Source: Clostridiaceae bacterium
Lineage (GTDB): Bacteria; Bacillota; Clostridia; Clostridiales; Clostridiaceae
Length of the DNA: 52,845 bases
Assembly: GCA_014380625.1 (NCBI GenBank)
Contig: JACMJL010000157.1
Location: forward strand, 1-52,845
Reading direction: 5' to 3'
Both the position numbers and the translations under genes were made by a program. The notes below the pieces were generated by a model. The model did not search any database and had not been told where the DNA came from. It saw only the letters and a program-made list of their open reading frames with translations. This document shows, piece by piece, positions 1-52,845 of this stretch (positions within the stretch are counted from its first letter, which is position 1; each line of letters begins with the position of its first letter).

Positions 1-40
1 CTACTTTATCTTTCCCAATTACAGTTAATACAGCCTTCAT
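1..40 (-). CDS. ACT-domain protein (UPF0237-like), N-terminal fragment cut by the window edge
   Basis: Only the first 13 codons are present, reading MKAVLTVIGKDKV. This matches the opening beta strand of the small UPF0237/ACT-domain proteins (GcvR-like) of clostridia, which are thought to bind amino acids. A strong ribosome site (GGGGGGAT) lies just upstream of the ATG. The gene sits behind a tandem glycine riboswitch and a terminator hairpin, so glycine is the likely signal. Family assignment rests on a very short peptide and on context. Confidence 0.6.
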   Translation of the reverse strand, partial: MKAVLTVIGKDKV

Positions 41-68
41 TTTTATCCCCCCAATATTTTTTTATTAC

Positions 69-96
69 AAAAAAAGCCGAATAGATAATATTCGAC
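69..96 (-). terminator. Intrinsic terminator between the glycine riboswitch and the ACT gene
   Basis: On the minus strand an 8-bp stem (GTCGAATA with TATTCGGC, one G-U pair) is followed by seven T residues. It lies between the second glycine aptamer and the start codon, so it is the probable expression platform. Glycine binding would decide between termination and read-through. Confidence 0.75.
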
Positions 97-118
97 CCTT
101 GAAATCAATATTATCCAC

Positions 119-286
119 TGTCATTTTACCTGAGAGTTTCACTAGTTTTCACTAACTTTCTCCTTCGGTGCTCTATATAGAGTCTCTCCAAGGGCTCGTC
201 CTGTAACAGTCATCTCCTCACGGTACCTGAAAGATTTACTTCTTCGGTGTATAGATACTCTATACTCTCCTGCTACAATCATCCGA
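119..286 (-). promoter_or_regulatory. Tandem glycine riboswitch
   Basis: Read on the minus strand, two consecutive aptamer-like blocks are visible. Each starts with GGAGAG, carries an ACCGAAG core, and ends in a CTTTCAGGTA- or CTCTCAGGTA-type segment, joined by a short linker (about position 190). This is the usual layout of cooperative gcvT-type glycine riboswitches. The downstream hairpin and T-tract at 69-96 suggest transcriptional control of the ACT-domain gene. In characterised family members glycine binding usually turns expression on; the direction here is inferred. Confidence 0.9.
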
Positions 287-349
287 ACTATTTAGTTTTA
301 AATTATTACTATTCTATCAGTTTTACAAACTAATTTCAACCCATTAAAT

Positions 350-544
350 TTAATTACTATAAAATTCAAGTACTTCTTCTCTTAAAACCTTTAATCTATT
401 AATGCAATGATCCATTTGAATAGCCCATCCATGTATCTCATCTTGTGAAGGAATAGATACTTCATCATGTACAATTGAAGCTAATCCTTTTAGTTCTTTT
501 TCAATAACCCTTATCTCATCATATAATTCTTTTTTTCTCTTCAT
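350..544 (-). CDS. Small hypothetical protein, 64 aa
   Basis: I do not recognise this protein. It is small, highly charged and predicted helical, with a Lys/Glu-rich N-terminal half and no membrane segment or signal peptide. A strong ribosome site (GGGAGGCGG) precedes the ATG at a good distance, and an extended -10 promoter lies about 50 bases upstream. These support a real gene with its own short transcript. It lies between argC and the riboswitch-controlled gene on the same strand. No function can be assigned. Confidence 0.7.
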   Translation of the reverse strand: MKRKKELYDEIRVIEKELKGLASIVHDEVSIPSQDEIHGWAIQMDHCINRLKVLREEVLEFYSN

Positions 545-591
545 AATTATCCGCCTCCCAATTTCTACTTATTATTCATTGTCTTATATTA

Positions 592-600
592 ATTATACCA
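592..600 (-). promoter_or_regulatory. Extended -10 promoter for the 64-aa gene
   Basis: The minus strand reads TGGTATAAT, a TG-extended -10 element, 48 bases upstream of the ATG at 544. The -35 region is only a T-rich tract, which is common for extended -10 promoters. Confidence 0.5.
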
Positions 601-650
601 TAATTCTATTCTTTAAAAATATTCATTATTCACAAAGCTATATGAATTAT

Positions 651-1688
651 TTACGGTGCCATACTAAAAAATTCTAATCCCAAAGTTTCCTTTAGTCCAA
701 ACATTATATTCATATTCTGAACAGCCTGGCTTGCTGCACCTTTCATTAGATTGTCAATTGCAGATACTATTATAACTCTATTTGTTCTCTTATCCACTCT
801 TACTGATATATGGCATTGATTAGAGCCCTTTACCCATCGAGTTTCCGGTAAATCCTTTAATACCTTTACAAAATATTCTTCTTTATAAAATTCACTATAT
901 AATTCATTTAATTCTTCTTCGCTTATAACTTTGGTTAATTTGGCATAACAGGTGGCTAAAATCCCCCTATTCATAGGGACTAAATGAGGTGTAAAACTTA
1001 TAAATACATCCTTCTCAGTGAACTTTGATAACTCCTGTTCAATTTCAGGAGTATGCCTATGGGTTGCCACTGCATATGCCTTAATGGATTCATTTACCTC
1101 GCAAAACAAATTACCTATACTAGCTGACCTTCCTGCACCAGAGACCCCTGACTTAGCATCTATTATAATAGAATCATTATCTATTAACATGTGTTTAAGC
1201 AAAGGTGCCATTGCCAAAATACTTGCAGTGGGATAGCAACCTGGATTTGCTAAAACCCTAGCTGTTTTAATATTTTCTCTATTTAATTCGCAAAGCCCAT
1301 ATACTGAGTTTTGTAACAAATGTGAACTTTCATGTTTTAACCCATACCAGCTTTCATAATTTTTTTGCTCCTTTAATCTAAAGTCTGCGCCCATATCTAT
1401 TACTCTTAGACCCATTTTATTTGCCTTATCCACTATTTCAAAAGATTTTCCAGAAGGTAAGCCTAAAAATAATACATCTATTTGTGAAAGCTTATCCTCC
1501 ATATCAGAATTACTAATACATTCATCCTCAAAGTATCCATTGAAATTTCCATATATTTTGTTAAATGGTATATTTGTGTAACTATGCGAATTCACAAAAA
1601 TAATTTTTGCCTCAGGGTGATTGCATAAAATCCAAACTACATTTTCTCCTGCATATCCTGTAGAGCCTATTATTCCAACATTTATCAT
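651..1688 (-). CDS. argC: N-acetyl-gamma-glutamyl-phosphate reductase
   Basis: The NADPH-dependent enzyme reduces N-acetylglutamyl phosphate to the semialdehyde, the third step of arginine synthesis in the cytoplasm. The protein (345 aa, usual length) opens with a Rossmann motif (VGIIGSTGYAG) and holds the catalytic cysteine in ANPGCYPTA near residue 147. A longer reading frame exists, but the ATG at 1688 is preferred because it follows AGAGGTGAT at proper spacing and gives the expected N-terminus. It is transcribed divergently from argB, argD and an M20 deacetylase. The shared control region carries three ARG-box-like palindromes, one covering the likely argC -10. Confidence 0.96.
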   Translation of the reverse strand: MINVGIIGSTGYAGENVVWILCNHPEAKIIFVNSHSYTNIPFNKIYGNFNGYFEDECISNSDMEDKLSQIDVLFLGLPSGKSFEIVDKANKMGLRVIDMGADFRLKEQKNYESWYGLKHESSHLLQNSVYGLCELNRENIKTARVLANPGCYPTASILAMAPLLKHMLIDNDSIIIDAKSGVSGAGRSASIGNLFCEVNESIKAYAVATHRHTPEIEQELSKFTEKDVFISFTPHLVPMNRGILATCYAKLTKVISEEELNELYSEFYKEEYFVKVLKDLPETRWVKGSNQCHISVRVDKRTNRVIIVSAIDNLMKGAASQAVQNMNIMFGLKETLGLEFFSMAP

Positions 1689-1726
1689 AATATCACCTCT
1701 ATAAAATTTATATTTATTAATTTTCA

Positions 1727-1754
1727 AGTATAATTATGCAGTATTTTTTAGCAA
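1727..1754 (-). promoter_or_regulatory. Probable argC promoter
   Basis: On the minus strand TTGCTA (-35, 1749-1754) is followed after 16 bases by TATACT (-10, 1727-1732). The -10 lies inside the first ARG-box-like site, so repressor binding there would block transcription. Confidence 0.5.
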
Positions 1755-1769
1755 AAATCAATATCCTTA

Positions 1770-1798
1770 TTGAATAATTATAGAAACCATTGTATAAT
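1770..1798 (+). promoter_or_regulatory. Promoter of argB-argD-M20 operon
   Basis: TTGAAT (-35, 1770-1775) and TATAAT (-10, 1793-1798) are separated by 17 bases. The -10 lies inside an ARG-box-like site and the -35 overlaps another, which fits repression by ArgR with arginine. Confidence 0.75.
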
Positions 1799-1833
1799 TA
1801 TTCTCATAATATACATCGAGGTTGGTGGTTGTA

Positions 1834-2736
1834 ATGAAAAAAATAGAAGAAACTGAAAGTTCCATACCCATAGAAATGCTTCCCTATTTAAATAAATTTA
1901 AGGGGAAGACCTTTGTTATTAAATATGGTGGAAGCGTCATGAAAAATAAAATTGCTCAAGAGGCATTTTTTAACGATGTGGTCACGCTAAAAAATATGGA
2001 CATAAACATTATTATTGTCCATGGTGGCGGGCCAGAAATTTCAAAATGGTTGAATAAAACTGGTATTGAAAGTAAATGGGTTAATGGTTTAAGAGTTACA
2101 GATTATTATACCATGGAGATTGTCGAAATGGTACTCTCAGGTGATGTAAATAAAAAGCTCTCATCGCATCTTAGCACAAGAGGATTGAATGCAATAGGAA
2201 TAAGCGGAAGAGATTGTAATTTGATTAGAGCTAAAAAGCAGTACATTTATGAAAAGGGTCAAAAAATAGATATTGGATTTGTGGGTAAAATAGTAAATAT
2301 AAATAAAAATCTTCTTATTGATTTCCTTGACAAAAATTATATCCCTGTTATTTCTCCTATTGGATGTGATGTTGATGGAAATAGCTATAATATAAATGCA
2401 GATTTTGCAGCAGCCTTTATTAGTGGAGTTATGAAGGCTGAAAAATTGATAATAATGACAGATATTGAGGGAGTTTATAGAGATATACATGATCCAACTA
2501 CCTTAATATCTACTCTTACTATCGAAGAAATTCATGATTATATTGAGAGTGGAGAAATCACAGATGGAATGATTCCTAAAATGGAATGTTGCATCGAAGC
2601 TATTGAAAAAGGGACTAAAAATGTCCACTTAATCGATGGTAGAAAAGAGCATGCTCTTCTTCTGGATTTATATTTAAAATCTGGAACAAGAATTTTATCT
2701 GGAGGTGGAATAAATAAATGTCAGAAGATTGTTTAA
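1834..2736 (+). CDS. argB: Acetylglutamate kinase
   Basis: ArgB phosphorylates N-acetylglutamate with ATP, the second and usually feedback-controlled step of arginine synthesis. The 300-aa protein shows the amino acid kinase fold: FVIKYGGSVM near the N-terminus, the HGGGPEI glycine loop near residue 63, and MTDIEGVY in the ATP-binding half. The extended N-terminal helix before FVIKYGG is typical of arginine-sensitive hexameric forms, so feedback inhibition is possible. I chose the ATG at 1834 rather than the in-frame TTG at 1822, because GGTGG sits five bases before this ATG and the TTG would overlap the ribosome site. It is the first gene of an overlapping operon with argD. Confidence 0.96.
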   Translation: MKKIEETESSIPIEMLPYLNKFKGKTFVIKYGGSVMKNKIAQEAFFNDVVTLKNMDINIIIVHGGGPEISKWLNKTGIESKWVNGLRVTDYYTMEIVEMVLSGDVNKKLSSHLSTRGLNAIGISGRDCNLIRAKKQYIYEKGQKIDIGFVGKIVNINKNLLIDFLDKNYIPVISPIGCDVDGNSYNINADFAAAFISGVMKAEKLIIMTDIEGVYRDIHDPTTLISTLTIEEIHDYIESGEITDGMIPKMECCIEAIEKGTKNVHLIDGRKEHALLLDLYLKSGTRILSGGGINKCQKIV

Positions 2737-3881
2737 TGAAAACCTATGGAAGATTTGATGTTACTTTTGATAAGGGCTTAGGCTCTAAGCTTTATGATAT
2801 AAACGGCACTGAATATATAGATTTTGTATCTGGAGTAGCTGTAAATTGTTTAGGGCATAGTCATCCCGTAATTATCAAGGCTATACAGGACCAAAGTAAT
2901 AAATTAATACACGTATCAAATTACTACTATAATACCACTCATACACTACTGGCTAAAAAATTAATTGAAAACTCCGATCATGAAAGTGTGTTCTTTTGCA
3001 ATAGTGGAACAGAGGCTATTGAAGGTGCTCTGAAATTAGCAAGAAAGTACGGAAAACTTAAGGGAGATAAAAGTACTATATTATATATGGAAAATTCCTT
3101 TCACGGAAGAAGCATGGGTGCTCTTTCCGTTACTGGTCAAGGTAAGTATCAGGAGGCCTTCAGTCCATTAATTGGTGGAGTTCAAAAAATACCTTTTAAC
3201 GATCTAAAAGCCTTAAGAGAAGCCTTTACTACAGATGTATGTGGCGTAATTGTTGAACCTATACAAGGTGAAGGTGGAGTAATTCCAATTAATATGGACT
3301 TTATAAAAGAAATTAGAGAGCTATGTACAGAAAATGATGCTCTTTTAATATATGACGAGGTACAATGTGGTATAGGAAGACTTGGAAGTCTATTTGCTTA
3401 TAAACAATTTGGAGTAATTCCAGATGTGATTGCTCTAGCAAAAGGCTTAGGTGGTGGTTTTCCAATAGGAGCTGTAATTGCAAATAAAAAGGCTTCTACT
3501 GTTTTACAACCAGGAGACCATGGAAGTACCTTTGGTGGCAATCCCTTAGCTTGTGCAGTTTCCTTAGCAGTCATTACAGAATTAGTAGATAATAAAATTA
3601 TTGATACCATAGATGAAAGAAGTAGCTATACCTTTGAAAAATTAGAAATTCTCAAGAAAAAATATCCTATAATTAAAGAAATTAGAGGCATGGGGTTTTT
3701 AATAGGTGTTGAAATCGACTTTGACACAAAGGAGTTTATGAAAAAGTGTTTAGAAAAGAAGTTGCTTTTGATAAGTGCGGGACCAAGGGTTATAAGGTTC
3801 TTACCTCCTTTAAATGTCACCAAGGAAGAATTAGATGAGGCTCTTCATGTTTTCACCTTAGTATTGGAGGAAATATGCTAG
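2718..3881 (+). CDS. argD: Acetylornithine aminotransferase
   Basis: A PLP-dependent class III aminotransferase (387 aa, usual length) that converts N-acetylglutamate semialdehyde to N-acetylornithine. Visible family features are the phosphate-binding FCNSGTEAIEGALKLAR (near residue 94), YDEVQCGIGR (PLP-stacking region) and the Schiff-base lysine in ALAKGLGGGFPIGA near residue 240. It overlaps the 3' end of argB by 19 bases, with GGAGGTGG as ribosome site inside argB, so translation is probably coupled. The last seven bases overlap the M20 hydrolase gene. ArgD enzymes often also act in lysine synthesis, which cannot be judged here. Confidence 0.95.
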   Translation: MSEDCLMKTYGRFDVTFDKGLGSKLYDINGTEYIDFVSGVAVNCLGHSHPVIIKAIQDQSNKLIHVSNYYYNTTHTLLAKKLIENSDHESVFFCNSGTEAIEGALKLARKYGKLKGDKSTILYMENSFHGRSMGALSVTGQGKYQEAFSPLIGGVQKIPFNDLKALREAFTTDVCGVIVEPIQGEGGVIPINMDFIKEIRELCTENDALLIYDEVQCGIGRLGSLFAYKQFGVIPDVIALAKGLGGGFPIGAVIANKKASTVLQPGDHGSTFGGNPLACAVSLAVITELVDNKIIDTIDERSSYTFEKLEILKKKYPIIKEIRGMGFLIGVEIDFDTKEFMKKCLEKKLLLISAGPRVIRFLPPLNVTKEELDEALHVFTLVLEEIC

Positions 3882-4987
3882 TTTCAGAAATTATTAAATG
3901 TAAACTCCCTGAAATTATAAGCCTAAGAGAAAAGCTTTCTTTAAATGCTGAGCTATCTTTTAAAGAGTTTAAAACGCAGAAAATACTTTTAGACTTTCTG
4001 AATAAATCAGGATTAAAAACTTCTGTGTTATACAACACAGGAGTTTCTGCGCTTTTAAACAATGGGGAGGAGTGTATTGCTTTAAGAGCAGACATGGATG
4101 CCTTACCCGTAAATGGGGTTTCTCATGTTTGTGGTCATGATTATCACATGGCTATAATTATAGGTACGGCCTTAGTGCTCAAGGAATTAGGTTACGAAAA
4201 TTGTGTAAAATTTATATTTCAACCTGCGGAAGAAGATGAAGGTGGCGCTCTCCCCATGATTAAGGAAGGTGTACTTGAAAATCCAAAGGTAACTGAAATT
4301 ATTGGATTACATGTGTGGCCAGGACTTAAGGTTGGGAAAATTTCGGTTGGCCCAGGCAGTTCCATGGCTTCGGTTGATGATTTTCATATTACCTTTAAAG
4401 GTATAGGCGGTCATGCTGCTATGCCTGAAGCCTTTATAAACCCCATTTATCCTGCTATAGAATTCATTGAAAATATTAAAACTCATAATGAAGATTCCCT
4501 AGTGTCTGTGGCTTGTATAAATTCTGGAAACACCTCTAATGTAGTTTCATCAGAAGCTATAGTTAAAGGTACTGTAAGAACCTTTAATGTAAAACTTCGA
4601 GAAAATTTAAAAGAAAAGATAATTAATTCTGCAAATACAGTTGCAAAGAATCATGGCTGTGAGGCAGAAATATACTATAGTTGGCAATATCCGCCCTTAA
4701 TTAATGATAAGAAACTAACTGAAGAATTTATACAGAGTTCTAAAATTATACTAGGTAATGAAAATGTATTACCCTTAGTTAGAACCTTCGCAGCAGAAGA
4801 CTTTTCTTTTTTCGCTGAGAAAGTACCCGCCCTTCATTTCAGACTTGGGATAGCTGATGATAATAAAGGACTTGCTCCTTTGCATTCCACCTTTTTCAAC
4901 GTAAATGACGATGCTGTTTTTTATGGAATATATGTTATTGTTAATTTTCTAATAAATAAGAGAATTAGTATAAAACAAGATAACTAG
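3875..4987 (+). CDS. M20D-family metallo-deacetylase, candidate N-acetylornithine deacetylase
   Basis: A zinc amidohydrolase of the M20D group (IAA-amino acid, hippurate and N-acetyl-diaminopimelate hydrolases), 370 aa. Metal and active-site motifs are visible: HVCGHDYH near residue 86, QPAEEDEGGA with the Glu-Glu pair near 122, GLHVWP, the dimerisation motif GIGGHAAMPE, and a final HSTFFNVND histidine. It overlaps argD by seven bases and ends the arg operon, where argJ or argE would be expected. I infer that it removes the acetyl group from N-acetylornithine. It is not a classical ArgE (M20A), so hydrolysis of acetyl-diaminopimelate or another acylamino acid is the main alternative. Confidence 0.85.
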   Translation: MLVSEIIKCKLPEIISLREKLSLNAELSFKEFKTQKILLDFLNKSGLKTSVLYNTGVSALLNNGEECIALRADMDALPVNGVSHVCGHDYHMAIIIGTALVLKELGYENCVKFIFQPAEEDEGGALPMIKEGVLENPKVTEIIGLHVWPGLKVGKISVGPGSSMASVDDFHITFKGIGGHAAMPEAFINPIYPAIEFIENIKTHNEDSLVSVACINSGNTSNVVSSEAIVKGTVRTFNVKLRENLKEKIINSANTVAKNHGCEAEIYYSWQYPPLINDKKLTEEFIQSSKIILGNENVLPLVRTFAAEDFSFFAEKVPALHFRLGIADDNKGLAPLHSTFFNVNDDAVFYGIYVIVNFLINKRISIKQDN

Positions 4988-5006
4988 TCTTAAAAAATCC
5001 GTAATT

Positions 5007-5146
5007 GTGTCCCAAGGACGGGACACGGCCCTCTTACCCACAGGACGTGGGATTAAGAGGGGTAGGTTTTTTTTAACGAGCCAACCTTAGAGTTACTTGT
5101 TGCAGTGAAGGTAGCTGTAGCTAAGCTATGCTAAGGTCTCCAAGAT
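5007..5146 (+). repeat. Structured intergenic repeat, copy A (GGA-loop hairpins plus conserved tail)
   Basis: Copy A begins with a hairpin 5007-5026 (GTGTCCC/GGGACAC, loop AAGGAC). A second nested hairpin follows at 5029-5060 (CCTCTTA and CCCAC paired with GTGGG and TAAGAGG, loop AGGAC), then eight T residues near 5067-5074. A tail at 5100-5146 is closely similar to 42525-42571. The first part can terminate the arg operon. The conserved tail past the T-tract is not explained by termination. Both copies lie between convergent genes. The strand of any RNA is uncertain. Confidence 0.65.
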
Positions 5147-5170
5147 ATACTTTTTAAGTTCCAATGTATT

Positions 5171-6019
5171 TTATAACTTCCCATACACATGTATATTAAA
5201 ATGCAATGTAACATTAAAGGACTCTAAGGCATTGATTCTACTTTTCATTTCATTTGTAATGCTCCAATAGTAGGGTGTCATTGTTATGAGGTTTTGAATA
5301 TCTGCGTTATCCATTAAATCAATATTATACTTTATTTGTCTATGCTCTATAAGTTTGAAACCACCTAAAGCATCATCTTTTATTTCATGTTTTCTAGGCT
5401 TTTCGTATAATCTTTCTTTTAATTCAAACAAGTGTTCCACACCAGGGGTTATAATAAAAAGCTTGCCTTCAGATTTCAAAACCCTATTAAATTCTTTTAC
5501 TTCCCCAGGTGCAAAGTTTCTAATTATACAATCCAAAGAATTATCTAAAATTGGTAAATTAAAATTACTCCCTACTGCAAAGTTAATAGATTTATCTCTT
5601 TTAGTAGCATTTTTTATTGCTGACTTAGAAATATCTATGCCGTAATAGTTAATATTAGCTCTATGGATATTACTGCTCAATTTATTTTTTAATAATGATA
5701 TGAAATAACCTTCTCCGCACCCAGCGTCAAGTATATACTCTACATTAGTCTTTAAATTACAATCTATAGTATCATTTAATTCCTCAGAAAACCTATGATA
5801 ATATCCTTTATTAAGAAAGTCTCTTCTATTATCCATCATTTCCTTGTTATCCCCTGGATCTTTAGTCTTCTTTTGATTTGCTAATAAAAGATTAACATGG
5901 TTTTTTTCAGATATATCATAAGAATGATTTTTTTCACATAGGTATTGTCTTTCGACTCTTGCTAAAGGTAAACCACATACTGGACATTGATATATACAAT
6001 TTAAATCTTTATTTCCCAA
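5171..6019 (-). CDS. Putative rRNA (guanine-N1)-methyltransferase, RlmA family
   Basis: A SAM-dependent methyltransferase of the RlmA group, which methylates a guanine in the 23S rRNA peptide-exit region. The 282-aa protein has the N-terminal zinc site CPVC plus CEKNH (residues 11-36) that defines this family. The SAM motif ILDAGCGEGYF is near residue 97, followed by a methyltransferase core with NFAPGEVKEFNRVL. The start is TTG at 6019, chosen because GAGGAG lies nine bases upstream and no ATG fits. In some Gram-positives the relative TlrB gives macrolide resistance. Whether G745- or G748-type is modified cannot be told. Confidence 0.85.
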   Translation of the reverse strand: MGNKDLNCIYQCPVCGLPLARVERQYLCEKNHSYDISEKNHVNLLLANQKKTKDPGDNKEMMDNRRDFLNKGYYHRFSEELNDTIDCNLKTNVEYILDAGCGEGYFISLLKNKLSSNIHRANINYYGIDISKSAIKNATKRDKSINFAVGSNFNLPILDNSLDCIIRNFAPGEVKEFNRVLKSEGKLFIITPGVEHLFELKERLYEKPRKHEIKDDALGGFKLIEHRQIKYNIDLMDNADIQNLITMTPYYWSITNEMKSRINALESFNVTLHFNIHVYGKL

Positions 6020-6114
6020 AACACTTAACTCCTCTTTTCACATTATATAGATGAATCTCTATTTCTATTTTATAAGAATGCCAAAGCATATAAAAATATA
6101 ATACTATCTAAATG

Positions 6115-6197
6115 TTCATATGTACATTCTTTAGTGATATAATATTTCAAATTATCTTCTACTATGGCTTTATATACTAATAAAGCCATAATTTTTG
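6115..6197 (+). other. Possible short transcript: promoter-like pair and terminator hairpin with no gene between
   Basis: In the 289-base gap between the methyltransferase and the LysM gene, TTCATA (6115-6120) and TATAAT (6138-6143) are 17 bases apart. A hairpin at 6163-6190 (TATGGCTTTA with TAAAGCCATA) follows and ends in a T-run. No open frame lies between. It could be a tiny RNA, a prematurely terminated leader for the LysM-SleB gene, or chance. A second inverted repeat (CGAGGT/ACCTCG) lies nearer the gene, about 6259-6287. Confidence 0.35.
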
Positions 6198-6308
6198 CAT
6201 AGCCATAGTTCTATTTATACTTTAAACTGACACTACAGTCCAAGTTTCTAAAAGAGACACGAGGTATTTGAAAAGTAATTAACCTCGCAGACTGAAGGAG
6301 GACAAAAG

Positions 6309-7073
6309 ATGAGCAAGTTTAAAAACGTAAAATCAATTTTACTAACCACGGTATTAACACTAGGCATATCTTTATTTGCCTCTAATAATGTCTTTGCAGC
6401 CACTTATACTACACTTAGTGGTGACTCATTATATAAGGTAAGCAAACTATTCAGCACAACTACAACAAACCTTATAAATGATAATAAACTTATAAGTTCC
6501 ACAATATATCCTGGACAAGTATTATATGTTTCTTGTAAAACCTATACTGTACAAAACGGTGATTCATTATATTTAATTGCAAAAAAGTATGGAATTGCCT
6601 TGTATACCTTGAGAATAGCTAATAATCTATGGACTGATAATGTTAATATTGGAAAAGTGTTAAATATACCTGTAGCGCCATCAGTTACCCCAATAAAAAC
6701 CATAGTTTACTCAGCAAGTGATGTGGACTTGCTATCAAGATTAATTACTGCTGAGGCACAGGATCAACCCTATACTGCTAAGGTTGCTGTAGGCGCCGTA
6801 GTTATAAACAGAGTTAAAAGCACTACCTTCGCTAACTCCATTAGTACTGTTATTTATCAAACAATAAATGGCTATTACCAATTCACTCCAGTTTTGAATG
6901 GATGGATTAATAAACCTGCAGATGCGGATTCTATTAGGGCAGCAAAAGCAGCATTAAGTGGGATTGATCCTACAAATGGAGCTCTATTTTATTTTGATGA
7001 TACTGTTACAAATAAATGGCTTTTAGCAAAACCTGTTTCTATAACAATCGATAATCTTATTTTCGCCTTTTAG
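6309..7073 (+). CDS. Secreted LysM-SleB cell wall hydrolase
   Basis: A 254-aa exported protein that probably cleaves peptidoglycan. The N-terminus is a signal peptide (Lys-rich start, hydrophobic core, cleavage near NNVFAA, residue 31). Two LysM repeats follow, at about 32-75 and 78-122, each with a GDSLY-type motif that binds glycan chains. The C-terminal half (about 135-254) is a SleB/CwlJ-type hydrolase_2 domain, with RLITAEAQDQPYTAKVAVGA carrying the predicted catalytic glutamate and VINRV after it. GGAGG precedes the ATG and a terminator follows. It heads a set of wall and spore lytic genes. A role in germination or in vegetative wall turnover are both possible. Confidence 0.9.
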   Translation: MSKFKNVKSILLTTVLTLGISLFASNNVFAATYTTLSGDSLYKVSKLFSTTTTNLINDNKLISSTIYPGQVLYVSCKTYTVQNGDSLYLIAKKYGIALYTLRIANNLWTDNVNIGKVLNIPVAPSVTPIKTIVYSASDVDLLSRLITAEAQDQPYTAKVAVGAVVINRVKSTTFANSISTVIYQTINGYYQFTPVLNGWINKPADADSIRAAKAALSGIDPTNGALFYFDDTVTNKWLLAKPVSITIDNLIFAF

Positions 7074-7086
7074 TTAGGTAAGTTAA

Positions 7087-7125
7087 TTCATCCCCATCTC
7101 TATGTGAGATTGGGGATGAATTTTT
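7087..7125 (+). terminator. Terminator after the LysM-SleB gene
   Basis: A strong stem pairs TTCATCCCCA with TGGGGATGAA, with additional pairing of ATCTC and GAGAT around the loop, followed by TTTTT. Confidence 0.85.
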
Positions 7126-7250
7126 GTCCCTTCAAGAATAAAATAATAAAATTAGCATAAAATAATTGCGTTACATAAGGCATATTCAAAAAATAACTAT
7201 AATCTTAACTGGTAATTTTCTTCATTGTGCCTAAGAACAGGAGCGAAAAA

Positions 7251-7940
7251 ATGCATAGAAGAACCTTTTTAATTTTATTATTAGTTCTTATTATATTATT
7301 TAATCCAGTTTGTTCTTCAATAATAACTGCAACGCCAGCTAGTAATAATTCCACATTATACTTTACAGTTCTAGTAGATTTAAATGAATCTAGATTGTTT
7401 TTAATTAAAAATTCATCTGGAAAAATAGTAAAAGAATTTCCTATAGCCGGTGGCAAATATTATACGCCCTCCCCTATTGGAACCTGGAGAATTTATGAAA
7501 AGGCGAAATGGAGTAAGGGCTTTGGAACAAGATGGATAGGATTAAATGTTCCCTGGGGTAAATATGGTATTCATGGTACAAATAAGCCCCTTTCTATCGG
7601 TTCTGCTGCATCTCGTGGATGTATAAGAATGCTAAACAAAGATGTAGAATTATTGTTTAGTATAGTTCCCATTGGTACCTTAGTAATAATTTATGGTGGT
7701 CCTTATGATTTAAATTTTAACACCTTTAGATTATTAATTCCTGGTGATAGAGGTGCGGATGTCCTTGAGGTTCAAATAAGATTGAAGAACATCCATTATT
7801 ATGAAGGTAACTTAAACGGTATTTATGATGAGGAAATGAAAAAAGACGTTATCAAATTTAGAAGAGATAAAAAACTTCCTATTTCTCATGAGATAGATTC
7901 TCAATTTTATCATGCTTTAAATATTTATCCTTTTGAATAA
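7251..7940 (+). CDS. L,D-transpeptidase (YkuD) with C-terminal peptidoglycan-binding domain
   Basis: A 229-aa exported enzyme that makes or remodels L,D cross-links in peptidoglycan. A signal sequence or membrane anchor spans residues 1-25. The YkuD domain follows (about 40-150) with the signature HGTNKPLSIGSAASRGCIRM region, giving the catalytic His and Cys. A PG_binding_1 domain is seen at about 160-225 (GDRGADVLEVQIRL, YEGNLNGIYD). The ATG at 7251 is chosen over the in-frame GTG at 7227 because AGGAGCG lies between them at correct spacing, and because it gives a proper signal peptide. It stands alone between two terminators, near spore hydrolase genes. Confidence 0.92.
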   Translation: MHRRTFLILLLVLIILFNPVCSSIITATPASNNSTLYFTVLVDLNESRLFLIKNSSGKIVKEFPIAGGKYYTPSPIGTWRIYEKAKWSKGFGTRWIGLNVPWGKYGIHGTNKPLSIGSAASRGCIRMLNKDVELLFSIVPIGTLVIIYGGPYDLNFNTFRLLIPGDRGADVLEVQIRLKNIHYYEGNLNGIYDEEMKKDVIKFRRDKKLPISHEIDSQFYHALNIYPFE

Positions 7941-7966
7941 ACTCAAATATACCAAAGACTTCTTAA

Positions 7967-7997
7967 ATCGCTCAAAAATATTTTGAGTGATTTTTTT
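7967..7997 (+). terminator. Terminator after the YkuD gene
   Basis: An 11-bp stem (ATCGCTCAAAA with TTTTGAGTGAT, one G-U pair) is followed by seven T residues. The CTCAAAA/TTTTGAG core resembles that of several other hairpins in the window. Confidence 0.85.
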
Positions 7998-8065
7998 ATT
8001 AACTGTAACCTTTTCTAAGTAATTGAATAACTTATTAGTATAGTGAATTCATGAGGTGTAAATAC

Positions 8066-8509
8066 ATGGCATATTCAGATAGAGAATTATTAGCAAGATT
8101 ACTAAAATGTGAAGCAGGAGGTGAAGGTGATAACGGAATGAAGGCTGTTGCCACTTCCATTATGAATAGAGTTAGAGTTTCAGCTGGCGAATACCAAAGA
8201 ATAGGTCAAGGTGATATTAGAAAAGTACTATATCAAAAGGGCCAATATGACTGTATGCGTTCAGTTCTTGGCGGAGTGGCAAATCCACAAACTATCTGGG
8301 CAAGTCCACCAGAGCAAATTCATTATGATATCGCCGATTGGGCATTGGCGGGAAACAGATTATTCCCAATAGGATATTCACTGTGGTACTTTAATCCCTT
8401 TGCTCCAGGTTGTCCCTATCTTTTCCCTTTTAACGGCTCAGGAACTTTTCAAATAGCTGTTGCTGAGCATTGCTTCTACAATCCTACAGCCTTATATTTT
8501 ACAACATAA
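8066..8509 (+). CDS. cwlJ: CwlJ-like spore cortex lytic hydrolase
   Basis: A 147-aa protein made up of a single SleB/CwlJ hydrolase_2 domain with no signal peptide, as in CwlJ, which degrades spore cortex during germination. LLARLLKCEAGGEG contains the predicted catalytic glutamate, and SIMNRV and WYFNPFAPGCPY are family-typical. The start at 8066 follows GAGGTG by seven bases. An in-frame ATG at 8051 overlaps that site and is less likely. The downstream gene, 21 bases away, encodes a GerQ-like protein. In Bacillus CwlJ needs GerQ for its localisation, so the pairing supports the call and suggests mother-cell expression. Confidence 0.88.
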   Translation: MAYSDRELLARLLKCEAGGEGDNGMKAVATSIMNRVRVSAGEYQRIGQGDIRKVLYQKGQYDCMRSVLGGVANPQTIWASPPEQIHYDIADWALAGNRLFPIGYSLWYFNPFAPGCPYLFPFNGSGTFQIAVAEHCFYNPTALYFTT

Positions 8510-8530
8510 TAATTAATTAAGGAGATAAGT

Positions 8531-8980
8531 ATGTTACCAGAATTCTATTCAAATTATTACGAACCTGTATCAAGAGAATTTTCCGATTATCCACCTTATC
8601 AAATAATGCCAACCTATAATATGGGAGGGAAAAAATCAATGCAAACTCAGAAACCTATGCAACAACAACAACAACAACAACAGCAACCACCACAACCGCA
8701 ACAACAAACACAACAACAACCTATGGGCTTTCCATCAAATTTCGAAATGGCTCCAGGCTCACCTACAGATTTAGGCATAGCCTATACTCAAGGTTACTTA
8801 AGGACTCAGATAGGGAAAAGAATGAGAATTACTTTCCTCTTAGGAACTAGTCAAATTCAAGATAGAAATGGAACTCTTACAGATGTTGGTATAAGTTATA
8901 TAATAATAAGAGATCTTGATACTACTACCTCTACTCTATGCGACATATATTCAATTAAATTTGTAACAATATTTCCTTAA
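8531..8980 (+). CDS. gerQ: GerQ-like spore coat protein with polyglutamine tract
   Basis: A 149-aa protein with two parts. Residues 1-75 are low-complexity, rich in Gln and Pro, with a nine-residue Gln run near 42-50. Residues 83-149 resemble the GerQ domain: GYLRTQIGKRMRITFLLGTS, then YIIIRD and IYSIKFVTIF. GerQ is a coat protein needed for CwlJ-dependent cortex lysis, and in Bacillus it is cross-linked by transglutaminase. It follows cwlJ by 21 bases with AAGGAGAT as ribosome site and ends at a terminator. The domain match is by eye and modest. Gene order gives most of the confidence. The Gln run is coded by CAA/CAG repeats and may vary in length between strains. Confidence 0.82.
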   Translation: MLPEFYSNYYEPVSREFSDYPPYQIMPTYNMGGKKSMQTQKPMQQQQQQQQQPPQPQQQTQQQPMGFPSNFEMAPGSPTDLGIAYTQGYLRTQIGKRMRITFLLGTSQIQDRNGTLTDVGISYIIIRDLDTTTSTLCDIYSIKFVTIFP

Positions 8981-8986
8981 AAAAGA

Positions 8987-9016
8987 TTAGACCAGATTTT
9001 TTCTGGTCTAATTTTT
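8987..9016. terminator. Bidirectional terminator between gerQ and the LiaF-like gene
   Basis: A 10-bp perfect stem (TTAGACCAGA with TCTGGTCTAA) is flanked by an A-run on one side and seven Ts on the other, so it can stop transcription from both convergent genes. Confidence 0.85.
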
Positions 9017-9027
9017 TTCACCATGCC

Positions 9028-9567
9028 TTATACTTCAACTATATCCGTTTGTCCAAATACTACATCAACTTTAATGTAATAATAAGGTACTGCCTGGTTA
9101 AAACTTTTAGTAGTATAGGTATACTCCCCAAAGGATATATTTGTTTTGTTAGGTAAATAGGCTCCAGCAAAAACTGCATTAACCTTTATTAATGCTGGAA
9201 TTTGGGGGTTAATTTTCACATAACTTCTAGCAAAAATAGTATCTATTTTAATGTTTCGGTTTTTCTCTGGTAAATTAAGGGTTGTTAAATCAATAGTTCT
9301 ATCTCCAAATATTACATCATACTTTTCCTGCATGGCATAGCCCCTACTCTCACTTTTTGTAAAGGCAGTATCCTCGCTATCTCTGTGCCTATGTCTACGT
9401 CTTTCATGGGGCATATAATTCCCAGTTAATATGGAAATCCCCCATACAATAAAAATTGCTGAAAAGATAATAGTTGATGTAGGTAAATTAATTTCAACAA
9501 ATTCCTTAACCACAGCACCTACACCAATTACTATAAATAGTATTCCCCAAAAATATGTTCTTCTCAT
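9028..9567 (-). CDS. LiaF-like membrane protein
   Basis: A 179-aa protein with two N-terminal membrane helices (about residues 5-22 and 28-48), a short Arg/His-rich cytoplasmic linker (ERRRHRHRD), and a C-terminal beta-rich domain (about 80-179). Repeated FGDRTIDLT / FARSYVKI / FAGAYLP / VVFGQTDI strands are typical of the LiaF C-terminal domain. LiaF proteins damp LiaRS-type envelope stress signalling, but no histidine kinase or regulator is adjacent, so the partner is unknown. GGAGGGG precedes the ATG. It is convergent with gerQ. Confidence 0.82.
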   Translation of the reverse strand: MRRTYFWGILFIVIGVGAVVKEFVEINLPTSTIIFSAIFIVWGISILTGNYMPHERRRHRHRDSEDTAFTKSESRGYAMQEKYDVIFGDRTIDLTTLNLPEKNRNIKIDTIFARSYVKINPQIPALIKVNAVFAGAYLPNKTNISFGEYTYTTKSFNQAVPYYYIKVDVVFGQTDIVEV

Positions 9568-9619
9568 CCTTACCCCTCCATTATATAAACTTTACAATTC
9601 TATAGTTATTATTATAACA

Positions 9620-9659
9620 AAAGTGATGATTTTATGTTAGTATGTAAAATCATCACTTT
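9620..9659 (-). terminator. Terminator of msrB
   Basis: A 15-bp stem (AAAGTGATGATTTTA with TAAAATCATCACTTT) lies just past the msrB stop codon. On the minus strand it is followed by TTTTGTTAT. Confidence 0.75.
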
Positions 9660-9668
9660 GTATTAAAT

Positions 9669-10121
9669 TTATTTGAAAATTTTTAGATAATCCCCGTAAC
9701 CTTCTCCTTCAAGATCTTCTTTAACTATAAATTTTAACGATGCACTGTTAATGCAGTACCTTAATCCACCCTTATCTTTAGGTCCATCCTCAAAAACATG
9801 TCCAAGATGAGAGTCGCCTTTTTTACTTCTAACCTCGGTTCTTATAGTATTAAATGCACTATCAGGTTTCTCTAAAATTGCATCATAATCCAAAGGCTTA
9901 GCAAAACTAGGCCATCCACAAGCAGAATCAAACTTTTCAAGTGAGCTAAAAAGAGGCTCTCCTGTAACAATATCAACATAAATCCCTTCTCTTTTTTCGC
10001 CCCAAAACTCATTAGTAAATGGGTTTTCTGTTGCACTTTCTTGTGTCACCCTATATTGCAAAGATGACAATTTTCTCTTTATTTCGTGTTTATCTGGTTT
10101 TATATATTTTTCATTTGCCAT
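9669..10121 (-). CDS. msrB: Peptide methionine-(R)-S-oxide reductase
   Basis: MsrB repairs methionine-R-sulfoxide in proteins. The 150-aa single-domain protein has the family motifs CGWPSF (near residue 68), HLGHVF and the catalytic cysteine in [13 protein letters not shown] (near residue 122). The CxxC zinc pairs found in many MsrB proteins are absent, as in the zinc-free subgroup. GGAGG lies upstream of the ATG and a terminator follows. It appears monocistronic. No msrA is fused or adjacent. Confidence 0.95.
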
Positions 10122-10276
10122 GATGGATGTCCTCCTATATAAATAATTTATATGTTTTTCATGTTACTTGCTATTTTTACCTAAATATATTTATTTATGA
10201 TTTATTTTGTTTGCGCTTTAATTAAAAATGAATTAAACTTGTTTGTATATAAATAAGTTTAGAAGAGGTGAATTTT

Positions 10277-10630
10277 ATGCATAATCAGGTGTTGTTCTTA
10301 TTTATAATCCTTATTTCTATTATATTAAGTGGCTATAATATTAGGAACTATATTAAAGGAAATTTTCAGGGTAGTTTTCTAAAAAAATCCTTCAGCCCAA
10401 TTGAAACCTGCCTAATGGTTTTACTCCTTGGGATAATATTTTTTGTTTCCACATTAAAGTCACAGACTGACGCTATTTTTATTGTAACAGTAATATACCT
10501 AATTCCGTTAGTTTTAGTTAATCTAAAGTTATTTTTGAAAACTAAAAACAAGAATCATCTTTACAGTTCTTTATTGTTTTTAGTAATAGTTATTTTATGC
10601 AGTCTTTTGTTATTAATAGAGGTATTATAA
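10277..10630 (+). CDS. Hypothetical membrane protein, 117 aa
   Basis: I do not recognise a family. Four hydrophobic segments (about residues 3-20, 42-60, 68-86 and 96-115) make it almost entirely membrane-embedded, with short Lys-rich loops at 30-38 and 87-95. The ATG at 10277 follows AGAGGTG by six bases. A GTG nine bases earlier lies within that ribosome site. It ends 29 bases before the TTG start of methylglyoxal synthase, so both probably share a transcript. Confidence 0.7.
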   Translation: MHNQVLFLFIILISIILSGYNIRNYIKGNFQGSFLKKSFSPIETCLMVLLLGIIFFVSTLKSQTDAIFIVTVIYLIPLVLVNLKLFLKTKNKNHLYSSLLFLVIVILCSLLLLIEVL

Positions 10631-10659
10631 ACGCTACACCATTAAAGGGGGATTATATA

Positions 10660-11106
10660 TTGAAAAATATAGGTAAACAAAAACATATTGCACTAGTAGC
10701 CCATGATAATAGGAAACCGGATTTAATTAATTGGATTAAAGATAATAAAGAGAATATACAAAAGCATTTTCTTTTTGGTACAGGCACTACAGCCAGACTT
10801 ATAACCGAAGAAACTGGGTTACCCGTCAACGCTTTCAAAAGCGGTCCAATGGGTGGTGACCAGCAAATAGGTTCAGCCATAGTTAATGGTGAAATAGATT
10901 GCATGATTTTCTTTTGGGATCCATTAACATCTCAGCCCCATGACCCCGATGTTAAAGCTCTTTTAAGAATCGCTGTTTTATACGATATCCCTGTAGCCAT
11001 GAGTCAGTCCACAGCGGATCTTATAATTGGTGCTACCTCTATCAACGACGAGATTGAAAGACATATGATAGACTATTATTCTAGAATTAGAAAAGATAAC
11101 TTTTAA
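10660..11106 (+). CDS. mgsA: Methylglyoxal synthase
   Basis: MgsA converts dihydroxyacetone phosphate to methylglyoxal and phosphate, a bypass used when phosphate is short or sugar phosphates accumulate. The 148-aa protein contains ALVAHDNRK near the N-terminus, the phosphate-binding FGTGTTARLI, the catalytic aspartate in GPMGGDQQIG (near residue 70) and the histidine of SQPHDPD. I chose the TTG at 10660, because AAAGGGGGAT lies six bases before it and homologues begin close to this point. The longer frame from 10597 runs into the upstream gene. Confidence 0.94.
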   Translation: MKNIGKQKHIALVAHDNRKPDLINWIKDNKENIQKHFLFGTGTTARLITEETGLPVNAFKSGPMGGDQQIGSAIVNGEIDCMIFFWDPLTSQPHDPDVKALLRIAVLYDIPVAMSQSTADLIIGATSINDEIERHMIDYYSRIRKDNF

Positions 11107-11111
11107 TAAAT

Positions 11112-11152
11112 AATGGGGTAGCCCTTTAAGTGAATGGGCTGCCCCATTATTT
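11112..11152. terminator. Bidirectional terminator between mgsA and the DMT-transporter pair
   Basis: A 13-bp stem pairs AATGGGGTAGCCC with GGGCTGCCCCATT, with one G-T mismatch. AT-rich flanks are present on both sides. It overlaps the end of the minus-strand gene at 11147. Confidence 0.75.
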
Positions 11153-11485
11153 AGATAATCCTAAAATCAATGCTCCAACTATAATTAATATAACCCCAGA
11201 TATTTTTTTACTGCTAAGCTTTTCCTTTAAAATAAAAAATGAAATTACTAGAGTCCATACATAGGTTATAGCTGTAATTGGTAATACCACTGTGTAATTC
11301 AATCCTTTTAAAGCCAAGATATTTAATGCCGCACTTATTACGTAAAGCGTTCCACCTAGATATAGATAAGGACTAAAAAATATATTTATAATTGATGTAC
11401 CTGTATCCGCTGCTCTTTTGAAGAAAAGTCCACCAAAGGCTCCGAAAATTGTCATTATCAAACACACTAATAAATACTTATACAT
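11147..11485 (-). CDS. Small DMT/EamA-type transporter subunit (second of a pair)
   Basis: A 112-aa four-helix membrane protein of the drug/metabolite transporter superfamily, in the EamA/ArnE-like half-size class. It shows the typical terminal LKEKLSSKKISGVILIIVGA helix-loop-helix. Half-size members work as dimers, and a non-identical partner is coded immediately upstream. The ATG at 11485 overlaps the partner's stop (ATGTATAA) and is preceded by GGAGGCGG, indicating translational coupling. A TTG 12 bases upstream is less likely. The substrate is unknown; lipid-linked sugars, amines or drugs are possible. Confidence 0.8.
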   Translation of the reverse strand: MYKYLLVCLIMTIFGAFGGLFFKRAADTGTSIINIFFSPYLYLGGTLYVISAALNILALKGLNYTVVLPITAITYVWTLVISFFILKEKLSSKKISGVILIIVGALILGLSK

Positions 11486-11837
11486 CTCCGCCTCCAATAA
11501 AAGTTACCCCTAGCATTATTATTGCAACAGCAACATATTTGGCCACAGATATGTTTTCATGTAACTTAGTTTGTCCGAGTATTATAGCAAATATATACCC
11601 AACACTCATAAACGGATGCAGAACTGAAAGGCTTCCGAACCTAAAAGCCAAAATCATTAATACTGCACCTAATCCATAACAGACGAATCCAATTAGCACC
11701 AACTTCACTTCCGTTCCGTTGGAAAGCTTCCAAAATAATTGTCCAACAGAGGTGAAAATTGCAGCAATAATTATTAATAATATACCCTTTATGTTCTTTT
11801 TAATAGATTGTGAAAATTCATTTAAAACCTTATGCAA
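11478..11837 (-). CDS. Small DMT/EamA-type transporter subunit (first of a pair)
   Basis: A 119-aa protein with a polar 15-residue N-terminus and four membrane helices, ending in a VAKYVAVAIIMLGVTFIGG segment characteristic of the DMT superfamily. It is clearly related in fold to the next gene but of different sequence, which suggests a heterodimer like ArnE/ArnF. The start appears to be TTG at 11837 with GAGAGG about ten bases upstream. No in-frame ATG is available. It lies downstream of nothing obvious on its strand, 36 bases from the 3' end of hydF. Confidence 0.78.
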   Translation of the reverse strand: MHKVLNEFSQSIKKNIKGILLIIIAAIFTSVGQLFWKLSNGTEVKLVLIGFVCYGLGAVLMILAFRFGSLSVLHPFMSVGYIFAIILGQTKLHENISVAKYVAVAIIMLGVTFIGGGDV

Positions 11838-11873
11838 ATAAACCCATCCTCTCTAATTCTTTAAGAACTCATA

Positions 11874-13106
11874 TTATTCTTCTTCCCATAGCATTTTAGC
11901 CAATGGAAACGGCTCTAAGGCTCTATCGAAAATGCCTTGTACATAGGCAATTAAAATCCCATAATTAACTATTGGTACACTAAATTCTTTTGCTGCTTCA
12001 ATTCTATTTAACATTGCAGTTCTATTTAGCATGCATGCACCACAATGTATTATTAACGCATATCTTTTAACATCCTCAGTGAAGGTAACTCCTGAAGTGT
12101 ACTCGAAATCTAGCTGTTTACCAGTAATTTGTCTAAGCCACCTAGGAATCTTAACCCTTCCTATATCATCAGATTGTTGATGATGTGTACAGCCTTCTGA
12201 TACTAATACTTTATCTCCATCCTTAAGTTTTTCAATGGCCTTAACACCCCTGATAAGTTCCACTAAATCCCCCTTATATCGGGCAAATAAAATTGAAAAG
12301 GAAGTCATAGGTATATCCTTTGGTGTATCCGCTGCAACCTTTAAAAACACCTGAGAATCAGTAATAACAAGCCTAGGCCTTTTACCTAGATTTTCTAAAG
12401 TTTCCTTTAGCTCATGTTCCTTAGTTACTATTGCAATTGCATCGCTTTCAAGAATATCTCTAATTGTCTGTTGCTGAGGAAGAATTAACCTTCCCTTTGG
12501 AGCTGCCTTATCGATGGGAGTCACTAATACTACAAAGTCTCCCGGACTTATAAGATCCCCAATTATTTTAAACTTTTCCTCATCTTCTGGAAGGATACTT
12601 ATAATTTTATCCTTCAGTTCCTTTATCCCTTTTTTTGTAGCTGCTGAAACAGAAACAGAGGGAATATCTAGTTGTTTTTTTATTTCTTCAATATGCTCTT
12701 CATTTATATCAATCTTATCAATTTTATTTAAAACGGCTATTACTGGAACCTTTTTATCCTTAACTTGCTGAATAATAAACTTATCGTAGTCAGTTAGTCC
12801 AATGGAGCTATCAATAACTACCAAAGCAATATTTGTTTTATTTAAAACCTCAAGAGTTTTCTTTTTTCTTAATTCTCCAAGTTCTCCAACGTCATCCAAG
12901 CCGGCTGTATCAATAATTACGCAAGGCCCTATTGGTAAAATTTCCATAGCTTTATACACTGGGTCAGTAGTTGTACCTTTCACCTCAGACACTATAGCTA
13001 TCTCCTGATTTGTTATAGCATTAATAATGCTTGATTTCCCTGCATTTCTCATACCAAATAAAGCTATATGAACTCGCTCTGAGCGAGGTGTATCATTTAA
13101 ACTCAA
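11874..13106 (-). CDS. hydF: [FeFe]-hydrogenase H-cluster maturation GTPase HydF
   Basis: HydF is the scaffold that builds the 2Fe subcluster with HydE and HydG and delivers it to apo-hydrogenase. The 410-aa protein has an N-terminal GTPase domain (P-loop GMRNAGKSS near residue 18, switch KGTTTDP, DTAGLDD, LNKIDK), a dimerisation domain, and a C-terminal iron-sulfur domain with EGCTHHQQ and IIHCGACMLN giving the cysteine/histidine ligands. The start is TTG at 13106 after AAGGAGG. It follows aspA by 12 bases on the same strand, so the two are probably co-transcribed. HydE and HydG are not in the window. The hydrogenases it could serve are at 38217-42383. Confidence 0.96.
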   Translation of the reverse strand: MSLNDTPRSERVHIALFGMRNAGKSSIINAITNQEIAIVSEVKGTTTDPVYKAMEILPIGPCVIIDTAGLDDVGELGELRKKKTLEVLNKTNIALVVIDSSIGLTDYDKFIIQQVKDKKVPVIAVLNKIDKIDINEEHIEEIKKQLDIPSVSVSAATKKGIKELKDKIISILPEDEEKFKIIGDLISPGDFVVLVTPIDKAAPKGRLILPQQQTIRDILESDAIAIVTKEHELKETLENLGKRPRLVITDSQVFLKVAADTPKDIPMTSFSILFARYKGDLVELIRGVKAIEKLKDGDKVLVSEGCTHHQQSDDIGRVKIPRWLRQITGKQLDFEYTSGVTFTEDVKRYALIIHCGACMLNRTAMLNRIEAAKEFSVPIVNYGILIAYVQGIFDRALEPFPLAKMLWEEE

Positions 13107-13118
13107 TTTAATTCCTCC

Positions 13119-14519
13119 TTACTTATATCCAGGTATTCCTGGTTTGGTTAGTTCATAGGGATTTAATATTTCCTTTATTTTTTCCTTAGGAAGTATCTCT
13201 TCCAAAAGTAATATATCCCTTATAGTTTTATCCTCTATTAAAGCTTTCTTTGCGATGTCACTAGCTTTGTCGTAACCTATATGATGAACTAAGGCAGTAA
13301 CTAAAGCTGTTGACCTCTCGAGATTTTCTTTACATCTTTCTTCATTCACAGTAATTCCGTCAATACATTTTTCTCTAAATATTATAACGCATTTATTTAA
13401 AAGTTCAAGGGATTCCAGTAAACTCTCCGCAATAAGTGGAGTAAAAGAATTTAATTCTAGTTGTCCCATAGAACTTGCCATGGTTATAGCTCCATCGTTT
13501 GCAATAACTCTCATGGAAATCTGAGCCACCATCTCTGGAATCACAGGATTAACCTTTCCAGGCATTATTGTTGAACCAGCTTGCATATTAGGTAAATTTA
13601 TCTCTCCAAAACCACCCTTAGGACCAGAACTTAGTAACCTTAAATCATTTGATATTTTTAATAAATTAACACTACAAGACTTTAATAAACCCGAAACCTC
13701 CACATACACATCACAGTTTTGAGTTATATCCATAGGATAATCAGATCTGGCGAGTCCCAGCTTTGTTAGATCTTGAAGGGTATCTGTTATCATATATATA
13801 AATTTGTTTGTAGCATTTAAACCAGTTCCAATAGCAGTGCCACCCATATTTATTTGTCTTAACCGCTCTTCTACCTTATAAATTCTCCAACGATCTCTCT
13901 CAAGTGCCTTTGCATAGGCTCCAAATCCTTGTCCTACCATCATAGGAAGTGCATCCATAAGCTGAGTTCGTCCTAATTTTATAATATCTGCAAATTCATT
14001 CTCTTTAATTTGAAAGGATTGTTGTAGCTCAGATAGAGAATTGCTTAACTTCCTTATAAGATGAATTGCAGCAATTCTAAGTGCAGTAGGATAAACATCA
14101 TTGGTAGATTGCGACATGTTGACCTCATTTAAAGGATGGATTAAACTATATTCTCCCTTATTTCCTCCTAGAATTTCAATAGCTCTATTAGCAATTACTT
14201 CATTCACATTCATATTAGTAGAAGTTCCCGCGCCACCCTGGAAAGCACTAACTACAAAATTACAATCCAATTGGCCTAAACGTACCTCTTCACTTGCCTT
14301 TATAATGGCATTTGCTTTTTCTTCAGAAATTTTTTTAAGATTTTTATTAACCATCGCTGCGGCTTTTTTAATAATTGCTATTTCATATATTAATTTTAAA
14401 TTAACACTCTTATTTTCTAGTGGGAAGTTTTCAATTGCCCTTTGAGTATTAATTCCATAATAAAATTTATCATCTATTTTTGTCTCGCCCAGTGAATCCT
14501 TTTCAATTCTATACTTCAT
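13119..14519 (-). CDS. aspA: Aspartate ammonia-lyase (aspartase)
   Basis: Converts L-aspartate reversibly to fumarate and ammonia. The 466-aa protein belongs to the aspartase/fumarase superfamily, with the signature AGSTIMPGKVNPVIPE near residue 315, GGAGTSTNMNVNEVIANRA and the SQSTNDVYPTA motif. The start at 14519 follows AGAGGAGT. An upstream in-frame extension of 24 residues has no ribosome site. Aspartase rather than fumarase is preferred from overall resemblance, but the two subfamilies are close. It is followed by hydF after 12 bases. Fumarate from this enzyme could serve as electron acceptor for the anaerobic aspartate oxidase (nadB) encoded at 28595. Confidence 0.92.
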   Translation of the reverse strand: MKYRIEKDSLGETKIDDKFYYGINTQRAIENFPLENKSVNLKLIYEIAIIKKAAAMVNKNLKKISEEKANAIIKASEEVRLGQLDCNFVVSAFQGGAGTSTNMNVNEVIANRAIEILGGNKGEYSLIHPLNEVNMSQSTNDVYPTALRIAAIHLIRKLSNSLSELQQSFQIKENEFADIIKLGRTQLMDALPMMVGQGFGAYAKALERDRWRIYKVEERLRQINMGGTAIGTGLNATNKFIYMITDTLQDLTKLGLARSDYPMDITQNCDVYVEVSGLLKSCSVNLLKISNDLRLLSSGPKGGFGEINLPNMQAGSTIMPGKVNPVIPEMVAQISMRVIANDGAITMASSMGQLELNSFTPLIAESLLESLELLNKCVIIFREKCIDGITVNEERCKENLERSTALVTALVHHIGYDKASDIAKKALIEDKTIRDILLLEEILPKEKIKEILNPYELTKPGIPGYK

Positions 14520-14668
14520 GCTAATACTCCTCTTTCGCCTAATACTATTATCTATATAAAATAGAATACCATTTATAATAAAAGAAATCAAAATTCATAG
14601 CATAAAACTTTTTTCACACTTATTTATTGTTAGACTTTTCAAAACAGTCTAAAGATTTAATTTATATA

Positions 14669-14697
14669 TTGACAATATTTACTTACACTACTATAAT
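14669..14697 (+). promoter_or_regulatory. Consensus promoter of metY
   Basis: A perfect TTGACA (14669-14674) and perfect TATAAT (14692-14697) are 17 bases apart, predicting a strong vegetative promoter with a leader of about 88 bases. Confidence 0.85.
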
Positions 14698-14725
14698 ATT
14701 TATAATATATATTTGTTTACTAGGT

Positions 14726-14747
14726 TTTATATTGATTTCAATATAAA
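14726..14747. promoter_or_regulatory. Perfect palindrome in the metY leader, candidate operator
   Basis: Ten-base arms TTTATATTGA and TCAATATAAA are separated by TT, about 22 bases past the predicted transcription start and 45 before the metY ATG. A dyad this perfect next to a consensus promoter suggests a repressor site for sulfur or methionine control. No S-box or T-box was seen. The regulator is unknown. Confidence 0.55.
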
Positions 14748-14779
14748 TAGTTAAAACACATTGGGAAAATAATTTTTAG

Positions 14780-16081
<1,302 letters not shown>

Positions 16082-16141
16082 TTTTTGGGGTGCATATGTA
16101 GTAATTAGCACATCAAACAGCATGTATATTAACAATAGAAT

Positions 16142-16176
16142 AAGCAGAAGGTTTAACCACCTTCTGCTTATTTTTA
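16142..16176 (+). terminator. Terminator of metY
   Basis: A 12-bp stem (AAGCAGAAGGTT with a paired ACCTTCTGCTT arm) is followed by ATTTTTATTT. Confidence 0.85.
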
Positions 16177-16341
16177 TTTAATAATTTTTAACGTAATAAG
16201 TCAAATTAAAGATTTTATTCGAAGTATATTATATGGAATGAAATCAAATTTTAAATATTGGTTTCTATGAGATGAACCTTTTCTTCTCCTAAATCATAAT
16301 TATATTGTAGCAAGTGGAACTGTTAGGAGGAAAACTTTTAA

Positions 16342-16839
16342 ATGAAGACCATTGAGGATTTTTTTTATAACGTAAAGCAGCTTAGTGATAGACAAATAGA
16401 AGATAAGTTTTTATACCTAGGAGAAGGCATAGCAAGAAAGGTATATGCCATTGATGATGAGTATGTAATAAAAATTGCTAAGGGAGTTGATGGACTTTTT
16501 CAAAACCAAGTTGAATATTATGTTTATAGCAAGGTAAATAGCACTCTTTTAAGCTATCTTTGTCCAATTCTAGCCTTTCACCCTAGAATTCTTTTAATGA
16601 AACGCGCAATACCTTTATCCAACTATAATCAGAATAAAAGAATTAACTTAAAAACCATAAGAAAAGAAAAAAATTCAGAGACTAAATTAAATTATCTAGC
16701 AGATAAATACTATCTTTATTATAACGACATAATCTCTTCAAGTTCATGGGGAGAGTTAAATAAAAAAAACGTACTAATAGATTATGGATGCACAAGTGTT
16801 TCAGGTGACAGATATTATGGCAAGCTTTTTCACATATAA
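16342..16839 (+). CDS. Minimal protein-kinase-like protein, 165 aa
   Basis: Not assigned to a named family. The first 90 residues resemble the N-lobe of a kinase fold: YLGEGIARKVYAIDDEYVIKIAK looks like a glycine-rich loop followed by the ATP-anchoring lysine, and LLMKRAIPL resembles the hinge. The C-lobe is very short: DIISSSSWGELNKKNVLIDYGCT could be a reduced catalytic loop (Trp-Gly for the usual Asn) and a DYG metal-binding motif. At 165 aa it is far smaller than normal kinases. It has a good ribosome site (GGAGG) and a terminator hairpin, so it is probably expressed. It may be an atypical or inactive kinase. Confidence 0.65.
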   Translation: MKTIEDFFYNVKQLSDRQIEDKFLYLGEGIARKVYAIDDEYVIKIAKGVDGLFQNQVEYYVYSKVNSTLLSYLCPILAFHPRILLMKRAIPLSNYNQNKRINLKTIRKEKNSETKLNYLADKYYLYYNDIISSSSWGELNKKNVLIDYGCTSVSGDRYYGKLFHI

Positions 16840-16844
16840 ACTAT

Positions 16845-16884
16845 GGATGTTTCAAAATAATTAATGACTTTGAGACATCCTTTC
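16845..16884 (+). terminator. Terminator-like hairpin, CTCAAA-family copy 1
   Basis: GGATGTTTCAAA pairs with a TTTGAGACATCC arm (one G-T pair), followed by TTTC. It sits six bases after the kinase-like gene. It shares its core with hairpins at 17485, 23193 and 35214. Confidence 0.7.
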
Positions 16885-16989
16885 AATAAAAAAGATCTGA
16901 GGATAATTAGTCATCTTCAAAGAAATAACAAGCCAGTATTCTTTGACTCGTTATTTTATTTCAGATGCCTTATTCCACAGATCAAAAGT

Positions 16990-17391
16990 TTACTGACAGA
17001 TAAAGCTATCTATTTTCCTTAAGTCCGTACCAAAATATACCCATCTGTGTCCCGTCCATCTAAAACCAGATGCCGATTTTCTTCCAACCTGAGTTAACCA
17101 AGCCCAAAAGCTACTTCCATTTGTAAGCCATATATAAATGTAATGGAACTTACATGGTCTTATAGCTCCACCTTCTATTGACATAGGTGACATTCCTAAA
17201 TAAGATTTTACATTACCTTCATTCTTGTGAGGTACTCCGCTAGGGGGTGGTCCATTTGGTACTGATGAGGGTTGATTCTCTTGCATTCCTTCTTTATTTT
17301 GAGAGTCCCCACCAAAAGTTGGAGGAGGTGACATTGGATATTCTGATCTATAATTACAATATGGGCAATCAAAGTTATTGTTAAGGTACAT
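16990..17391 (-). CDS. Pro/Gln-rich protein with CPYC motif, probable spore-surface protein (paralogue 1)
   Basis: A 133-aa protein, no signal peptide. Residues 9-12 are CPYC within FDCPYCNYRSEYP. Residues 20-60 are low-complexity (Pro, Gly, Asn, Ser). The C-terminal part (about 63-133) is conserved with the neighbour at 17537, with GAIRPCK, YIYIWLTNG, FWAWLTQVGR, RWTGHRWVYFGTDLRKIDSF and a final cysteine. Similar C-terminal domains occur in small clostridial proteins of unknown role. The promoter matches the sigma-K pattern, so I infer late mother-cell expression and a place in coat or exosporium. Function is not known. Confidence 0.75.
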   Translation of the reverse strand: MYLNNNFDCPYCNYRSEYPMSPPPTFGGDSQNKEGMQENQPSSVPNGPPPSGVPHKNEGNVKSYLGMSPMSIEGGAIRPCKFHYIYIWLTNGSSFWAWLTQVGRKSASGFRWTGHRWVYFGTDLRKIDSFICQ

Positions 17392-17420
17392 GCTATATTC
17401 TCCTAATAAGTATTTCAGTT

Positions 17421-17451
17421 TATTATATGTAATAAATCATAAAATTGTTAA
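17421..17451 (-). promoter_or_regulatory. Sigma-K-type sporulation promoter, paralogue 1
   Basis: On the minus strand CATATAATA (17421-17429) fits the sigma-K -10 pattern CATAnnnTA. An AC (17447-17448, within TTAACA) lies exactly 17 bases upstream. The same arrangement precedes the second paralogue. Sigma-E is the main alternative. Confidence 0.6.
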
Positions 17452-17484
17452 TATGAATTATTCATCCAATATAAGTTATACACG

Positions 17485-17527
17485 AAAAGGGGATGTCTCA
17501 AAATAATTAGTTATTTTGAGACACCCC
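17485..17527 (-). terminator. Terminator of paralogue 2, CTCAAA-family copy 2
   Basis: On the minus strand the arms GGGTGTCTCAAAATAA and TTATTTTGAGACATCCC pair with one G-T, followed by TTTT. It ends the gene at 17537-17986 and isolates it from the next paralogue. Confidence 0.8.
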
Positions 17528-17536
17528 CTCAAAAGC

Positions 17537-17986
17537 TTATCTACAAAAGAAGCTATCAATCCGTCTTAAGTCTGTGCCAAAATATACCCATCTACGTCCA
17601 GTCCATCTATACCCTGATACTGATCTTCTTCCAACGTAGGTTAGCCAAGCCCAAAAACTATTTCCATTTGTAAGCCATATATAAACATATCTATACCTAC
17701 AAGGTCTTATGGCTCCTGAGTCTATTGCCATGGGCGACATTCCTGAATAAGACTTTACACCGCTGAGATTTTTTGAAGGCACCATATTAGGTGGTGGTCC
17801 ACTTGGTGGAGATGATTGCTGTTGTCCAGGCATTCCTCCCATATTTGGTGGTCCGCTTGGTGGCCTGAAATCCTGTGAATCCTCGTAATATTCCATCTGA
17901 TCTTCATCAAAGAATTCAGATGGTGATATAGGATATTCAGACCTATAGTTACAATATGGGCAATCAAAATCATAATTAAAATACAT
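17537..17986 (-). CDS. Pro/Gln-rich protein with CPYC motif, probable spore-surface protein (paralogue 2)
   Basis: A 149-aa paralogue of the gene at 16990. It starts with YFNYDFDCPYCNYRSEYPIS, has an acidic then Pro/Gln-rich spacer (about residues 22-75), and ends with the conserved domain (about 79-149) with AIRPCRYRYVYIWLTNGNSF, YVGRRSVSGYRWTGRRWVYF and LRRIDSFFC. The ribosome site and the bases before the ATG are nearly the same in both copies, so the duplication took in the promoter. The spacers have diverged in length while the tail is well kept. Function unknown; spore coat or exosporium is inferred from the promoter. Confidence 0.75.
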   Translation of the reverse strand: MYFNYDFDCPYCNYRSEYPISPSEFFDEDQMEYYEDSQDFRPPSGPPNMGGMPGQQQSSPPSGPPPNMVPSKNLSGVKSYSGMSPMAIDSGAIRPCRYRYVYIWLTNGNSFWAWLTYVGRRSVSGYRWTGRRWVYFGTDLRRIDSFFCR

Positions 17987-18015
17987 TTTTTATTCTCCTA
18001 ATAAGTATTACAATT

Positions 18016-18046
18016 TATTATATGAGATTAGGGATCAAAGTGTTAA
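18016..18046 (-). promoter_or_regulatory. Sigma-K-type sporulation promoter, paralogue 2
   Basis: Minus-strand CATATAATA (18016-18024) with AC (18042-18043, within TTAACA) 17 bases upstream matches the sigma-K pattern and repeats the layout before paralogue 1. Confidence 0.6.
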
Positions 18047-18126
18047 TAATTTTTTTTATTTATATAGGTATATTTTTGCTCTATTTTCAAAAAATAACCT
18101 CAATAATATTTATCTAGGAGGCAACA

Positions 18127-19698
18127 ATGAAAAACAAGGAAATACCTTTTAATGATACTTTTCAAGAAGCTCCAAATTCATTTTGGCTTGCTTCAACTGA
18201 AATTACTAATTATCCATCCCTATATGAAAATATTGAGACAGAAGTAGCAATAATTGGAGGAGGTATAGCAGGTATAACGGTTGCTTCCCTATTAAAAAGA
18301 GAGGGACTAAAGGTAGTATTAATAGAGGCTAACCGCATAACTCAAGGAACTACTGCACATACCACTGCTAAAATAACCTCACAACACGATTTAACCTATA
18401 CCACTTTAGTAAAAAAAATGGGTGAAGAAAAAGCACGTATGTATGGGGAGTCTAACCAATCTGCAATCAGTTTAATTTCAGATATTATAAAGGAAAATCA
18501 AATAAGTTGTGACTTTTCTTCTCGTCCTGCTTATATTTTTACTGAGGATGAAGAATATCTTGAAAAGATCAAGGCCGAAGTTAAGACTGCTAAAAACCTT
18601 GGTTTGCCTGCATCTTTTACAGAAACATTACAGCTTCCTTTGAATATAAAGGGGGCAATCAGATTCGATAATCAAGCACAATTTCATCCTAGAAAATATC
18701 TATTAGCTTTAGCTAAAAGTATACCTTTAAATGGCAGCTATATTTTTGAAAATACTAGAGTGTTAGATATAGAACAAGGAAAAAAGTTAACTTTAATTAC
18801 TAACCAAAACAAAAAAGTCACTGCTGAAAAAGTGATTATTTGTTCTCACTTTCCCTTTTATGATGGGCTTGGTTTTTATTTCACAAGAATCCATACTTCC
18901 AGATCTTATATTATTGGAATTAAAACAAAGGAAAAAATTCCTGATGGTATGTTTAAAAACGCCGAAAACCCCACGCTCTCTCTCCGAACCCAGAAATATG
19001 AAGATGGTGAAATGTTACTAATAGTTGGTGCAGACCATAAAACCGGTGAAAATAAAGATACTACCATGCACTATACAAACTTAATAAATTATGCTAAGGA
19101 AACTTTCAAAATGGAAAAGCTCTTATATCGTTGGTCCACTCAAGACTGCATGACCCTGGATAATGTTCCTTATATCGGAAATTTAACTTCTAAAACTCCA
19201 AATATCTATGTAGCAACTGGTTTTGGAAAATGGGGAATGACCCATGGCACCCTATCTGCAATGATAATTAGTGATTTAATTGTTAAAGGGAAAAGTCCCT
19301 ATGAGGAGTTATATTCTCCCTCAAGATTTACGCCAGTGGCTTCTGCAGAGAATTTCGTTATACAAAATTTAGATGTTGCTAAAAAATTTATTGGTGGTAA
19401 GATAGCTCCCGTTCCAAATAACGTAGATATTCCTATTGGTAATTCAAAGATAATTGAAGCTGAGGCTGGAAAATTTGGTGCGTATAGAGATCAAGAAGAA
19501 AATCTTCATCTTGTAAATTTAACTTGTACACATATGGGTTGCTCTCCAGTATGGAATTCTGCTGAAAAATCTTGGGACTGCCCTTGTCATGGCTCAAGAT
19601 TTTCCTATAAGGGTGATATCCTTGAAGGTCCTGCCCACGAACCATTAATGCAGTTACATGAAGGTCCTAACAAAGTTGAACCTAATATAATTCCATAA
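18127..19698 (+). CDS. FAD-dependent oxidoreductase fused to a Rieske [2Fe-2S] domain
   Basis: A 523-aa soluble protein. Residues about 35-400 form a DAO/GlpO-type FAD domain, with the dinucleotide motif VAIIGGGIAGITVASLL and a C-terminal TPNIYVATGFGKWGMTHGT segment of the FAD site. Residues about 430-515 form a Rieske domain with CTHMGC and CPCHGS as cluster ligands. Proteins of this architecture are found in clostridia and bacilli, but their substrates are mostly unknown. The Rieske centre would pass electrons to or from FAD. It has its own ribosome site (AGGAGG) and appears monocistronic. Confidence 0.9.
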   Translation: MKNKEIPFNDTFQEAPNSFWLASTEITNYPSLYENIETEVAIIGGGIAGITVASLLKREGLKVVLIEANRITQGTTAHTTAKITSQHDLTYTTLVKKMGEEKARMYGESNQSAISLISDIIKENQISCDFSSRPAYIFTEDEEYLEKIKAEVKTAKNLGLPASFTETLQLPLNIKGAIRFDNQAQFHPRKYLLALAKSIPLNGSYIFENTRVLDIEQGKKLTLITNQNKKVTAEKVIICSHFPFYDGLGFYFTRIHTSRSYIIGIKTKEKIPDGMFKNAENPTLSLRTQKYEDGEMLLIVGADHKTGENKDTTMHYTNLINYAKETFKMEKLLYRWSTQDCMTLDNVPYIGNLTSKTPNIYVATGFGKWGMTHGTLSAMIISDLIVKGKSPYEELYSPSRFTPVASAENFVIQNLDVAKKFIGGKIAPVPNNVDIPIGNSKIIEAEAGKFGAYRDQEENLHLVNLTCTHMGCSPVWNSAEKSWDCPCHGSRFSYKGDILEGPAHEPLMQLHEGPNKVEPNIIP

Positions 19699-19724
19699 AA
19701 TTTGAAATATTCTTAATTTAGTTG

Positions 19725-19753
19725 TTTACAAATATTTATAAATGCTATATAAT
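19725..19753 (+). promoter_or_regulatory. Promoter of the leuA T-box leader
   Basis: TTTACA (19725-19730) and TATAAT (19748-19753) with a 17-base spacer, about 25 bases before the T-box leader begins. Confidence 0.75.
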
Positions 19754-19779
19754 TCTTTTAATATAAGTTTTTAATTGCA

Positions 19780-20004
19780 TTGATCAGAAATAGTAAAGGT
19801 TTAGAAATTTTCAGAGAGCCGATATACGCTGAAAATCGGTAATTTCAATATCTTGAACTCATCTGGGAGCAATCTTCTTGAAGTAATGTAGGGGAGATCG
19901 GAGTTCCACCGTTATAAGGATAGATGGTAATAGCCATTAATTTATATGGTTGTAACCTTGAAAAGTGAGTTTTTTAAGTAAAGCTAAACTGAGTGGTACC
20001 GCGG
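19780..20004 (+). promoter_or_regulatory. T-box riboswitch, leucine specifier (CTC)
   Basis: A long leader ends in the T-box sequence GAGTGGTACCGCGG (19991-20004), whose TGG pairs with the free NCCA end of uncharged tRNA. The specifier loop region near 19850-19870 contains GAACTCATC, placing CTC (19858-19860), a leucine codon, at the specifier position. The downstream gene is 2-isopropylmalate synthase, consistent with leucine starvation control. A terminator follows directly. Confidence 0.93.
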
Positions 20005-20010
20005 GTTAAT

Positions 20011-20041
20011 CTCGTCTCTTTTATAAGAGACGAGTTTTTTT
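20011..20041 (+). terminator. T-box-controlled terminator
   Basis: A 10-bp stem (CTCGTCTCTT with AAGAGACGAG, short loop) is followed by seven Ts. Pairing of the T-box bulge with uncharged tRNA would stabilise the competing antiterminator. Confidence 0.92.
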
Positions 20042-20070
20042 ATTTCAAAAAATAGAATGGAGTTGATCAA

Positions 20071-21735
20071 ATGTCTTATAAAAACTACAAAGAATATCCT
20101 TTCGTCAACCTAATTAATCGAGAATGGCCAAGCAAAAGAATTACCAATGCTCCAATTTGGTGTAGTGTAGATTTACGTGACGGAAATCAATCCCTTCCAA
20201 CACCTATGAATATAGAGGAAAAACTGAGTTTTTTTAATTTATTAGTATCTTTAGGTTTTAAAGAAATTGAAATAGGCTTTCCATCTGCTTCAAATACAGA
20301 GTATCAATTTACACGTAAATTAATTGAAGAGAACCTTATTCCAGAGGATGTAACCATCCAAGTATTAACTCAATCAAGAGACCATCTGATTGAAAAGACC
20401 TTTGAAGCCTTAATTGGAGCGAAAAATGCTATCGTCCACTTATATAATTCTACTTCTACTCTTCAAAGGAAAGTGGTCTTTAACAAAAGTAAGGAAGAAA
20501 TCATAGAAATTGCTATCCATGGAGCAGATCTTTTAAATAAATACAGTTTAAAATACCCCGAAACTAATTTCTCCTTTGAATATTCCCCTGAAAGCTTCAC
20601 TGGTACAGAACTAGATTACTCTCTTGAAATCTGCCAAGCAGTTTTAGATGTGTGGAAACCTACGCCTGAAAAAAAAGCTATCATAAATTTGCCTTCAACT
20701 GTGGAAATGTCTACTCCAAATATTTACGCTGACCAAATAGAATGGTTTTGCAAAAACTTATCAAATAGGAACAGCGTTATTATTAGCCTTCATACCCATA
20801 ATGACCGTGGAACTTGCACTGCTTCAAGTGAGCTTGGTTTACTAGCAGGAGCTGATCGTGTTGAAGGCACACTTTTCGGTAACGGTGAAAGAACAGGTAA
20901 TCTTGATATAGTAACCTTAGCTTTAAATTTATTTACTCAGGGAATCGATCCTAAACTTGATTTTACAAAACTTACCCAAGTTGTAGAGCTTTATGAAGAA
21001 TGTACTAAAATGAGTGTCCACGAGAGACATCCTTATGCTGGCAAATTGGTTTTCACAGCATTTTCTGGTTCTCATCAAGATGCTATTCGAAAAGGTCTTC
21101 AAGTTAGAGAAAAAGAAAATGCTACCTACTGGGAGGTTCCATATCTTCCAATAGATCCCCACGATATAGGGAGAAAATACGAAGAAATTATTCGTATAAA
21201 TAGCCAATCTGGTAAGGGTGGAGCAGCCTATATCTTAGAAACAGAATTTGGATTCTTCCTTCCAAAATCTATGCATGATGATTTCGGAAAAATAGTTAAG
21301 AATAAATCTGATCAATCAAGTTCAGAACTTTCTCCAAATATTATATTTAATTTGTTTAGGGATGAATATATTAATATAAAAACCCCCTACCATTTAAAAA
21401 ATTACAAACTAAATTCTGTACAAAATGTAGAAACAGACGAAAATATAGTACAACTTCAAGCACTTATATCTATTAACCAGGAAGAACGTGAAATTCAAGG
21501 GACAGGTAATGGACCTGTAGATGCATTCTTTAACGCTCTTCATGATTCAAATATAAATGGTTGTAATTTTATTTCCTATGATGAACATGCCCTTGAAATA
21601 GGTTCAAATTCAAAGGCTGTAGCCTATATCCAAATTGAAAACAAAGGCAAAAGATATTTTGGAGTAGGCGTATCAGAAAACATTGACACTGCATCAATAA
21701 ATGCATTGGTAAGTGCAATAAATAGATGTAATTAA
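20071..21735 (+). CDS. leuA: 2-Isopropylmalate synthase, long type
   Basis: Condenses acetyl-CoA with 2-ketoisovalerate, the committed step of leucine synthesis. The 554-aa protein is of the long LeuA class (also in actinobacteria and yeast). The catalytic HMGL-like TIM barrel spans about 20-300, with WCSVDLRDGNQSL, SLHTHNDRGT and GTLFGNGERTGN. The C-terminal leucine-binding LeuA_dimer domain spans about 425-550. In most relatives RDGNQ is followed by ALIDPM; here it is SLPTPM. A T-box reading a leucine codon controls it, and no other leu gene follows, so the rest of the pathway lies elsewhere. Confidence 0.93.
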   Translation: MSYKNYKEYPFVNLINREWPSKRITNAPIWCSVDLRDGNQSLPTPMNIEEKLSFFNLLVSLGFKEIEIGFPSASNTEYQFTRKLIEENLIPEDVTIQVLTQSRDHLIEKTFEALIGAKNAIVHLYNSTSTLQRKVVFNKSKEEIIEIAIHGADLLNKYSLKYPETNFSFEYSPESFTGTELDYSLEICQAVLDVWKPTPEKKAIINLPSTVEMSTPNIYADQIEWFCKNLSNRNSVIISLHTHNDRGTCTASSELGLLAGADRVEGTLFGNGERTGNLDIVTLALNLFTQGIDPKLDFTKLTQVVELYEECTKMSVHERHPYAGKLVFTAFSGSHQDAIRKGLQVREKENATYWEVPYLPIDPHDIGRKYEEIIRINSQSGKGGAAYILETEFGFFLPKSMHDDFGKIVKNKSDQSSSELSPNIIFNLFRDEYINIKTPYHLKNYKLNSVQNVETDENIVQLQALISINQEEREIQGTGNGPVDAFFNALHDSNINGCNFISYDEHALEIGSNSKAVAYIQIENKGKRYFGVGVSENIDTASINALVSAINRCN

Positions 21736-21911
21736 AATTAAGTTATTTTCTTTCAGATGCCTAAGTTGCATTAGCAATACGAATTTGCTTTATTTTTTGC
21801 TTTATGATAAAATTACCATTAAATGTTTATAATCCTAAGAGTCTAAGAATTGGTTACTTTATCCATGGAAAATTCAACAAATAGACTACTTAGTCATAAG
21901 GGAGGAAAGTT

Positions 21912-23189
21912 TTGTTTAGTTTAAAACAAGAGAAAAAAAACTTAAAAATCATTCTAGGAATTACCTGTTTAATATTTTTTATAATTAACATTTTTTCAAT
22001 TATAAAATATGGAAATTCTACATTATTAGGTAGTTTAACCAAACCTGATAATGATGACGTTAAATTTATTAGGAGTGCTTGGTTGCTCGTTGATACAGGG
22101 CAATATATTTATCACAATCCTGGTACCTCAACTGTATTTATGATGCCTGGTTTATCCATTACTTTAGCCTTTTTTGTAATGATTTTCGGGAAATTCGGAG
22201 GAATTACTGCATTTAGAGTATTTCAAGCAATAATTCAAACAGGCTCCTTATATCTAGTATTTTTAATAGCCAGGAAAATATTCACAAGTAAAGTTGCTAT
22301 TGTAGCAGTAATTTTTAGTACCCTATGCATTTCAGATTATTGGGTAACAAATCTTATATTAACGGAAAGTATATTTAAATTTTTCGTATTACTGCTAGTG
22401 TATCTTTCAATCTTCGCAATTGAAGAAAAAAGTACAAGATATTATATTTATGGTGGTATTGCCTGGGGAATAGGAACTATGTTTAGACCTACAATTGCTA
22501 CCTTTCCAATAATTATTTTAATAATGTGGCTTTTAAACAAATATAACTTTAAAGAAATATTTAGATATACTGCGGTTGTAGCTTTAACATTTTGTTTGAT
22601 TCTTTCACCTTGGTGGATACGAAATTATTCTGTTTTTCATAAGTTTATACCCTTAACTCTAGCCACAGGAAACCCAATGCTTCAAGGTACCTACATTAAT
22701 TATGATCAAAGTAGTAGAAAAACAGATGGTCTGGACTATTCCCAATTTAAATATCCTGCGGGAAGCGAGTTAGCAAATAATGCTGTGGAGATGAAAATTT
22801 CAAAATACAGATTGATAAATTTAGTACCAAAAGAACCACTTAAATTTCTAGCCTGGTATACTGTAGGTAAAGCTAAGGATCAAATACAATCTCCATTTAT
22901 TTGGAGAGAATTCTTGGGAATTAAGTATGTAATGGCCTACTTATGGCATTATTTAATATTAATATTTGGAGTAATAGGTATTATCAAATTTTATTTAAAT
23001 AAAAATAGAAATAAGATGGGAACTATAGTTTTTGCCATGGTCTTATATTTTATAATAGTTTATCTACCTTTTTATGCCTTTGAAAGATATTTTTATCCTG
23101 CCATACCTTTTATGATTGTTTTTGCTGCATCTAGTTCAACTAGTATTTTTACTAATATCAGTAGTAGAAAAAATAAAAGTATAAACTAA
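21912..23189 (+). CDS. GT39/ArnT-like membrane glycosyltransferase, paralogue 1
   Basis: A 425-aa polytopic protein with about ten membrane helices and a loop carrying NDDVKFIRSAW after the first helix, similar to the acidic loop of GT-C enzymes (PMT/ArnT family) that use polyprenyl-phosphate sugars. The start is TTG at 21912 with GGAGG six bases upstream. A close paralogue lies in opposite orientation at 26159. A GT2 of the dolichyl-phosphate-sugar synthase type lies between them and could supply the lipid-linked sugar donor. The acceptor, whether wall polymer, lipid or protein, is unknown. Confidence 0.8.
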   Translation: MFSLKQEKKNLKIILGITCLIFFIINIFSIIKYGNSTLLGSLTKPDNDDVKFIRSAWLLVDTGQYIYHNPGTSTVFMMPGLSITLAFFVMIFGKFGGITAFRVFQAIIQTGSLYLVFLIARKIFTSKVAIVAVIFSTLCISDYWVTNLILTESIFKFFVLLLVYLSIFAIEEKSTRYYIYGGIAWGIGTMFRPTIATFPIIILIMWLLNKYNFKEIFRYTAVVALTFCLILSPWWIRNYSVFHKFIPLTLATGNPMLQGTYINYDQSSRKTDGLDYSQFKYPAGSELANNAVEMKISKYRLINLVPKEPLKFLAWYTVGKAKDQIQSPFIWREFLGIKYVMAYLWHYLILIFGVIGIIKFYLNKNRNKMGTIVFAMVLYFIIVYLPFYAFERYFYPAIPFMIVFAASSSTSIFTNISSRKNKSIN

Positions 23190-23192
23190 TTA

Positions 23193-23240
23193 GGGACTGG
23201 CTCAAAATGATTAATCACTTTGAGCCAGCCCCTTATTTTT
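23193..23240. terminator. Bidirectional terminator, CTCAAA-family copy 3
   Basis: GGGACTGGCTCAAA pairs with a TTTGAGCCAGCCCC arm, followed by TTATTTTTTT. It lies between convergent genes and belongs to the same hairpin family as those at 16845, 17485 and 35214. Confidence 0.85.
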
Positions 23241-23249
23241 TTCAAATAC

Positions 23250-24185
23250 TTATTTTTCATTTTTAATTCTATATTTTATTTCACTTAAATGAAGCTCATA
23301 TAGTCTTTTATTTTGCTTAACAACTGTATCTAAAATTAACGCACAAGACATGGATAAAGTTGAAAGTATTACCAATCCAACTGCTAGAAGTGCAGAGGGT
23401 TGTTTTGTAATTAATTTGGTTTCAATAAATTCAACTATTACTGGTGTTCCAACTGCTAATCCCAAAATTAAAAAAATAAGTGAGCAAATACTAAAAAATA
23501 TTAAAGGTTTGTAGTCTTTAAAAAGAGTGAAAATGGTTCTAAGAACTTTTATTCCATCAGTAAAGGTATTTAGCTTTGAAAAACTTCCTTCTGGCCTGTC
23601 CCTATACACAATGGGAATTTCTTTAACTAAAAATTTTTTATCTAGAGCATGGATGCTTATTTCAGTTTCAATTTCAAAGCCTTCACTTAGAATTGGCATT
23701 GACTTTACAAATTCTTTATCAAAACTTCTATAACCAGTCATAATATCATTTATATTACTTGAAAACAATTTATTTATTAAGGTTCTAACCGTTACATTTC
23801 CTAAGTTATGAAACTTTCTTTTATTCTCATTTTTATATGTACCGTTAGAATGTCTATCCCCTATAACCATGTTAGCTTCCTTTTTAATTATAGGTTCAAT
23901 AAGTGCATGAACGAATTCTGCAGGATACGTATCATCTCCATCTGCCATTACATAGCAATCTGCATCTATATCCATAAACATTGAACGCACCACATTTCCT
24001 TTACCCTGTCTGTATTCTTTTTTAACTATAGCTCCACTTTTTTCAGCTATTTCAAAGGTTTTATCCTTTGAGTTATTATCATATACATAAACCTCGCACT
24101 CAGGTAATTCTTTTTTAAAATCCTTTATTACCTTTTCTATGGTTAATTCCTCATTATAACAAGGAAGTAGTATTGCAATTTTCAA
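23250..24185 (-). CDS. GT2 glycosyltransferase, polyprenyl-phosphate sugar synthase type
   Basis: A 311-aa family 2 glycosyltransferase with a cytoplasmic GT-A domain (about 1-225): AILLPCYNEELTIEKVI, YDNNSKDKT, the metal-binding ADGDDTYP, then FEIETEISIHA. Two C-terminal membrane helices follow (about 233-255 and 268-292). This layout is that of enzymes that load a sugar onto polyprenyl phosphate (DPM1/GtrB-like). I place the start at TTG 24185, because AGGAG lies eight bases before it and the GTG at 24194 falls within that site. It probably supplies donor for the flanking GT39-like enzymes. Confidence 0.88.
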   Translation of the reverse strand: MKIAILLPCYNEELTIEKVIKDFKKELPECEVYVYDNNSKDKTFEIAEKSGAIVKKEYRQGKGNVVRSMFMDIDADCYVMADGDDTYPAEFVHALIEPIIKKEANMVIGDRHSNGTYKNENKRKFHNLGNVTVRTLINKLFSSNINDIMTGYRSFDKEFVKSMPILSEGFEIETEISIHALDKKFLVKEIPIVYRDRPEGSFSKLNTFTDGIKVLRTIFTLFKDYKPLIFFSICSLIFLILGLAVGTPVIVEFIETKLITKQPSALLAVGLVILSTLSMSCALILDTVVKQNKRLYELHLSEIKYRIKNEK

Positions 24186-24332
24186 ATTTATCACTCCTGT
24201 TTTTTAAGTAATTACTAAATTTAACTTATTGTAATATTTTAATCTTGTTAATTATAAACCAAAAACCCAAAATTTTCAACTAAAGAGTCGAAATAAATTA
24301 CAAAAGCTCCCTTTTTCATTGATATACTTTTA

Positions 24333-24593
24333 CTACTCCTCTATTTCTTCAATTACAAACTTATCAAAGTTAATGACTTCAATAAAATTATCCTTTGTAA
24401 AACTTGCCTTACCTCTTTGATTAAACTCTTTTATATTATTAGGCAACCAATATGGTTTTTCAATATCGAAGTTATCACAAATTTCTATTATTGCTGTTTT
24501 TAAATTCTCTTGGTATTCTATAACTTCATTAAAACTTACTACCATATCCTTTTCTATTCTATTATCTATAAGTATTTTTCCCCATAGTTTCAT
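24333..24593 (-). CDS. Hypothetical protein, 86 aa
   Basis: Not recognised. A soluble acidic protein containing MVVSFNEVIEYQENLKTAI, a predicted helix, and a KASFTKDNFIEVINFDKFVI strand-rich tail. AAGGAG precedes the ATG at good spacing. It lies between the TtcA-like gene and the GT2 on the same strand, with gaps of 69 and 147 bases. Confidence 0.7.
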   Translation of the reverse strand: MKLWGKILIDNRIEKDMVVSFNEVIEYQENLKTAIIEICDNFDIEKPYWLPNNIKEFNQRGKASFTKDNFIEVINFDKFVIEEIEE

Positions 24594-24662
24594 ATTAATT
24601 CTCCTTTTTAGACTTAGGACATCTTAAAAAATACTACATCGAATTGTTATTTTTTCATTTGC

Positions 24663-25529
24663 CTAATCCTCATCATAATAATTTAAATATGAATATTGTT
24701 TACCCTTATTTCTCCAACCCAAAATAGCATCTAAATTAACATTTTCCCCTGCTTTAAAAATTGATTTATCAACATCAGGGCAAGTTTTCTTTAATTCTTT
24801 TATCATAGCCTTAATCTCATATCTTTTATTACCAATTTTCTTAGCAGCAACCATGCAAGCGCAATTTAAAGGCCAAATTCCACTCTCTTGTGTAAAATCC
24901 TCTATATATTCTTCATCAATATAATACATTGGTCTAATTAGCTCCATATCTTTAAAGTTATCTGATTTCAATTTTGGTAACATAGTTTTAAAATTTCCTG
25001 CGTACAAAACGTTTAATAAAGTTGTTTCTATAACATCATTAAAATGATGTCCTAATGCAAGTTTGTTACAGCCTAATTCCTTGGCCTTAGAGTACAAGGC
25101 CCCTCTTCTCATCTTTGCACACATATAACAGGGATAATCCTTGGCTATATCATCAACAATCTCAAATATTCCCGAATTAAAAATAGTTATTGGAATACCA
25201 AGATAGGTGCAATTTTCTAGCATAAGTTTTTTTATATCTTCGTGATAACCTGGATCAGCCAATACAAATACTACTTCAAAATCAACCTTTTGTGTCCTCT
25301 TTAACTGTTGAAATAACTTTGCCATGAGTAAGCTATCCTTACCACCAGAAACCGCCACAGCGATTTTATCGCCATCTTCTACTAAGTTATATGTTTTTAC
25401 TGCCTTAATAAATTTAGCCCATATATGTCTTCTATAGGTTTTGGTTATGCTTTGTTCTATCTCTTTTAAAGGTTTTCTGTCGCTAAAAGGAACGAGAACC
25501 TCACATCCATTACCTGCTATTCCACTCAT
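24663..25529 (-). CDS. TtcA-like PP-loop tRNA thiolation protein
   Basis: A 288-aa ATP-pyrophosphatase of the TtcA/TilS superfamily. TtcA enzymes 2-thiolate cytidine 32 of tRNA using ATP and a [4Fe-4S] cluster. The PP-loop VAVSGGKDS is near residue 58, and PCYMC supplies the paired cysteines near residue 134. LALGHHFNDVIETTLLNVLY is typical of the family, and a later NCACMV holds more cysteines. The first 50 residues resemble an extra N-terminal segment rather than a full zinc ribbon. RBS AGGTGAT supports the start. A different sulfuration target (other tRNA position or protein) is possible. Confidence 0.85.
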   Translation of the reverse strand: MSGIAGNGCEVLVPFSDRKPLKEIEQSITKTYRRHIWAKFIKAVKTYNLVEDGDKIAVAVSGGKDSLLMAKLFQQLKRTQKVDFEVVFVLADPGYHEDIKKLMLENCTYLGIPITIFNSGIFEIVDDIAKDYPCYMCAKMRRGALYSKAKELGCNKLALGHHFNDVIETTLLNVLYAGNFKTMLPKLKSDNFKDMELIRPMYYIDEEYIEDFTQESGIWPLNCACMVAAKKIGNKRYEIKAMIKELKKTCPDVDKSIFKAGENVNLDAILGWRNKGKQYSYLNYYDED

Positions 25530-25639
25530 TCTATCACCTATCCTAATTAAGATATTATTATTATTTTAAAAGTAGTTTATACTATAAAAACTTACCACAT
25601 ATTATATCACATGTCTACATTGTATTACACACAAAAAAC

Positions 25640-25667
25640 AACAGCTGTGACCTAGGTCACGGCTGTT
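25640..25667 (-). terminator. Terminator of the 155-aa gene
   Basis: A nearly perfect GC-containing stem (AACAGCCGTGACC with GGTCACAGCTGTT, one mismatch). On the minus strand it is followed by GTTTTTTG, immediately after the stop codon at 25670. Confidence 0.85.
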
Positions 25668-25669
25668 AT

Positions 25670-26137
25670 TTATTTTAAAGTTTTCTCAAGAGTTGCAATA
25701 TTCTGTGCTTTATTATTAATCATAAAAGTTAAGATTTCATAGGTTTTCGTGTGTAAATCGCTTGTACTTTTCACAAATCTTCCTTGAACATCAATAAGCA
25801 AAGATTGTACATCCTTCTCTAACTCAAGTGAAAATTTTAAATATTCTTTAACATTATTAATCTTTGTCACATATACTCTTTTATTAAACTCATCTATCAA
25901 AAAAGACATTTTATCATATATATAAAGATCAATTTCTTCAAATTCTACATCACCTATTTCAACTTTTAATGTTTCATAATACTTTATTGTTTTATCTATT
26001 TCCTTTGATATTACCTTCGACATTATTTGTATAGATGGAATATCACAATTCTCTTTTCCTATACTCTTATATATTTCTTTTTTTCGAATAGAAACCTTTA
26101 TTGCCTTATCAATTAAATCTATTACATTGTAACCCAT
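25670..26137 (-). CDS. Hypothetical helical protein, 155 aa
   Basis: Not recognised. Mostly long amphipathic helices with a high Lys/Glu/Ile content and no membrane segment or cysteine cluster (one Cys). The pattern suggests a four-helix bundle. AAGGTGGTG precedes the ATG, and a strong terminator follows. It lies 21 bases downstream of the inverted GT39-like gene, with which it may be co-transcribed. Confidence 0.65.
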   Translation of the reverse strand: MGYNVIDLIDKAIKVSIRKKEIYKSIGKENCDIPSIQIMSKVISKEIDKTIKYYETLKVEIGDVEFEEIDLYIYDKMSFLIDEFNKRVYVTKINNVKEYLKFSLELEKDVQSLLIDVQGRFVKSTSDLHTKTYEILTFMINNKAQNIATLEKTLK

Positions 26138-26158
26138 ATATACACCACCTTAAAGCAT

Positions 26159-27418
26159 CTAATTCTTTTTTTTATGATAATCAAAAATCTGTATTAAACT
26201 TGATGCAGCGAAGATTATTACAAAAGGCATAGCAGGATAGAAATATCTTCCGAAAGCATAAAAAGGTAGATAGACGCCTATAAAATAAAAAATAGTTGCA
26301 ACCAACACTGTTCCCATTTTATTTCTATTCTTATCTTTATAATATTTTATAAGTCCTAGTATACTTACTACTAAGATGAAATAATGCCATATCCCAGTCC
26401 AAATTAGTACTCCCCAGGATTGTATCCAGACGAAAGGCCATCCTATCATGCAAGCGGTCTTTCCCACAGTATACCATAAAAAATACTGTATTGGATGCTT
26501 AGGTACTAAGTTTCTTAGTCTATATTTAGAAACCTCAATATCAATTTGGTTACCTTTCATCTCACTATCTGAATTGTAGTTAAATTGATTATAATTCAGT
26601 CCATCCGTTGCCTTAGTACTTTGGTCATAGAATATGTAAGTTCCTTGAAGCATTGGATTTCCAGTAGCTAGTGTTAAGGGAATAAATTTATGAAACCTAT
26701 TATAATTCCTTATCCACCACGGAGAAAGTATTAAGCAAAATATAGCAGCTACAATAGCTGTATATTTAATCATATCTTTAACTTTATATTTCTTAAATAT
26801 CCACATTAATAAAATTATTATTGGATAGGTTGCTATTGTTGGTCTAAATAAAGTTGCCAAACCAAGTGCAATACCACCTAAAATGTAATATCTTGTTTTA
26901 TTAAGTTCAATTGCATATATGGAAAAATAAACTAAACACAATACGGAAAATTTAAATATAGTCTCAGTTAATATTAAATTAGCAACCCAATAATCAGTTA
27001 TGCATAAAATATTAATTAATATTGCTACTAAAGCCACCCTGCTATTAAAAATTTTACGCGCAATGAAAAACATTACAAGTAAAGACCCAGTTTGAATTAC
27101 TGCTTGAAGTACCCTTAGTGCAGTTATCCCTCCAAAGTTACCAAATATTTTAACAAAGAATGCTAGTGTAAAAGGTAATCCCGGCATCATAAACACCGTG
27201 GATATATCTACATTATGATAAACATATTTTCCCGTATCCACAAGTATCCATGCACTTCTAATAAATTTAACATCATCATTATTCGGTTTAATTAAACTAC
27301 CTAGCAATGTAGAATTTCCATATATAAAAATAGAAATTATGCATATTAAAAAAAATAGTAAGCAAGTAATTGCTAGTACTAATTTCACATACTTTTCCTC
27401 ATTCTTTAAGCTAAACAC
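26159..27418 (-). CDS. GT39/ArnT-like membrane glycosyltransferase, paralogue 2
   Basis: A 419-aa paralogue of the protein at 21912. The two share long nearly identical blocks, for example YGNSTLLGSL, NDDVKFIRSAW, STVFMMPGL, IQTGSL and LTLATGNPMLQGTY. About ten membrane helices are visible. The start is GTG at 27418, preceded by AGGAGGGG. A longer frame to 27472 lacks a ribosome site, and the shorter N-terminus matches that of the paralogue (VFSLKNEEK versus LFSLKQEKK). The inverted pair surrounds the GT2 and TtcA-like genes. The C-terminal third is the most diverged and may change acceptor choice. Confidence 0.82.
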   Translation of the reverse strand: MFSLKNEEKYVKLVLAITCLLFFLICIISIFIYGNSTLLGSLIKPNNDDVKFIRSAWILVDTGKYVYHNVDISTVFMMPGLPFTLAFFVKIFGNFGGITALRVLQAVIQTGSLLVMFFIARKIFNSRVALVAILINILCITDYWVANLILTETIFKFSVLCLVYFSIYAIELNKTRYYILGGIALGLATLFRPTIATYPIIILLMWIFKKYKVKDMIKYTAIVAAIFCLILSPWWIRNYNRFHKFIPLTLATGNPMLQGTYIFYDQSTKATDGLNYNQFNYNSDSEMKGNQIDIEVSKYRLRNLVPKHPIQYFLWYTVGKTACMIGWPFVWIQSWGVLIWTGIWHYFILVVSILGLIKYYKDKNRNKMGTVLVATIFYFIGVYLPFYAFGRYFYPAMPFVIIFAASSLIQIFDYHKKKN

Positions 27419-27544
27419 GCTGAACCCCTCCTTTAAACATTTAGATACTAATTTTACTATAGCAAAAAACATAAAACAAAGCTACATAATTAGTGGAATA
27501 CCATCCTATTTATGATTCGTCACCAATCAATTCTTGCAGTAATA

Positions 27545-27573
27545 TTGAATTGTATTTCTTATAGTGTTATACT
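27545..27573 (+). promoter_or_regulatory. Promoter of nadABC
   Basis: TTGAAT (27545-27550) and TATACT (27568-27573) are 17 bases apart. The predicted start lies near 27580, inside a possible NiaR site. Confidence 0.7.
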
Positions 27574-27579
27574 CTATCT

Positions 27580-27593
27580 AGGTGTTTTAACCT
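27580..27593. promoter_or_regulatory. Candidate NiaR operator
   Basis: AGGTGTTTTAACCT contains AGGT/ACCT inverted half-sites. It resembles the AGGTGT-type half-sites reported for the niacin-responsive repressor NiaR (YrxA) of Firmicutes and overlaps the transcription start of an NAD synthesis operon. The match is imperfect, since the right half lacks the full ACACCT. Confidence 0.4.
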
Positions 27594-27621
27594 TGATATA
27601 TCAATTGAAAGTGGTGTTAAA

Positions 27622-28533
27622 ATGATTGAAAACATTATATATAAAATTGAAGAACTAAAAAAAGAAAAAAATGCTATTATTCTTGCACATTATTATGAAA
27701 GACCCGAAATTCAAGATTTAGCAGACTATGTAGGAGATTCCTACTATTTATCCAAAATTGCAAGAGATTGTAAAGAAAACACAATCGTATTTTGTGGAGT
27801 AAAGTTTATGGCAGAGAGTGCTAAAATTCTTTCCCCTGAAAAAACTGTGTTACTTCCTAATATAGATGCGGGTTGTCCTATGGCTGAGATGGCAGATGCA
27901 GAAACCTTAGCTAAAGTGAAAAAAGAGCATCCTAACGCTGCAGTTGTTTGTTACATCAATTCTACAGCTGAAGTAAAGGCACTATGTGATGTTAGTGTTA
28001 CCTCTTCTAGTGCCGTTAAAATCATTCAAAACATTGATAAAGATGAAATAATTTTCTTACCAGATAAAAACTTAGGTGAGTATATTTCAGAAAAATTTCC
28101 GAACAAAAAATTTATACTATGGAATGGTTTCTGCATAACACACAAAAAGGTGAAAGTAGAAAATATAGAGTCCATAAAGATTCTAAAACCAGAAGCTAAA
28201 GTACTAGTTCATCCAGAGTGTGAAAAACCCGTAAGAGCAGTTGCTGATTTTATTGGAAGTACTGGTGAAATAATTGATTACGCCACAAAATCTCTTAACA
28301 ATGAATTTGTTATTGTTACGGAAGAGGGAGTTCTTCATGAACTTAAGAAAAGAAATCCCACAAAAACCTTTTATGTTCCTGGTACTACTATGACCTGTGT
28401 AAATATGAAAAGAACTATACTTGAAGATGTGTATGAAAGTCTTTTATACAATCAACATGAGATAATCCTAGATGAAGAGATTAGGCTTAAAGCGTTAGCC
28501 TCACTTGAAAACATGCATAAACTAGGGGGGTAA
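27622..28533 (+). CDS. nadA: Quinolinate synthase
   Basis: A [4Fe-4S] enzyme that condenses iminoaspartate with dihydroxyacetone phosphate to quinolinate. The 303-aa length fits the NadA family, which has three pseudo-repeats. Visible motifs are AIILAHYYERPEIQDLADY, FCGVKFMAESAKIL, INSTAEVKALCDVSVTSS, HPECEKPV and TTMTCVNMKRT, which include the three cluster cysteines (near 82, 168-195 and 254-260). It is first in a nadA-nadB-nadC operon with a consensus-like promoter. Oxygen-sensitive cluster chemistry suits an anaerobe. Confidence 0.97.
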   Translation: MIENIIYKIEELKKEKNAIILAHYYERPEIQDLADYVGDSYYLSKIARDCKENTIVFCGVKFMAESAKILSPEKTVLLPNIDAGCPMAEMADAETLAKVKKEHPNAAVVCYINSTAEVKALCDVSVTSSSAVKIIQNIDKDEIIFLPDKNLGEYISEKFPNKKFILWNGFCITHKKVKVENIESIKILKPEAKVLVHPECEKPVRAVADFIGSTGEIIDYATKSLNNEFVIVTEEGVLHELKKRNPTKTFYVPGTTMTCVNMKRTILEDVYESLLYNQHEIILDEEIRLKALASLENMHKLGG

Positions 28534-28594
28534 TTTAATAAACAAGTATTTATTGAAATTAATGAAGTAATTTATAAATAGCAAGGTGATTTAT

Positions 28595-29899
28595 ATGGAA
28601 ATGAACGTCGATGTCTTAATTGCAGGCTCTGGAGTAGCTGGATTATATTGTGCATTAAACCTTAATTCTAATTTAAAAGTATTGATAATTACAAAATCAA
28701 AGTTAACTGAGACTAATACCTACTTAGCTCAAGGCGGTATTTCTACTGCAAGAGATGAAAAAGATATTCCTCTTTTTATTGAAGATACCTTAAAAGCTGG
28801 TCAATATAAAAACGATAGGAACAGTGTTCAAATTTTAGCTGAAGAATCCATGAATAGTATTGACCATATTTTAACCTTAGGGGTTGTACTTGATAAAATT
28901 GGTGAAGACCTTCAATTCACAAAAGAAGGAGCACACAGTATTAATCGAATTGTACATAATAAAGATACTACGGGCAAGGCTTTAGCCGATGCCCTTATTG
29001 AACATGTTAAAACATTAAAAAATGTTACTATCTTTGAAGATACCTATCTTGTGGATATAATCAAAGATAATAATACCTGTGTAGGTGGTATAGCCATAAA
29101 AGAAAATACTCAGTTTAATATAAAATCAAAGGTTTTAGTTTTAGCTACAGGTGGTATTGGTGGAATATTTAATAATTCTACTAATCAGAGACTTCTAACT
29201 GGTGACGGTATTGCAATTGCTATAAGAAACAATATTAAACTCAAGGATTTAAATTATATCCAATTTCATCCTACAGCTTTATTTGATGAAAATATTGATA
29301 ATAGAAGATTTTTAATTTCTGAAGCTGTTCGAGGAGAAGGTGGGAAGTTAATTAACTCAAAAGGAGAACGTTTCATTGATGAACTTTTACCAAGAGATGT
29401 AGTTTCTAATGCCATAAATGAAGAAATAAAAAACTCTGGAATTCCAAACGTATGGCTTGATATTACCTTTCTTGACAGTGAATACATTAAGAAAAGGTTT
29501 CCTAATATATATGAAGAATGTTTAATTAGGGGAATTGATATAACAAAAGAACCTATACCAGTTTCTCCTGCACAACATTATTTTATGGGTGGTATTGAAA
29601 CGGATTCCACTTCTAAAACCTCCTTAGAGAATTTATATGCTGCTGGTGAGGTAAGTTGTACTGGCGTTCATGGCGCCAATAGATTGGCTAGTAATTCTCT
29701 ACTAGAGGGTCTAGTATTTTCAAAGAGAGCTGCAGATTCAATTAATAAAAATATTACTAATATAGAATTTCATGAAATAGCTATACCTAAGGTTTCTACT
29801 GATGTGGAGAAACTCATTACTGAAAATAAAGAATTAGCTATTGAGGAGTTTAAAAGGAGGTCAAAGGATTTAAATGATGAATTATTTAATCATAGATAA
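28595..29899 (+). CDS. nadB: L-aspartate oxidase
   Basis: An FAD enzyme that oxidises L-aspartate to iminoaspartate for NadA. The 434-aa protein has the FAD motif VLIAGSGVAGLYCALNL at the N-terminus, the succinate dehydrogenase/fumarate reductase-like QGGISTA and HPTALF motifs, EAVRGEGG, and VHGANRLASNSLLE near 350. In anaerobes fumarate, not oxygen, is the expected electron acceptor. The ATG at 28595 follows AAGGTG. A GTG nine bases earlier lies within that site. It is shorter than the E. coli enzyme (about 540 aa) and lacks much of the C-terminal helical domain, as in several clostridia. It overlaps nadC by 26 bases. Confidence 0.95.
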   Translation: MEMNVDVLIAGSGVAGLYCALNLNSNLKVLIITKSKLTETNTYLAQGGISTARDEKDIPLFIEDTLKAGQYKNDRNSVQILAEESMNSIDHILTLGVVLDKIGEDLQFTKEGAHSINRIVHNKDTTGKALADALIEHVKTLKNVTIFEDTYLVDIIKDNNTCVGGIAIKENTQFNIKSKVLVLATGGIGGIFNNSTNQRLLTGDGIAIAIRNNIKLKDLNYIQFHPTALFDENIDNRRFLISEAVRGEGGKLINSKGERFIDELLPRDVVSNAINEEIKNSGIPNVWLDITFLDSEYIKKRFPNIYEECLIRGIDITKEPIPVSPAQHYFMGGIETDSTSKTSLENLYAAGEVSCTGVHGANRLASNSLLEGLVFSKRAADSINKNITNIEFHEIAIPKVSTDVEKLITENKELAIEEFKRRSKDLNDELFNHR

Positions 29900-30713
29900 A
29901 CTAATTATAGATGCCTTAAAGGAAGATGTTCCTAGTGAAGATATAACTACAAATGCAATTGTAAGTATTAATTCTAAATCCACTGTAGACTTATTTGCAA
30001 AAGAAGAAGGTATTATAGCGGGACTTCATGTATTTGAAAGGGTTTTTACTATTCTTGGTGATGTGAAATTAGAATTTTTCAAAGTAGATGGTGACTTAGT
30101 CCAGCCAAATACACTTATTGCTAGGCTAACTGGAAGTACACGTCATTTATTAATAGGGGAGCGAACAGCACTTAATTTTCTGCAAAGAATGAGTGGTATT
30201 GCTACTTTAACAAAAAGTTTTGCTGACAAACTTAAAAATACAGATGCAATGCTTTTAGATACGAGAAAAACCACCCCAAACATGAGGATTTTCGAAAAGT
30301 ACTCAGTTAAAATTGGTGGTGGCCATAATCATAGATTCAATCTATCAGATGGTGTTTTATTAAAAGATAATCACATTAGTGCCGCTGGCGGTGTTAAAAA
30401 TGCAGTTTTAGCTGCAAAAGCACAGGCGTCCTTCGTAAGGAAAATTGAAGTTGAAGTTGAGACACTTGATATGGTAAAAGAAGCATTGGAAGTAGAAGCT
30501 GATATTATTATGTTGGATAATATGGACCTGGAAACCATAAGGCAAGCAGTTACTATGATCGGTAAAAAGGCCATTATCGAAGTTTCGGGAAATGTAAGTT
30601 TGGATACAATTGAAGCTTTAGCAAAAACTGGCGTAGATTATATATCAGTAGGTGCCCTAACACATTCTGCCAAAATTTTAGATTTAAGTCTTAAAAACCT
30701 GAAAAATATATAA
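29874..30713 (+). CDS. nadC: Nicotinate-nucleotide pyrophosphorylase (carboxylating)
   Basis: Converts quinolinate and PRPP to nicotinate mononucleotide, completing the de novo branch. The 279-aa protein shows LKEDVPSEDITT, ERTALNFLQRMSGIAT, LDTRKTTPNMR, GGGHNHRFNLSDGVLLKDNH and IMLDNMD, all quinolinate phosphoribosyltransferase signatures. It starts inside the 3' end of nadB, with AAAGGAGG and AAAGGAT upstream. Two adjacent ATGs (29874 and 29877) are possible. A strong terminator follows. Confidence 0.96.
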   Translation: MMNYLIIDKLIIDALKEDVPSEDITTNAIVSINSKSTVDLFAKEEGIIAGLHVFERVFTILGDVKLEFFKVDGDLVQPNTLIARLTGSTRHLLIGERTALNFLQRMSGIATLTKSFADKLKNTDAMLLDTRKTTPNMRIFEKYSVKIGGGHNHRFNLSDGVLLKDNHISAAGGVKNAVLAAKAQASFVRKIEVEVETLDMVKEALEVEADIIMLDNMDLETIRQAVTMIGKKAIIEVSGNVSLDTIEALAKTGVDYISVGALTHSAKILDLSLKNLKNI

Positions 30714-30723
30714 GACCTATAAA

Positions 30724-30766
30724 AATACACTGTAGTAAAATATGATTTTACTACAGTGTATTTTTT
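30724..30766 (+). terminator. Terminator of nadABC
   Basis: A 17-bp stem (AATACACTGTAGTAAAA with TTTTACTACAGTGTATT) and a T-run. Confidence 0.9.
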
Positions 30767-30824
30767 GATTAAATGGTAACACTAATCTTGTAATGTTTTA
30801 TATAAAAAATAGGAGGTAGAATTT

Positions 30825-31031
30825 ATGGCAAGTCAAAACAAACAAATTGAAGCAAATAACTTGAAGGTTATCAAGGATAATCTTGAAGGTGAGGCTCTAT
30901 TAAACAAGAAATATTCAGAGTATTCACAAAGAATTACGGATCCACAAATCAAAAGCTTATGTGACCAAGGTTGTCAAATCCACAAACAAAACTTTGATAA
31001 TTTAAGAACATATTTGGATTCACATCAATAA
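30825..31031 (+). CDS. Small spore coat-associated protein (first of CotF-like pair)
   Basis: A 68-aa soluble helical protein with two cysteines (LCDQGCQIHKQNF). Short proteins of this kind accompany CotF-like coat proteins in clostridia, and here the next gene, 16 bases away, is a CotF-like protein. AGGAGG precedes the ATG. The name rests largely on context. In Bacillus CotF is processed from one precursor, while clostridia often have separate small genes. Confidence 0.65.
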   Translation: MASQNKQIEANNLKVIKDNLEGEALLNKKYSEYSQRITDPQIKSLCDQGCQIHKQNFDNLRTYLDSHQ

Positions 31032-31047
31032 TTAAGGAGGAAAAGAA

Positions 31048-31308
31048 ATGAATGATAAAGAATTAACCCATGATCTATTAAGCAGCGAGAAGCAGGTTGT
31101 ATCTTCCTATAGCACTGGCATTACTGAGTCCTCCTGCATGAATTTAAGAAATACCTTAATGAATAACTTCAAAACCGCACAGGACCTACAGTTTAAGGTC
31201 TTTGATACTATGAAAACCAAAGGTTGGTATGCAACTAAAGATGCTCCATCCGCTGAAGTCTCACAACTAAAAGCTGATGCATCTCAAATATCAACAGAAT
31301 TAGTATAA
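31048..31308 (+). CDS. CotF-like spore coat protein
   Basis: An 86-aa protein resembling the Coat_F domain: a helical hairpin with ELTHDLLSSEKQVVSSYSTG, then LRNTLMNNFKTAQDLQFKVF and KGWYATKDAP, the last being highly characteristic of this family. It is probably made in the mother cell and incorporated in the coat. AAGGAGG precedes the ATG. It forms an operon with the 68-aa gene and ends at a strong terminator. Confidence 0.85.
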   Translation: MNDKELTHDLLSSEKQVVSSYSTGITESSCMNLRNTLMNNFKTAQDLQFKVFDTMKTKGWYATKDAPSAEVSQLKADASQISTELV

Positions 31309-31324
31309 AGTAAATTATAAAATA

Positions 31325-31370
31325 AATAGCTATCCCTCTAGATATTTAGAGGGATAGCTATTTTATTTTG
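31325..31370. terminator. Strong terminator between coat genes and the convergent membrane gene
   Basis: A 16-bp perfect stem (AATAGCTATCCCTCTA with TAGAGGGATAGCTATT), followed by TTATTTT on the plus strand. The minus side is also T-rich. Confidence 0.9.
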
Positions 31371-31376
31371 GATACC

Positions 31377-32777
31377 TTATTTATTTTTAAGTTTAAATAT
31401 ATATTTATTTAACATTTTAATAATTATAAATACTGGATAAGATGAAATTGTTAATCCAATAATGAAAACTAAAAAAAGCTTAACAAGATTATTTTTAGTA
31501 TCTATAACTTGAAAATCAAGCAATAACGTCATCCCAGTTAATAGAACGCTAATAGTATAGATAACGATTAGCAACATATTTATCTTTTCTTGCCCTCTTG
31601 CAACAGTATAATCATAGTACTCAGAGTACTCCTTCTGTACTTCATCAAAAAGTGAGATTAAATCAAAGGACTTCTGCCATTTTTTCCAAATATCCATTCC
31701 CTGTTCAGAATTTGTTATTTGACTAAACCAGCTAAAGTGTGTAAACCTAGTAAACCTTTGTTTTAAATTACCCATTTTATTTCTACCACTAGACATCAAT
31801 TCTTGAGAAAATAATATTAGTGCAATCCTTTGATAAAAGGCAAGTAAAAAAATATAGAAATACATGGTTTCATAATATATAGGAAGTTTATTACGATTAA
31901 ATAATTCCTTTTGTGAAGCAAATACTACTCCAGATTCTCTTGAAAACCCATAAATAGAATACTTCCAGCGCGTGTAAATATTTTCTTTTATTCCTTTAAA
32001 ATCAGCATCAAAGGTTGCATCAAATTTCCCTGGTAAAACATATTGATACTTATAAAATTCATTTATTATATCCTTTAAACTTTTTTCCTCATTCCATTCA
32101 TCTTTATCTAAACACATATAGGAATATGTAAATAATCTATCAAAATATATATTTTCTTTTTCAACATCTTCATATCCGTAAAGTAGATGATCAATAAAGC
32201 TGGATAAATCTTCAACATCATTAAACTCTTCATTCATGAGAAAAATTCCCTGACTCTTCTTTTTCTTTAGATATCTAGGATTAATTGTTCGAAATTTATA
32301 ATTAAAATCTAAAATATCATTTGAGTAAATAAAATCAGCCTTATCTAGTTCAGTTTTAAAAATTAAAAAACAAATTCCTGGTTCAAAGCAAACCAGTTCT
32401 ATTTTTAAAATTTTAAAGTTTATATCTAATTTACTGAATTTATAATTATTTTCTTTACTTTCATCAATGTTATATTGAAATTTAATTGAAGTTAACTTTG
32501 AGATCTTTTCTAGTTTCTTATTATAACTCATATCATCAAACTGCTGTCTATAATCGCTTGACCAATAAAGCGTAGGAAAAAGAAACTTTTTTACATAAGG
32601 AAGAAAATAGGAATGTGTATCAATGTCATCCGTTTCATTCATTATACTCAATGCCCATTTCTTTTCGTCTAATAGAAATTTACCCAGAAACTCTTTATAT
32701 CTTCCATTAGATATTAGAAATGGATAAACGAAATATGAATAATGATAGGTTGTTTTTAAGTTCAAATATCTCACCAT
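31377..32777 (-). CDS. Hypothetical protein with C-terminal membrane anchor, 466 aa
   Basis: No family recognised. Residues 1-395 are soluble, rich in aromatic residues, Asp and Lys. Two strong membrane helices lie at the end (about 402-422 and 433-455), with a basic tail, so most of the protein is probably cytoplasmic. Residues 300-330 contain a weaker hydrophobic stretch (YYETMYFYIFLLAFYQRI). The overall layout, with a long soluble part, helical stalk and two terminal helices, recalls CorA-like proteins, but no GMN motif is seen. The ribosome site is weak (AAAG). It lies 69 bases downstream of the isoprenoid-synthase-like gene on the same strand. Confidence 0.7.
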   Translation of the reverse strand: MVRYLNLKTTYHYSYFVYPFLISNGRYKEFLGKFLLDEKKWALSIMNETDDIDTHSYFLPYVKKFLFPTLYWSSDYRQQFDDMSYNKKLEKISKLTSIKFQYNIDESKENNYKFSKLDINFKILKIELVCFEPGICFLIFKTELDKADFIYSNDILDFNYKFRTINPRYLKKKKSQGIFLMNEEFNDVEDLSSFIDHLLYGYEDVEKENIYFDRLFTYSYMCLDKDEWNEEKSLKDIINEFYKYQYVLPGKFDATFDADFKGIKENIYTRWKYSIYGFSRESGVVFASQKELFNRNKLPIYYETMYFYIFLLAFYQRIALILFSQELMSSGRNKMGNLKQRFTRFTHFSWFSQITNSEQGMDIWKKWQKSFDLISLFDEVQKEYSEYYDYTVARGQEKINMLLIVIYTISVLLTGMTLLLDFQVIDTKNNLVKLFLVFIIGLTISSYPVFIIIKMLNKYIFKLKNK

Positions 32778-32846
32778 CTTTAGTAACTATTTATTAATAT
32801 TTTATCATAAAAACAAATAATTTGCATTATTTTAATACTTATAAGA

Positions 32847-34127
32847 TTAGCTCAATGCAAAAATAATAATCTCTTCGATACTAACTCCACCATAACTTTC
32901 ATCCATTTTTAAATACTTTCTCCTTAATTTGTTATAGAAGTTTATCATATACTTCGTTCTGTATGGGAAATAGCCTTCCATCTTTTTAAAATACTTATGG
33001 CTATATAATTTTTTATTTTTAGCTATAGCAAAAAATATTAACATTAGTGAATTCTTACGAATAAGCTCCTTTATATTAATTAAATTGTCACAACTAAAAC
33101 AGTCAGTGTTTTCTAAAAACTCAAAATCATAGTTAATCAATCCATTAGTTACAGTATCCAAGTTCCACTTCCCTGCAAGTTGAGATATTATGGTCATATG
33201 TTTGTTTGACCAGTCTTCAATTCCGTCTTGAAGATCATCGCATATTTGAAGTAGTACACCATATCCAAAAAAGAACTTTGCTTCCTCGCTATCTAACTTT
33301 CCATTAACTAGATATGCGTCGGCTAGAACTGAAGCGCCCCCTTTTTCTATGCTAAGCCCTAATATATCAACCTCATAGGGGCAGCTTACCCTTCCTTGTT
33401 GAAGAAGACTTTTTATTTGTGCCCTATGAATTGAAAGCAAACTTTGAAAAATCTCAGGATACTCTGAAGGATTATATTGTGTTTCAATCATATCTACCAA
33501 TTTAAACAAACTTTCTTCATAGCTATTATTAGGTTCTAGATGAACTCCTTCTAATTTCTTTTCAAATCTATCACTAATTAATATTTTTTCTTCCTTGCTG
33601 ATATTAGGATTATCTAGGTAATTATCTGTATAAGGATATAGCATACTATATGCGAAGACAGCTGTTGTCATCTCGGGTTTTCCACCTAACAGCAGTTGAA
33701 CAATATTCATTATCCAAACATTTCTAATTGCCTGTCCCATGTCCGACATAGAAATTTTATTATTAAAATATTGTGCTTCCTTAAGAAATTCTTGTGTTAT
33801 TTTAGGCATTCCGGTATCTAGCAAGATATTTTTATCCTCAATTGACATTAGATCTGATTTCTTTAAAAAGGTATCCATAGATAACCTAATTTTTTGTTTC
33901 CAGTTTTCACGTTTATCAATCTCATAGGGAAAGGACTTTATGGCCCCTACAAAAAAATCTATAAAAACATTTGTTTCCTTCTCCTTTGTTAATTTTTGAA
34001 AAAAGCTAGTTTTCCTATCTAGATCAGGAAATAACTTGCTACTTTCCCACCACTTTTTTATAAATATATCCTTAAATTCTATAATTTCTTTTGACACTGA
34101 ACTATTAAGATAGTCTAAATTTTTCAT
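32847..34127 (-). CDS. Class I isoprenoid synthase-like protein
   Basis: A 426-aa all-helical protein with two aspartate-rich motifs. DNYLD near residue 168 is in the position of the first motif. GYGVLLQICDDLQD near 289-301 strongly resembles the second GxxFQxxDDxxD motif of trans-prenyltransferases. It is longer than usual prenyl synthases, with an N-terminal extension of about 120 residues, and lacks the canonical first DDxxxxD. A diterpene or sesquiterpene cyclase, a prenyltransferase or a non-catalytic relative are possible. AAGGAG supports the ATG. Its neighbour is an unknown membrane protein, and no other isoprenoid gene is near. Confidence 0.75.
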   Translation of the reverse strand: MKNLDYLNSSVSKEIIEFKDIFIKKWWESSKLFPDLDRKTSFFQKLTKEKETNVFIDFFVGAIKSFPYEIDKRENWKQKIRLSMDTFLKKSDLMSIEDKNILLDTGMPKITQEFLKEAQYFNNKISMSDMGQAIRNVWIMNIVQLLLGGKPEMTTAVFAYSMLYPYTDNYLDNPNISKEEKILISDRFEKKLEGVHLEPNNSYEESLFKLVDMIETQYNPSEYPEIFQSLLSIHRAQIKSLLQQGRVSCPYEVDILGLSIEKGGASVLADAYLVNGKLDSEEAKFFFGYGVLLQICDDLQDGIEDWSNKHMTIISQLAGKWNLDTVTNGLINYDFEFLENTDCFSCDNLINIKELIRKNSLMLIFFAIAKNKKLYSHKYFKKMEGYFPYRTKYMINFYNKLRRKYLKMDESYGGVSIEEIIIFALS

Positions 34128-34222
34128 ATCCTTTTCTCCTTGTTTAACATGTTAGGCATGTAACATATTATTATATTGAGTTTGTCTTAGTAATATCTTA
34201 CCATAAAATCATATACTTTTCA

Positions 34223-35053
34223 TTATCTTACAATTTCATTTTCTTTAACCAACATAGAAAATATAATACTCAATATTAGTATTGAAGATATTACTATCAA
34301 GGAAGAAAACACGGATATATCAAATTTAAAGAATAATAAGCTTAACTTAACACCTGTGAATATTAAAATTAGTGCTACTCCGTATTTTACAAGGCTAAAA
34401 TTACTCTGAAGTCTTTCTAATAAGAAGTACATATTTCTAAGACCCAGAATGGCAAAAATATTAGAAGTATACACTATAAATAGGTCCCTAGTTATTGAAA
34501 AAATTGCAGGTATGGAGTCCATGGCAAAGATTATATCTGACCCTTCAATAAGTACTAGAATAGCAAATAAGGGCGTAGCATAAAGTCTTTTATTTTTTAC
34601 CACGAAAAACTTTTCACCCTCAAGGTTTTCCGTTACGGGCATTACTTTCCTTAAAGCTTTATACAAAAAACTTTCTTTAAAATCCATAATTTCCTCATTG
34701 GTATTAAACATTTTAATGCCACTAAATATAAGCGTGATCCCAAAAACATAAAGCATCCAGTAAAATCTATTTATTATTGATACCCCAAGGATAATAAATA
34801 CTAATCTTAATATAATTGCTCCAATAATTCCGTAGTTTAAAATTCTATTTTGAAACCTAGGCCCAATTCCAAAGCTCTTAAAAATAATTAAAAACAAAAA
34901 AAGGTTATCCAAGCTAAGACTCTGCTCGATTATGTAACCACCTAAAAACTCGGCTGCCTTTTGCTGACCCATAAAAAAATAAATACCTATATTAAATATT
35001 AATGCTAGTCCCACCCAATAACATAACCTTAAAAAGGCTTTTCCTGTTCCCAC
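34223..35053 (-). CDS. TerC-family integral membrane protein
   Basis: A 276-aa protein with seven or more membrane helices and the TerC signature: EQSLSLDNLFLFL near residue 43 and EGSDIIFAMDSIPAIF near 168, two conserved acidic membrane motifs. TerC/Alx/YkoY relatives export manganese or metallate extracytoplasmic enzymes. The original link is tellurite resistance. The start is GTG at 35053 with GGGGG about 12 bases upstream. No yybP-ykoY manganese riboswitch was recognised upstream. It appears to be a single gene. Confidence 0.92.
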   Translation of the reverse strand: MGTGKAFLRLCYWVGLALIFNIGIYFFMGQQKAAEFLGGYIIEQSLSLDNLFLFLIIFKSFGIGPRFQNRILNYGIIGAIILRLVFIILGVSIINRFYWMLYVFGITLIFSGIKMFNTNEEIMDFKESFLYKALRKVMPVTENLEGEKFFVVKNKRLYATPLFAILVLIEGSDIIFAMDSIPAIFSITRDLFIVYTSNIFAILGLRNMYFLLERLQSNFSLVKYGVALILIFTGVKLSLLFFKFDISVFSSLIVISSILILSIIFSMLVKENEIVR

Positions 35054-35213
35054 TTCAAAACTTGCCCCCTTCTATAATCCCTAAATAAAAATCTACTTTA
35101 ATCAATGTTTTATCTTATAGCCTATGCTTACTATGCTCCTATCATTACATAGCTGGAAAAATTGTTTCATAAGTCCTTGAGACTGACTATGTCTATCAGT
35201 GGAGGTGAATAAA
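35054..35213. other. Intergenic region upstream of TerC with no recognised element
   Basis: Part of a 368-base gap. Apart from the TerC ribosome site (GGGGG near 35063-35068) I see no open frame, aptamer or clear promoter here. Confidence 0.5.
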
Positions 35214-35263
35214 GAGGCTATCTCAAAATAAAATGAATAATCATTTTATTTTGAGATAGCCTC
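35214..35263. terminator. Long terminator-like hairpin, CTCAAA-family copy 4
   Basis: A very long perfect stem pairs GAGGCTATCTCAAAATAAAA with its complement ending GCCTC, with a small loop. AAA and TT flanks are short. It ends the minus-strand unit holding the TnpB-like gene and its downstream hairpins. It is the longest member of the hairpin family also found at 16845, 17485 and 23193. Confidence 0.75.
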
Positions 35264-35421
35264 TTACTATATGTAACGCAATTTATTTGCAGCAATTTCA
35301 AATTTAGATAGCTACACTTTAGCACAATTTGATGTGCTCCTGCTCTGCAGGTTTCAGTCAAGCAAAGGGTATATCCTCTTAACCAGGCCATGGTGTGGTA
35401 GCAAAAACACCATATAAAAAA
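35264..35421 (-). ncRNA. Candidate guide-type RNA downstream of the TnpB-like gene
   Basis: Immediately after the stop codon the minus strand folds into three compact hairpins: 35390-35413 (ATGGTGT/ACACCAT), 35339-35351 (CCTGC/GCAGG, loop AGA) and 35321-35338 (AGCACA/TGTGCT). TnpB proteins are normally accompanied by an omega RNA that overlaps or follows the 3' end of the gene and ends in a guide. By analogy the guide would lie just beyond 35321 on the minus strand. I found no convincing match to that segment elsewhere in the window. RNA identity is inference. Confidence 0.45.
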
Positions 35422-37008
35422 TTATACTATTTTAATTACTTTTAAAACATCATCATTTGTTTCAAGCTTCTTTATAAAACTAAACTTCTTCTTAAAGGTT
35501 TTTTTTCTCTTTTCTGAATCCATATTTATATAAAAATCCTTTATTACAGCATTAATTGTATTCCTCAACTTATCATTATCACCATAATTATTTTTCGAAG
35601 AAAATTCTATACCTAAATCACTGTTAATATACTTTATTCCCTCAGTGGTTCCCTCAACTTTAACCTTAACTAAATCATTTTTATACTTAATTAATTTTCT
35701 TGATAAATTATTACTTCCTATTTCTTCAATACTTAAGCTCATACCACAATTTGTACACATAAACACATTATGAGAAAATCTATTTCCTTTAGTATTTGAT
35801 GCGCACCGTGGACATGTGTGAAATATACTTAAGCTACTCACCCTAATAGGTGGAGGTAATCCCTTTGCTGGAAGTTTATATTTCAATATATCATACAATC
35901 TATTGTACTGAAAACATCCTAATATGGGGTTATATTCCTTATTGTTTTTGTCCATATAACTAAGTTTATCACCCTTATGAACTAGTTTCTCCATTATCAC
36001 TTGACAGTTATTGTCTTTTGCTAATTGGATTAATCTATTTGCAATTTCATGTAACTTATTTAGTTTAATGCTATTTTCCTTAGGCTTCTCATTACCATAT
36101 ATCACAGTGCCATCTATATTATTTACCATAGTATAGTTAATTATATTTTCAATGCCTCTAGTAACTCCCATATAGTTATTTACTTTTATTGTTTCTACAG
36201 CTTCAATTTCCATATTTATTGATAGAAAGTATTCTTCCTTACGTTTCACAAGTCTCGCTGTTTTAATCATTTCAGGATTTTTAGAAACTAATTGTAAATA
36301 CTTCTCTTGGTATTTACCAAATGATACTGGTAAAATTAGGAACCCTTCTGGTTTACCATGCACTTTAAAAACATCTCTATTTTTACTTATGTATCTTAAA
36401 ACAGTGGCAGAGTTCTCATCAAATTTTTTTCGATTCTCATTATGGAAATTCATTAAATACATTTTTATATAGTATCTATCTTTTAATTCATCATATAAAA
36501 TGGAATAGTTTCTATTAGTAGCATATCTACAGAAAAATATAGGTCTTAAATTTTCATTTTTACTCATAAGTCTATCTATTCTTTTCAAGGACTTCTCCGG
36601 ATTTTCATCATCATTAATACACAAATCCATAACCTTGTTATATTCATTATTAAATGCTTCTCCACTAATGTATGAACTGGGATATTCTGAAACCTCCCCT
36701 GTAGCTACCAGATTTAAATAACCTGCTATAGTAGCTCCAAAATCAATTTTTAAAGAATCCTTAAAAGGCTCAATATCAAATTCATTAAGGACTAAATTGA
36801 AATTACTTCCAATCCATTTTGAAACCTTTTTAGCACTGTATTTCCCATTTTTATCTACATAGTCTGATTTTATTTTCTCTATTTCAGGCTGAGCAGCATC
36901 TAAAAGATACTGATATGCCATAGTATAGTTTTGCAGAGCTTCATCTAATATTTGTTTTTTCTTCATACTTGGCTTATAAATCTTTAGCACTATAGTTCTC
37001 ATAGTCAT
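35422..37008 (-). CDS. TnpB/Cas12-like RuvC-fold protein, predicted nuclease-impaired
   Basis: A 528-aa protein with the general layout of IS605 TnpB. The N-terminus is MRTIVLKIYKPSMKKKQILDEAL. The RuvC-I region MGVTRGIENI (280-289) has Thr283 where the catalytic Asp (GIDLG) should be. RuvC-II CQVIMEKL retains Glu340. A zinc finger is formed by C399/C402 and C418/C421. In the RuvC-III region EIGSNNLS (429-436) the usual DxNAA aspartate is missing. No tnpA or recognisable element ends are present. RBS AAGGAGG supports the start. It lies 39 bases after a PP2C-type phosphatase and the sensory hydrogenase. It resembles the concept of TnpB-derived nuclease-dead regulators, but is longer than typical TnpB (about 400 aa). 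Confidence 0.8.
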   Translation of the reverse strand: MTMRTIVLKIYKPSMKKKQILDEALQNYTMAYQYLLDAAQPEIEKIKSDYVDKNGKYSAKKVSKWIGSNFNLVLNEFDIEPFKDSLKIDFGATIAGYLNLVATGEVSEYPSSYISGEAFNNEYNKVMDLCINDDENPEKSLKRIDRLMSKNENLRPIFFCRYATNRNYSILYDELKDRYYIKMYLMNFHNENRKKFDENSATVLRYISKNRDVFKVHGKPEGFLILPVSFGKYQEKYLQLVSKNPEMIKTARLVKRKEEYFLSINMEIEAVETIKVNNYMGVTRGIENIINYTMVNNIDGTVIYGNEKPKENSIKLNKLHEIANRLIQLAKDNNCQVIMEKLVHKGDKLSYMDKNNKEYNPILGCFQYNRLYDILKYKLPAKGLPPPIRVSSLSIFHTCPRCASNTKGNRFSHNVFMCTNCGMSLSIEEIGSNNLSRKLIKYKNDLVKVKVEGTTEGIKYINSDLGIEFSSKNNYGDNDKLRNTINAVIKDFYINMDSEKRKKTFKKKFSFIKKLETNDDVLKVIKIV

Positions 37009-37047
37009 ATGCTCTGCCTCCTTGTATCAAAATCTCAAACTATAATT

Positions 37048-38220
37048 TTAAACATATTCTAAAGTTACTTTTTTTCCTAATTGCTTCAAGCAATTAGCCA
37101 TTTCTCCAACTAATTTTAGTTTTATACCAAGATCTAAAGGGAATTCAGGATTTTGGTGAGCTGGATTTATTGCTCTTCCTACTATAAATTTAACAGAAGT
37201 ACTTTCATCTATTAACAACTTGGCCAATTTAGAAGCCCCATCTTGTTTGTTTAAATCCAAAAAATCCTTAATGGTATTTTCTGAAGACACATATCTTTTT
37301 GCGTAATCTAATGCTTTACCCATAGTTAGAATTCCTTCAGTAGTTAAATCTATTCCCTCTATTTTTGCAGTAGGTGGAACTTTTTCATCAAAATAATTTA
37401 AAGTAGTTGATATTTCCTTCTTTAATTCTCTACTAACAATTTGAGAAGTTGTGCCCCCACATACAATCTTTTTCCCATCCTCATTAATAAACCTACTTAC
37501 AATACTCTGGTCCATATTTTTATTAACAGGTGGTCCAATCATTACACTTACTTGAACACAATTTCTAACTTTAATTGTGACAACCGTGGTGTCATCCCCT
37601 GGCTTTTTTGCGTACAGATTATCACATACTTCTAGTAAGAGCATTGATATATTTTTAGCAGAAATATCTTTTCTGTATATTCGCTCTAGATATTCCTTAA
37701 TATTCTCCCATTGCCATCCTAAATTTAAAATATGTCCAACTCCCGCATGGATAGCTCCATCACTTACCATAACCAAAATATCATCAGTATTAATAGTAAA
37801 TCTACTTTCTTTTATCAATTTTCCATTTATCTCTCTCACCTGTCTATTTATATCAACATATCTTCCTTTTATAAGTCTAATTATGGATGGGTTATCAAAC
37901 TCAATCAAATAACATTCTCCTGAATTGAATATCTGCAAAATTGAAAATGTAGAATATGCAATACCTCTTTCGTTACAAACAGGTAATGTATTTATAATCG
38001 TATCAACAGCTTCATCAATGCTTGCTCCCATAGAAATCATGGTACCAATAATTTTGCTAGTTAAAGTAGCTAAAATGTTAGCCTTTACTCCACTTCCTAA
38101 TCCATCTGCTAAAACTACGATAACAAAATCTTCTGTTCTAATTATTTCAACCTTATCTCCACAAAGTTCTTCATTGTACTTATTTAAACTTAAATAATCT
38201 GCGTCTACAAAAATATTCAT
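37048..38220 (-). CDS. SpoIIE/PP2C-type serine phosphatase
   Basis: A 390-aa protein. Residues about 1-215 form a PP2C-like SpoIIE domain with VVLADGLGSGVKANILATL, MVSDGAIHAG and KKPGDDTTVVTIKV, providing the metal-binding aspartates. The remaining 170 residues (from CVQVSVMIGPPVN) are a conserved extra domain with KIVCGGTTSQIVSREL. The ATG overlaps the stop codon of the sensory hydrogenase gene (ATGA), which indicates translational coupling. Phosphatases of this kind are known partners of group C [FeFe]-hydrogenases and are thought to carry the output signal. The target phosphoprotein is unknown. Confidence 0.88.
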   Translation of the reverse strand: MNIFVDADYLSLNKYNEELCGDKVEIIRTEDFVIVVLADGLGSGVKANILATLTSKIIGTMISMGASIDEAVDTIINTLPVCNERGIAYSTFSILQIFNSGECYLIEFDNPSIIRLIKGRYVDINRQVREINGKLIKESRFTINTDDILVMVSDGAIHAGVGHILNLGWQWENIKEYLERIYRKDISAKNISMLLLEVCDNLYAKKPGDDTTVVTIKVRNCVQVSVMIGPPVNKNMDQSIVSRFINEDGKKIVCGGTTSQIVSRELKKEISTTLNYFDEKVPPTAKIEGIDLTTEGILTMGKALDYAKRYVSSENTIKDFLDLNKQDGASKLAKLLIDESTSVKFIVGRAINPAHQNPEFPLDLGIKLKLVGEMANCLKQLGKKVTLEYV

Positions 38221-39941
38221 TTACCTTCACCTATCTCTGATTGTATTGACTTTTTTAATTTTGTTAGTGCAACCTTTGTTTCTGCAGTAGTCTCACCTAA
38301 AAGACTGGCAATTTGCTGAGCTACTCTCATCTGTTTGTCAATAACCTTCTGCGCAATCTCAACAGTCTCCGATCGGACAGCATACATTTGTTGTTGCTTT
38401 TTCTCATCTTCAGTAATATCCTTCATAAAAACAAATATCATCTGTTGATCTTTTATATATAAGATAGATTGCTCTGCAATAACATCATTTTCTATATAAT
38501 GATATTTTTTATTATATATTCCTTCGCCGGATTCCCTTACAAGTTCAAAATCAGGACAATTTATAACCTCAAATATCTTTTTACCTATAATAATCTCTGG
38601 ACCTTCAAAGCTAAACATCTTCCTAGCGGAAAAATTTATCTCTTTAATGGTTAGATCTTCATTTAGTGCAAAAATAGCATTGGGTGTAGAATTTATTATT
38701 AAATTAGAAATTGATTCTGCACTTTCTCTCATATATGGAAGACACATATTAATGTCTGCTTTTTTATTGTATACTGCAATTGCCTTTTCTCTACAATTAG
38801 AATACCCACAGGCTCCACAATTCAACTCTTTTTCTTTGGAAAATTTCCCTATTTTGTTTAATATTTCTCTTATAGTTGTTTCTGGAGGAACCTTGTAATC
38901 CCAAGACTTATCTCTAAAATTTTTCTTGACATTAATTCTACTATCTAGTTCTAGTCCAGGCTTACTGTTTTCAGTGGTTGCCTTTGCATAATTATCTAAC
39001 CTATCTTTAAGCTCTAAAAAACTAGCACAATTAAGATTCATACAGGGACCACCAAGGCAACTTCCGACACAACTATTCATTTCTAGAAAATAATTTTTTA
39101 TATTTCCTTTTTTAACTCCATCTAAAATTTCAATACATCTATCTAATCCATCAAACTTTACTAATTTATAATCATATCTTTTATTTGGATTTAAAGACTT
39201 TATTATTCCACCAGGAGCTGGGTAAAATCTTGATTTATTATTATACATGCTATTTATGTCAATTTCATAATCATCCTTAAAGGAAAGACCTTCTACTTCT
39301 ACCCATTTTTCTAACTCTTCAAAAGTTATTACTGCATCAATTAAATCATCATTTTGATTATCCTTGAATTCCTCTTTTTTAGAAATACAGGGTCCAATAA
39401 ATACTATCTTTATTCTAGTTCCATACGTTTCCTTCATTATTTTTGCATGAGCAATCATAGGAGAAACCACTGGAGCTAACTGATTTATTAATTCAGGATA
39501 ATATTTTTCTACTAATGATACTACTGTAGGACAAGCAGTGGTAATAATGTTAGTCATCTCCTTTTGAGTCAATAAATCTTCATATTCTTTAGAGACTCTA
39601 GAGGCTCCTATTGCCGTTTCTTCTACGTGAGTAAACCCTAACTTCTTTAAAATTCCAAATTTGTTTTTTTCATTATCAATATTAAAAGCTGGTGCAAAAG
39701 CTGGTGCTACACTAGCGTACACCTTTTGTTTATTATTAATAAAGTTCCTAACCTTATCAACATCATTTTTTACACTTTTTGCATTTTGGGGACAAACTTG
39801 TAAACACTTCCCACACAATACACAAGCCTCTTCAATAATTTGAGCTTGGTCATTTTTAAATTCAATAGCTTTTACAGGACAACTTCTTATACATTTATAA
39901 CAGTTTTTACAATTTGCTTCTTTGAATTGTATAGTGCTCAT
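38217..39941 (-). CDS. Sensory [FeFe]-hydrogenase (group C, HydS/HfsB-like) with PAS domain
   Basis: A 574-aa protein. Two [4Fe-4S] ferredoxin motifs are at residues 11-21 and 40-50. An H-cluster domain (about 70-330) has altered motifs: TTACP in place of TSCCP near 133, FIGPCISKKEE near 181, and EMNSCVGSCLGGPC near 290. An FeS motif CGACGYSNC lies near 372, then a PAS domain (about 405-510) and a coiled-coil tail. This order is that of group C hydrogenases proposed to sense H2 rather than turn it over rapidly. It is first in an operon with a PP2C phosphatase. GGAGG precedes the ATG. Confidence 0.9.
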   Translation of the reverse strand: MSTIQFKEANCKNCYKCIRSCPVKAIEFKNDQAQIIEEACVLCGKCLQVCPQNAKSVKNDVDKVRNFINNKQKVYASVAPAFAPAFNIDNEKNKFGILKKLGFTHVEETAIGASRVSKEYEDLLTQKEMTNIITTACPTVVSLVEKYYPELINQLAPVVSPMIAHAKIMKETYGTRIKIVFIGPCISKKEEFKDNQNDDLIDAVITFEELEKWVEVEGLSFKDDYEIDINSMYNNKSRFYPAPGGIIKSLNPNKRYDYKLVKFDGLDRCIEILDGVKKGNIKNYFLEMNSCVGSCLGGPCMNLNCASFLELKDRLDNYAKATTENSKPGLELDSRINVKKNFRDKSWDYKVPPETTIREILNKIGKFSKEKELNCGACGYSNCREKAIAVYNKKADINMCLPYMRESAESISNLIINSTPNAIFALNEDLTIKEINFSARKMFSFEGPEIIIGKKIFEVINCPDFELVRESGEGIYNKKYHYIENDVIAEQSILYIKDQQMIFVFMKDITEDEKKQQQMYAVRSETVEIAQKVIDKQMRVAQQIASLLGETTAETKVALTKLKKSIQSEIGEGK

Positions 39942-40048
39942 TATTTAATCCTCCATAATTCTTGCTTAAACTAATAAGCAATTAAAGTGCTAAGGTAATA
40001 TCCTTATAAGTAAATAATAAGACTTTGTTATATATTTGTCAATTTTCC

Positions 40049-40345
40049 TTACTTAAAATTTAAATTTTCTATATTATGTCTATTAATAAAAGGCTTGAAA
40101 TGTTTTCTTTTATACTCAAACTTCCACTGGTCTTTCAAAATCACATGTGATGCTACGGTTTTCTTAGGAGTAATAATATTTAGCTGTTCCATATTGAATT
40201 TATTTTCATAACAAGGATACTCCATTTCATACTCTTCAATATCTTTTTTAAATTGAAACCCTGTGATTTCACAGACACATGCATTATTTGTTCTAGCCTC
40301 TACGTTTACTCGCTTATAATAGTTACACATCTCACAAGCTAACAT
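40049..40345 (-). CDS. Cysteine-containing hypothetical protein, 98 aa
   Basis: Not recognised. The N-terminus carries CEMCNYYKR and later CVCEITGFQF, which together look like a four-cysteine zinc or iron-sulfur site (C4, C7, C23, C25). The C-terminus is Lys/His-rich. GGAGGGG precedes the ATG. It lies upstream of the sensory hydrogenase on the same strand, 107 bases away, and divergent to the [2Fe-2S] protein, so a link to hydrogenase redox signalling is possible but unproven. Confidence 0.65.
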   Translation of the reverse strand: MLACEMCNYYKRVNVEARTNNACVCEITGFQFKKDIEEYEMEYPCYENKFNMEQLNIITPKKTVASHVILKDQWKFEYKRKHFKPFINRHNIENLNFK

Positions 40346-40494
40346 TTTAACCCCTCCTAATTTTATTTTTCAAAATTAAAAAATTTGATATTCACTTAAC
40401 AATTTCAGCATAGCAACATCTTTTCTAAACTTCAATAAGTCCCCTAAATATTTATCCAAAAAAATTTCACTCTGATATTATTAGATACGGTATG

Positions 40495-40544
40495 TTATCA
40501 ATACCAAAATAAGGATTGATAATTTATTAACATAGTGATATTAT
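40495..40544 (+). promoter_or_regulatory. Promoter of the [2Fe-2S]/hydrogenase genes with overlapping inverted repeat
   Basis: TTGATA (40516-40521) and TATTAT (40539-40544) are 17 bases apart. A perfect inverted repeat, TTATCAAT (40495-40502) and ATTGATAA (40515-40522), overlaps the -35. Its half-sites are two helical turns apart, suggesting an operator. It does not match the Rex consensus. Confidence 0.55.
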
Positions 40545-40581
40545 TTAAGTATAATTAAACTAATTATTAGGAGTGATATAT

Positions 40582-40830
40582 ATGAAAACAGTAACCGTAT
40601 GTATTGGTAGTAGCTGTCATCTTAAAGGTTCCTACGATGTAGTTCATGCGCTTCAGAAATTAATTGAAGAAAACAATCTAGATAGCACAGTTACAGTTAA
40701 AGCATCCTTTTGCCTAGGAGAATGCACAAAAGGAGTTTCTGTAAAAATTAACGATAGTTCTGTGATTTCAGTTAATAAAGAAAATGTTAATAGTTTTTTT
40801 AATGAATATATTTTAAATGATAAAGAGTAA
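40582..40830 (+). CDS. Thioredoxin-like [2Fe-2S] ferredoxin (NuoE/HydC-like)
   Basis: An 82-aa protein of the thioredoxin-like ferredoxin fold. CIGSSC near residue 8 and CLGEC near residue 45 supply the four cluster ligands. Such proteins serve as electron-transfer subunits of hydrogenases and NADH-type complexes. The ATG at 40582 follows AGGAGTGAT. It precedes the hydrogenase gene by 77 bases on the same strand, so the two are probably functional partners. Confidence 0.88.
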   Translation: MKTVTVCIGSSCHLKGSYDVVHALQKLIEENNLDSTVTVKASFCLGECTKGVSVKINDSSVISVNKENVNSFFNEYILNDKE

Positions 40831-40907
40831 CCATTATACAGCTTTTTTTAAATTTTTAAATTTGATATTTATAACTTAACATTATAAAAATAGGAGAAGT
40901 GATAGAT

Positions 40908-42383
40908 TTGAAAGTTTTTGAAAGTGATGTACAACTAATAAAATATGAGGTAATTAGAGAGGTAGTTCGGCTTACAATTAATGGAACACTAAAGAAACAA
41001 CGTAAAAATATATCTAAGATTCTGATTCCAGGACCCAAGGCAAGAACTCGTTGCTGTATTCATAAAGAAAGGGCAATTATTGATGAAAGAGTTAAACTTG
41101 TAATGGGTGGAGATAAAAAAAATAGCAACATTATCGAGGTAATAAATATAGCTTGTGATGAATGTCCTATACATCGCTTTACAGTTACTGAAGCCTGTAG
41201 AGGTTGTATTGCACATAAATGTACTGAAGTATGTCCTGTAGGTGCAATTCACTCCATAAATCAAAGATCTTACATCGATACAAATAAATGTATTGAATGT
41301 GGTAAATGTAAAAGTGTTTGCCCCTATAATGCAATTTCAGATGTAATGAGACCTTGCCGTAGAGCATGCAATGCAGGTGCTTTAACCTTTGATGAAGATA
41401 AAAAAGCAGTAATCGATAATGCGAAATGTATACAATGTGGTGCCTGTGTTTATCAATGCCCTTTTGGAGCAATTATGGATAAGTCTTCAGCAGTTGATGT
41501 TACTAACATATTACTAGAATCCAAGCAAGATAAAAATATTCATGTATATGCTATTATTGCACCTGCAATTTCTAGTCAATTTACCTACGCTAAAATTGGT
41601 CAAGTTGTTGCAGGTATAAAAAAATTAGGGTTTAAAGATGTTATAGAAGTTGCCCTTGGTGCAGACATGGTAGTATTAAATGAAACCAAAGAATTTATAG
41701 AAACCATTGAGGAACTAAAAGCTATGACAAGTTCTTGTTGCCCAGCTTTTGTTTCTTACCTTAAGAAGAATTACCCAGAATTAGGTAAGCATGTTTCAAG
41801 TACGGTTTCTCCAATGATAGCAATTTCTAAACTTATTAAAAGTACAGACCCTTTAGCTAAAGTTGTATTTATAGGACCTTGTACAGCTAAAAAAATGGAA
41901 ATAAATGAAGTTGATATAAAGGGGATTACAGACTATGTATTAACTTTTGAAGAACTTCAGGCAATGCTAGATGCCTTTGACATAAATATTGAAGAGTGTG
42001 AGGAACTGCCCTTAAATAACGCCTCTTTTTATGGAAGAATTTTTGCTAGATCTGGTGGTCTTACTCAGGCAGTAAAACACTTAGTTGAAGCTGAAAATAC
42101 TCCAATTGAGTTTAAACCTATAAGTTGTGATGGTCTTATTGAATGTGATAAAGCCTTAAAGTTATTGAAATTTAATAGATCAAACGGTAATTTCATCGAA
42201 GGTATGGCTTGCACTGGTGGATGTATAGGTGGAGCAGCCTCCCTTAGCCATGGCGTAAAAGATAAAAATGAAGTAGATAAATATGGAAAATTAGCCTTAG
42301 AAAAAGATGTTATTGATTCTCTCAGAATAATAAAGGTTGAGAAAATTGATCTACATCGTGGTAAAAATTTTATGACTAATTAA
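40908..42383 (+). CDS. [FeFe]-hydrogenase, group B-like catalytic protein
   Basis: A 491-aa iron-only hydrogenase. The N-terminal third has an unusual cysteine-rich domain (RTRCCIHKE, CDECPIH, CRGCIAHKC) and ferredoxin motifs CIECGKCKSVCP and CIQCGACVYQCP. The H-cluster domain follows with TSSCCPAF near residue 275, FIGPCTAKKMEIN near 325 and EGMACTGGCIGGA near 430. These keep all H-cluster cysteines but differ from group A enzymes (GPC for MPC, no Trp after CCPA), fitting group B. The start is taken as TTG 40908. The GTG at 40899 is only two bases from AGGAG. It needs HydF (hydF is at 11874). Confidence 0.92.
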   Translation: MKVFESDVQLIKYEVIREVVRLTINGTLKKQRKNISKILIPGPKARTRCCIHKERAIIDERVKLVMGGDKKNSNIIEVINIACDECPIHRFTVTEACRGCIAHKCTEVCPVGAIHSINQRSYIDTNKCIECGKCKSVCPYNAISDVMRPCRRACNAGALTFDEDKKAVIDNAKCIQCGACVYQCPFGAIMDKSSAVDVTNILLESKQDKNIHVYAIIAPAISSQFTYAKIGQVVAGIKKLGFKDVIEVALGADMVVLNETKEFIETIEELKAMTSSCCPAFVSYLKKNYPELGKHVSSTVSPMIAISKLIKSTDPLAKVVFIGPCTAKKMEINEVDIKGITDYVLTFEELQAMLDAFDINIEECEELPLNNASFYGRIFARSGGLTQAVKHLVEAENTPIEFKPISCDGLIECDKALKLLKFNRSNGNFIEGMACTGGCIGGAASLSHGVKDKNEVDKYGKLALEKDVIDSLRIIKVEKIDLHRGKNFMTN

Positions 42384-42466
42384 GATCTTTTCTTAATTAT
42401 GTAAATCCTGCAGTATGGAATTCAATTAATTATACAGAAAATAATAACTTTAACTCTTATGACTAA

Positions 42467-42571
42467 AAAGATCCTACCACTTTTACCCACAAGGATGGGA
42501 TTTAGAGTGATAGGATCTTTAATGGTTACAGCTAAGGTACTGTAGCTAAACTATACTAAGGTCACCAAGAT
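42467..42571 (+). repeat. Structured intergenic repeat, copy B
   Basis: A long nested hairpin (42467-42520) pairs AAAGATCCTACCACT with a complementary AGTGATAGGATCTTT arm. Within it CCCA/TGGG closes a loop containing AAGGA. The tail at 42525-42571 is closely similar to 5100-5146, including CTGTAGCTAA and CTAAGGTC. It lies between the hydrogenase gene and the convergent HD-GYP gene. It may act as terminator for the hydrogenase transcript. The conserved tail points to an additional function or a mobile origin. Confidence 0.65.
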
Positions 42572-42610
42572 GTGTTTAGTTCGTACTTCCTCACTTTTTA
42601 AAATTATATA

Positions 42611-44110
42611 TTAATCCTGTAATTCTATATAAATCTTTTCAAAGTCTAAGTGTATTTTTTTAAACACAGACAGTATTTTAGGATCAAAATGTTCTGGGTT
42701 AATACGCCCATCTCCACTGGTTATTATGTTATAAGCTTCTCCATGACTAAAAGCAGGTTTATACGGTCTTTCACTTCTCAGTGCATCATAGATATCAGCC
42801 AGAAAAACTATTCTAGCCGAAAGTGGTATTTCTTCACCTTTTTTAGAATCCGGATATCCTGAACCATCAAATTTTTCATGATGTGCCCTAGCAATTTCAG
42901 CGGACATTTTTAAATACCTTGAATCACCAATTATTTTTTCTCCATAGATAGTGTGAAGCTTTATTTGCTCAAACTCCTCAGCCTTAAGTTTACCTGGTTT
43001 AGACAGAATATTTTTATCCACATAAATCTTACCTACATCATGCATTTGAGCAGCATTATAAATTTTATGAACAAATTCTCTATCCATACCCAATTCCTCA
43101 GCAACTCTTTTGGCAAAGGCATTTACTCTCTTTATATGCTTCCCTGTAATATCATCATTTGCTTCAGCCGCTCTAGCTAAAGCATCTGTAGTATAATCGA
43201 ATGCCTCTTCTAATTCATTCATCTGATACTTAATATTGTCCATTAAATCAAAGTTTATAGTAAGGGCTTTTATAATAGCTATATCATAATTTGAAACTAT
43301 TTTATTATAATTCATACCAATCACAGTTAAACCACCAATTGAAAACCCAGCAAAGTTATTTATTGTCAGCATTATATCTATTATTTCTTTTGGAAAATTT
43401 TGCTTACTATAATTAATATCAGAAAGTTCTATAACATTAAAATTTTTACTGAATCCATTTATTGCATATATATCAAATTTAAAAGCATCTTCTTTATTTA
43501 TTTTAATTAGGTTAGTTTCTTCATATCTATTAATATTTAATTCAAAAACACAAGTATTAAATATTTCTTCACGTGAAAACATTACCCAAAGAACTTCCGG
43601 TTTATTTGTAAGAAATAAGTTCTGTGCAAAAATTAAATCAAATAATTCCCTTATCATTATTTTTATTTTTGAATCGTCCATATTTACATATTTTTTAAGG
43701 GAGGCCTTAACTTCACCATTCAAAAGATCTATGGCATTATAACTTTCGGTAACATCATCATATTTAGTCTTAAATATTATAGAATGCTTGATAAGAGAAA
43801 AGATAGTATTATGGAGGTTATTTATAGGTAAAACAATTTCCGCCTTTAACATCTGAATAATTGAGGAATCTTCATTATAAACATAAATAACAGGTAAATA
43901 TTCAATTGAAAGAATAGATTGAATCATCTCAATAGTTTGTTCCTCAAAACCGTCAATATCAACTATTAAGATAACAGGATTCTTTTTGTACAACTCCACC
44001 ATTAAACTACCCTTTGTAACAGAATAAATTTCGTACTCATTACCTATAACATTTCTAATTATTGCCTCATTATTTTCACTAGTGGTAAGCAAAAAAATTC
44101 TATTGCCCAT
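42611..44110 (-). CDS. HD-GYP domain protein with degenerate receiver, probable c-di-GMP phosphodiesterase
   Basis: A 499-aa protein. Residues 1-115 look like a receiver fold ([31 protein letters not shown]). A middle region of unknown fold follows, with a helix near 300-320. The C-terminal HD-GYP domain (about 315-490) has [27 protein letters not shown] and [15 protein letters not shown], the metal-binding and GYP motifs that indicate cyclic-di-GMP hydrolysis. It starts directly after the stop of the REC-STAS gene, as the third member of a signalling operon. Confidence 0.9.
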
Positions 44111-44797
44111 TTATTTCACCCCCTGAAGCAACTTCATAATCCCTTCACTTTTAGTCTTATACTCTAATTGACCTCCAGACTTAGTTATAGTATTTCCAAT
44201 CCTGATTAAGGGGTTTAATATTAGCTCTGAAACCTTATCAACCTTTTCAAAATCAAAAACTACATTAAGAGGTTTAATAAATAATAAACCCTTTATAGCT
44301 GTATCTAATGTTACTTGATCCTTTAAATTAACAAATTCATTAAAAGTTACTATAAATCTCCCATTTAAATTTTCAATACTAAAACCAGAATTTAATTCTT
44401 TATTTTCATCTCTTTTCTCTATAACAGACTTTTTACTTTCGTCTAAAACCTCATTTACAATTCCCAGCAATTTTATAGGATCAATAGGTTTAATAATATA
44501 ATGTTTAGCGCCATTTTTTAAAGCTTCAAATACCATTTGCTTTTGATTTAAAGCACTAATCATAATTATCTTTGCATTATGATCCTTATTAACTATAAAG
44601 TTAACGGCCTCAACTCCACTCATTTTAGGCATAGTAATATCCATAGTAACTAAATCTGGTTTAAGTTCAGAATAAAGAACTATGGCTTGCTTGCCATCAA
44701 TTGCTTCACCTACAACTTCATGTCCTTTTTCAGTAAAAATTGTATATAAATTTTTTCTCATCACAGTTGAATCATCAACAATTAGTATTCTAGCCAT
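44111..44797 (-). CDS. Response regulator, REC plus STAS-like domain
   Basis: A 228-aa protein. The receiver domain (1-120) has the acidic pair in VDDSTVMRK, the phosphorylation aspartate in TMDITMPKMSG (near residue 52) and the conserved lysine in YIIKPI. The C-terminal part (about 135-228), with FNEFVNLKDQVTLDTAIKG, VVFDFEKVDKVSEL and a final helix, resembles a STAS domain, a protein-interaction output in place of DNA binding. It begins immediately after the kinase stop codon (TAAATG) with GGAGG inside the kinase gene, so kinase and regulator are translationally coupled. Confidence 0.88.
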   Translation of the reverse strand: MARILIVDDSTVMRKNLYTIFTEKGHEVVGEAIDGKQAIVLYSELKPDLVTMDITMPKMSGVEAVNFIVNKDHNAKIIMISALNQKQMVFEALKNGAKHYIIKPIDPIKLLGIVNEVLDESKKSVIEKRDENKELNSGFSIENLNGRFIVTFNEFVNLKDQVTLDTAIKGLLFIKPLNVVFDFEKVDKVSELILNPLIRIGNTITKSGGQLEYKTKSEGIMKLLQGVK

Positions 44798-47671
44798 TTA
44801 ACTTTCCTCCTCCGTGTCACTTAAATTAATGTCATCCTCAACTAATAGCATGTTTATGCTGAATTCATATTCCTCAAAAACTAATTTGCAAGTTAGAATC
44901 TCAGATTGAGAATATTTTATATATGCCCCACTATTTGATAGTACAGCTGGAATTCCTATATGAAAAACATTGTTTATATTTTGAAATTTTCCGAAGGTTC
45001 CACCTATGATAGTATTGGATATCTCTCCTAACACATCCTCTACATATTTAATTATATCATTTTCTTGAACTGTTTCTATCATAAACCCTTTAACAAGTTT
45101 TCTAGCCATGTTTTCATTAACACTTATCATTAAAATCGAATTAAAAGTTCCTTTAAGGCTAAGTAATGCAGTAATTGAATTTAAGGAGATAATATTTTTA
45201 ACCTCAATTGCTTTTTCCTCAAAATTTAATCCAGTTTGGCTAAAGATTATTTCTCTAGCAGTACCCATAATTCCCTTCATAAAATCCTCTGCAGAAAAAA
45301 CTATCGCATCCTCTATTTCTAATTTAGGGAGGATTAACGTAAATACAGTTCCCTTATTTAGTTTACTTTCCACTTCAATTGTCCCGTTATGCTTAAGAAC
45401 ACATGCTTTAACCGCTGACATACCAACACCTCTACCTGAAATGTAGTTAGGCTGCTCTTTGGTGGTAATTCCCTGTTTATAAATAAAATCAAGTTTTTCA
45501 AAACTACTGAAGTGGCTAAGTTCTTCTTCAGTATATAAGCCCTCTTTAATTGTTTTTTCTTCAAGGGTCTTTATATTAATTCCTCTACCATCATCAGAAA
45601 TCAATATTTTGAAATTACTTCCCTCATCTTGAACTCTACAGTTTATTGTGCCAATTTGCTCTTTCCCCTTTTCAAGCCTTTCATCTTCGGATTCTATTCC
45701 ATGGTCTACAGCATTTCTGAAAATGTGAACTAAAGACTTCACAACATCTTGGTAATAGTTTGTATCTATCATCACATCATCCCCAGTTATAATTACTGGC
45801 GCTATATTTTTTTCCAATCTTTCACTCAATTTTACAACATAGTCAGCATAAGTCCTTAATAAATCCTTAATAGATTTGTATTGAAGACTTTTTATCAACG
45901 GCAAAATAATTCTACATTCATTAGGAGATAAGGTATCTTGAATCTTCCTTTCAATCTGAAGAAGCTTATCCCTTTTTATATAGCAGAATTCCCCTTCTTG
46001 CATAAAATCTTTTCCTGTATAAAGCTCGATAGTATCAAGATCTTTTTTTAGCCATGAATATATAAGCAAATTATCAATTTCTCCAATAGTATAGTTGTCC
46101 TTATTTTCATATAGCTTATTTTCTAGTTCATCAAGTTTGTTAACAAGGTTTACCATTTCATACTGGCTAAAGTTGCCTTTAAAGGTATGAATTTGTCTAT
46201 AAATCTCTTCATGTTTTTCATTTTTAATATTCTTAAAATTCTGACTTGTAAACTCTTCATAAGCTTTAACAAGCTCTCTAAAATCCTCACCGTTGATTAT
46301 AGTTTTCACAACCATTTTCAAAATTTTACTTTCCTCTTCCATCTGCTTTTCTAAAAGTCTCTTCTCTGTAATATCTGTAATAATCACCATCATTATGTCT
46401 TCATTTTTTTCATCTTTTACTATTTTGTAATCTAAAGTTATTGTTCTATTATTTATGGTTATTTCTTCAGGTAATAATGGAAAATACAGCTTTCGTTCTA
46501 AAGTATCTGCATCAAAAATTTTTCTAATTAACTCATTCATAAAGTTTTCAGCATTTAAATTATCTGAATATAACAAATCAGATAATTGTTTATTAGCTAT
46601 AAATTCCCCAAATAACTTTTCACACTCTAAACTATACTCTCCATGAATAAATAAATCTGCTTTAAAGGTTAAAAACCCTTGTTCTACATTATTTAAAATA
46701 TTTCTTAATTTAGAGTTCTTATAATCTAACTTATGATTTACATTTTCAAGATCCGAACTATTCTCCTGTAAAGTAACATTTTGAGCTTCTAACTCTGAAT
46801 TTTGATTAGCTAAAGCACTTACATATTCATGCATCTTAGACATAATGATGTTTGTATATCCTGCAAGGCTTTCAACTTCAGTTATAGGCCTTTTAAAGAC
46901 TATTTCATTGCTCATTGCTGCCTCTATATTTCCATTAGCTAGTTCCTTCATTTTTTTATCAAGATCTAAAATTGGCTTAACGATAACACTACTTAATATT
47001 CGTGTAATAAATTTTGACATACATAAGGTCATAAAAAATATAATTAAGCAAGTTAATATTAACCCAATAAATCCAGCACAGACTAAAAAAGGATTTAACT
47101 TAACTTCAAGCTTAAATAGTTCCTTTTCATTCTCATCTTTGACAGTGGTATGATAAGTATCATTGAAAAATTTAATTAACCTACTATTTTCAAAATATTT
47201 ATTATCTATAGTCATTATAGGCTCTGTTTGAGAATTAAAGATAACTTTATTATCTTTTAAAACAGTATATTCTATTAATAATGGCATCTTCGATTCAATT
47301 AATAATGGCATATTCTCTTTAAAGTTAGGAATAGGCTCTGATTCCATTGCAATATTTCTTTCTTGTCGGCTATTAGGCTTTAAAATGTAAGTAATTCCAA
47401 TTTTTCTAAATATTTCATCATAGGCTGGATTACCTTCTTCATAACTTGCAGTTATTCTTTTGTCTTTTACATAATTACTTATTTCATATTTCATTTGATG
47501 ATTTAGTTGGTTGGCTGCTATAGCTGAAACCCTTACTCCAAAGAACTTTAATAAAAATCCTAAAACAGCTATTAGTGCAATCATCATTACTAATAAAACA
47601 TAAAAATTTATTGCAGATACCATTTTGTTTATTCTCTTTTTCAAACTTCTTTTGTTTGTTTTTTTGATCAT
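44798..47671 (-). CDS. Membrane CheA-like histidine kinase with C-terminal CheX-like domain
   Basis: A 957-aa protein. It has a membrane helix near 22-43, an extracytoplasmic sensor (about 45-192), a second helix near 194-216, HAMP, coiled coil, a PAS-like region (about 320-435), then an Hpt-like domain with the likely phospho-histidine in IHTFKG (near 495). An ATPase domain carries FRNAVDHGIES, DDGRGIN and SGRGVGMSAVK. The final 150 residues, with KGTFNSILMISV and GEISNTIIGG, resemble CheX phosphatase with its ExxN motif. CheA-type Hpt and ATPase in a membrane receptor plus a phosphatase-like tail in one chain is unusual. The ATG at 47671 follows GTGAGG. Confidence 0.87.
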   Translation of the reverse strand: MIKKTNKRSLKKRINKMVSAINFYVLLVMMIALIAVLGFLLKFFGVRVSAIAANQLNHQMKYEISNYVKDKRITASYEEGNPAYDEIFRKIGITYILKPNSRQERNIAMESEPIPNFKENMPLLIESKMPLLIEYTVLKDNKVIFNSQTEPIMTIDNKYFENSRLIKFFNDTYHTTVKDENEKELFKLEVKLNPFLVCAGFIGLILTCLIIFFMTLCMSKFITRILSSVIVKPILDLDKKMKELANGNIEAAMSNEIVFKRPITEVESLAGYTNIIMSKMHEYVSALANQNSELEAQNVTLQENSSDLENVNHKLDYKNSKLRNILNNVEQGFLTFKADLFIHGEYSLECEKLFGEFIANKQLSDLLYSDNLNAENFMNELIRKIFDADTLERKLYFPLLPEEITINNRTITLDYKIVKDEKNEDIMMVIITDITEKRLLEKQMEEESKILKMVVKTIINGEDFRELVKAYEEFTSQNFKNIKNEKHEEIYRQIHTFKGNFSQYEMVNLVNKLDELENKLYENKDNYTIGEIDNLLIYSWLKKDLDTIELYTGKDFMQEGEFCYIKRDKLLQIERKIQDTLSPNECRIILPLIKSLQYKSIKDLLRTYADYVVKLSERLEKNIAPVIITGDDVMIDTNYYQDVVKSLVHIFRNAVDHGIESEDERLEKGKEQIGTINCRVQDEGSNFKILISDDGRGINIKTLEEKTIKEGLYTEEELSHFSSFEKLDFIYKQGITTKEQPNYISGRGVGMSAVKACVLKHNGTIEVESKLNKGTVFTLILPKLEIEDAIVFSAEDFMKGIMGTAREIIFSQTGLNFEEKAIEVKNIISLNSITALLSLKGTFNSILMISVNENMARKLVKGFMIETVQENDIIKYVEDVLGEISNTIIGGTFGKFQNINNVFHIGIPAVLSNSGAYIKYSQSEILTCKLVFEEYEFSINMLLVEDDINLSDTEEES

Positions 47672-47880
47672 ATTATACCTCACTCTTGCAAAATAATTTA
47701 GTAAATTTCAATTTTTTATCAATTATTTTATTGTTAACTAAATTATACATAAATTCAGACTTTGGGTCTACATTATTATTTATTTAAATTTCTTTAATTC
47801 TATAACATAAGTAAAATAGCCATTTTTTAATAATTTTGAAAATAAAACTAATAAATTTACTAATTTTCTTTAAAGCAATG

Positions 47881-47909
47881 TTTTGAAATTTCCATTTCTC
47901 GTGTATAAT
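47881..47909 (+). promoter_or_regulatory. Probable promoter of the GT4 operon
   Basis: A consensus TATAAT (47904-47909) lies 46 bases before the GT4 start. A -35 could be TTTTGA with 17 bases or TTGAAA with 15. The -35 call is weak. The rest of the 283-base gap back to the kinase gene is AT-rich and without other recognised features. Confidence 0.5.
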
Positions 47910-47954
47910 CAATATATACGTTGTCGTTTAGTATTTGAAAGGGGACTACTTATT

Positions 47955-49046
47955 ATGCCAACAATTAATATGTTATCTTCAGCAACTAAGGTGAAAGGTC
48001 AAGGTGTTTCATCTGCTTACATTGAACAAGTAAATCTAGTAACAAAAGGACTTAATGATTATGAAGTTAAAATAAATGCATTTAGATCTTGTGATATTAA
48101 TCATTATCACACCATCGATCACATTCCATTATCTAAAAGTGGAGGAGTTAGCGTAGCTTACGTTCATTTTGTACCAGAAACTATTAATGATAGTTTGAAA
48201 TTTCCTCCAATTGTTAAAGGTATTTTTTACAAATATATAATTTGGTTTTATAAAAGTGTTGATCATTTAGTAGTGGTAAATCCTTACTTTATTGATGTAC
48301 TCACAAAACAATATCATATAGATGAATCAAAAATAACCTACATACCAAATTACGTATCCGAAGAGAATTTCTATAAACAGGATGAAAATATAATAGTTAA
48401 AACCAGAGAGAAATATAATATTAATTCAAAAAGCTTTGTTGTTCTTGGGGTTGGTCAGGTTCAGAGTAGAAAAGGTATTTTGGATTTTGTTCAGGTTGCA
48501 AAAAAACTCCCGCAGGTTCAATTTGTATGGGCTGGTGGATTTTCTTTCGGCGTTATAACAGATGGGTATAAAGAACTTAAAAAGATTGTTGAAAATCCAC
48601 CTTCTAATGTGAAATTCATAGGTATAGTTGAACGAGAAGAAATGAACGATATATATAATATGGCTGACGTAATGTTCTTACCATCTTTTAGTGAGTTATT
48701 TCCTATGGCTATACTAGAATCTTTAGCTTTAAAGATTCCAGTATTATTAAGAGATTTAGATATTTATGAAAATATTTTATTTGATTACTATCTTAAAGGA
48801 AAGAATATTTCAGATTTTGTAGACATCATAACTAAACTTAAGCCAAAGAATTCAGAGTATAATATATGGTGTGAAAACTCCTGGAAATGTCACGAATTCT
48901 ACTCTAAAGATTATGTTTTAAGTATGTGGAAACAATTTTATGATAGAATTTACTCTAAAAACCATAAGTTAAAATTTAAAAGCCCTAGAAAGTTAAAGAG
49001 TCGAATCAAATTTAGGAGACATATTAATGCGAAACAAGATATTTAA
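47955..49046 (+). CDS. GT4 glycosyltransferase, probable diacylglycerol glucosyltransferase type
   Basis: A 363-aa GT-B fold enzyme. The N-terminal domain starts with INMLSSATKVKGQGVSSAYIEQ. The C-terminal domain has VVLGVGQVQSRKGILDF, FIGIVEREEMNDIYNMADV and LPSFSELFPMAILESLA, the last being the nucleotide-sugar-binding EX7E region of GT4. The sequence resembles lipid glycosyltransferases of Gram-positives that form glycolipid anchors. The downstream flippase-like and PAP2 genes support a glycolipid role. The ATG at 47955 follows AAAGGGGAC; an earlier in-frame start lacks a ribosome site. Acceptor and sugar are inferred. Confidence 0.85.
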   Translation: MPTINMLSSATKVKGQGVSSAYIEQVNLVTKGLNDYEVKINAFRSCDINHYHTIDHIPLSKSGGVSVAYVHFVPETINDSLKFPPIVKGIFYKYIIWFYKSVDHLVVVNPYFIDVLTKQYHIDESKITYIPNYVSEENFYKQDENIIVKTREKYNINSKSFVVLGVGQVQSRKGILDFVQVAKKLPQVQFVWAGGFSFGVITDGYKELKKIVENPPSNVKFIGIVEREEMNDIYNMADVMFLPSFSELFPMAILESLALKIPVLLRDLDIYENILFDYYLKGKNISDFVDIITKLKPKNSEYNIWCENSWKCHEFYSKDYVLSMWKQFYDRIYSKNHKLKFKSPRKLKSRIKFRRHINAKQDI

Positions 49047-50067
49047 TTTACTAGTTGTAATAGTATTAGCCTGTATTTTTTTATATCTATTTATTTTTTC
49101 AAATGGATTAACTAAATTACTTACTCAATTTAAGACCTTAAGTTTAATTTGGTTAATAATTGCAGGCTTCTGTATTATAATGTTTTGGCTATTTGAAACC
49201 TTAATTTTATACATAATAACTAAATCCTTGTATTGCACAGATCATTTATTTATCAAATCCCTAAAGGCGGCTATGATAGGTCAATTTTTCAGTGCAATTA
49301 CCCCTTTTCAATCAGGTGGCCAGCCTTCACAACTATATGTAATGACAGAAAATGATATTCCAGCTGGTTTTTCAGGTTCTATTTTGATGGTTAAATTTAT
49401 TATTCATCAAGCAACCTTAACACTTTATTCCATACTAGTAATTGTATTAGAGTTTAATTTTTTTAATTCAAAAATACCTTACTTTATTTACTTTTGTTTT
49501 TTAGGATTCACTTTAAATACTATTATTATTATTTTTGCTTTAATTTTTTCCATTAATGATAAACTTACTGGGAAAATCCTCATTGTTATGCTAAAAGTAG
49601 TTAGAAAAATCAAATTTATAAAAAATTTCGAAAACAAATATGAACATATTGAGGAAGAATTAAAAAGTTTTCATGAGAGTGCAGCCTTTATATCAAAAAA
49701 TGCTAAGCTATGCATCTTCTCTTCAATTCTTACCTTATTTCAATGGACTGTATATTATTCTATACCCTTTTGCATTTACAAAAGTTTTGGACTTAACTCT
49801 GCCAACCTATGGACCATGGTCTCGGCTCAAGTTTTTTTAACTATGTTTATGTCCTTTATTCCTCTTCCTGGGGCTGCAGTTGGTGCTGAGGGAGGTTTCT
49901 TCCTAATTTTCGGAATATTTTTTAATGGAGAATCCATTGTACCTGCAATATTCATGTGGAGGATTATAACATACTACGCTAGTATTGCTGCAGGTGGTTT
50001 AGCATCAGTACTACTTCCAAATATAAATTCACAAAATATAAAAATATCTACTAAATATCCATTGTAA
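49027..50067 (+). CDS. Flippase-like LPG-synthase-TM/UPF0104 membrane protein
   Basis: A 346-aa protein with about eight membrane helices, of the family related to the N-terminal flippase part of MprF (lysylphosphatidylglycerol synthase TM region). AMIGQFFSAITPFQSGGQPSQLY is the typical signature, with LPLPGAAVGAEGGFFLIFG-like FIPLPGAAVGAEGGFF near the end. Such stand-alone proteins are thought to flip or move polar lipids. It overlaps the GT4 gene by 20 bases with AGGAGAC upstream, suggesting that it handles the GT4 product. Confidence 0.88.
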   Translation: MRNKIFNLLVVIVLACIFLYLFIFSNGLTKLLTQFKTLSLIWLIIAGFCIIMFWLFETLILYIITKSLYCTDHLFIKSLKAAMIGQFFSAITPFQSGGQPSQLYVMTENDIPAGFSGSILMVKFIIHQATLTLYSILVIVLEFNFFNSKIPYFIYFCFLGFTLNTIIIIFALIFSINDKLTGKILIVMLKVVRKIKFIKNFENKYEHIEEELKSFHESAAFISKNAKLCIFSSILTLFQWTVYYSIPFCIYKSFGLNSANLWTMVSAQVFLTMFMSFIPLPGAAVGAEGGFFLIFGIFFNGESIVPAIFMWRIITYYASIAAGGLASVLLPNINSQNIKISTKYPL

Positions 50068-50128
50068 GATTTCTACTAATTAGGATATAATACTTGAGTA
50101 GTTATTGAATTTTAAGGAGGCAAATCTT

Positions 50129-51091
50129 TTGAACGTTAAAAATGCTAATATAGCTTATGTTGATAAATCTTTAAGAATGTTCAATTTAATGAGCAAGTAT
50201 TATTTTGTAACAATAGGATTTTTTTTCTTATTTGTTTTTGTGGTTAATTACAATATAAAATTAATACCAATTGAGTACTCAGGCTATATTCTATTAACCG
50301 CCTTTACTAGTTTTACTGTCTTAAAAGATATTAATAGGAATGTAAAGTTAAAACCTTTTTTAGTTCTAGCAATTCCATTATTAGTAGTTATTCTGACAAT
50401 TCTTGCTAGTGGTAACGGAATATGGCACAATGTACTTAAATTAGAGATGAAAAGCAACATTTTGGTGAATCTAAATGAAACCTTTAGTAAAATCCCATTT
50501 AATGATGCTTCCTTTGTAAGAATATTTAATCCCACATGGCTAACCATATATATGAAAATGGTTTACAATACCGGCTTTGTATTAGCTGTCCTTGTTCCTC
50601 TCTTTAGAGCTACACTAACCCTTAGCTTAAAAAAAATGGTTGAATACACTTTATCTTCTCATGTTTTACAAGTACTTATTATAACACCTTTTTATTTCAT
50701 TTTTCACCTTCAAGAAGTTTGGTTTGTAAACGGTCATCCAGATATGTTAGGAAGAAATTTAACTGGATTGGCTGCAATTGAAACAACTTTGAACTGTTTA
50801 CCTTCTATGCATACCTCCATAGCTTTTGCTATGTTTCTCTTAGTACTAAGAGAAAAAGATAAAATCTTTAAACTTGTATGGGGCTTTTATTGCCTAAGTG
50901 TTATCTATTCAACCATGTATTTAGAAATTCATTGGGTTATTGATATATTTGCAGGCTTACTTCTTGGTTATTGTTCAGTTAAACTTGCTGATTATGTAAT
51001 TAAAAAGTGGGATATCTTTTTCACCAAACGTTTTAGTAAAATATTCACAAAGAATCCTCAAAGAGTAATCTCTTCCGAAAATAGAATCTAA
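50129..51091 (+). CDS. PAP2-family membrane phosphatase/phosphotransferase
   Basis: A 320-aa protein with about six membrane helices. The C-terminal half has the PAP2 motifs: LPSMHTSIAFAMF (near residue 228) and EIHWVIDIFAGLLLGY (near 270), which supply the catalytic histidines. The layout resembles PAP2 proteins acting on phospholipids or inositol-phosphoryl lipids. The start is TTG at 50129 after AAGGAGG. The longer frame from 50105 includes the ribosome site itself and is unlikely. It is third in the GT4-flippase operon. Confidence 0.87.
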   Translation: MNVKNANIAYVDKSLRMFNLMSKYYFVTIGFFFLFVFVVNYNIKLIPIEYSGYILLTAFTSFTVLKDINRNVKLKPFLVLAIPLLVVILTILASGNGIWHNVLKLEMKSNILVNLNETFSKIPFNDASFVRIFNPTWLTIYMKMVYNTGFVLAVLVPLFRATLTLSLKKMVEYTLSSHVLQVLIITPFYFIFHLQEVWFVNGHPDMLGRNLTGLAAIETTLNCLPSMHTSIAFAMFLLVLREKDKIFKLVWGFYCLSVIYSTMYLEIHWVIDIFAGLLLGYCSVKLADYVIKKWDIFFTKRFSKIFTKNPQRVISSENRI

Positions 51092-51119
51092 ATTAATATA
51101 TTAATTATGAGGTATAATT

Positions 51120-52364
51120 ATGTCCAAATTAGAGAATAGTTCTAAAAACAAAGCTGTCTATTTAGATGGTTTTGTTGAAGTTCTTAACGCAAAAGAACGT
51201 ATTAAAGACGTTTTAAGAGAAACAAATCTTATCTACAGTGAAACCTTCAGTAATGAGAGTGGTAACACTATTTATATTAAACCTGAAAATCTTCAAACTA
51301 CAGGATCATTTAAAATTCGTGGGGCTTATAACAAGATAAGTAAATTATCAGTTGAAGAAAGAAAAAAAGGCTTAATATCCTCTTCAGCAGGTAACCATGC
51401 TCAAGGAGTTGCCTACGCTGCTAAAAAACTTGGTGTTAAAGCAACTATCGTTATGCCAAAAACAACCCCACTAATTAAGGTTGAAGCTACTAAAAAGTAC
51501 GGCGCTGAAGTTGTTCTTTTTGGAGATTGTTATGATGAAGCTTTTGCAGAAGCAAAAAAATTAGAAAAAGAAAATAACTTTATTTTTATACATCCTTTTA
51601 ATGATTTAGATGTTATTACAGGGCAAGGAACTGTAAGCCTTGAAATTCTAGAGGAGCTAAAGGATGTTGATTGCATCTTAGTACCTATTGGTGGAGGTGG
51701 GCTAATAAGTGGAGTAGCTTTAGCAGCAAAGAAACTAAAGCCCTCAATAAAGATTATTGGAGTTGAGCCAGAGGGTGCTATGGCCATGAAGATGTCCATG
51801 GATAATAACAGATTAATTAACTTAGATACTGTAAATACAATTGCAGATGGAGTTGCTGTTAAATATCCTGGTGATCTTACTTTTTCTATTATTATGGATT
51901 TAGTTGATGAAATTGTAACTGTGTCTGACTTCGAAATAATGGAATCCTTCTTACTTCTTTTAGAGAAACACAAACTTATAGCTGAAAGTGCTGGTGTGTT
52001 ATCTTTAGCAGGATTAAAAAAGTTAAATTATAAAAATAAAAATATTGTATGTATCGTCAGTGGTGGAAACATTGATGTTTTAACAGTTTCAGCTATGATA
52101 GATCGCGGACTAGTTTCTAGAGGACGTTTATTCTGTTTCTCAGTAGACATGCCAGACAAACCTGGTGAATTAGTAAAAATATCAACCTTACTTTCAAAAA
52201 CAAATGCAAATATAGTAAAGCTTGATCATAACCAGTTTAAGACCTTTGATAGGTTTAACACGGTACAACTTGAAGTGACAGTAGAGACAAATGGACATGA
52301 ACATATCCTTCAGATATCGAAAGCTTTAGAAGATAATGGCTTTAATTTAAAACGAATATATTAA
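51120..52364 (+). CDS. ilvA: Threonine ammonia-lyase with C-terminal ACT domain
   Basis: A PLP enzyme that deaminates threonine to 2-ketobutyrate, the entry to isoleucine synthesis. The 414-aa protein has the PLP lysine in TTGSFKIRGAYNKI (near residue 67), SSSAGNHAQGVAYAA, the glycine loop PIGGGGLISGVA and a SGGNIDV motif. The last 75 residues form one ACT domain (CFSVDMPDKPGELVKI). This length matches the TdcB-with-ACT class common in clostridia rather than the longer E. coli IlvA. It starts 28 bases after the PAP2 gene with TGAGGT upstream, so it may be co-transcribed, and ends at a terminator. Confidence 0.95.
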   Translation: MSKLENSSKNKAVYLDGFVEVLNAKERIKDVLRETNLIYSETFSNESGNTIYIKPENLQTTGSFKIRGAYNKISKLSVEERKKGLISSSAGNHAQGVAYAAKKLGVKATIVMPKTTPLIKVEATKKYGAEVVLFGDCYDEAFAEAKKLEKENNFIFIHPFNDLDVITGQGTVSLEILEELKDVDCILVPIGGGGLISGVALAAKKLKPSIKIIGVEPEGAMAMKMSMDNNRLINLDTVNTIADGVAVKYPGDLTFSIIMDLVDEIVTVSDFEIMESFLLLLEKHKLIAESAGVLSLAGLKKLNYKNKNIVCIVSGGNIDVLTVSAMIDRGLVSRGRLFCFSVDMPDKPGELVKISTLLSKTNANIVKLDHNQFKTFDRFNTVQLEVTVETNGHEHILQISKALEDNGFNLKRIY

Positions 52365-52366
52365 AA

Positions 52367-52390
52367 ACTAGCAGATGCTAGTTTTTTTTT
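52367..52390 (+). terminator. Terminator of ilvA
   Basis: A short stem, ACTAGC/GCTAGT with loop AGAT, followed by nine Ts. Confidence 0.88.
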
Positions 52391-52479
52391 ATTAGAGAAA
52401 TGTTCACTGTTGCTTAAGTAGCTAAATATTATTAATATGATAATATTTACCTCATAAATATATATATATATGTTGATAA

Positions 52480-52650
52480 AAGCACACAGAATTCGAAATC
52501 ATTTTTAATGATCCCGCTATAAAGGATTTGCATCCTGGAGTTAAAAATATTATTCAAAACAAAGAAAATTTAAATACGTGGCCAGGTTATCCTGATTATA
52601 GACATATACAAGTTGGTGGAAAAGGGATCCTTATAGAACCTGCTACCTAA
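52480..52650 (+). pseudogene. Gene remnant: C-terminal coding fragment without start
   Basis: An open stretch of 56 codons ends at TAA (52648-52650) and has protein-like composition, including NDPAIKDLHPGVKNIIQN and WPGYPDYRHIQVGGKGILIE. It is closed upstream by an in-frame TAA at 52477 and has neither an ATG nor a ribosome site. It reads as the C-terminus of a decayed gene. I do not recognise the family. Confidence 0.45.
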
Positions 52651-52845
52651 AATCGTAACAAAACGGATTTCAGCACTCTATTCGTAAAATAGAATGGTAG
52701 TATCACAGGATTTTACTACTAGGATACAGACTCTCGCCTATAAATCTCGCATGTCTTACTTCTTATTATTTCTCAAGAAGCCACAAGCCTTCATTGCTTT
52801 GTACAATAAAGTCCTACAAGATTGTGACTGTTAGCCACTCCTTAA
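52651..52845. other. Terminal region with no recognised gene
   Basis: No credible open frame is seen. An inverted repeat (TCTATT/AATAGA, about 52678-52695) is present. Base composition is less AT-rich than other spacers here, and the text reads like the non-coding flank of a mobile element or a decayed gene, but I cannot identify it. Confidence 0.3.

What the first reader, a model, noticed from the sequence alone, without database searches (positions are those of the whole stretch)
35214..38220. Apparently nuclease-dead TnpB-like protein in a sensory hydrogenase operon, with adjacent hairpin RNA
The 528-aa protein keeps the TnpB layout, including the RuvC-II Glu340 and the C399/C402/C418/C421 zinc finger. 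The RuvC-I aspartate is replaced by Thr283, and the DxNAA aspartate of RuvC-III is missing. There is no TnpA. The gene has a good ribosome site and sits 39 bases behind a sensory hydrogenase-PP2C pair. Hairpins directly after its stop could be a guide RNA. Established knowledge: TnpB is RNA-guided, and TnpB-derived nuclease-dead transcription regulators have been described near other host genes. Inference: this one is a domesticated RNA-guided regulator of H2 or redox genes.
Basis: partly seen in the sequence, partly recalled or inferred. Interest (0 to 1): 0.93.

Follow-up and report, generated by a model that had tools for sequence, protein, structure and literature searches.

The report
RNA-guided switch for hydrogenase genes
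A tamed, probably non-cutting relative of a transposon's gene-cutting protein sits in the operon of a hydrogen sensor in a number of clostridia, together with a conserved RNA whose tail spells the DNA site found in front of hydrogenase genes, so it may switch hydrogen metabolism by RNA-guided DNA recognition.

Summary
The 528-aa protein is TnpB/Cas12f-like; the RuvC-I aspartate is absent in all 22 family members found (window plus 21 relatives, 14 genera). All 22 lie in sensory [FeFe] hydrogenase-PP2C operons and carry, 3' of the gene, one conserved pseudoknotted RNA not matched by Rfam. Its unpaired tail, TATCT, stands where an omega-RNA has its guide. CCGTATCT ranks first among noncoding 8-mers around these loci (10 of 14 genera; 15 sites, 0.76 expected), mostly upstream of hydrogenase operons, and is absent from 40 PP2C loci without the gene. 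At 11 of 21 linked sites the best -35 box lies 55-57 bp away (shuffles 2.5%), otherwise mostly 44-45 or 26 bp, as for class I activators. Best reading: a domesticated, nuclease-dead TnpB with a hard-wired short guide that binds, and probably activates, hydrogenase promoters under a hydrogen/redox sensor. RNA production, DNA binding and the sign of regulation are inferred. Five of 22 genomes show no site near hydrogenase genes, and guide-site agreement beyond TATCT is weak.

The parts
35422..37008 (-). TnpB/Cas12f-like protein, 528 aa, RuvC-I Asp replaced by Thr283; Zn finger C399/C402/C418/C421; extra C-terminal domain of about 90 aa
35306..35418 (-). Conserved omega-RNA-like RNA: P1 hairpin 35407-35411 with 35392-35396, P3 hairpin 35339-35351, pseudoknot 35398-35402 with 35311-35315
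   Evidence: present in 22 of 22 family members with compensatory changes
35306..35310 (-). TATCT directly after the pseudoknot = proposed guide seed (continues AAATTTG from 35305 downwards)
   Evidence: found in 22 of 22; same word in the target motif
35212..35265 (-). Strong inverted repeat, terminator-like, about 40 bases after TATCT
37048..38220 (-). SpoIIE/PP2C-type phosphatase
   Evidence: Pfam SpoIIE E 6.9e-12
38217..39941 (-). Sensory [FeFe] hydrogenase (HydS type: 4Fe-4S domains, H-domain, PAS)
40049..40345 (-). 98-aa cysteine-rich protein, likely first gene of the hydS operon; relatives in L076, L077, L078; no NCBIfam match
40483..40490 (-). Proposed target CCGTATCT (reads on into AATAATATC; 7 nt TATCTAA shared with the RNA tail) between the divergent hydS and hydA operons
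40430..40435 (-). Possible -35 box TTGAAG of the hydS-operon promoter, 55 bp from the site (second best of 207 positions; the best scored lies at 117 bp), with TATGCT 17 bp on
40573..40830 (+). 85-aa protein of the thioredoxin-like ferredoxin type (named by me from its sequence), first gene of the divergent operon; relatives open the hydS operon in many carriers
40899..42383 (+). Monomeric [FeFe] hydrogenase, 494 aa, divergent from the hydS operon
   Evidence: NCBIfam FeFe_hydrog_B1 587 bits, cut-off 450

Best explanation
The gene and the RNA behind it form a ribonucleoprotein descended from TnpB that has lost DNA cutting but kept RNA-guided DNA recognition. The RNA folds like an omega-RNA and presents TATCT(A/G...) as a short, nearly fixed guide. 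The protein reads CCG (also CCT, CCA) next to it as target-adjacent motif and opens DNA at CCNTATCTA in front of [FeFe] hydrogenase operons, its own sensor operon and a few other redox genes (an alcohol dehydrogenase, a NuoEF-type operon). Because sites lie at set distances upstream of the -35 box and read towards the operon, it most likely activates RNA polymerase from upstream, as class I activators do. The sensory hydrogenase and PP2C of the same operon probably set its activity according to H2/redox state. Shown from sequence: protein family, loss of the RuvC-I acid, operon linkage, RNA structure, motif, its restriction to carriers, spacing. Inferred: RNA production, binding of RNA and DNA, activation, control by HydS/PP2C.
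For: 22 of 22 family members in hydS-PP2C operons. RuvC-I Asp 0 of 22. dN/dS 0.08-0.12 in 7 pairs; distances on TnpB-like, PP2C and HydS trees correlate (Mantel r 0.94 and 0.92, 0 of 1000 permutations). RNA in 22 of 22; 9 of 15 pairs with changes on both sides, 0 of 500 shuffles as high; all pseudoknot cells paired, with GC>AU and CG>UA swaps; one strong copy per genome, beside the gene. CCGTATCT first in the 8-mer ranking; 15 sites in 12 of 22 carrier loci against 0 in 40 loci without the gene (36 of the 40 with hydS directly before PP2C and at least 600 bases upstream), Fisher p 3e-7. Genome-wide, 10 of 16 intergenic AWACCGTATCTAW hits lie upstream of hydrogenase operons, one of them unlinked (L202; its HydA is above the NCBIfam cut-off), one more upstream of a NuoEF-type operon and one of an Fe-alcohol dehydrogenase. 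L062 and L063, whose RNA tails read TATCTGAC, have a CCATATCTGAC site (8 and 10 nt shared) 57 bp from -35. Spacing 55-57 bp at 11 of 21 linked sites against 2.5% in shuffles. A 6-nt guide suffices for a TldR (PMC13418256, section 5).
Against: No expression, binding or genetic data. Past TATCT guide and site agree over only 0-5 further nt, and L064 and L065 have guide TATCTGAC but sites TATCTA or TATCTT. Five carriers (L036-L038, L066, L072) show no site near hydrogenase genes; L069 and L078 show only TATTT variants; L039's site lies 529 bp from the nearest operon gene; outside the loci whole genomes were searched only with the narrow pattern AWACCGTATCTAW. In the window the best-scoring promoter lies at 117 bp, the 55-bp one is second. 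Genome-wide that pattern (30 hits) is no commoner than its reversal (31), so any regulon is small. With the guide taken to begin after TATCT, own guides did little better than swapped ones. The distance classes were read from the same carriers; sites and trees of related genomes are not independent. One of five covariation measures (further pair types) was no better than shuffles (271 of 500).
Confidence: 0.78

Rival explanations
1. Same ribonucleoprotein and sites, but it represses: R-loops upstream of the promoter keep out an activator or bend DNA, in the way TldR proteins silence their targets.
For: The known TldR proteins repress (PMC13418256, abstract and passages).
Against: At 19 of 21 linked sites the best promoter has its -35 box 26-57 bp downstream at a few discrete distances, instead of under the site.
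Confidence: 0.25
2. CCGTATCT is the site of an unrelated protein regulator; the RNA only binds the TnpB-like protein and acts otherwise (autoregulation, mRNA 3' end, decoy).
For: Guide-site agreement beyond TATCT is weak in most genomes.
Against: The motif is absent from 40 PP2C loci lacking the gene; it contains the unpaired RNA tail in the register expected for TAM plus guide; TATCTGAC tails go with a CCATATCTGAC site in L062 and L063.
Confidence: 0.12
3. The downstream hairpins belong to the next gene (terC/Alx) as a metal riboswitch leader.
For: terC follows in the window and in 6 of 21 relatives, and its NCBIfam name is R_switched_Alx.
Against: No Rfam match at gathering score, and none credible below it; the RNA is kept in the 15 of 22 loci where terC was not found behind it.
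Confidence: 0.02
4. A decaying ordinary IS605 TnpB remnant that happens to sit in the operon.
For: The catalytic acid is lost.
Against: dN/dS 0.08-0.12, 22 of 22 in the same kind of operon, conserved RNA.
Confidence: 0.01

Closest known systems
TldR, TnpB-like nuclease-dead repressors (Wiegand 2024, recalled; described in PMC13418256)
   Same: TnpB-derived, RuvC inactivated, associated with host-function genes, guide RNA, short seed, promoter-region targets
   Different: Tied to a sensory hydrogenase/PP2C operon; guide nearly fixed across 14 genera, with a hairpin starting 3-12 bases after TATCT in 17 of 22; sites upstream of -35 at activator-like spacing; several operons targeted
dCas12f with a dedicated sigma factor (recalled; only the PDB titles 9n9c/9n9m were seen)
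   Same: Nuclease-dead Cas12f-like protein with guide RNA; transcription activation (recalled)
   Different: No sigma factor noticed among the operon genes here; sites lie upstream of canonical-looking -35/-10 promoters; weaker structural match (E 1.3e-5) than to AsCas12f (E 5e-13)
TnpB of IS200/IS605 and CRISPR Cas12f
   Same: Fold, zinc finger; 5' TAM plus 3' guide layout and pseudoknotted RNA next to the guide (layout recalled)
   Different: RuvC-I Asp absent in 22 of 22, single copy in the own genome, no TnpA on the contig, inherited with hydS-PP2C
Class I activators such as CRP
   Same: Site upstream of the -35 box (CRP centred at -61.5 or further upstream; passages of PMC2859248)
   Different: Site recognition proposed to be by RNA

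Membership tests
TldR (nuclease-dead TnpB transcription factors) | TnpB homology with inactivated RuvC | tested here: met
   0 of 22 keep the RuvC-I Asp; nearest intact relative found aligns with D/E/D; lack of cleavage not assayed
TldR (nuclease-dead TnpB transcription factors) | stable association with non-transposon genes, no TnpA | tested here: met
   22 of 22 in hydS-PP2C operons; no TnpA match on the window's contig; TnpA not searched for in the relatives
TldR (nuclease-dead TnpB transcription factors) | guide RNA encoded next to the gene | tested here: inconclusive
   conserved structured RNA 3' of the gene in 22 of 22; expression and binding not testable here
TldR (nuclease-dead TnpB transcription factors) | guide complementary to the promoter region of target genes | tested here: inconclusive
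   5-10 nt agreement at CCNTATCT sites upstream of hydrogenase operons; CCGTATCT absent in non-carriers; no site found near hydrogenase genes in 5 of 22 genomes
TldR (nuclease-dead TnpB transcription factors) | repression of the target | not testable with these tools
   site positions argue for activation instead
Active TnpB (IS200/IS605) | RuvC D-E-D triad | tested here: not met
Active TnpB (IS200/IS605) | mobile, multiple copies, transposon ends | tested here: not met
   single copy, same operon in 22 of 22; transposon ends not searched
dCas12f-sigma activators | cognate sigma factor gene beside dCas12f (recalled) | tested here: inconclusive
   none noticed among the window ORFs, but only the operon's main proteins were scanned against family models
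CRISPR Cas12f | adjacent CRISPR array | not tested
   no array looked for; the Cas12f2 model matches far below its cut-off
Rfam families (riboswitches and others) | match at gathering score | tested here: not met
   window and 15 of 21 relatives' loci: no match at the RNA

The most novel reading that the evidence does not exclude
Clostridia hold an H2-sensing signal chain (sensory hydrogenase, PP2C phosphatase) whose output is an RNA-guided transcription activator: a dead TnpB with a hard-wired 5-6-nt guide kept across a bacterial class, acting like a class I activator on hydrogenase and fermentation genes. RNA guidance has here become a fixed DNA-binding specificity inside ordinary signal transduction.
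Probability: 0.5. Interest if true: 0.96.

Novelty: new variant of a known kind. Interest (0 to 1): 0.92.

Why it matters
How sensory [FeFe] hydrogenases pass on their signal is, to my knowledge (recalled), open; this names a testable effector and its DNA sites. It would extend RNA-guided transcription factors from phages and mobile elements to the core energy metabolism of anaerobes, with a fixed micro-guide and activator-like geometry, and offer a handle on H2 and alcohol yields. No paper linking TnpB or TldR to hydrogenase regulation appeared in the listings I saw (3 of 3 papers listed, 10 of 64, 12 of 34); most subscription papers and all bioRxiv-only preprints are outside that library.

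Tried and rejected
Riboswitch or leader of terC: no Rfam match, and the RNA occurs without terC. Guide beginning after TATCT: prefix matches in the own locus averaged 7.95 nt against 7.17 for swapped guides; 6-mers upstream of the operon 9 against 5.5 expected, 7-mers 4 against 1.6 at offset 0, otherwise near expectation; dropped for a guide that includes TATCT. Weak RNA-model hits (24-34 bits, 8 genomes): six were read (L136-L141), with no family or hydrogenase match nearby; taken as chance. Own promoter for the RNA: not clearly above shuffles (mean 8.67 against 8.32, sd 0.76), so processing from the operon mRNA is assumed. Phage or plasmid origin: only distant relatives in 2 phage and 7 plasmid records. 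An RNA like R1 beside two such relatives: one hit of 11.8 bits, not convincing. C-terminal domain: one marginal Foldseek match, antitoxin structure 3k6q (E 6e-3, TM 0.7), and no significant sequence match. Rows dropped: from the family search the weaker TnpB matches (E 2.5e-10 to 8e-5) and a 94-aa piece with stops (L019) were not counted as members; from the 27 rows six (L184, L185, L201, L210, L036, L039) were left out of the 21 linked sites. Corrections made on checking: my notes say 17 intergenic and 13 genic hits; the recount is 16 and 14. The gene cluster behind L192, first taken for hydrogenase genes, is a NuoEF-type operon whose third protein resembles glutamate synthase/formate dehydrogenase, so the hydrogenase count is 10 of 16, not 11.
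Full report
What is in the window. On the minus strand an operon runs from a 98-aa cysteine-rich protein (40049-40345) through a sensory [FeFe] hydrogenase with PAS domain (38217-39941), a SpoIIE/PP2C phosphatase (37048-38220) and a 528-aa protein (35422-37008) to a strong inverted repeat at 35212-35265. terC follows (34223-35053). Divergent from the operon lie an 85-aa ferredoxin-like gene and a monomeric [FeFe] hydrogenase gene (40573-42383). The 528-aa protein is single copy in its genome, an 81% complete assembly. The seven TnpA (Y1) rows of that genome are on other contigs.

The protein. Family models point to Cas12f/TnpB, all below curated cut-offs where such exist, as do PDB sequences by profile and Foldseek with the AlphaFold model (AsCas12f E 5e-13, TnpB 8h1j E 4e-8, dCas12f 9n9c E 1.3e-5). 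The model is of middling confidence (pLDDT 73.8, pTM 0.51). Searches of 206 genomes of the family, 225 of the order, 391 of the class and 398 of the phylum (only the own genome matched), which overlap in part, gave 22 full-length members in 14 genera, the window's included. At the catalytic positions the 22 have: RuvC-I never Asp (T, S, G, A or V); RuvC-II Glu in 5 and H, Q, K or Y in 17; RuvC-III Glu in 16 and Asp in 6. A Pseudoalteromonas plasmid TnpB that the family profile matches over most of its length (153 bits) has D, E and D there. dN/dS is 0.08-0.12 in the 7 pairs computed: the protein is under purifying selection.

The operon. In 22 of 22 the gene lies in a hydS-PP2C operon. By a strict script hydS directly precedes PP2C in 21 of 22; in L066 the two frames overlap by 86 bases with the starts chosen. 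In L062 a bifunctional AdhE (NCBIfam PRK13805, 1453 bits) lies between PP2C and the gene, and in L063 and L064 a protein of like length and start. Distances on the trees of the three proteins correlate (Mantel r 0.935 with PP2C, 0.919 with HydS; 0 of 1000 permutations), as common descent alone would also give. PP2C is wider: 106 of 391 class genomes have it against 15 of 391 with the TnpB-like gene, and all 15 have PP2C.

The RNA. Reading 500 bases downstream of all 22 genes showed one shared element: hairpin GGTG...CACC with GCTGC in its loop, a hairpin CTTAC-AGA-GTAAG, then AAAGTGCAGC-TATCT. I cut the RNAs at the word AGCTATCT, which a script found in 22 of 22 downstream stretches. Loop GCTGC pairs with GCAGC, as the window (GCTAC/GTAGC) and L075 (GCTGTC/GACAGC) show by double changes. 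On the alignment 97.5% of cells pair and 9 of 15 pairs have double changes, above all 500 shuffles; the pseudoknot and P3 pair in every sequence; one of five measures, further pair types, was not above shuffles (271 of 500). Rows L066 and L072 are shifted by one base in P1 and count there as unpaired. The covariance model built from them found one strong copy in each of the 22 genomes, beside the gene (50-99 bits, next best 24), and in a class sample 14 of 331 genomes above 50 bits, all carriers; eight others had 24-34 bits. Rfam had no match at the RNA in the window or in the 15 relatives' loci scanned. Position, pseudoknot next to the tail, and 3' location are those of an omega-RNA (recalled). 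In 17 of 22 a stem of at least 8 bp starts 3-12 bases after TATCT, leaving room for a short guide only; in the window the hairpin starts about 40 bases on, in L071 and L076 the script found only short stems further on, and in L075 and L078 none.

The target. A guide placed after TATCT gave no convincing targets. Printed upstream regions showed repeated AAAACC[G/A]TATCT before the operon in L062, L063 and L065, and a search showed CCGTATCT in intergenic DNA before hydrogenase operons in many carriers. I then ranked the 8-mers found in at least 5 genera in the noncoding DNA of the 22 loci, RNA excluded, by genera hit over expected number: CCGTATCT came first, in 10 of 14 genera, 15 occurrences where 0.76 were expected. 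As control I fetched 40 PP2C loci from class genomes in which the family search had found no such gene (no family match in these loci either): 0 CCGTATCT in 75,498 noncoding bases, 1.4 expected. 38 of the 40 hold hydS, 36 directly before PP2C with at least 600 bases upstream. With any base in third place the counts are 26 sites in 16 of 22 carrier loci against 11 in 10 of 40. In the window the site is 40483-40490 (-), CCGTATCTAATAATATC, sharing TATCTAA with the RNA tail; L077 shares 9 nt, L063 10 nt at CCATATCTGACAT, L062 8 nt at CCATATCTGAC; most others share 5-6. CCT variants stand at matching places in L067, L068 and L076.

Whole genomes. AWACCGTATCTAW occurs 30 times in the 22 genomes, no more than its reversed control (31). 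Of the 30, 14 lie inside genes and 16 between genes. Of the 16, 10 are upstream of hydS or [FeFe] hydrogenase operons, among them an unlinked one about 0.5 Mb away in G374 (L202, whose HydA scores 912 bits against a cut-off of 765); one (L192) is upstream of a NuoEF-type redox operon that precedes hydS; one (L195) is 221 bp upstream of an iron-type alcohol dehydrogenase. The other four are of unknown meaning. In the own genome the only other hit is inside a gene (L189).

Spacing. For 21 sites linked to hydrogenase operons (19), the NuoEF-type operon (1) or the alcohol dehydrogenase (1), the best -35/-10 pair downstream starts 55-57 bp from the CC at 11 sites (shuffled sequence: 2.5% within 54-58), 44-45 bp at five sites of one genus, 26 bp at the second sites of three promoters, 33 bp at L202, and 117 bp in the window, where 55 bp ranks second of 207. 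These 21 include CCT and CCA variants and the degenerate CCGTATTT of L078. In carriers 16 of 26 CCNTATCT sites, in 12 of 22 loci, have their best promoter at one of these distances, against 0 of 11 in controls; for NNNTATCT it is 20 of 195 in carriers and 7 of 250 in controls, for CCGNNNNN 30 of 523 and 22 of 860. The distance classes were taken from the same carriers, and congeneric sites are not independent. With a standard promoter they place the CC near -61, -80 and -90; class I CRP sites are centred at -61.5 or further upstream (PMC2859248, passages). All 21 read towards the operon they are counted for; in the window, L076, L077 and L078 the region is divergent, the site reads towards hydS and away from hydA, and which operon it serves is open.

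Mechanism proposed. Dead TnpB plus RNA binds CCNTATCTA by TAM reading and a 5-10-nt guide and contacts RNA polymerase from upstream; HydS and PP2C tune it. A TldR with a 6-nt guide still represses its target (PMC13418256, section 5), so short guides are workable. The extra C-terminal domain (one helix, three strands, helices; pLDDT 72) could be the contact, but no firm relative was found. RNA production, binding and the sign of regulation are inferred.

Verdict. It is a new branch of a known kind (RNA-guided transcription factors from TnpB), with a sensor operon, a class-wide nearly fixed guide and activator-like geometry, which I have not seen described. Papers: PMC13418256 abstract, section 5 and passages; PMC12288451 passages (not used); PMC2859248 passages; others search listings only. 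Wiegand 2024 and Altae-Tran 2023 could not be opened and are recalled.

Noticed in passing
L062 9636-12242, L063 9639-12245, L064 10083-12686: A bifunctional AdhE (L062 tested; the other two of like length and start) sits between PP2C and the TnpB-like gene in one family, tying the operon to alcohol formation.
   Followed up: partly
L195 near 1501; L218 1280-2431: A CCGTATCTAATAATAT site 221 bp upstream of an iron-type alcohol dehydrogenase gene, with a -35 box 56 bp on: a likely extra target.
   Followed up: partly
L192 near 1501; L217 2226-7881: A CCGTATCTAATAATAA site upstream of a NuoEF-type operon whose third protein (1103 aa) resembles glutamate synthase small subunit and formate dehydrogenase.
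   Followed up: partly
L184, L185 near 1501: Two genomes of one genus share an ATACCGTATCTATAG site near a short-chain dehydrogenase gene that points the other way.
   Followed up: no
L067-L070, L073, L074, between the RNA and terC: An AAAGGGGAGTAGC-type leader that reminds me of a manganese riboswitch precedes terC; Rfam gave no hit at gathering score in the five of these six loci searched (L068 was not).
   Followed up: no
L036-L038, L066, L072: Five carriers keep protein and RNA but show no CCNTATCT site before hydrogenase genes.
   Followed up: partly
window 19771-20022 and 108-201: T-box leader before a gene that looks like 2-isopropylmalate synthase, and a glycine riboswitch aptamer on the minus strand (Rfam).
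   Followed up: no
window 16990-17986: Two neighbouring, similar genes for small proline/glycine-rich proteins (133 and 149 aa), apparently a tandem duplication.
   Followed up: no
L075 near 8208: A CCGTATCT site between genes, near what looks like a hydrogenase maturase gene (judged by eye).
   Followed up: no
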